DNA of 23,293 nt from IMG/VR virus record IMGVR_UViG_3300021961_000655, positions 1-23,293 of that record, one strand, 5' to 3'. The notes under the pieces are model-generated. The model saw only the letters and a program-made list of their open reading frames with translations. It searched no databases and was not told the origin of the DNA. Shown here piece after piece: positions 1 to 23,293 of the stretch. This DNA is from a virus. The stretch's first letter is position 1; each line of letters begins with the position of its first letter. Made by a program: the position numbers and the translations under genes.

Positions 1-2
1 AT

Positions 3-197
3 ATTTATGATTATTCTGCAGCAGCAGAGTATGAAATATCTCACAGTAACGTATCGGCTAATGCTACATTAAATATGGCTCAAGGGCCTGTGATATTAGA
101 AGAAAATGATATTTTACGAATTATGGCTAACTCTGCAAACGTAGTATCAGGAATGGTTTCTATATTAGAAATAAACAGATCGGATCAAAATGGCTAA
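3..197 (+). CDS. C-terminal end of a probable virion protein (partial)
   Basis: An open frame enters from the left edge and stops at a TAA at 195-197, giving the last 64 residues of a longer protein. The tail is rich in Ala, Asn, Ser and Val and ends in a beta-strand-like stretch (AQGPVILEENDILRIMANSA). This resembles the C-terminal end of phage tail or appendage proteins, but I recognise no named family. The stop overlaps the ATG of the next small gene (190), so the two are probably translationally coupled. The virion assignment rests on context: all genes downstream to 8661 look late or structural. The start and most of the protein lie outside the window. Confidence 0.6.
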   Translation: MYDYSAAAEYEISHSNVSANATLNMAQGPVILEENDILRIMANSANVVSGMVSILEINRSDQNG

Positions 198-321
198 AAA
201 AGCTAAAGGATTTGGTGTTAATACTTTTGTTAAAAGCAAAAGAAAAAAACGTCCTGGTAGACATAGTAAAAAACACAAAGGAAAGAAATATTCGGAGAGA
301 GGCCAGGGTTCTCCTTTTTAA
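190..321 (+). CDS. Small, very basic 43-aa protein with a KRPGRHSK motif
   Basis: This 43-residue protein begins at ATG 190, inside the end of the upstream gene, and stops at 319-321. About one third of it is Lys or Arg, with the core KKRPGRHSKKHKGKKY and a GQGSPF tail. There are no hydrophobic segments. From memory, short proteins with an RPGRH(S/A)K core and a GQG ending recur in the structural blocks of marine podoviruses; I know of no proven function. Strong basicity and the position next to virion genes would fit nucleic-acid binding or packing in the capsid, which is inference. There is no clear SD, so translation is probably coupled to the preceding gene. Confidence 0.7.
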   Translation: MAKKAKGFGVNTFVKSKRKKRPGRHSKKHKGKKYSERGQGSPF

Positions 322-348
322 GGTAGACAATTAAAACAAAAAACATTA

Positions 349-354
349 TATAAT
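349..354 (+). promoter_or_regulatory. Consensus -10 box abutting the start of the 359 gene
   Basis: A perfect TATAAT lies only 4 nt before the ATG at 359, with a weak -35 candidate (TAGACA at 324-329, spacing 19). Transcription from it would begin at or just inside the start codon, so an mRNA from this box would be leaderless. No SD precedes this ATG. In so AT-rich a sequence the box alone could be chance, but the same arrangement recurs at other operon heads in this window. Confidence 0.4.
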
Positions 355-358
355 ACGT

Positions 359-610
359 ATGACAGATGATATTAAAATAGAAGAACAATACATAAAAGGA
401 TATGAAATCGTAGATGGTAAGCAAATACCTATTATTCATTGTCCTACCAAAGTAACTGTAAAAAATAAAAAAACAGGAATCGTATATACTTCTGAGGAAG
501 AGGCTAAACAAGATATAGCTAATCCAAACACAGACACAACCGAAGAAGATATTCAAAAAGATTTAGCTGTTACTGTGGCTCATCTTAAATTATTTGGCGA
601 AACAAAATAG
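359..610 (+). CDS. Small acidic phage protein of unknown function (83 aa)
   Basis: A soluble 83-residue protein with an acidic middle (EEEAKQDI, then DTTEEDIQKDL) and the ending LKLFGETK. There are no membrane helices and no catalytic motif that I can see. It reads like a small hypothetical protein often found beside virion genes in marine phages, but I cannot assign a role. The ATG at 359 has no SD and sits just after a TATAAT box. The gene ends 3 nt before the glycosyltransferase gene at 614 and probably shares its transcript. Confidence 0.75.
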   Translation: MTDDIKIEEQYIKGYEIVDGKQIPIIHCPTKVTVKNKKTGIVYTSEEEAKQDIANPNTDTTEEDIQKDLAVTVAHLKLFGETK

Positions 611-613
611 AAC

Positions 614-1546
614 ATGGATCCATTAGGTGGAACGGAACTGCAGTACCAACTGTTGTATAAATACGTAGACAATGATCTATTACATGAGTTTCAAATAACC
701 ACCTCTGTACCAGAAAAAATACCTTTAGCAAAAGATAAAATTAATATCCTTTGGGAACAAAACTCTTACGATCAACCTAATATAGCTCCTTGGTTTAAAG
801 ACAAAACTAATCATGATAAATATGATTGGTACGTGTTTAATTCACATTGGTGCGTAGAAAAATATCGTATGATGTTTGATTTACCTTCTCACAAATGTAC
901 GGTTATTAAAAATGCTATTGATAGATTTCCAGGGAGAGCCGTATATCAAGAAGGGCAACCTTTAAAATTAATTTATACTTCTACTCCATGGAGAGGATTA
1001 AATGTATTGTTAGGTGCTATGCAATTAATTAAAGATCCTTTAATTACTTTAGATGTATATTCCTCTACTCAAGTATATGGAGATGCGTTTAAACAAAAGA
1101 ATGATGAACTATACCAACCCTTATATGATCAAGCAAAACAATTAAGTAATGTAGTATATAAAGGATATGCATCGAATAAAGAAATTATGGATAACCTATC
1201 TAACTATCATCTTTTTGCTTATCCTAATATTTGGGAAGAAACTTCTTGTATATCCGCTATAGAAGCATTAGGAGCAGGATTACATGGCATTGTAACTAAC
1301 TATGGAGCGCTTTATGAAACTTGTTCGGAATGGCCTACCTATGTTCAGTATAACAGAAATTATAAAAACTTAGCAGAATGTTTTGCGTATGCAATTGAAG
1401 GAATTGCTAAACAACTACATACGGAAGGAATGCAAAATTTATTAGCATCTCAACAATCCTTTTATGAAAAATTCTATCATTGGAAAAATAGAAAATATGA
1501 ATGGACAAACTTTTTAACAGGAGTAGTAAATGACCGAAAATCATGA
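614..1546 (+). CDS. GT-B glycosyltransferase (GT4/GT1-like)
   Basis: Predicted retaining glycosyltransferase that moves a sugar from a nucleotide-sugar donor to an unknown acceptor in the cytoplasm. The N-terminus carries the GGTE glycine loop (residues 5-8). YTSTPWRGL (121-129) fits the start of the C-terminal Rossmann domain, and the donor-site signature EETSCISAIEALGAG (208-222) has the two glutamates, E209 and E217, spaced as in GT4 enzymes. At 310 aa it is compact: the GGTE loop lies almost at residue 1, so the usual first beta strand is short or absent. It overlaps the next glycosyltransferase by 17 nt, which suggests coupled expression and possibly sequential action. Likely targets are virion proteins or host surface polysaccharide (inference). 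No SD is evident before ATG 614. Confidence 0.85.
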   Translation: MDPLGGTELQYQLLYKYVDNDLLHEFQITTSVPEKIPLAKDKINILWEQNSYDQPNIAPWFKDKTNHDKYDWYVFNSHWCVEKYRMMFDLPSHKCTVIKNAIDRFPGRAVYQEGQPLKLIYTSTPWRGLNVLLGAMQLIKDPLITLDVYSSTQVYGDAFKQKNDELYQPLYDQAKQLSNVVYKGYASNKEIMDNLSNYHLFAYPNIWEETSCISAIEALGAGLHGIVTNYGALYETCSEWPTYVQYNRNYKNLAECFAYAIEGIAKQLHTEGMQNLLASQQSFYEKFYHWKNRKYEWTNFLTGVVNDRKS

Positions 1547-2345
1547 ACCTATATGGTTTAACAACGAACAACGGCCAACGGAACAAAAAGGTTATTCTTT
1601 ATTTGTAGCAACACCTGTACATAGTGAAGTATCTATTCATTATGCACAATCTTTATTGGAATTACAAAAACATTGTTACAAGAAAGGGGTAAAAATCCAA
1701 TTTAATTTAATGAAATCCTCTTTGGTTACTCAAGGAAGAAACATGTGTGTAGCTGCTTTTTTAAAATCAAGTTGTTCTCATTTATTGTTTATTGATTCGG
1801 ATATATCTTTTAATGGAGGAGCTGCAGAAAGATTAGTAGCTTGTGACAAAGATGTAATCTCCATTCCTTATCCTTTGAAAGATATTAATTGGGATAAAGG
1901 ATTTGATAGAATTCAAAATGAAAAAATTAAATCCGTAAAAGATTTACGTAACAAAGCTTTTTACCGATATCCTTTTAAAGTAGAAAATAGTGATCAAATT
2001 AGAATTCAAAATGGTGTTATTGAAGTAACTCATTCTCCTACAGGGTTTATGTTGATAAAAAGAGAAGTTTTTACTAAATTGATAGAGGCTTATCCAGAAT
2101 TCCGAATTGATCAAGATCAAGTAATTAACGGTAAAAATGAAAGAATACCTCATATGTGGAATTTCTTTGATACAGAGTTTGACAAAGAAAAACACACTTA
2201 TTTAGGAGAAGACTTTGCTTTCTGTAAACGATGGAAAGACATAGGGGGTAAATGCCATGCTTGGATTATGGATTATATAACTCATGTAGGAGAACATCAG
2301 TATACAGGTCGTTTTGCTGATGAGTTGATACTACCTGATAAATAA
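1530..2345 (+). CDS. GT-A fold glycosyltransferase (GT2-like)
   Basis: Predicted metal-dependent GT-A glycosyltransferase of 271 aa. After a variable N-terminus, residues 21-33 (SLFVATPVHSE) form the nucleotide-binding strand and turn. SSLVTQGRN (63-71) is followed by FIDSDISF, whose D89-S-D91 is the DxD metal and nucleotide-sugar site. GEDFAFCKRW near residue 230 supplies the usual late acidic residues (ED) of the active site. There is no transmembrane segment, so it should be soluble. It starts inside the end of the upstream GT-B gene. The pair sits among virion genes and may decorate a virion protein or alter host surface sugars; the acceptor cannot be read from the sequence. Confidence 0.85.
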   Translation: MTENHEPIWFNNEQRPTEQKGYSLFVATPVHSEVSIHYAQSLLELQKHCYKKGVKIQFNLMKSSLVTQGRNMCVAAFLKSSCSHLLFIDSDISFNGGAAERLVACDKDVISIPYPLKDINWDKGFDRIQNEKIKSVKDLRNKAFYRYPFKVENSDQIRIQNGVIEVTHSPTGFMLIKREVFTKLIEAYPEFRIDQDQVINGKNERIPHMWNFFDTEFDKEKHTYLGEDFAFCKRWKDIGGKCHAWIMDYITHVGEHQYTGRFADELILPDK

Positions 2346-2376
2346 GATAAAATCACATAAATAGGTATTTAAATTT

Positions 2377-3663
2377 ATGGATCCATTAACACTATTAGCC
2401 ATCTTTGGCACCAATTTTTTAATGAGCAAGGCACAAGGTGCCAAAACAAAGGATGCTTTAAAAGGCTCTTTGTTAAATACTGCTGTATCTTCTTTTATGC
2501 CAGGTGGTAATTCAGGACAAATTTTTGGTAATGAGGCTATGAAAGCTGGTTTAACACAAGCTTCTAATCAATTTGCTAATCAGTCTTTATCTCAAATATT
2601 AAAAGATAGAGCAAAAGATTTTGCAGCACAAAAAGTAGCTACAAATGTATTAGGAATGAAATCTGGAGAAGCTAGCTTACTTTCTAATTTAACAGGAAAT
2701 TTTGGAATGGGAGATGCTTTTGCACAAGGTGTTAGTCCTGTGGATGAGGCTATGCGATCTAAAGGAGCAACTTCTATATCAGACTTTATTAGAAAATCAC
2801 AAGAAGCGGGAAGAGGTTTATATGATCCAAGGGAAACAGAAGGTGGAGCAGTTGATGTTGCTTCTATTTTAGAAAAAGCTTTTGGTGGAGATCAAGAAGG
2901 TGGAGGAATTGATGTTGCTTCTATTCTTAAAGACGCTAATGTAAAAGACCCAGGAACAGGTAATGGTATATCAGATCTACTTTCAAAAGCTGGTGGAGTA
3001 ATTAAAGAATCGGTTCAAAAAGATGGTAAGTACGATATGGATAAAATAGTTAAAGGAGCAACTGTGTTTGGTCTTCCTTTATTACTATATGCAACAGGTG
3101 CATTTGAACCAAAACCTGTAACAAGCTACATGCCAACTTATAATGTAAATTATCCTAAATTAAGAGAAGCAAGGGGACCAATGAAACGAATTGATCCAGC
3201 TACAGGTAAAGAAGTAGAAGTAGCGCAAGTAGCAAGTCCAGAAGAACTATATGGATCGTCTGGTGAAAGTCCTTACGCATGGTCAGAAAAAACATTCTAT
3301 CCAAAAAAATATAACACAGGCGGACTAGCAGAATTACAAAAATTTAATGAAGGTGGAGTAAGTTATCTACCTACCAAAAATACTCATGACGAAGACGATA
3401 TGGAAAATTACATGAGAGTAAATGGACATATAGAAGATCATAATGGTGATAAAGACGAAGATACAGTATTAGCACAATTAGCGGATGGAGAATTTGTAAC
3501 TAGAACAGATGGTGTTTTAGGAGCAGGCATTATCGCTGGGGCTAATCCTAAAAATATTAATGACATGAGAAAAAAAGGTGCTAAATTTTTTTACGAACAA
3601 CAAAAAAGGTTTAAAAGAGTATTTGATTTAATCAATGCCAACAGAGCTAGTACAGTTTCGTAA
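2377..3663 (+). CDS. Virion structural protein with D-T-V-x-A-x-L-x-x-GEF motif
   Basis: A 428-residue Gly/Ala-rich protein. Near residues 360-375 it carries DTVLAQLADGEFV, a form of the DTVxAxLxxGEFV motif common in phage tail and other virion proteins, followed by GVLGAGIIAGA and KGAKFFYEQQKRFKRVF. These last segments also recur, in my memory, in structural proteins of marine podoviruses. The N-terminus is mildly hydrophobic (LTLLAIFGTNFLM) and a second hydrophobic stretch (VFGLPLLLYATGA) lies near residue 235. A duplicated segment at about residues 155-183 repeats VDVASIL / IDVASIL. Its exact place in the virion is unknown. The gene overlaps the next one by 29 nt. There is no good SD, and a self-complementary stretch lies just after the start. 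Confidence 0.75.
   Translation: MDPLTLLAIFGTNFLMSKAQGAKTKDALKGSLLNTAVSSFMPGGNSGQIFGNEAMKAGLTQASNQFANQSLSQILKDRAKDFAAQKVATNVLGMKSGEASLLSNLTGNFGMGDAFAQGVSPVDEAMRSKGATSISDFIRKSQEAGRGLYDPRETEGGAVDVASILEKAFGGDQEGGGIDVASILKDANVKDPGTGNGISDLLSKAGGVIKESVQKDGKYDMDKIVKGATVFGLPLLLYATGAFEPKPVTSYMPTYNVNYPKLREARGPMKRIDPATGKEVEVAQVASPEELYGSSGESPYAWSEKTFYPKKYNTGGLAELQKFNEGGVSYLPTKNTHDEDDMENYMRVNGHIEDHNGDKDEDTVLAQLADGEFVTRTDGVLGAGIIAGANPKNINDMRKKGAKFFYEQQKRFKRVFDLINANRASTVS
2839..2925 (+). repeat. Direct repeat inside the 428-aa structural gene
   Basis: Two 30-nt copies, 2839-2868 and 2896-2925, differ at two positions and are 57 nt apart, an exact 19-codon period. They encode EGGAVDVASI and EGGGIDVASI. The in-frame period points to a small duplication within the protein. 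Confidence 0.8.
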
Positions 3664-4051
3664 AGAAGAAATTGAAAAAGTATGGCCTCTAGCACACGCA
3701 TTAGTGCAAAAGGCTTGTGAAACAAATGGAGGTTATAATGCAGAACATATACTCGAATATCTTAAAGAAGGTAGCATGCAATTATGGATGGCTATTGAAT
3801 CTGAAAGTAATAAAGTTATTTGCGTATGTGTTACCGAAATTAGGAAGTATCCTAATTTTAAAGTTTGCGACTTACGGATTACGACTGGTGAACAGTTTGA
3901 ACGTTGGTATAACTTCATGGATCAAATATGCGAATGGGCTAAATCAAACGGCTGTAGAAAGATGGAGATCTTTGCAAGACCAGGATGGGAACGTATACTT
4001 AAATCAAAAGGATTTAAAAAAACACACGTACAAATTGAAAGAAACTTATGA
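3635..4051 (+). CDS. GNAT-like acetyltransferase-fold protein
   Basis: A 138-aa protein that resembles the GNAT-like proteins found in the structural blocks of podoviruses. The segments LWMAIESESNKVICVCVTEI (about 50-70) and CRKMEIFARPGWERILKSKGFKK (about 110-132) match the beta4 strand and the C-terminal arm of a GNAT fold. The acetyl-CoA pyrophosphate loop (Q/RxxGxG/A) is not recognisable, so enzyme activity is doubtful; a structural or internal-virion role is as likely. It starts 29 nt inside the upstream gene and its stop overlaps the next ATG (ATGA, 4048-4051), so it is translated as part of a tightly coupled virion operon. Confidence 0.7.
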   Translation: MPTELVQFRKEEIEKVWPLAHALVQKACETNGGYNAEHILEYLKEGSMQLWMAIESESNKVICVCVTEIRKYPNFKVCDLRITTGEQFERWYNFMDQICEWAKSNGCRKMEIFARPGWERILKSKGFKKTHVQIERNL

Positions 4052-5220
4052 ATATTAATAGATTAAAAAAAGAAATTTTAAATCATTTTCCTACTAAAGA
4101 CAAAGTAGAATTATTTAAATGTTTATATCAAGACATTACTGGTAAAGGACATCAAGAAGATATTCACTTAGCACATATTAATGAGTTTGAAAGAAAACTA
4201 TTACTTATGCATGGTGGTAATGGAACTGTATTAGAAGAAACAGGATTACCACAATACTTTGGTGGCGGAGGTGGAGGTTCAGCTCCTTCTACTCAAACTC
4301 AATTTGTTAGAGAAGCTCCAGGTATTGAAGAAAGAAAATTAGAGTTAATGGACTTAGCTAGAAGTCTAACTCAAACTCCAGAGAGATTACCAGCTATACA
4401 AGTTGCTCCGTTAAGTACTTTAGAACAACAGGGTATAACAGCCGCTGGGACGACTGGTATTGGTGCACCTGCTGTGCAATCAGGACTTGCTTCTCTTCAA
4501 GGAGCGCAAACAGCCGCTGGTCAAGCTACTGGATTAGCTAATCTTTATGGAGCAGGTGCTGTGCAAGCTGCAGCAACCGATCCTACTTCCGCACAGTTTC
4601 AAAATTATTTTAATCCTTATCAACAGTACATTACAGATGAGATTAACAGACAATCACAAATGCAACAAAATCAAATTGCACAACAAGCTGTTCAATCTGG
4701 TGCTTTTGGTGGTGGAAGAGAAGGAGTGCAAAGAGCAGAACTTGGAGGACGAACATTATCTGCTATCGGACAAGCACAAGGCACTGCATTTGAAAATGCA
4801 TTAAGAGGCTTTCAACAAAATCAAGCTTTGCAAGCACAGACAGGATTACAAGCAGGTCAACTTGGATTACAAGGAGGACAATTACAAGCACAAACAGGAG
4901 TACAGGCAGCTCAAACTGCAGGTCAACTTGGAACTACACAACAAGCTATGGCTCAAGGAGATATTAATCAATTAATGGCGGCAGGAGGTTTACAAAGACA
5001 ACTTGCACAACAAGGATTGGAAGCTGCAAGACAATCTACCTTACAGCAACAATATGAACCTTATCAAAGATTAGAATACTTAAAAAATATTTATGCTGCA
5101 GGTCCTACTTCTCAATCTGGAATTACTGCGACTACTACACCTACTTCTAGTCCATTAGCACAATCTATTGGAACAGGATTGGGTGCGTATGCTGCATACA
5201 GTGGAGTGTCAGGTAAATAA
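4048..5220 (+). CDS. Gln/Ala-rich internal or structural virion protein
   Basis: A 390-aa protein in two parts. Residues 1-67 form a charged helical domain ending in HGGNGTVLEETGLPQYF, similar to an N-terminal module I remember in other marine phage virion proteins. After a run of six glycines (72-77), the rest is dominated by Gln, Ala and Gly. About residues 260-300 contain a degenerate repeat of units such as LQAQTGLQAGQLGLQGGQ, suggestive of a helical or fibrous rod. GAFGGGREGVQRAELGGRTL lies before the repeat. There is no membrane segment. Context (between a GNAT-like protein and ejection-type proteins) and composition suggest an internal or tail-associated virion protein; the precise role is unknown. 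Its TAA overlaps the next ATG by 1 nt. Confidence 0.75.
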   Translation: MNINRLKKEILNHFPTKDKVELFKCLYQDITGKGHQEDIHLAHINEFERKLLLMHGGNGTVLEETGLPQYFGGGGGGSAPSTQTQFVREAPGIEERKLELMDLARSLTQTPERLPAIQVAPLSTLEQQGITAAGTTGIGAPAVQSGLASLQGAQTAAGQATGLANLYGAGAVQAAATDPTSAQFQNYFNPYQQYITDEINRQSQMQQNQIAQQAVQSGAFGGGREGVQRAELGGRTLSAIGQAQGTAFENALRGFQQNQALQAQTGLQAGQLGLQGGQLQAQTGVQAAQTAGQLGTTQQAMAQGDINQLMAAGGLQRQLAQQGLEAARQSTLQQQYEPYQRLEYLKNIYAAGPTSQSGITATTTPTSSPLAQSIGTGLGAYAAYSGVSGK

Positions 5221-6149
5221 TGGACAAAGTATTAAGCAGACCTCTTTTTAGAAATAAGTATTTGGCAGAGCAAAAAGCTATGTCTACTACCAAAGGTGGA
5301 CTTGCTGTATTAAAACTACAAGAAGGTGGATTAAGTGTAGGAGAACGAAGAGCTATTAAACTACAGCCATTTGTATCTGCTTTAATGGGAGCACAGATCC
5401 AACCTGGTGAAGGTGAAGGAAGTGCTTTAGCAAAAGCATTTGGAGCAGGTTTTCAAAAATATCCTGAAGCTTTAAAAACTATAGCTGCTATTGATAAAGC
5501 AGAAGCGGAAAAGCTTGCTAACTCTCCAGCTGCTAAGGCGGCTAAAGCAAAAGCAGATTTAGAAAAAGAATTTAGAACTATTTATACCGGCAATAAAGTC
5601 GTTAAAGAATTTAATGATGCAAACGGTAAAATTAAAAGTATTGTTCAAGCATCTAAGGGTAAAACAGGTGCTAGTGACATAGCTCTTGTGTTTAACTATA
5701 TGAAATTACTAGACCCTACTTCAGTTGTTAGAGAAGGAGAATTTGCTACTGCTAAGAACGCACCTGGTGTACCTTCGGCTATAAGAGGTACCTTTAATTA
5801 TCTAAGGGGTGGAGGTATTTTAGATGAACAAGCTAGAATGCAAATGGTTAAAGAAGCAGTTAAACAGTTAGCTCCTTATCAAACCAATATAGATAATTTT
5901 AGAACTTCTATTGAAGAAAGCGAAGTTATTAAATCTAATCAAATTAACACTAATAATCTTTTTATTGATACAGATAATAGAAGAGTTCCAATTAAAGCTG
6001 GATACAAACAATTCAAGCTACCTAAAGGAAGTTTGTTATTCGACTATAAACAACAAACTACTGTTACACCTAATGGTAACAAAATAATAAAAGATACTTA
6101 TGTCTATAAATTACCAGATGGAAGATTTTTAGAAATTAAGGAGGATTAA
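5220..6149 (+). CDS. Probable internal virion / injection protein (309 aa)
   Basis: The central segment SDIALVFNYMKLLDPTSVVR (about residues 160-179), followed by EGEFATA, is a strongly conserved phage motif seen in virion proteins linked to DNA injection in several podoviruses. Around it lie an Ala/Lys-rich helical stretch (AAKAAKAKADLEKEF) and a C-terminal beta-rich domain (QFKLPKGSLLFDY, YVYKLPDGRFLEI). The N-terminal LAVLKLQEGGLSVGERRA is typical of low-complexity phage structural proteins. No enzyme motif is visible. It is joined to both neighbours by 1-nt TAATG overlaps, and the strong SD for the downstream gene (AGGAGG, 6139-6144) lies in its last codons. Confidence 0.7.
   Translation: MDKVLSRPLFRNKYLAEQKAMSTTKGGLAVLKLQEGGLSVGERRAIKLQPFVSALMGAQIQPGEGEGSALAKAFGAGFQKYPEALKTIAAIDKAEAEKLANSPAAKAAKAKADLEKEFRTIYTGNKVVKEFNDANGKIKSIVQASKGKTGASDIALVFNYMKLLDPTSVVREGEFATAKNAPGVPSAIRGTFNYLRGGGILDEQARMQMVKEAVKQLAPYQTNIDNFRTSIEESEVIKSNQINTNNLFIDTDNRRVPIKAGYKQFKLPKGSLLFDYKQQTTVTPNGNKIIKDTYVYKLPDGRFLEIKED
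6139..6144 (+). promoter_or_regulatory. Strong Shine-Dalgarno for the 770-aa virion gene
   Basis: AGGAGG lies 4 nt before ATG 6149, inside the last codons of the upstream gene. It fixes the start of the 770-aa gene and shows that this phage uses SD-led starts within operons. Confidence 0.85.
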
Positions 6150-8461
6150 TGGCTCAAATTAAAATATATGAACCATCAGAATATTTTAATACCTTAAAAC
6201 AAGGTGACGTTGATACAGGTGAAGGTTCTTTACCTGAAGCTCCACTTAAAATAAGATTTTTAGTAGAAGGAGCACCTAATAGAGAATCTAAATTAGCAAC
6301 CTTAAAAAAATTTTATACAGATGTTCAAGAAATCGAAGATGGTAATTATATCTTAACTGATGCTAAAGGTAAGAAACATATTTTTGATGATAGAGAAAAA
6401 ACTAATTTTGCAGATTTTATTGATGCATCTAAAGAAATAACAGAAGCTTTAGCATCTACAGCAGGAGCCATTGGAGGATCTATGATTGCACCAGGAGCGG
6501 GTACGATAGTAGGATCTGGAGCAGGTATGGCGGCAGGAGCAGAAGCATTTGAAAGAGTGGCTCAAATGTTTGGTACAGAAATTTTACGAACTCCAGAAGA
6601 GTATGCTAGACAAAGAGCAACCGATGTTGCTTTTGGTTCGGTGGGTCAAGCAGTAGCTCCTATGATATTTAAAACACTTAAATACGGTATTACTGGAGGA
6701 AAAGAGGCTATTGCAAAAGCAGGTCAAAGATTAGAGGCTTTTGTTAATGCAGGAGTGCAACCTAGTTTAGGTCAAGTTACAACAAACAGAGGAATTCAAA
6801 CCATTGAATTAGCTTTGGGAAATATACCAGGATCTTCTGGAAAGATTGCACAATTTGCCCAAAAGGCTCAAGATGATTTTGGAAAATCAGTAGTTAACTT
6901 ATCAAAAAAAATCTTAGCTGGCGAAGGTGCTACTTTAGATGATATAGCTAAACAAGCTATTCCAGATGAAACTATTGCTGGTCAAGTTATTCAAAAAGGT
7001 ATTTCTGATAAAGGTATGTTAAATGGAGTTAACTCCATGGATAGTTGGACAGGAAGATTTAAATCTGTAACAGGATTATTGTTTAATAAAGTAGATGAGT
7101 ACGTTCCTCCTAAATCTTTATTTAATATTTCTAATACACAAAACATGTTATTAGATTTAAATAAACCAATAGCAGGAGCTCCTACAGTAACTAAACTTTT
7201 AGAAAATCCTTTCATAGCGGATGTATTTGAAGGAGTATTAAAAGACTCCTCTAAGTTAGCAACCAAAGATGGAGTAGGTAGACTATCTTATGAAGCTTTA
7301 AAAACTATGAGAAGTAGAATTGGAGATAGATTATCTGATGCTACTTTAATAGGTAATACTGAAAAAGGACAATTAAAACAATTGTATGCAGCACTTACAA
7401 GAGATATTGAAGCTGGTGTATTAAACACAGGCGGTCCTAAAGCAGTTAATGCATTACAAAGAGCAAATGCAACTTATGAAAAAGGTTTACAAAAATTAGA
7501 TGATTTTTTACAACCTATATATAATAAAGCAGATCCAGATAACATTGTGAAAAGTTTAATGGGATCTTCAACGGAAGGTGCTACAAGGATTGCTGCGGTT
7601 AAATCTTCTCTTACTGCTCCACAATATAAAGTTTTATTATCTACTATCTTAGATAAAATGGGAAGAATTTCTGCAGGTCAAGGATTAGCAGAAGGAGTAG
7701 AGCAGACAGGTAGATTTTCAACAGAAGTATTTTTAACCAATTGGAATAAATTATCTCCTGCAGCTAAAAAAGTTTTATTTAATGGTAAAGGTTTCGGTCC
7801 TGGAATGATTAAAGATTTAGATGCTTTAACTAAAGTAAGTTCTATTATCAGAGAAAGTGGTAAAACATTTAAAAACCCATCTGGTACTGCAGATAGACTA
7901 GCAGGTGTTGGTTTAGTAATTGGAGGAGGTGCAGGAGTAGTAACTGGTAATCCAATGTTCTTAGCAGCTCTACCTATGGTTATGGGGGCGGCTAATTTAA
8001 CAGCTAGATTAATGACTAATCCTAAATTTGTTAAATGGGCAGCTGAAGCTACTAAAATAGCAGGTAATAAAGGATATCAAGGAATAGCAGAACATTTAAC
8101 TAAATTAGGAGTTATTGCGGCTAACTCATCTCCAGAAGAAAGACAATATTTATATGAGTACATGGACACTATAGCTAAATCTGGAAACGCTAATGCTGCA
8201 TTAGTCACGGAAGAAGATAAAATGTCTATTAAACCTACTAGAGGTGGTGGAGAACAAATTACTACGGAACAACAAATTAACGTACCTACTTTAGATAGAT
8301 CTATTTTACCTGGTGCATCTACAGGAGCTTCCATGGCACCTAGTACAATGCCCACGGCTCAGGGAGCTGGTGGAATAGCTTCTTTAGCAGCTAACCCTCA
8401 AACCTATCAAGCACTGTTTCCTGGTGATACATTAGGTGCAGTAATAGCAGGTAGACGATAA
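6149..8461 (+). CDS. Large internal virion / DNA-ejection-type protein (770 aa)
   Basis: A large late protein. Residues about 36-75 (FLVEGAPNRESKLATLKKFY, then NYILTD) match a module I recall at the N-terminus of big podovirus virion proteins thought to enter the cell with DNA. Next come Ala/Gly-rich hydrophobic stretches, about 97-130 (TAGAIGGSMIAPGAGTIVGS), and a second near 585-615 (GVGLVIGGGAGVVTGNPMF), both able to interact with membranes. The middle is long and helical (SYEALKTMRSRIGDRLSDA is typical). No lysozyme or transglycosylase active site is visible. Position and size match the largest ejection protein of T7-like phages, but this is inference, not sequence identity. It starts after the AGGAGG at 6139 and its stop overlaps the next ATG at 8461. 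Confidence 0.7.
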   Translation: MAQIKIYEPSEYFNTLKQGDVDTGEGSLPEAPLKIRFLVEGAPNRESKLATLKKFYTDVQEIEDGNYILTDAKGKKHIFDDREKTNFADFIDASKEITEALASTAGAIGGSMIAPGAGTIVGSGAGMAAGAEAFERVAQMFGTEILRTPEEYARQRATDVAFGSVGQAVAPMIFKTLKYGITGGKEAIAKAGQRLEAFVNAGVQPSLGQVTTNRGIQTIELALGNIPGSSGKIAQFAQKAQDDFGKSVVNLSKKILAGEGATLDDIAKQAIPDETIAGQVIQKGISDKGMLNGVNSMDSWTGRFKSVTGLLFNKVDEYVPPKSLFNISNTQNMLLDLNKPIAGAPTVTKLLENPFIADVFEGVLKDSSKLATKDGVGRLSYEALKTMRSRIGDRLSDATLIGNTEKGQLKQLYAALTRDIEAGVLNTGGPKAVNALQRANATYEKGLQKLDDFLQPIYNKADPDNIVKSLMGSSTEGATRIAAVKSSLTAPQYKVLLSTILDKMGRISAGQGLAEGVEQTGRFSTEVFLTNWNKLSPAAKKVLFNGKGFGPGMIKDLDALTKVSSIIRESGKTFKNPSGTADRLAGVGLVIGGGAGVVTGNPMFLAALPMVMGAANLTARLMTNPKFVKWAAEATKIAGNKGYQGIAEHLTKLGVIAANSSPEERQYLYEYMDTIAKSGNANAALVTEEDKMSIKPTRGGGEQITTEQQINVPTLDRSILPGASTGASMAPSTMPTAQGAGGIASLAANPQTYQALFPGDTLGAVIAGRR

Positions 8462-8661
8462 TGGCTAGACGTAATTCATCTACAGCACATCAAAGAATAG
8501 ATGATCACGAAAAGCTTTGCAGAATTATGCAGAAACAAACTTGTCAAAAAATAGAACAATTACATACAGAAATTAACAATATTAAAAGAATATTAGTTAT
8601 TTCTGCAGGATCGATAATTGGTGGTTTATTTACTATCGTTCTTATGCTATTACGACAATAG
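8461..8661 (+). CDS. Small one-helix membrane protein, holin/XhlA-like
   Basis: A 66-aa protein. Residues 10-43 form an amphipathic, probably coiled-coil segment (HEKLCRIMQKQTCQKIEQL). Residues 45-63 are a hydrophobic transmembrane helix (LVISAGSIIGGLFTIVLML), and it ends in LRQ. A soluble coiled coil followed by one C-terminal membrane helix is the plan of XhlA-type lysis proteins and of small holin-like phage proteins. The site at the end of the virion block fits a lysis role, although no endolysin is visible beside it. It overlaps its upstream neighbour by 1 nt, and its TAG overlaps the downstream GTG start. It could also be a virion membrane protein. Confidence 0.65.
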   Translation: MARRNSSTAHQRIDDHEKLCRIMQKQTCQKIEQLHTEINNIKRILVISAGSIIGGLFTIVLMLLRQ

Positions 8662-9371
8662 TGAAAATCATAAAAGAAAATAATTTATTTAAAATCGAAG
8701 ACTTCTCTAAAGTACAGAAGTATCCCTATAAACATTACAATCGTTTTGCAGACGAGACAGGAAGGAAATATTTAGTAGAGGAAAAGAAAGTTCCCTCTGT
8801 AACTACTATCCTATCCGCTACTCAGTCAGATGAAAAAAGACAAGGGTTGTTGCGATGGAGAAAAAAAGAAGGGGATGCAAAAGCAGAGCAGATATTAAGA
8901 GAAGCCACTAAACGTGGTACAGAAATGCATTATGTATTAGAGAACTATTTAAATGGACAAGTGTATTATAATGAATCTCCAGAGGGGGAGAGACCACGGA
9001 TCATGGCTCATACGATATTAGAGAATTTAACAGATCTTACAGAGGTTTGGGGAAATGAAGTTAGTCTGGCCTACGAGGATAAGTATGCCGGTACTACAGA
9101 CTGTGTAGCCTTGTACGGAGGTAAACCAACCATTGTAGATTTTAAACAGTCTAATAAACCTAAAAAGGAAGAATGGGTAGAGGACTATAAATATCAATTG
9201 GGAGCCTATTACTTAGCTCATGTGAAAAATTATGGTCCTATCGAGCAAGGTATCATATCCATATGTTGTAAAGATCTTACTTATCAGAGCTTCCTACTAA
9301 ATGAAGACAAACTAAAAGAATATTCAGATAAATTTCTACAGAGGGTAGAACAGTTTCAAAAATTGAAATAA
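8661..9371 (+). CDS. PD-(D/E)XK nuclease, RecB/Cas4-like
   Basis: A 236-aa predicted DNA exonuclease of the RecB/Cas4-like PD-(D/E)XK superfamily. Visible residues are H90 in GTEMHYVLENYL, E133 in WGNEVSLAY, D147 in YAGTTDCV, the D160-x-K162 pair in IVDFKQS, and the QxxxY helix Q179-Y183 in YQLGAYYLA. These give a complete metal-binding site. I see no four-cysteine Fe-S cluster, unlike true Cas4. It starts at GTG 8661, overlapping the previous stop, and the next in-frame ATG would delete the N-terminal third. Likely roles are recombination or end processing during replication, or host DNA breakdown; the neighbourhood contains no CRISPR genes. Confidence 0.85.
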   Translation: MKIIKENNLFKIEDFSKVQKYPYKHYNRFADETGRKYLVEEKKVPSVTTILSATQSDEKRQGLLRWRKKEGDAKAEQILREATKRGTEMHYVLENYLNGQVYYNESPEGERPRIMAHTILENLTDLTEVWGNEVSLAYEDKYAGTTDCVALYGGKPTIVDFKQSNKPKKEEWVEDYKYQLGAYYLAHVKNYGPIEQGIISICCKDLTYQSFLLNEDKLKEYSDKFLQRVEQFQKLK

Positions 9372-9380
9372 ACTTTTGAA

Positions 9381-10034
9381 ATGACAAAAGGAATTTTCAT
9401 AAACGAAGACGATCAAGATTGGGGTAGTTCTGGTATGAATAACGTAGAACAACCAAAAGAAGTTTTAGTTCATAAACATTTAATCATTAGAGCAGAGGCT
9501 ATTAACCCACCAATGCATGAACAGTACCTCAAAGATTGGTTATTTAATTTTATTGAATCTATTAAAATGAAAGTATTAATGGGTCCTTATGTTATTTATC
9601 ATAATGTTCCTGGTAATAGAGGAATTACAGGTGCGGCTATTATAGAAACATCACACATTGTGATGCATGTTTGGGATGAACCATCTCCAGCGTTAATGCA
9701 GTTTGATGTGTACTCTTGCGGTGAATTTGATGCTGAAACTATTTGTAAAAAAATACAAAAAGATTTTGATGTAGTAAAAATAGAATACAAATTTTTAGAT
9801 AGAGAAAATCAATTAAAAGATATTTCTGGTGGTTATCAAGTACATAAAGAAAGACTAAAAGATTTAATTATAAAAAACAATCAGATAAAAGAAAAAGAAA
9901 ATAAAGAAAAGTTATTATTAAGAAATAGAAAAGAAGTAGATATCAACAAAAATGGTCAAGGATACACTATTAAAGAAGGTCCTAATAAAGGAAAAGTTTT
10001 AGCCCATATACAGATTCCAACTAAATCATTATAA
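9381..10034 (+). CDS. speD: S-adenosylmethionine decarboxylase family protein (SpeD)
   Basis: A pyruvoyl-dependent decarboxylase of the prokaryotic SpeD family, normally making decarboxylated AdoMet for spermidine synthesis. The core, residues 28-140, begins VLVHKHLIIRAEA. In IIETSHIVMHVWDE, S91 aligns with the serine that becomes the pyruvoyl group and H96 with the processing histidine. C113 in DVYSCGEF matches the catalytic cysteine. The residue before the serine is Thr (T90), where well-known SpeD proteins have Glu. The protein is 217 aa, longer than the usual 120-140: residues about 150-217 form a Lys/Glu-rich helix and a short end domain (GYTIKEGPNKGKVLAHIQIP). No spermidine synthase gene is nearby. 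Some SpeD relatives decarboxylate ornithine or arginine instead, so the substrate is open. Confidence 0.9.
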   Translation: MTKGIFINEDDQDWGSSGMNNVEQPKEVLVHKHLIIRAEAINPPMHEQYLKDWLFNFIESIKMKVLMGPYVIYHNVPGNRGITGAAIIETSHIVMHVWDEPSPALMQFDVYSCGEFDAETICKKIQKDFDVVKIEYKFLDRENQLKDISGGYQVHKERLKDLIIKNNQIKEKENKEKLLLRNRKEVDINKNGQGYTIKEGPNKGKVLAHIQIPTKSL

Positions 10035-10049
10035 ATCATATATCTGTAC

Positions 10050-10079
10050 TTGATTTAAATACATTTATTATTATATACT
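10050..10079 (+). promoter_or_regulatory. Sigma70-like promoter for hsp20
   Basis: A -35 TTGATT (10050-10055) and -10 TATACT (10074-10079) are separated by 18 nt. They lie in the gap between speD and hsp20 and would give a leader of about 55 nt before ATG 10142. This lets hsp20 and the small genes behind it be transcribed apart from the virion operon. Confidence 0.6.
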
Positions 10080-10080
10080 A

Positions 10081-10141
10081 ACCATGGTGCAGCAATGTGG
10101 CTGGCCATATTAACTTGCTTAACTATAACAAGGAGTAATAT
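10081..10141 (+). promoter_or_regulatory. hsp20 leader with strong Shine-Dalgarno
   Basis: The leader is more GC-rich than its surroundings in its first 25 nt. It carries CAAGGAG at 10129-10135, a strong SD six nt before ATG 10142. A CTTG about 15 nt upstream can pair with the CAAG of the SD in a short stem of 4-5 bp. This would be only a weak thermosensor-like fold; no ROSE or four-U element is evident. Confidence 0.5.
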
Positions 10142-10549
10142 ATGACAAGTTTTGATTTAATTAATTACGTACACAAACAATTTTTTGATAAAGGATTGGA
10201 CATTTTTGATGGTGTTTTTGATTCTTGGTCAAAAGTAACTGGGTTTCCTTTTTGGAATGTTGTAAAATATTCTAAAGGTAAATACGGTTTAGAACTAGGA
10301 TTAGCTGGCTTCAAGAAAGAAAATGTTCTTGTAGAAGTTAACGATGGTGTTTTATCTATTGAAGGTAAAGTAGATAATTCAGCTGTAGACTATGTTCAAA
10401 AAGGTTTATCTACTAAATCTTTCTTTAAACAATTTTCATTACCCAATGAAGCAATTGTAGATGAAGCAAAGATGGAAGATGGAATGTTAAAAATACAGTT
10501 TGGTATTAAAGAAGTGGAAAAGACTTCTCAAAAGGTTGATATCAAATAA
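10142..10549 (+). CDS. Hsp20 / alpha-crystallin small heat-shock protein
   Basis: A 135-aa ATP-independent holdase that keeps unfolding proteins soluble. After an aromatic N-terminal arm (about 1-38, FFDKGLDIFDGVFDSW), the alpha-crystallin domain runs from about residue 40 to 127: YGLELGLAGFKKENVLVEV, DGVLSIEGK, then the A-x-x-x-G-x-L signature as AKMEDGMLKIQF. The C-terminal VDIK supplies an (I/V)-x-I-type tail motif. Length fits bacterial and cyanophage Hsp20. It has its own promoter and a strong SD. In phages such proteins probably help virion protein folding or protect infected-cell proteins (inference). No frameshift or missing core element is seen. Confidence 0.92.
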   Translation: MTSFDLINYVHKQFFDKGLDIFDGVFDSWSKVTGFPFWNVVKYSKGKYGLELGLAGFKKENVLVEVNDGVLSIEGKVDNSAVDYVQKGLSTKSFFKQFSLPNEAIVDEAKMEDGMLKIQFGIKEVEKTSQKVDIK

Positions 10550-10614
10550 TGTTTCCCTACACAGAAGAGGAACTTGAATTTATTAACAAATAAATTTCAT
10601 ACCTAGTCTTTTAT

Positions 10615-10664
10615 TGTCATCCTTCTTAGGTTACCATTTCGTTCTAACCAACGGGAGGATGACA
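10615..10664 (+). promoter_or_regulatory. Hairpin that buries the SD and start codon of the 47-aa gene
   Basis: TGTCATCCT (10615-10623) is a perfect 9-bp complement of AGGATGACA (10656-10664). The 3' arm contains most of the SD (GGGAGG, 10653-10658) and the A of the ATG at 10664. An inner stem GGTTA/TAACC (10629-10633 and 10645-10649) can extend the structure. In the folded state the ribosome site is closed, so the element could control translation. It lies 66 nt after the hsp20 stop. Confidence 0.65.
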
Positions 10665-10807
10665 TGCCAAAAAAGAAAGAAGAAACCTTAATGGACATAC
10701 TAGATAGAATAGAAGAGGATCTAGTAACTCTTAGAGATAAAGTTGAAGAAATGGAAGATCAGGAGGATTGTGATGACGATTCTTATGATGACGAGGACGA
10801 AGAATAA
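10664..10807 (+). CDS. Small acidic coiled-coil protein (47 aa)
   Basis: A 47-aa frame starting at ATG 10664, with GGAGG 5 nt upstream. Residues 5-33 are a heptad-like helix (TLMDILDRIEEDLVTLRDKV), and the last 15 residues are almost all Asp and Glu with one Cys and one Tyr. No family is recognised. Very acidic small phage proteins are sometimes DNA mimics or inhibitors of host DNA-binding proteins; that is only a possibility here. The strong SD and its sequestering hairpin support a real, regulated gene. It is cotranscribed with hsp20 or read from the hsp20 promoter. Confidence 0.65.
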   Translation: MPKKKEETLMDILDRIEEDLVTLRDKVEEMEDQEDCDDDSYDDEDEE

Positions 10808-10820
10808 CTACAAGGTAATA

Positions 10821-10901
10821 ATGAAACTAACACATACACAAATAGCATATATTGGATTAGGAATTGTAGCAGGTATTTGGATTCTTAATTTAATTCAGTA
10901 A
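10821..10901 (+). CDS. 26-aa single-helix membrane miniprotein
   Basis: A frame of 26 codons whose product is almost entirely one hydrophobic helix (IAYIGLGIVAGIWILNLIQ) after a short polar start, MKLTHTQ. An AAGG lies about 6 nt before the ATG. It begins 13 nt after the acidic gene and is followed directly by a strong terminator, which closes the operon. Function is unknown; it could be a small holin-like or membrane-anchor peptide. Its shortness keeps the call uncertain, but SD, spacing and composition agree. Confidence 0.5.
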   Translation: MKLTHTQIAYIGLGIVAGIWILNLIQ

Positions 10902-10909
10902 AGTAACTA

Positions 10910-10953
10910 GGGCAGTAGCTGTAGTACTAAAAGCTACTGCCCTTTTCTATTTT
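10910..10953 (+). terminator. Strong intrinsic terminator after the hsp20 operon
   Basis: GGGCAGTAGCT (10910-10920) pairs perfectly with AGCTACTGCCC (10932-10942), an 11-bp stem with an 11-nt loop, and is followed by TTTTCTATTTT. It ends + strand transcription before the convergent SNF2 gene. Confidence 0.9.
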
Positions 10954-10998
10954 GTTAACCACAACAAATAGAAGGAATAAAACCCAATTGTTTTATTC
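10947..10998. terminator. Two further hairpins between convergent operons
   Basis: CTATTTTGTT (10947-10956) pairs with AACAAATAG (10963-10971) with one bulge. GAATAAAAC (10975-10983) pairs perfectly with GTTTTATTC (10990-10998) across a 6-nt loop. The second lies 22 nt beyond the stop of the minus-strand helicase and is its best terminator candidate, although the following U run is poor. Confidence 0.45.
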
Positions 10999-11020
10999 AA
11001 ATGATAATATAATGATTTTT

Positions 11021-12448
11021 TTAATTAAGCCAAGTTTTAATTTCTTCACCCAAGGTCTCTCCAGATATGGTAAGTTTTTTATTGAGAGCATCTACAATTT
11101 TTTCATCTATTGTTTGTTTGGCTATTATATCAATGTAAACAACGTTCTTTTTTTGACCTATTCGGTGTGCTCTGTCTTCCGATTGAAGTCTCACTTCTAA
11201 GTTGTAATTATTAGAAAAATAAATAACATAACCAGCTTCAGTTAAAGTTAATCCATAACCTCCTACGGTTGGATTACCAATAAAGAAACGAACATTAGGA
11301 TCCGTTTGAAAGTCATGGCAAATCTTTTTACGACTATCTACAGAGGTTGCTCCATACATAGTAACACAACTATCTTTACCGTATTTTTTAGATATTTCAT
11401 AAGCAATGTCCTGTATGTTTTTAACATAGTTAGCCCAAATAATTGCTTTACCATTAATCTCATCTAACACTGTCATTAGTTCATCCATTTTTGGATTCTC
11501 TAATTCTTCTGTTTCTCCATTATCATTTTTTACAAAACCATTTGTAACTTGATGTAATCTTAATATTTCAGTTAGTTTGTTAGTAAAAGAAACAGTGCTA
11601 TCGTTTAATACAGCAAAGGCTTTTTGTTTTAATTTCTCGTACAATAATTCTTGTTTATTCTTTAACGTAACATATCTTTGCTCATATATTTTTTCTGGTA
11701 TATCTAAGCAATCTTCTTTTTTAATTCTGGTAGAAAAAGTTTTAATTTTATATTCTAGCTCATCTAAATTTTTATAAAATTTTGGTATCTGCACTTGTTG
11801 ATTGGCTCCTGTATAAATAGTATGCATCTCTGCATATCTCGCTCTAAAAGCATAAAACGAATCATATCCTAATAAAGTAGTGTCTAAAAATTTACATTGT
11901 GCATATAAATCTAAAGGTGATTTAGTAATCGGAGATCCTGTTAAGATCCTACGAACCACGGCCAACGGAGCAATCTTATGAATATGTTTAGTTCGTTTAG
12001 CTTTAGGATTTTTAATGGTAGTAGCTTCATCAATGATGACAGCACTTTTTTTATTAATATGTAAAAACAATAATGCATTTTCAAATCCATTTTTACTAGA
12101 TAGAGCTTCTACATTCATTAATAGAATAGAAAATGTATCTAATAATTTATGGTTAATGATATTAACTTTTTTTGTTTTCGTTAAATTCCAAACTTGTATG
12201 TATCTACTTACATCATCTGATAGATGAGTATTAATTTCTTTTTCCCACATGGCGTAAACAGATTTAGGAGCAATGATTAAAGCTGATTCGATTTTCTTTT
12301 CTTGATACAACATACCTAGATTATCTATGGTAGTTTTAGTTTTACCTGTACCCATGTCCATGAAAAAAGCCCAATTCACTTTATCTTTGCAATCTTTAAT
12401 AGCTTGTAGTTGATGTTCGTAAGGTTTTGTTTTAAATTTATAATCCAT
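11021..12448 (-). CDS. SNF2-type (SF2) helicase / ATPase
   Basis: A 475-aa SF2 helicase-like ATPase of the SNF2/RapA type, which moves on double-stranded DNA using ATP. Motifs: EHQ near residue 11, Walker A DMGTGKTKT (31-39), APKS motif Ia (60-63), Walker B IIDEATTIKN with DEAT at 140-143, motif III LTGSPITKSP (169-178), then GYGLTLTEA motif V, and motif VI QSEDRAHRIGQ (422-432) with the arginine finger. Length equals a bare motor core with no accessory domains. It is the only large gene on the minus strand and is flanked by divergent promoters at its head and terminators at its tail, so it is a separate transcription unit. It probably works in replication, recombination or restart. Confidence 0.9.
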   Translation of the reverse strand: MDYKFKTKPYEHQLQAIKDCKDKVNWAFFMDMGTGKTKTTIDNLGMLYQEKKIESALIIAPKSVYAMWEKEINTHLSDDVSRYIQVWNLTKTKKVNIINHKLLDTFSILLMNVEALSSKNGFENALLFLHINKKSAVIIDEATTIKNPKAKRTKHIHKIAPLAVVRRILTGSPITKSPLDLYAQCKFLDTTLLGYDSFYAFRARYAEMHTIYTGANQQVQIPKFYKNLDELEYKIKTFSTRIKKEDCLDIPEKIYEQRYVTLKNKQELLYEKLKQKAFAVLNDSTVSFTNKLTEILRLHQVTNGFVKNDNGETEELENPKMDELMTVLDEINGKAIIWANYVKNIQDIAYEISKKYGKDSCVTMYGATSVDSRKKICHDFQTDPNVRFFIGNPTVGGYGLTLTEAGYVIYFSNNYNLEVRLQSEDRAHRIGQKKNVVYIDIIAKQTIDEKIVDALNKKLTISGETLGEEIKTWLN

Positions 12449-12454
12449 AAAAAT

Positions 12455-12483
12455 CGTATATATTTAATTGTTGACTTCGTAAA
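12455..12483 (-). promoter_or_regulatory. Candidate promoter for the SNF2 gene
   Basis: On the minus strand, -35 TTTACG (12478-12483) and -10 TATACG (12455-12460) are 17 nt apart. Only 6 nt separate the -10 from ATG 12448, so the mRNA would have almost no leader. No SD is present. Confidence 0.45.
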
Positions 12484-12498
12484 GGAAATAATTATACG
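12471..12498 (+). promoter_or_regulatory. Promoter for the replication operon
   Basis: TTGACT (12471-12476) and TATACG (12493-12498) with a 16-nt spacer precede ATG 12507 by 8 nt. An AAGGA at 12482-12486 is too far from the ATG to serve as an SD. The promoter overlaps the opposing SNF2 promoter within a 58-nt intergenic gap. Confidence 0.6.
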
Positions 12499-12506
12499 TA
12501 TCAAAC

Positions 12507-13043
12507 ATGGATATCGAAAATATAAAAATAAGTGTAGATGACAAAGCTGTACATGGCATCGCCACTAAGTGTAATGAATTAACAGATTTACTAAGAGAAA
12601 TAGAAGGTAAAGAAAACGAATTGCTTATCTTGCAGAAAAAAGCAAAAGATCTTCAAGAGCGGGTCATTCCCGACTTGATGCACCAGGCAGGTGTTGATTC
12701 GATCGATCTAAGAGATGGTTCAAGGGTTGAGGTCAAACCTGCCTACTACGCTAAAATACCTACCGAAAGAGAGCAGGAAGCTTTTGATTGGCTAAGGCAA
12801 AACGGCAAAGACAGTTTAATTAAGAATACAGTTACTGCGTCCTTTGATAAAGGACAAGATAATTTAGTATCTCAATTAATCCAAGTCTGTGAAGAAAATG
12901 GTTTTAGTTATAATAAAAAACAAAAAGTAGAACCAATGACTTTAAAAGGTTTTGTCAGAGAACAGATTGAAGATGGGAAACAAATCCCTATGGATCTGTT
13001 TGGAGTATATATAGCAAACAAAACTAAAATAACTAACAAATAA
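12507..13043 (+). CDS. Conserved coiled-coil phage protein, first gene of the replication operon
   Basis: A 178-aa soluble protein. Residues 20-57 form a coiled coil (TDLLREIEGKENELLILQKK). A short beta element follows (GVDSIDLRDGSRVEVKP, 62-78), then a helical domain ending in MTLKGFVREQIEDGKQIPMD and LFGVYIANKTKI. I recall proteins with this TLKxxVREQ...LFGVY ending next to SSB-like genes in other phages, without a known function. It is 9 nt upstream of the SSB-like gene and heads the operon, so a role with SSB or the replisome is plausible. The start at 12507 is supported by the promoter position rather than by an SD. Confidence 0.75.
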   Translation: MDIENIKISVDDKAVHGIATKCNELTDLLREIEGKENELLILQKKAKDLQERVIPDLMHQAGVDSIDLRDGSRVEVKPAYYAKIPTEREQEAFDWLRQNGKDSLIKNTVTASFDKGQDNLVSQLIQVCEENGFSYNKKQKVEPMTLKGFVREQIEDGKQIPMDLFGVYIANKTKITNK

Positions 13044-13052
13044 GGAGAAACA

Positions 13053-13841
13053 ATGAGTAACGAACAAGTAAAAAACGAAGTAGTAAAGAAAGCAAAGTCA
13101 GAAGTTGCAGTATTAGATATTGAATCTTTTGGCGATCAAGGTTTTGAAAATCTTACATCAAAAGATTTAGCATTACCTTTTTTAAAAATACTAGGACAAC
13201 TATCTCCACAAGTAACTCAAGGAGATTCTAAATTCATTCCTGATGCTAGACCTGGTATGATTTATAATACAGTGACTAATCAATTATATGACGGTCAAAA
13301 AGGAATTAATGTGGTTCCTTGTTTTTATAAATTACAATATATAGAGTGGCAAGATAGAAAAGAGGGAACAGGTTCACCTGCAAATATTTATGAATCTGAT
13401 TCAGACATCTTATCTAAAACTACTAGAGATGACTTTAATAAAGACCGTTTAGAAAATGGAAACTATGTTGAAGAAACAGCATCTCATTATGTATTGATAT
13501 TAGATAAAGACATGCCAACGGAAACAGCATTAATTACTATGAAATCTACACAAAGAAAAAAATCTAAAAAGTGGAATTCAATGATGCAATCCATTAAAGA
13601 AAAGAAAAAAGATGGAAGTGGGTTTTACAAACCTGCGATGTTTACACAAGTATACAATCTTAAAACAGTTCTTGAAAAAAACTCTTTAGGATCTTGGTAT
13701 GGTTGGGACATTGAGCATGTAAGTAAAATTCCTAATAATTCTGTACTTCAAGCAGCTCATGATTTTTATAAGTCATGTTCGGGCGGTGAAGTGAAAGTTA
13801 AATACGATAATGAGGAAACAGCCGAAAAAGCTCCTTTCTAA
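13053..13841 (+). CDS. Probable single-stranded DNA-binding protein (phage SSB-like)
   Basis: A 262-aa protein whose core (LALPFLKILGQLSPQVTQGD, about 41-60, then RPGMIYNTVT and INVVPCFYKLQYIEW) resembles phage SSB-like proteins found beside replication genes. Between these lies a beta-rich central region. The C-terminus is acidic and ends in an aromatic residue (YDNEETAEKAPF), the same layout as the protein-interaction tails of T7 gp2.5 and bacterial SSBs. A basic loop (TQRKKSKKWNSMM) could contact DNA. There is a good SD (AGGAGA, 5 nt spacing). The gene overlaps the primase gene by 1 nt. The SSB assignment combines composition, tail and context; I cannot prove the OB fold from sequence alone. 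Confidence 0.65.
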   Translation: MSNEQVKNEVVKKAKSEVAVLDIESFGDQGFENLTSKDLALPFLKILGQLSPQVTQGDSKFIPDARPGMIYNTVTNQLYDGQKGINVVPCFYKLQYIEWQDRKEGTGSPANIYESDSDILSKTTRDDFNKDRLENGNYVEETASHYVLILDKDMPTETALITMKSTQRKKSKKWNSMMQSIKEKKKDGSGFYKPAMFTQVYNLKTVLEKNSLGSWYGWDIEHVSKIPNNSVLQAAHDFYKSCSGGEVKVKYDNEETAEKAPF

Positions 13842-15436
13842 TGCAATCACAGGTAACTTCCTTGGAACAGTTTCAAAAGCTGTTCCAAGGGTCTGAAACT
13901 TATTATGGCGAATCTAAACCTAAAGGAACTAAAAGACCTGATGGTAAAGATGAATATAAGTCTTGGATCAATCAACACCCTATTCAAAATTCTGATTGGT
14001 CTGATCATGTTAATGGCTCTAGGCATGTCGGTGTCGTTCCTATTCGTGATGATTCTACATGCTCATGGGGTGTCATAGACGTTGATAGATATAATCTAGA
14101 TCACATAACTCTTATTAAAATAATAAGAGAAAGAAAATATCCTTTAGTTCCTTATAGATCTAAATCTAACGGACTTCATTTAATTATCCATATAGATGGA
14201 ACTGTACCTGCAAAACTAATGAGAGAAAAATTGATTGAAATTGCAAGTGACTTAGGAGTCAAGGATGAAACAACTGATATATTTCCTGCACAAGATTATG
14301 TGGATCTTACTCCAGAGGATTGGAATGAAAAGAAAAAAGGAAATTTTGTAAACCTACCTTATCAAAAAGCAGCAAGAACTACTAGAATGGCTTTGTATGA
14401 TAATGGAATGGGAGTACCCTTTATTGATTTATATACCTACGTTCAAAAATTTATAGTGAAACCAGAGGATCTAAGTAAAATAAACACTGAGACAACAGAG
14501 GATCCTAAATTAAAAGATTATCCACCTTGTGTGCAAGGCTTTATTAAAAACAAAGTAAAAGAGGGACATGGAAGAAATGATGCTATGTTCAACTGCGCTG
14601 TTCTATGTAAAAAAATTAATCCAGACGAGCATGAATGGCCAGAACTATTTAGAGAAATTAATAAAATTGTAGGAGAACCTCCTTTATCTGGTAAAGAATT
14701 AAATACATTAATCAATCAACATAAAAAAAATGAATATGGTTTTAGATGTGGAACTTCTATTGCTAAGGCACATTGCGACCAAAGAAAATGTTTAACAAAA
14801 AAATATGGAATTAATAGAAACGAAAGTATGCCAGAGGTTGGTAAACTTATTAAATACAATGTCTATCCTGAACCATATTGGGTGCTTCCTGTTAATGGAG
14901 TTAATATTAAATTAGATAATAAAGAATTGTACTCACAAAGATTGTTTGCTGAGAAATTACAAACTGCAGATATTGTATGGAGAACATTAAAAGCATCTAA
15001 ACAATCACCTGACCCATGGTCTGATTTTAAAGACGAGTTAATTAAAAATAAAATTGATATGGAAGGATATGATGCACTAGCTGATAAGGATGATTTTTAT
15101 AATTCTAAAATGGTTCAATTTTTTGAAGACAGTGAACTACATGAATCTTTTGATCAAATTGATAATGGTTATTTGTGGTTAGATAATCAAGATCTTACGA
15201 AAGCAACAGAGCTTCGCTTTAAAATACAAACGTTTCAAAAGTTTATGAAGAAAATGGGAAGTAATTGGGGATATAAAGAATGTACTAATTTTTTACAGTC
15301 TGGAGGTGCCACACCTAGCAAGAAACATGATAATATACAGACAAGACATTGGAGAAGTCCTATGCCAAGAATTCAGCAGTATAAGAATAAAGAGGTGAGA
15401 CATGAAAAGAAATCAGCTCCATGGCAAGACAATTAA
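13841..15436 (+). CDS. Archaeo-eukaryotic (AEP/PrimPol-like) primase
   Basis: A 531-aa protein of the archaeo-eukaryotic primase superfamily. The catalytic core has the hhhDhD metal motif SWGVIDVDRY (D80, D82) and the SxxxGxH motif in YRSKSNGLHLIIHID (S107, G111, H113). D146 in ETTDIFPAQ is a candidate third acidic residue. A helical region follows with YPPCVQGFIK (C230), GHGRNDAMF and C303, C312, C317. These four Cys have the order and spacing expected of a zinc or PriL-like Fe-S domain; the metal is inferred. The C-terminal 180 aa are helical and unassigned. The start ATG overlaps the SSB-like stop (TAATG), and a strong hairpin lies 19 nt in. It should lay primers for the family-A polymerase. 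Confidence 0.8.
   Translation: MQSQVTSLEQFQKLFQGSETYYGESKPKGTKRPDGKDEYKSWINQHPIQNSDWSDHVNGSRHVGVVPIRDDSTCSWGVIDVDRYNLDHITLIKIIRERKYPLVPYRSKSNGLHLIIHIDGTVPAKLMREKLIEIASDLGVKDETTDIFPAQDYVDLTPEDWNEKKKGNFVNLPYQKAARTTRMALYDNGMGVPFIDLYTYVQKFIVKPEDLSKINTETTEDPKLKDYPPCVQGFIKNKVKEGHGRNDAMFNCAVLCKKINPDEHEWPELFREINKIVGEPPLSGKELNTLINQHKKNEYGFRCGTSIAKAHCDQRKCLTKKYGINRNESMPEVGKLIKYNVYPEPYWVLPVNGVNIKLDNKELYSQRLFAEKLQTADIVWRTLKASKQSPDPWSDFKDELIKNKIDMEGYDALADKDDFYNSKMVQFFEDSELHESFDQIDNGYLWLDNQDLTKATELRFKIQTFQKFMKKMGSNWGYKECTNFLQSGGATPSKKHDNIQTRHWRSPMPRIQQYKNKEVRHEKKSAPWQDN
13860..13890 (+). repeat. Perfect inverted repeat just inside the primase gene
   Basis: CCTTGGAACAG (13860-13870) and CTGTTCCAAGG (13880-13890) are exact 11-bp complements with a 9-nt spacer (tttcaaaag). 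The spacer can add two A-T pairs and a G-U pair. It is at codons 7-17 of the primase gene and has no U run after it, so it is not a terminator. It could be an operator, an RNA processing site or a translation brake. Confidence 0.85.
15392..15395 (+). promoter_or_regulatory. Shine-Dalgarno that fixes the UvrD-like start
   Basis: GAGG, within AGAGGTGAG, lies 6 nt before ATG 15402, inside the primase gene. It supports the start that overlaps the primase by 35 nt. Confidence 0.7.
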
Positions 15437-17021
15437 AATATTCGGTCCTCCAGGTACAGGTAAAACGTATCAATTATTAAGAAGGATAAAATATTATCTA
15501 AGACATGGTGTGCAAACAAATGAAATTGCTTATTTTAGTTTTACCAATAAAGCAGTAAATGAAACTATTGATCGTTTAAAAACAATTAACTCTGCTTACA
15601 CAGAGGAGACGTTTCCTTATTTCAGTACTATTCATAGTTTTGCCAGAAAACAATTTTCCGACATACCGGTATTAGATCCTAATGAAGATATGATTCAATT
15701 TCATACCGATTACGGAACAGTAAAAATAAACATACAAAAAGGTTTTGAAGAACAATGCGTCTTTAATAATTGGTCTTTAAAAATTTACGATAAAGCACGG
15801 AACACGAAACAGGATCCAATTGCATTATATAAACAACAGGAAAGAAAAGAAGTAAGACTACCTCAATTCATATCTATCATAACCGCATATGAATTATTTA
15901 AATCCTACGAAAGTTCTCCAGGTGTACGAACTCAAGATCGATTAGATTTCACAGACATGATCTCTAAATTTATTGATGAGGGTATTCCTCCTAAATTAAA
16001 AGTATTAATGATAGATGAAGCTCAAGATCTTACTCCTTTACAATGGGACTTAGTTTTGAAATTAGCGGAGTATTCTGAGATCATCTATTTAGCAGGAGAT
16101 GACGATCAAGCTATTTATGAATGGAATGGAGCAGATGCTGATTTTTTCATATCCTTTCCTGGTAAGAAGAAGATATTAAAACAATCTAGAAGAATACCAG
16201 GAAGAATTCATTACTTCTCTAAATTAATGATGTTGCCAGCTGAGGGGTATAGAGAGAAGAAAGAGTTTAATCCTAAAGATATTGAGGGGTTTATAGATAC
16301 CTATACTGACATAAAAAGGGTCAAATTTAATCGAAATGAGACTTGGATGATACTTTGTAGGATAAATACCGTGAAGGAAGAAATACAGCAGGATTTGTAC
16401 GATATGGGGATATATTATCAAGATGTTCAGGGTAGGAAGTCTTTTAAAATTGAGCATTATCAAGCAATTCAATCATGGGGTCATTTAATGAATGGTGGTT
16501 CTATTACAAGAGAAGAGGCTTGTATTATGTATACTTTTATTCAAAACATAGACCACGGCTATAGAAGTGCTGACAGTCAAAAATGGTCGTTTGCACATCC
16601 TAATGAAGTATTTAATTATGATGAATTACAAATTAGAGCTGGACTTAGAGAAGAAAAAGGACATTGGATAGATGCATTAAAGATAAGATTTAAAAGTAAA
16701 GAAAAAGAATATTTACAAAGACTCATAAATAGTTATGGTGATCTTAATAACAAATCAAATATTATCGTGGATACAATACATGCAGTTAAAGGAGGAGAAG
16801 CCGACAATGTAGTTTTAATGGCTAAGGCTAATTGGCCATCTCACTATGAGAGAAAAAATCTACAAGAAAAAGTAAAAGAGTTAAGAGTATGGTATACAGG
16901 TGTTACTCGTACAAAAAATCACCTGCACTTAGTTAATACAGATCATAAATATCATTTTCCATTAGGAAAATTATTTAATACATATAAGGCAAACTATGAC
17001 AAACAAAGACGACTTTCTTAA
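15402..17021 (+). CDS. UvrD/Rep-like SF1 DNA helicase
   Basis: A 539-aa SF1 helicase that unwinds DNA with ATP. Motifs in order: Walker A FGPPGTGKT (14-22), Ia FSFTNKAVNE (45-54), STIHSF (75-80), II LMIDEAQDL (202-210), III YLAGDDDQAIYEWNGA (229-244), IV KQSRR (260-264), V IVDTIHAVKGGEADNVV and VI VWYTGVTRTKNHL near the C-terminus. The set is complete. It is shorter than UvrD (about 720 aa), so accessory 1B/2B parts are reduced, closer in size to phage Dda-like enzymes. It overlaps the primase by 35 nt and the DUF3310 gene by 26 nt, placing it in the replisome operon as the likely fork or restart helicase. Confidence 0.92.
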   Translation: MKRNQLHGKTIKIFGPPGTGKTYQLLRRIKYYLRHGVQTNEIAYFSFTNKAVNETIDRLKTINSAYTEETFPYFSTIHSFARKQFSDIPVLDPNEDMIQFHTDYGTVKINIQKGFEEQCVFNNWSLKIYDKARNTKQDPIALYKQQERKEVRLPQFISIITAYELFKSYESSPGVRTQDRLDFTDMISKFIDEGIPPKLKVLMIDEAQDLTPLQWDLVLKLAEYSEIIYLAGDDDQAIYEWNGADADFFISFPGKKKILKQSRRIPGRIHYFSKLMMLPAEGYREKKEFNPKDIEGFIDTYTDIKRVKFNRNETWMILCRINTVKEEIQQDLYDMGIYYQDVQGRKSFKIEHYQAIQSWGHLMNGGSITREEACIMYTFIQNIDHGYRSADSQKWSFAHPNEVFNYDELQIRAGLREEKGHWIDALKIRFKSKEKEYLQRLINSYGDLNNKSNIIVDTIHAVKGGEADNVVLMAKANWPSHYERKNLQEKVKELRVWYTGVTRTKNHLHLVNTDHKYHFPLGKLFNTYKANYDKQRRLS

Positions 17022-17244
17022 AATATTTCCAGACGACAACCAAATTGGAGGATCCCACTATAAAGAATTTACAATTCAACCTTGGACATTTATTAGAATT
17101 AATAAATTATCCTACTTTCAAGGGAACGTAGTTAAATATGTGTGCCGTTATGAAAATAAAAATGGCATAGAAGATCTAGAAAAAATAAAACATTATTGTG
17201 ATTTAGAAATAAAGTATTTAAGAGAAAAAAAGAATAATGAATAA
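16996..17244 (+). CDS. DUF3310 protein (T7 gp1.7-related family)
   Basis: An 82-aa protein with the full DUF3310 signature: QIGGSHYKEFTIQPWTFI (16-33), LSYFQGNVVKYVCRYENKNG (38-57), EDLEKIKHYCDLEIKYL (59-75). The family includes the C-terminal part of T7 gp1.7, reported as a dTMP/dGMP kinase, so a nucleotide-supply role is possible; this minimal form has no P-loop. An AAGG lies 7 nt before the ATG, within the helicase gene. It overlaps the helicase by 26 nt and the methyltransferase gene by 8 nt. Confidence 0.88.
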   Translation: MTNKDDFLKIFPDDNQIGGSHYKEFTIQPWTFIRINKLSYFQGNVVKYVCRYENKNGIEDLEKIKHYCDLEIKYLREKKNNE

Positions 17245-17902
17245 ACCTATAGAAGTTAACACCAATCTATACAGACGATTAAAAGAAAATGGTATAGAAC
17301 TAAATAACATTATTGATGTTGGTTGCTACAAAGGATCTTGGACAAGTAAACTTAAATTAATTTACCCTAGCGCAAATTATTATTTAATAGATCCTAACGA
17401 TAAGTATAAAGACAAATTAGAAGTATTAGGAAATTTTTATCATGAAGTAGTAGGTCAACAAAAAGAAGAAAGATCATTTAATTTTAGTAAAAAAGAAACA
17501 GAAGAAACAGGTAATTCTTTATATGATGAAAACTCTAATATTGAATTTAATAAAAAAACAATGTTGGTAAAACCATTAAAAGACATAGTACCTAATCAAA
17601 CTTATGATTTAATTAAAATGGATGTGCAAGGAGCAGAGTTAGAAATTATAGAAGGATCTTTAGAGTTATTTCAAAATACTAAATTTGTTCAATTAGAATG
17701 TCCAATCCATCATAACAATAAAGGAGCTCCTTTTTTTGAACATTACATTAACTACATGGCTAATTCTAATTTTAAAGTATTTGACATTGATACAATATTC
17801 TTTAATAACAAGTTAATGGTTTTGGATCTGCTTTTTGTAAATACATCTTTACCCAAAGTATCTGCACTAGAAAATGAAACTTTAATGTATAATAAACAAT
17901 GA
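17237..17902 (+). CDS. FkbM-family SAM-dependent methyltransferase
   Basis: A 221-aa FkbM-type methyltransferase. The SAM-binding motif I is IIDVGCYKGSWTSKL (25-39), YYLIDPND (48-55) is the acidic end of beta2, and the family hallmark DLIKMDVQGAELEIIEG spans 124-140, followed by FVQLEC. FkbM enzymes methylate hydroxyl groups on sugars and related small molecules; no DNA methyltransferase motif (DPPY or PCQ) is present. It may modify surface sugars, as could the two glycosyltransferases near the other end of the window, yet it is lodged between DUF3310 and the polymerase. Its ATGA overlap with the polymerase start (17899) links their translation. The acceptor is unknown. Confidence 0.88.
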   Translation: MNKPIEVNTNLYRRLKENGIELNNIIDVGCYKGSWTSKLKLIYPSANYYLIDPNDKYKDKLEVLGNFYHEVVGQQKEERSFNFSKKETEETGNSLYDENSNIEFNKKTMLVKPLKDIVPNQTYDLIKMDVQGAELEIIEGSLELFQNTKFVQLECPIHHNNKGAPFFEHYINYMANSNFKVFDIDTIFFNNKLMVLDLLFVNTSLPKVSALENETLMYNKQ

Positions 17903-19767
17903 CACATCAACTTAACTTTACTTTTCAAGAATCAGATTGGGTATGTCCATCAGAATACCCAGATTTATCTCATGCTGATGCAATTGCCATTGACTTAGAA
18001 ACTAAGGATCCTAATTTAAAAACATTAGGTCCAGGATGGCCACGATTTGATGGAGCCATTATAGGTTTTGCTGTGGCTACCGCAGGTCAGCAATATTATT
18101 TTCCTATTCAACATGATGCAGGTGGCAATATGGATTTAGCTATTACTACAGCCTATATGCAAGATTTATTAAAACTACCTTGTCCTAAAATATTTCATAA
18201 TGCACAATACGATGTAGGTTGGTTAAAGATTAATGGTTTTGAAATTAAAGGACCTATTATTGATACTATGATTGCAGCTGCAGTAGTTAATGAGAATAGA
18301 TATTCCTATTCATTAAATGCCTTGTGTTTTGATTTGTTAGGAGAAATTAAATCAGAAAACTTTTTAAATGAAAAAGCAAAGGAATGGGGAATAGATCCTA
18401 AACAAGATATGTGGAAGCTTCCTGCAGGGTATGTAGGTCATTATGCAGAACAAGATGCAGCACTAACTTATAAACTTTGGCAACATTTAAAACCTATTAT
18501 TATAAAAGAAAATTTACAAGATGTCTGGGAAATGGAGATGGAATTACTTCCTATTCTTATTGAAATGAGGATGACAGGACTTAGAGTGGATTTAGATAAA
18601 ATCAAAATACTAAAGAAAGAATTCATTAGTGATGAAAATAAAATATTAAGAGAAATTAAAGACCTTACCGGTATGGGAGTAGATATATGGGCTAATCGAT
18701 CGGTAGCAAAAGTATTTGATCATTTAGGTTTAGACTATCCTAAAACAGAAAAAACAAAAGAACCTAGCTTTACTGCTAATTGGTTAGAAAATTGTGAACA
18801 TAAAATTGCAAAACTAATTAGAGATGCAAGAGAAGTAAATAAATTTCATTCTACTTTCTTAGATGCAATTGATAGGCATTCTTTTAAAGGACGAATTCAT
18901 TCTGAGATACACCAATTAAGATCCGATGGCGGAGGAACGGTATCAGGTCGATTGAGTTATTCTAACATGAACCTACAACAAATTCCTGCACGTAACAAAG
19001 AATACGGAAATAAAATTAGAAGTTTATTCTTACCCGAAGAAGGAAGACAGTGGGGTTCTTTTGATTACAGTCAGCAAGAACCACGGCTCGTGGCTCACTA
19101 TGCAGCTTCTATTGAGCAAGGCTTTACCGGTGCAGATGAATTTATTCAAGCTTACAAAAATGAAGAGGCGGACTTCCATCAATTGGTTGCGGATATGGCA
19201 GGTATACCAAGATCAGCAGCTAAGACAATTAACCTGGGTATCTTTTATGGAATGGGTAAAAATAAATTATCTAGAGAACTTGGGATATCTAAAGAAGATG
19301 CAGAGCAATTACTACAGCGATACGATGCAAGAGTTCCTTTTGTTAAGAAATTAGCTAATGAAGTAATGTCTTCGGCAAGTAAATTTGGATTTATAAGAAC
19401 TATTAAAGGACGTAAATGTAGATTTGATATGTGGGAGCCAACTACTTTTGGTATGTATCAATCTATGAAATACGAAGAAGCTAAGGCACATTATGGAAAC
19501 AATATTAAACGAGCAGGAACCTACAAAGCATTAAATAGATTAATTCAAGGATCCGCAGCAGATCAATCTAAACAAGCCATGATTGATTGTTATAAAGCAG
19601 GACATAGACCTTTGTTACAAATACATGATGAATTATGTTTTTCTATTAATGAAGAAAAAGACACAGAATTAATTAAAGAAAAGATGACAACGTGTATTGA
19701 AAATCTAAAAGTACCTTTCACAGTAGATGTAGCATTAGGGAGATCTTGGGGTGAAGCAAAAGAGTAA
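17899..19767 (+). CDS. polA: Family-A DNA polymerase with 3'-5' exonuclease
   Basis: A 622-aa replicative polymerase. The proofreading domain is intact: Exo I AIDLETKDP (D32, E34), Exo II FHNAQYDVGWL (N101, D105), Exo III HYAEQDAALTY (Y182, D186). The polymerase domain has TVSGRLSYSNMNLQQIPAR (347-365), motif A FDYSQQEPR (D389), motif B R438/K442/Y450 in RSAAKTINLGIFYGMG, and motif C QIHDELCF (H576-D577-E578). It has no 5'-3' exonuclease domain, as in other phage enzymes. The position equal to E. coli Phe762 is Leu446. The start ATG overlaps the methyltransferase stop. It should work with the primase, helicase and SSB-like protein of the same operon. Confidence 0.95.
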   Translation: MTHQLNFTFQESDWVCPSEYPDLSHADAIAIDLETKDPNLKTLGPGWPRFDGAIIGFAVATAGQQYYFPIQHDAGGNMDLAITTAYMQDLLKLPCPKIFHNAQYDVGWLKINGFEIKGPIIDTMIAAAVVNENRYSYSLNALCFDLLGEIKSENFLNEKAKEWGIDPKQDMWKLPAGYVGHYAEQDAALTYKLWQHLKPIIIKENLQDVWEMEMELLPILIEMRMTGLRVDLDKIKILKKEFISDENKILREIKDLTGMGVDIWANRSVAKVFDHLGLDYPKTEKTKEPSFTANWLENCEHKIAKLIRDAREVNKFHSTFLDAIDRHSFKGRIHSEIHQLRSDGGGTVSGRLSYSNMNLQQIPARNKEYGNKIRSLFLPEEGRQWGSFDYSQQEPRLVAHYAASIEQGFTGADEFIQAYKNEEADFHQLVADMAGIPRSAAKTINLGIFYGMGKNKLSRELGISKEDAEQLLQRYDARVPFVKKLANEVMSSASKFGFIRTIKGRKCRFDMWEPTTFGMYQSMKYEEAKAHYGNNIKRAGTYKALNRLIQGSAADQSKQAMIDCYKAGHRPLLQIHDELCFSINEEKDTELIKEKMTTCIENLKVPFTVDVALGRSWGEAKE

Positions 19768-19897
19768 ATATAAACATTTGCTTTCATGGTTAATTAAAAA
19801 CGCAAAAAAAATACAACAACAATACAGACAGAATGCTCTATTTAAAAAACAACAAATAGAAAATGAAGTTAAAAAAATACATAAAAAAAACAAATAA
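19751..19897 (+). CDS. Possible small basic protein with GTG start (48 aa)
   Basis: A 48-codon frame opens with GTG 19751, 17 nt before the end of the polymerase gene. AGGGAG sits 8 nt upstream of the GTG. The product is very basic and Gln/Lys-rich (KYKHLLSWLIKNAKKIQQQY) with no acidic cluster, suggesting a short amphipathic helix. It overlaps the next gene by 35 nt in another frame. AT-rich sequence yields Lys/Asn/Gln frames easily, so it may be chance; the SD and the filling of an otherwise empty 95-nt gap favour a real gene. Confidence 0.4.
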   Translation: MKQKSKYKHLLSWLIKNAKKIQQQYRQNALFKKQQIENEVKKIHKKNK

Positions 19898-20132
19898 GTT
19901 TTCTAAGTTTACTATGGAAGATGTAAAGTTAGTTCATTCTATGAAACCTTATTTACCGGTAGAACGATTTATAAAATTATATGGATATTTTAATTACAAA
20001 ATATCTAAAGGCAAAAACATAAAATATTTTTATCATTTAATTGAAATGGCAGTAGAAGGTAAATTTGCAGTGACGGGTCTCCCTTGCCCAACATGCCAAA
20101 CTTGGGGTGTTCCCAAAAACAAACAAAATTAG
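19863..20132 (+). CDS. Small basic protein with C-terminal CPxC (89 aa)
   Basis: An 89-aa protein, Lys-rich at the start (LKKYIKKTNKFSKF), with a helical middle (MEDVKLVHSMKPYLPVERF, then YFYHLIEMAVEGKF) and an end motif LPCPTCQTWGV whose CxxC could hold half of a metal site. No family is recognised. ATG 19863 has no SD; an in-frame ATG at 19914 (MEDVKL) is a possible alternative. It is the last gene of the replication operon and meets the minus-strand block tail to tail with a 4-nt gap. Confidence 0.6.
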   Translation: MKLKKYIKKTNKFSKFTMEDVKLVHSMKPYLPVERFIKLYGYFNYKISKGKNIKYFYHLIEMAVEGKFAVTGLPCPTCQTWGVPKNKQN

Positions 20133-20136
20133 TTAA

Positions 20137-20349
20137 CTAAGAAGCGTAACTAAAATCTGTAGGATTGGGTGAGTGTGATTCTATTCTAGCAATGTCTAGG
20201 TCAAGATTAACTAACTGCTTTCTACATTTTCTAATTTCTTCCTGAATGTAGTTCATGTCAGTAGTAACTTTACCGTTTTCTAAATAAAGTTGGTTCCATT
20301 TAGATTCCAACTCTATCTTCTTTGCTAGTATTAACTGAGATTGTATCAT
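20137..20349 (-). CDS. Small coiled-coil protein (70 aa)
   Basis: A 70-aa helical protein with a likely coiled coil (LAKKIELESKWNQLYLENGK, then MNYIQEEIRKCRKQLVNLDL) and a polar tail. No family is recognised. The start is well supported by AGGAGG (20359-20364 on the + strand) 9 nt before the ATG, within the upstream gene. It overlaps that gene by 50 nt, so the two are coexpressed. Minus-strand small genes of this kind are often early and host-directed in phages, which is inference here. Confidence 0.7.
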   Translation of the reverse strand: MIQSQLILAKKIELESKWNQLYLENGKVTTDMNYIQEEIRKCRKQLVNLDLDIARIESHSPNPTDFSYAS

Positions 20350-20536
20350 CCCTGTTAACCTCCTCGTAAGTTAAGAACAGTCTATTGGGTGTATAGTTAC
20401 TGTTCGGTTTAGCAGTAATCTCTCCGCTTTTAACTTTTTCAGAGTAGATCAACCCTGCTTCATGAAAGCTATTTCCTAGGACTATCCCATCGGTATAGTA
20501 ACCTTTGTATCTAACTTGGATACGAAAAGCTTTCAT
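20300..20536 (-). CDS. Small soluble protein of unknown function (78 aa)
   Basis: A 78-aa protein with a beta-strand-rich N-terminus (FRIQVRYKGYYTDGIVLG) followed by a helix (FHEAGLIYSEKVKSGEI) and a strand (NRLFLTYEEV). No known motif, no membrane segment. The ATG at 20536 lacks an SD and lies 6 nt after a -10 box, the arrangement seen at other operon heads in this window. It overlaps the 70-aa gene by 50 nt, with that gene's strong SD inside it. Confidence 0.65.
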   Translation of the reverse strand: MKAFRIQVRYKGYYTDGIVLGNSFHEAGLIYSEKVKSGEITAKPNSNYTPNRLFLTYEEVNRDDTISVNTSKEDRVGI

Positions 20537-20542
20537 AAGATT

Positions 20543-20570
20543 ATCTTAACATTTTTTTGAATAAAATCAA
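20543..20570 (-). promoter_or_regulatory. Promoter for the 78-aa/70-aa minus-strand pair
   Basis: On the minus strand, TTGATT (20565-20570) and TAAGAT (20543-20548) are 16 nt apart. The -10 ends 6 nt before ATG 20536, predicting an mRNA with little or no leader. Confidence 0.5.
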
Positions 20571-20576
20571 GCATTT

Positions 20577-20699
20577 CTAAAAAATGATAGCACCTAGTAT
20601 AAATGCTACAATTAAGGATATAATAGTAACCTTATTTTTCATTATCATATCTTTAATTTTTTGCTTGATGTCTTTGGGTGTGTTTCCGTAAATTAACAT
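20577..20699 (-). CDS. Short C-terminally anchored membrane protein (40 aa)
   Basis: A 40-aa protein: a polar, Lys-rich first half (MLIYGNTPKDIKQKIKDMIM) and a hydrophobic C-terminal helix (VTIISLIVAFILGAIIF), so probably a tail-anchored membrane peptide. The start at 20699 is chosen because GGAGG lies 8 nt upstream of it. A longer in-frame start at 20768 has no SD and would overlap more of the neighbouring frame. Function unknown. Confidence 0.55.
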   Translation of the reverse strand: MLIYGNTPKDIKQKIKDMIMKNKVTIISLIVAFILGAIIF

Positions 20700-20826
20700 T
20701 TTTTTTCCTCCAAAATTTTTTTCTCCATAATAAAAAGCTTTCTTGACCATCCCAATAATAACCTTCAAATTCGTAACCTCTACGTTTTTTAAAGTCTTTA
20801 TTGGTATGAGTAGCCTTAACTATCAT
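20653..20826 (-). CDS. Possible small basic protein (57 aa)
   Basis: A frame from ATG 20826 to a TAA ending at 20653. The first 35 residues look protein-like (KKRRGYEFEGYYWDGQESFL), and the end is Lys/Arg/His-rich. It overlaps the stop of the upstream RHH-like gene by 11 nt, so it may be translationally coupled; the nearest GGAG is about 21 nt upstream, too far for an SD. It overlaps the 40-aa membrane-protein gene by 47 nt. It otherwise fills a gap in the minus-strand cluster. Not a recognised family. Confidence 0.4.
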   Translation of the reverse strand: MIVKATHTNKDFKKRRGYEFEGYYWDGQESFLLWRKKFWRKKNVNLRKHTQRHQAKN

Positions 20827-21055
20827 GGCCGTTTTTTAATGTTTTTTCTCCTTGATGTTCTATACCCTCACTTAACAATTGTTCAATCATTTTAGAAGAA
20901 CTAACATTATTCTTTTTAGCTACTTTACTTACTTCTTGATCTACTAATTTGGCAATCATGGCTCCAGGTTTTCTATAACCATGTTTGCATAATGCTTGTA
21001 GAAGATAATAACTTTTAACATCTACCGCTACAGATTTCCATTTTGATACGTCCAT
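20816..21055 (-). CDS. Possible ribbon-helix-helix DNA-binding protein (79 aa)
   Basis: A 79-aa protein. The pattern SKWKSVAVDVKSYYLLQALC, then KPGAMIAKLVDQEV, is strand, turn, helix, turn, helix, as in small Arc/MetJ-type regulators; the rest is polar. ATG 21055 is favoured by an AAGG about 8 nt upstream. A longer start at 21085 (MIPNNQKGIN added) lies only 3 nt after a -10 box and would give a leaderless mRNA. It is the first gene of the minus-strand cluster and faces a divergent promoter region, a typical place for a regulator. The fold call is from pattern only; no family is proven. Confidence 0.55.
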   Translation of the reverse strand: MDVSKWKSVAVDVKSYYLLQALCKHGYRKPGAMIAKLVDQEVSKVAKKNNVSSSKMIEQLLSEGIEHQGEKTLKNGHDS

Positions 21056-21088
21056 ATTTATACCTTTTTGATTGTTTGGAATCATAAG

Positions 21089-21116
21089 CTTATAATAGTG
21101 ATAAATAATATGTCAA
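21089..21116 (-). promoter_or_regulatory. Sigma70-like promoter for the minus-strand cluster
   Basis: A perfect -35 TTGACA (21111-21116) and -10 TATAAG (21089-21094), spacer 16. A 10-bp palindrome ATAAGCTTAT (21084-21093) overlaps the -10 and could be an operator for a dimeric regulator. Confidence 0.7.
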
Positions 21117-21152
21117 CCCATAAAATTACATAAATTATGAGATATACACAAT

Positions 21153-21181
21153 TTGACTTTTTTCAAAAACTTACCTATAAC
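21153..21181 (+). promoter_or_regulatory. Sigma70-like promoter for a short + strand transcript
   Basis: TTGACT (21153-21158) and TATAAC (21176-21181) with an ideal 17-nt spacer. The inverted repeat CCTAT-aaca-ATAGG (21174-21187) covers the -10 and the likely start site near 21188. Confidence 0.7.
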
Positions 21182-21187
21182 AATAGG

Positions 21188-21271
21188 GCATAAACTTTCT
21201 TATAGGTTTATAATTTTTGGTTAATGAATGGGGCAGGTAATTCTTGGCTCTCCTTGGATTACCTGCTTTTA
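21188..21271 (+). ncRNA. Candidate small RNA or terminated leader (about 85 nt)
   Basis: The 84-nt span runs from the predicted start of the 21153 promoter to the end of an intrinsic terminator. It holds a 6-bp hairpin, ATAAAC/GTTTAT (21190-21195 and 21206-21211), and the terminator stem. It shows no tRNA features. Either it is a discrete small RNA or an attenuated leader for the virion gene at 21290. Boundaries are predicted from sequence only. Confidence 0.45.
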
Positions 21272-21272
21272 T
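21233..21272 (+). terminator. Intrinsic terminator upstream of the large virion gene
   Basis: GCAGGTAAT (21233-21241) pairs exactly with ATTACCTGC (21258-21266), a 9-bp stem over a 16-nt loop that can form a few inner pairs, followed by TTTTATT. It lies 18 nt before ATG 21290. Confidence 0.7.
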
Positions 21273-21282
21273 TCTGTATAAT
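21254..21282 (+). promoter_or_regulatory. Candidate promoter for the virion gene at 21290
   Basis: A perfect TATAAT (21277-21282) with a weak -35 TTGGAT (21254-21259) at 17 nt. The -10 ends 7 nt before ATG 21290 and no SD is present, predicting a leaderless mRNA. The -35 overlaps the terminator's 3' arm, so readthrough and new initiation would be set at the same spot. Confidence 0.45.
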
Positions 21283-21289
21283 CATTCTC

Positions 21290-23293
21290 ATGGCAGCTCC
21301 AATATTAGGAATACCCGCATTATATGAATTACTTGTAGGAACAGGACTACTTGCCGGAGGTGCTGTAACTACACAACAAATGCAGAAACAAGTTGAGTCT
21401 AATCCAGAGTTAGTTCAAGAAGCATTAAAAAGAGTATTTGCAGGTCCTGCAACTAATTTAGTTAATCCAGATGTTTTAAAATCGGTATCCCAAACTCCAT
21501 CGGGTAGCGTGTTTGGACCACAACAAAAAGACATTGATAAGATACAAAAAGAAATTAAAGAATTAAGTAAGTTACCAGGCTACAGTACCATTGATGAATT
21601 AATGTCCAACGTAGAAACATTAAATCCTCCTGAACCAGAAACAAAACAATTAACTACTCCTATTCCAGGAAGTGATATTATAGAAATCAATAAAGAAAGT
21701 TTCCCTCCTGCACCTAAGATAGATACTTCTATCTTAACCATGAAAGATCCAAAAGAATTTTTAGCAAAAGATAAAAACACAAAACAATATATTGAAGCTA
21801 CGAACCCAACCAAAATATTTGGAGAAAGTAATTTACAAGACGTAGACTACAAAGCCAAAGAAGTAACTCCTATTGAATATCGATTTGATCCTAAAACTTA
21901 TAATACAGTGTATGAGCAATCAATTACAGAACTAAGTGATAAAACAAATGTAGACGTTCCTAAAATTGTCAAAAAATTTAACTTAACAATGCCAGATATT
22001 AATTTGGTTAATAGTTCGTTAGAAGCTGCAGCGGATCCTGATAAACGTTATTGGTATCAACGTTCAGGAAACTATTTAAAAAAATTAGTTACTACCATAG
22101 ATCCTAACGCAACCGATAAAGATGTAGCAAACTTTATTGATATTGTTTCTGTAACATCAGGTGGAGTAGCACCGAAACAAAATTTAAAACTAGCGCTCGG
22201 TGTGTATTCTGATTTAAAACAAAACCAACCATCCATGACAGGATTTAAAACACAACAAAGTTTAGATAAATATTTAGCGAACAAAGACGAAGTTATTAAT
22301 ACACCTAAATTTGGTAACTTTACCGACACCATGAAATACTTTGCAGGAGTAGGAGAAAGACAACCGAATGTGGTTAATGATTTACAAATGGCAAAAATGT
22401 TTGGTGTTAAACCAGATCAATTAGCATCGAACCCTGAACTGTATAACACGATGACAGGGATCATGAATAATCTAACAGCAGAAGTAAATAAACAATTACC
22501 TAAAGGACAAGAATTACAACCGTTTGAATTACAATCTTTGATGTGGTCTCAAGCTAGAGGAGTAGCATCTAACTACGAACAAGTAGGACAAGAATTAATT
22601 AAAGAACTATATGACCAAGGAATTAATATTGAAACCGATGTCCTGCAACCAGGATTTTCTGAGCGATTACAAAAAACAATAACTCCATATAAAGAAGCTA
22701 TGAAAGGTACGATTGAGATTGGATCTTTCTTAACTCCACAAGGTAAAGAAGTAGAAAAAATTATTAATGAATTCGGAACCGATCCAAAAGTAATGGAAGG
22801 TATTAACTCGATCCATGTATCAGGATTAAAAAAATTAATTACGAAACAAGCAAAACAACCGTCTGTCGTAGAGGATATTATTTCTAATGTCATTGGACAA
22901 AAAGCAGAGATATCTAGAATGCAAGTTGGTTTAGGTACTTATGAGGGTAATGCAAATTACAATGTCGTGATACCTTTAACAGTAAACACGGCTCAGGGAC
23001 CACGGCCATTGTCTGATGAAGAACGATTACAAACATTAGCTGTTTTGGGTACAGAATTAAATCAAGCAGCAATGGCAGCTTCCAACTTTAGAACTTTAGC
23101 GGATCCTAATTTAAAAGAGGGAGAACAGGCTACAGGCCAAATTTATGCTAAATTTCCTGTAGATCAGTCTAAAATACAACAATTACACGCTGAAACAGGC
23201 TTAGATTTTAACGTAACACCTGTTCCTGGAGGGTTTATTGGCTCTATTATTTCATTTAATGGTGCTCCAGATAAGGCAAAAATTGACCAAGCC
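21290..23293 (+). CDS. Large probable virion protein, open at the right edge
   Basis: An uninterrupted frame of 668 codons from ATG 21290 to the end of the window, with no stop. The N-terminus is hydrophobic (PILGIPALYELLVGTGLLAG, residues 4-23) and the rest polar and mostly helical, for example LQSLMWSQARGVASNYEQVG and VQEALKRVF. An LQ-x-x-x-W-type helix like this occurs in other big phage proteins in my memory, but I cannot name the family. Size, a membrane-active N-terminus and lack of enzyme motifs suggest a virion or DNA-ejection protein at the head of a second late block. An in-frame ATG at 21224 would add a hydrophobic 22-residue stretch, but it places the terminator inside the gene, so 21290 is preferred. 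Confidence 0.7.
   Translation, partial: MAAPILGIPALYELLVGTGLLAGGAVTTQQMQKQVESNPELVQEALKRVFAGPATNLVNPDVLKSVSQTPSGSVFGPQQKDIDKIQKEIKELSKLPGYSTIDELMSNVETLNPPEPETKQLTTPIPGSDIIEINKESFPPAPKIDTSILTMKDPKEFLAKDKNTKQYIEATNPTKIFGESNLQDVDYKAKEVTPIEYRFDPKTYNTVYEQSITELSDKTNVDVPKIVKKFNLTMPDINLVNSSLEAAADPDKRYWYQRSGNYLKKLVTTIDPNATDKDVANFIDIVSVTSGGVAPKQNLKLALGVYSDLKQNQPSMTGFKTQQSLDKYLANKDEVINTPKFGNFTDTMKYFAGVGERQPNVVNDLQMAKMFGVKPDQLASNPELYNTMTGIMNNLTAEVNKQLPKGQELQPFELQSLMWSQARGVASNYEQVGQELIKELYDQGINIETDVLQPGFSERLQKTITPYKEAMKGTIEIGSFLTPQGKEVEKIINEFGTDPKVMEGINSIHVSGLKKLITKQAKQPSVVEDIISNVIGQKAEISRMQVGLGTYEGNANYNVVIPLTVNTAQGPRPLSDEERLQTLAVLGTELNQAAMAASNFRTLADPNLKEGEQATGQIYAKFPVDQSKIQQLHAETGLDFNVTPVPGGFIGSIISFNGAPDKAKIDQA

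Follow-up and report, generated by a model that had tools for sequence, protein, structure and literature searches.

The window analysed here is a virus record of 23,293 bases, a fragment of a pelagiphage (SAR11-type marine phage) of the HTVC023P type. The DNA polymerase encoded in it has 60% identity to the counterpart in Pelagibacter phage HTVC023P, and replication genes lie upstream of the unit described below, as in HTVC023P. The unit, a promoter-like sequence (P1) followed by two hairpins (HP1 and HP2), sits within a divergent intergenic region of 204 bases, with leftward small genes from about 21085 and a long rightward gene from 21290. A sequence-only reading of this DNA had named TTGACT, TATAAC, both hairpins and a second −10 box, and all of these were found at the positions claimed. 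The features are as follows.

20816..21055, minus strand: first leftward gene, Arc/CopG-like ribbon-helix-helix protein of a 37-member family, likely start 21055
21089..21116, minus strand: divergent leftward promoter TTGACA-16 nt-TATAAG, 11/12 consensus positions, −35 block conserved in the next clade (clade B)
21153..21181, plus strand: P1, promoter-like, TTGACT-17 nt-TATAAC, 10/12 consensus positions, C at −7
21174..21187, plus strand: dyad CCTAT-AACA-ATAGG over the −10 box of P1, candidate for an operator or for the core of a recurring promoter
21188..21273, plus strand: predicted noncoding RNA of about 86 nt, predicted start near 21188 and predicted end at the U-tract
21190..21211, plus strand: HP1, 5′ hairpin of 8 bp with a 6-nt loop, recognised from sequence and from pair-compatible changes in relatives
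21233..21266, plus strand: HP2, terminator-like hairpin, 9 perfect bp, 14–16 bp with G–U extension
21267..21273, plus strand: U-tract TTTTATT after HP2, identical in both relatives that carry the unit
21254..21282, plus strand: P2, TTGGAT-17 nt-TATAAT, proposed promoter of the downstream gene from conservation of 21254–21289
21290..23293, plus strand: downstream gene, 668 aa to the window end (761 aa in contig L002)

The yardstick for P1 was a sigma-70 promoter with −35 and −10 hexamers 16–18 nt apart, A at −11 and T at −7. The two hexamers of P1 (21153–21158 and 21176–21181) are correctly spaced, and one change in 29 nt separates P1 from its copy in L002. It is the C at the key −7 position that leads a standard promoter scan to reject P1. 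The consensus match alone is no evidence of a promoter, because such matches are no commoner here than in shuffled DNA: the window holds 14 sites with at least 10/12 matches compared to a mean of 25.8 in shuffles, fewer than expected by chance. A promoter followed at comparable spacing by a hairpin and a T-run occurs about 0.15 times per shuffled window and was present in 2 of 20 shuffles. Promoter matches of this quality are frequent by chance, which would allow the promoter-like match and the hairpin to be a chance coincidence; the conservation of P1 and the directional selection on pairing described below make that explanation highly improbable.

The fold of the 86-nt RNA stands above chance, with −25.8 kcal/mol and a z-score of −3.9, and a 102-nt stretch (16 nt more) reaches −5.1. 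A GC-corrected scan of both strands (4642 windows) placed the unit as the second-strongest fold, behind a hairpin at 10909–10943; the latter is a 12-bp bidirectional terminator-like hairpin between convergent genes. No Rfam family matched the unit at or above its gathering cut-off. HP2, with perfect arms at 21233–21241 and 21258–21266, has the structure of an intrinsic terminator (−17.8 to −20.1 kcal/mol) and is followed by an interrupted T-run. It is one of only two strong terminator-like hairpins on the plus strand of the window, and the built-in terminator scan, with loops limited to at most 8 nt, did not list it. Between the replication operon and HP2 the window scan found no plus-strand terminator-like hairpin. 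Reading rightward from the replication operon, HP2 is the first intrinsic terminator encountered in the window, and it would therefore shield the downstream gene from read-through. Intrinsic terminators are used elsewhere in this phage group, for example after the capsid gene, and HP2 shares with these ordinary terminators a hairpin plus a T-run. It differs from them in its longer, CU-rich loop, in its interrupted T-run and in lying 5′ of a gene and not 3′.

Two IMG/VR contigs, L001 and L002 (the latter belonging to genome G001), carry the entire unit without indels, and their downstream protein is 94% identical to that of the window; a third related contig, L003 (G003), ends before the unit. 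Compared to L002, the window has one change in 45 nt over P1 and its flanks (21148–21192) and none in the 36 nt from P2 to the ATG (21254–21289), while HP1 plus the linker between the hairpins have 8 changes in 40 nt. The linker is the fastest-changing part, with 4 of 18 positions changed, mostly by transversions. The 86-nt RNA carries 12 changes in total. Each of the seven that fall in stems is a transition after which a standard or G–U pair remains; outside the stems three of five changes are transversions. HP1 has three stem changes in L001 and L002 and HP2 has four changes versus L002, in or adjoining the stem, each of them compatible with pairing. Both distinct sequences, that of the window and that of the relatives, form each of the 24 pairs. 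When the same changes were placed at random, no pair was broken in 1.4% of trials (P = 0.014), and no pair was broken with at least seven changes falling in stems in 0.25% (P = 0.0025), for what is one evolutionary comparison with a structure derived from the compared sequences themselves.

Read on the opposite strand, 5 of the 24 pairs fail in the window and 6 of 24 in L002, and the folding energy weakens from about −26 to −16 kcal/mol. Pairing is preserved only on the rightward strand, and selection therefore appears to act on an RNA that is read rightward. A DNA cruciform or a leftward RNA was considered and rejected, since the stem changes give G–U pairs on the rightward strand only. The check proposed earlier, conservation of the stems with compensatory changes, is answered in part: the closest relatives retain both stems, with changes that are compatible with pairing, but the two distinct sequences that carry the unit show no two-sided compensatory change. 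We consider a structured noncoding RNA read rightward to be well supported by this comparison. More distant homologues did not appear: pattern searches gave none in IMG/VR beyond the two known contigs and none in bacterial genomes, and nhmmer or BLAST gave none in 84 loci and 25 records. A covariance-model match at L108:4226-4303 (G001 23226-23303) is below threshold (23.6 bits, E 0.055) and probably due to chance. At that place a similar two-hairpin fold lies between leftward genes, without a promoter.

Between P1 and HP2 no ORF is conserved in the window and its relatives, in agreement with the earlier view of a gene-free unit. Translation from the ATG at 21224, which that reading had considered, is excluded, as relatives L001 and L002 have TAA directly after this ATG; the ATG at 21228 is lost there. 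Another conceivable reading is that the unit extends the downstream protein at its N-terminus, with a start at ATG 21224 or TTG 21254; the frame is indeed open, in the window from 21224 onward and in L002 from the TTG. The same ATG–TAA in the relatives argues against such an extension, as does the absence of a Shine-Dalgarno sequence 5′ of either start. Moreover, in L012 of clade B, where the reading frame was checked, an in-frame TAA lies close to the ATG of the homologous gene on its 5′ side, so that the start in L012 is not further 5′. We regard the probability of an N-terminal extension as close to negligible.

The earlier statement of a separate −10 box for the downstream gene holds. TATAAT is found at 21277–21282, 7 nt before the ATG at 21290, the −35 of P2 falls on the 3′ edge of the loop of HP2, and the predicted start of P2 transcription falls on or adjoins the ATG. 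Clade B, represented by L006, L007, L010 and L012, retains TATAAT a few nt 5′ of the ATG of its gene in all four contigs. It has no P1, HP1 or HP2, and the intergenic region of L012 is without unusual structure (z 0.06), with no equivalent of either hairpin. Since clade B keeps TATAAT without the unit, P2 is probably the older, shared promoter of both clades, and the P1-HP1-HP2 unit is probably particular to one lineage. P2 is similar to leaderless and near-leaderless bacterial promoters in having TATAAT 7 nt before the ATG and no Shine-Dalgarno sequence, and TATAAT shortly precedes the ATG in clade B too; P2 differs in that the start site in the window phage is a predicted one. Some genes that head a transcription unit have a −10-like box 6–9 nt before the ATG and no Shine-Dalgarno sequence (window:21277-21290; L012:9369-9385; G001 6583 and 5096(−)), unlike operon-internal genes, which often have GGAG. 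This suggests that their mRNAs may be leaderless or near-leaderless.

The downstream gene had been called a virion gene, a label that sequence comparison does not bear out: the protein of the window has no Pfam or NCBIfam family above cut-off and a weak PHROG match only. Its homologue in clade B has about 60 N-terminal aa in common with it (about 60% identity) and in addition a Zeta_toxin/AAA_33 domain, and it is only this homologue that matches a 'minor head protein' family, via the kinase-like domain. The N-terminal 60 aa or so, a glycine-rich hydrophobic helix, are joined to differing C-terminal parts (L012:9383-11038, L007:9383-, window:21290-23293), which are of the Zeta_toxin/AAA_33 kinase-like type in clade B and an unrecognised part of 700 aa in the clade of the window. 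The conserved N-terminus looks like a shared module for targeting or virion docking with exchangeable cargo.

The dyad CCTAT..ATAGG over the P1 −10 box occurs once in the window and three times in G001, all intergenic and on the same strand. The P1 core, AAAAACTT(A/T)CCTATAACAATAGG, is present in two further copies, spaced by 70 nt, at another place in both G001 and G003. These extra copies of AAAAACTTTCCTATAACAATAGG are on the same strand as the gene downstream of the unit and end just before a small gene that is also present in clade B; no −35 is found at the usual distance from them and no hairpins follow. They form part of tandem 70-nt repeats at L002:6464-6580 (G001 19465-19570), also seen in L111 (G003), which sit between a C-5 cytosine DNA methylase gene and the conserved small gene. 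Matches to the 17-mer AAAAACTTTCCTATAACAATAGG elsewhere in IMG/VR resemble chance or coding sequence, and additional matches to a shorter P1 core resemble coding stretches unrelated to the unit.

The leftward side of the region may offer a ligand for the dyad. The Arc/CopG-like protein has weak but mutually consistent matches: those to profiles are RHH_5 0.004, RHH_1 0.014 and PHROG Arc-like repressor E 0.0045, and in Foldseek the best-ranked structures are Arc, CopG and RHH antitoxins, every one with E above 1. Both helices are visible in a model of the monomer and the strand is absent. To take this protein as a candidate binder of the P1 dyad is speculative. In clade B a ParB-like gene comes immediately 5′ of the Arc/CopG-like gene (L012:8126-8923(−) and 7904-8110(−)), and a similar reading frame seems to precede the Arc/CopG-like gene in more distant relatives too. 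The clade of the window has lost the ParB-like gene, which leaves the Arc/CopG-like gene first behind the leftward promoter.

If P1 were a protein-binding repeat and no promoter, HP2 would be a mere terminator of read-through from upstream. The C at −7 of P1, the tandem copies of its core in G001 that lack a −35 at 17 nt, and the place of HP2 as the first rightward terminator after the replication operon are all in line with this. Nevertheless, TTGACT is retained at the correct spacing in the relatives, and HP1 is located at the predicted 5′ end of the RNA and is itself under selection for pairing, so we find this explanation distinctly unlikely.

Given this anatomy, the rightward selection on pairing, the lack of any ORF shared with the relatives and the −10 box retained 5′ of the gene, the best reading in our view is a terminated leader or boundary element that acts locally, to which we would give about an even chance. 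Host RNA polymerase would initiate at P1, giving an RNA of about 86 nt with HP1 at its 5′ end and HP2 as an intrinsic terminator, and most of this transcription would end at the U-tract. HP2 would also block any read-through from the replication operon. The gene at 21290 would be driven by P2, with a start at or adjoining the ATG. P1 itself could be controlled at its dyad, speculatively by the divergent Arc/CopG-like protein. The host enzyme is the likely one because the phage RNA polymerase of HTVC022P has been described as specific to HTVC022P, in a comparison with the HTVC023P-type phage HTVC027P, and was not reported in HTVC027P (PMC12753301). Retention of the entire arrangement in L001 and L002 counts for a terminated leader or boundary element, as does the P1 core found just 5′ of another conserved small gene in G001. 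Against it count the C at −7 of P1, the interrupted U-tract, the presence of the unit in two distinct sequences only and its absence from clade B.

The same order of parts, a promoter, a short untranslated RNA, an intrinsic terminator and a gene, with a possible regulatory site at the promoter, is found in the lambdoid late unit PR′-tR′ (lambda, 21, 82). The leader RNA of lambda PR′ is 194 nt long, compared to about 86 nt predicted in the window phage. By analogy, P1 might be constitutive and HP2 stop its transcripts until a phage factor, loaded near P1, permits read-through later. PR′ requires a site for the factor near the −10/−35 elements and, early in the transcribed region, a −10-like site for pausing (PMC6606751). 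The dyad overlaps the P1 −10 box, and 25 nt downstream the −10 region is partly repeated as CATAAACTTTCTTATA; this pause-like copy is without T at −7, which weakens the analogy. Q-type antiterminators (PF06530, PF03589) were not found above cut-off in the window, G001, G004, G005, HTVC023P, psg01 and HTVC027P, several of these seven being fragments and an unrelated factor being possible. It is important to note that the gene has a conserved promoter-like sequence of its own adjoining the ATG, P2, and would therefore have no need of read-through from P1. The window phage is of the HTVC023P type, whose studied member HTVC027P has been described as lytic. We consider an antitermination leader unlikely. 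A broader proposal also seems improbable to us: P1 and its dyad would serve this lineage as a dedicated regulatory promoter that is repeated, and HP2 as a genuine switch between termination and read-through that times the downstream gene. If it is true, HTVC023P-type pelagiphages would have a leader-based control system; the literature searched describes neither a promoter nor a regulator in this group.

The sequence-only reading had left the choice between an attenuator and a discrete small RNA; the leader now ranks above the latter. In favour of an RNA acting in trans on phage or host mRNAs are the selection on its structure and a 5′ hairpin with a 3′ terminator within some 86 nt, the usual build of stable small RNAs of phages (OOP, sar, PreS). 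The earlier statement that named phage RNAs of this form are lacking is not correct, as OOP of lambda (77 nt), sar of P22 (68/69 nt) and PreS (about 88 nt) are of comparable size (PMC12197685). The unit resembles these RNAs in size and in its autonomous promoter-to-terminator layout. They differ from it in having targets that have been shown, while the unit overlaps no gene in antisense and has neither a conserved seed nor a target. A conserved single-stranded seed with targets was not found, either in the linker compared to L002 or among phage targets in G001. The fast change of the linker argues against action in trans, and so does the confinement of the unit to one narrow lineage. The anti-Shine-Dalgarno loop (CUCUCCUU) was tried as a targeting site and rejected: its duplex energies with 47 translation starts of G001 are not above those of shuffles. 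Specifically, pairing of the loop to translation starts gave 0.43 for the G001 loop versus shuffled loops, and the loop of the window is marginal at 0.075. The trans-acting claim is thus unsupported, with the linker changing fastest and the loop failing in the genome of the relative, and we consider a small RNA of this kind doubtful. P22 sar acts at a locus that also encodes the Arc repressor; likewise, an Arc/CopG-like gene divergently adjoins the window unit.

We would class the unit as a putative terminated leader or boundary RNA, an element of a known type within a phage group that has received little study. The P1 core, the structured leader and the near-leaderless start are concrete sites to seek in RNA-seq of infections by HTVC023P-type phages. 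If termination at HP2 is regulated, it would offer a starting point for understanding how the timing of genes in these phages is achieved with the host polymerase.

A hairpin between gp24 and gp25 of HTVC023P was considered as an analogue of the unit and rejected, as it reads as an ordinary gp24 terminator. Tandem repeats of about 33 nt (GCAAATCTTGAGAATACATACCGAAAATTTTTT) precede gp22 of HTVC023P at 12373–12566 (L113:1380-1567), and a 418-nt gap with repeated TTGAGAATAACAACGAAA units lies before gp26 at 14888–15305 (L113:3889-4306). Both sets of repeats are candidate iterons or regulatory arrays.
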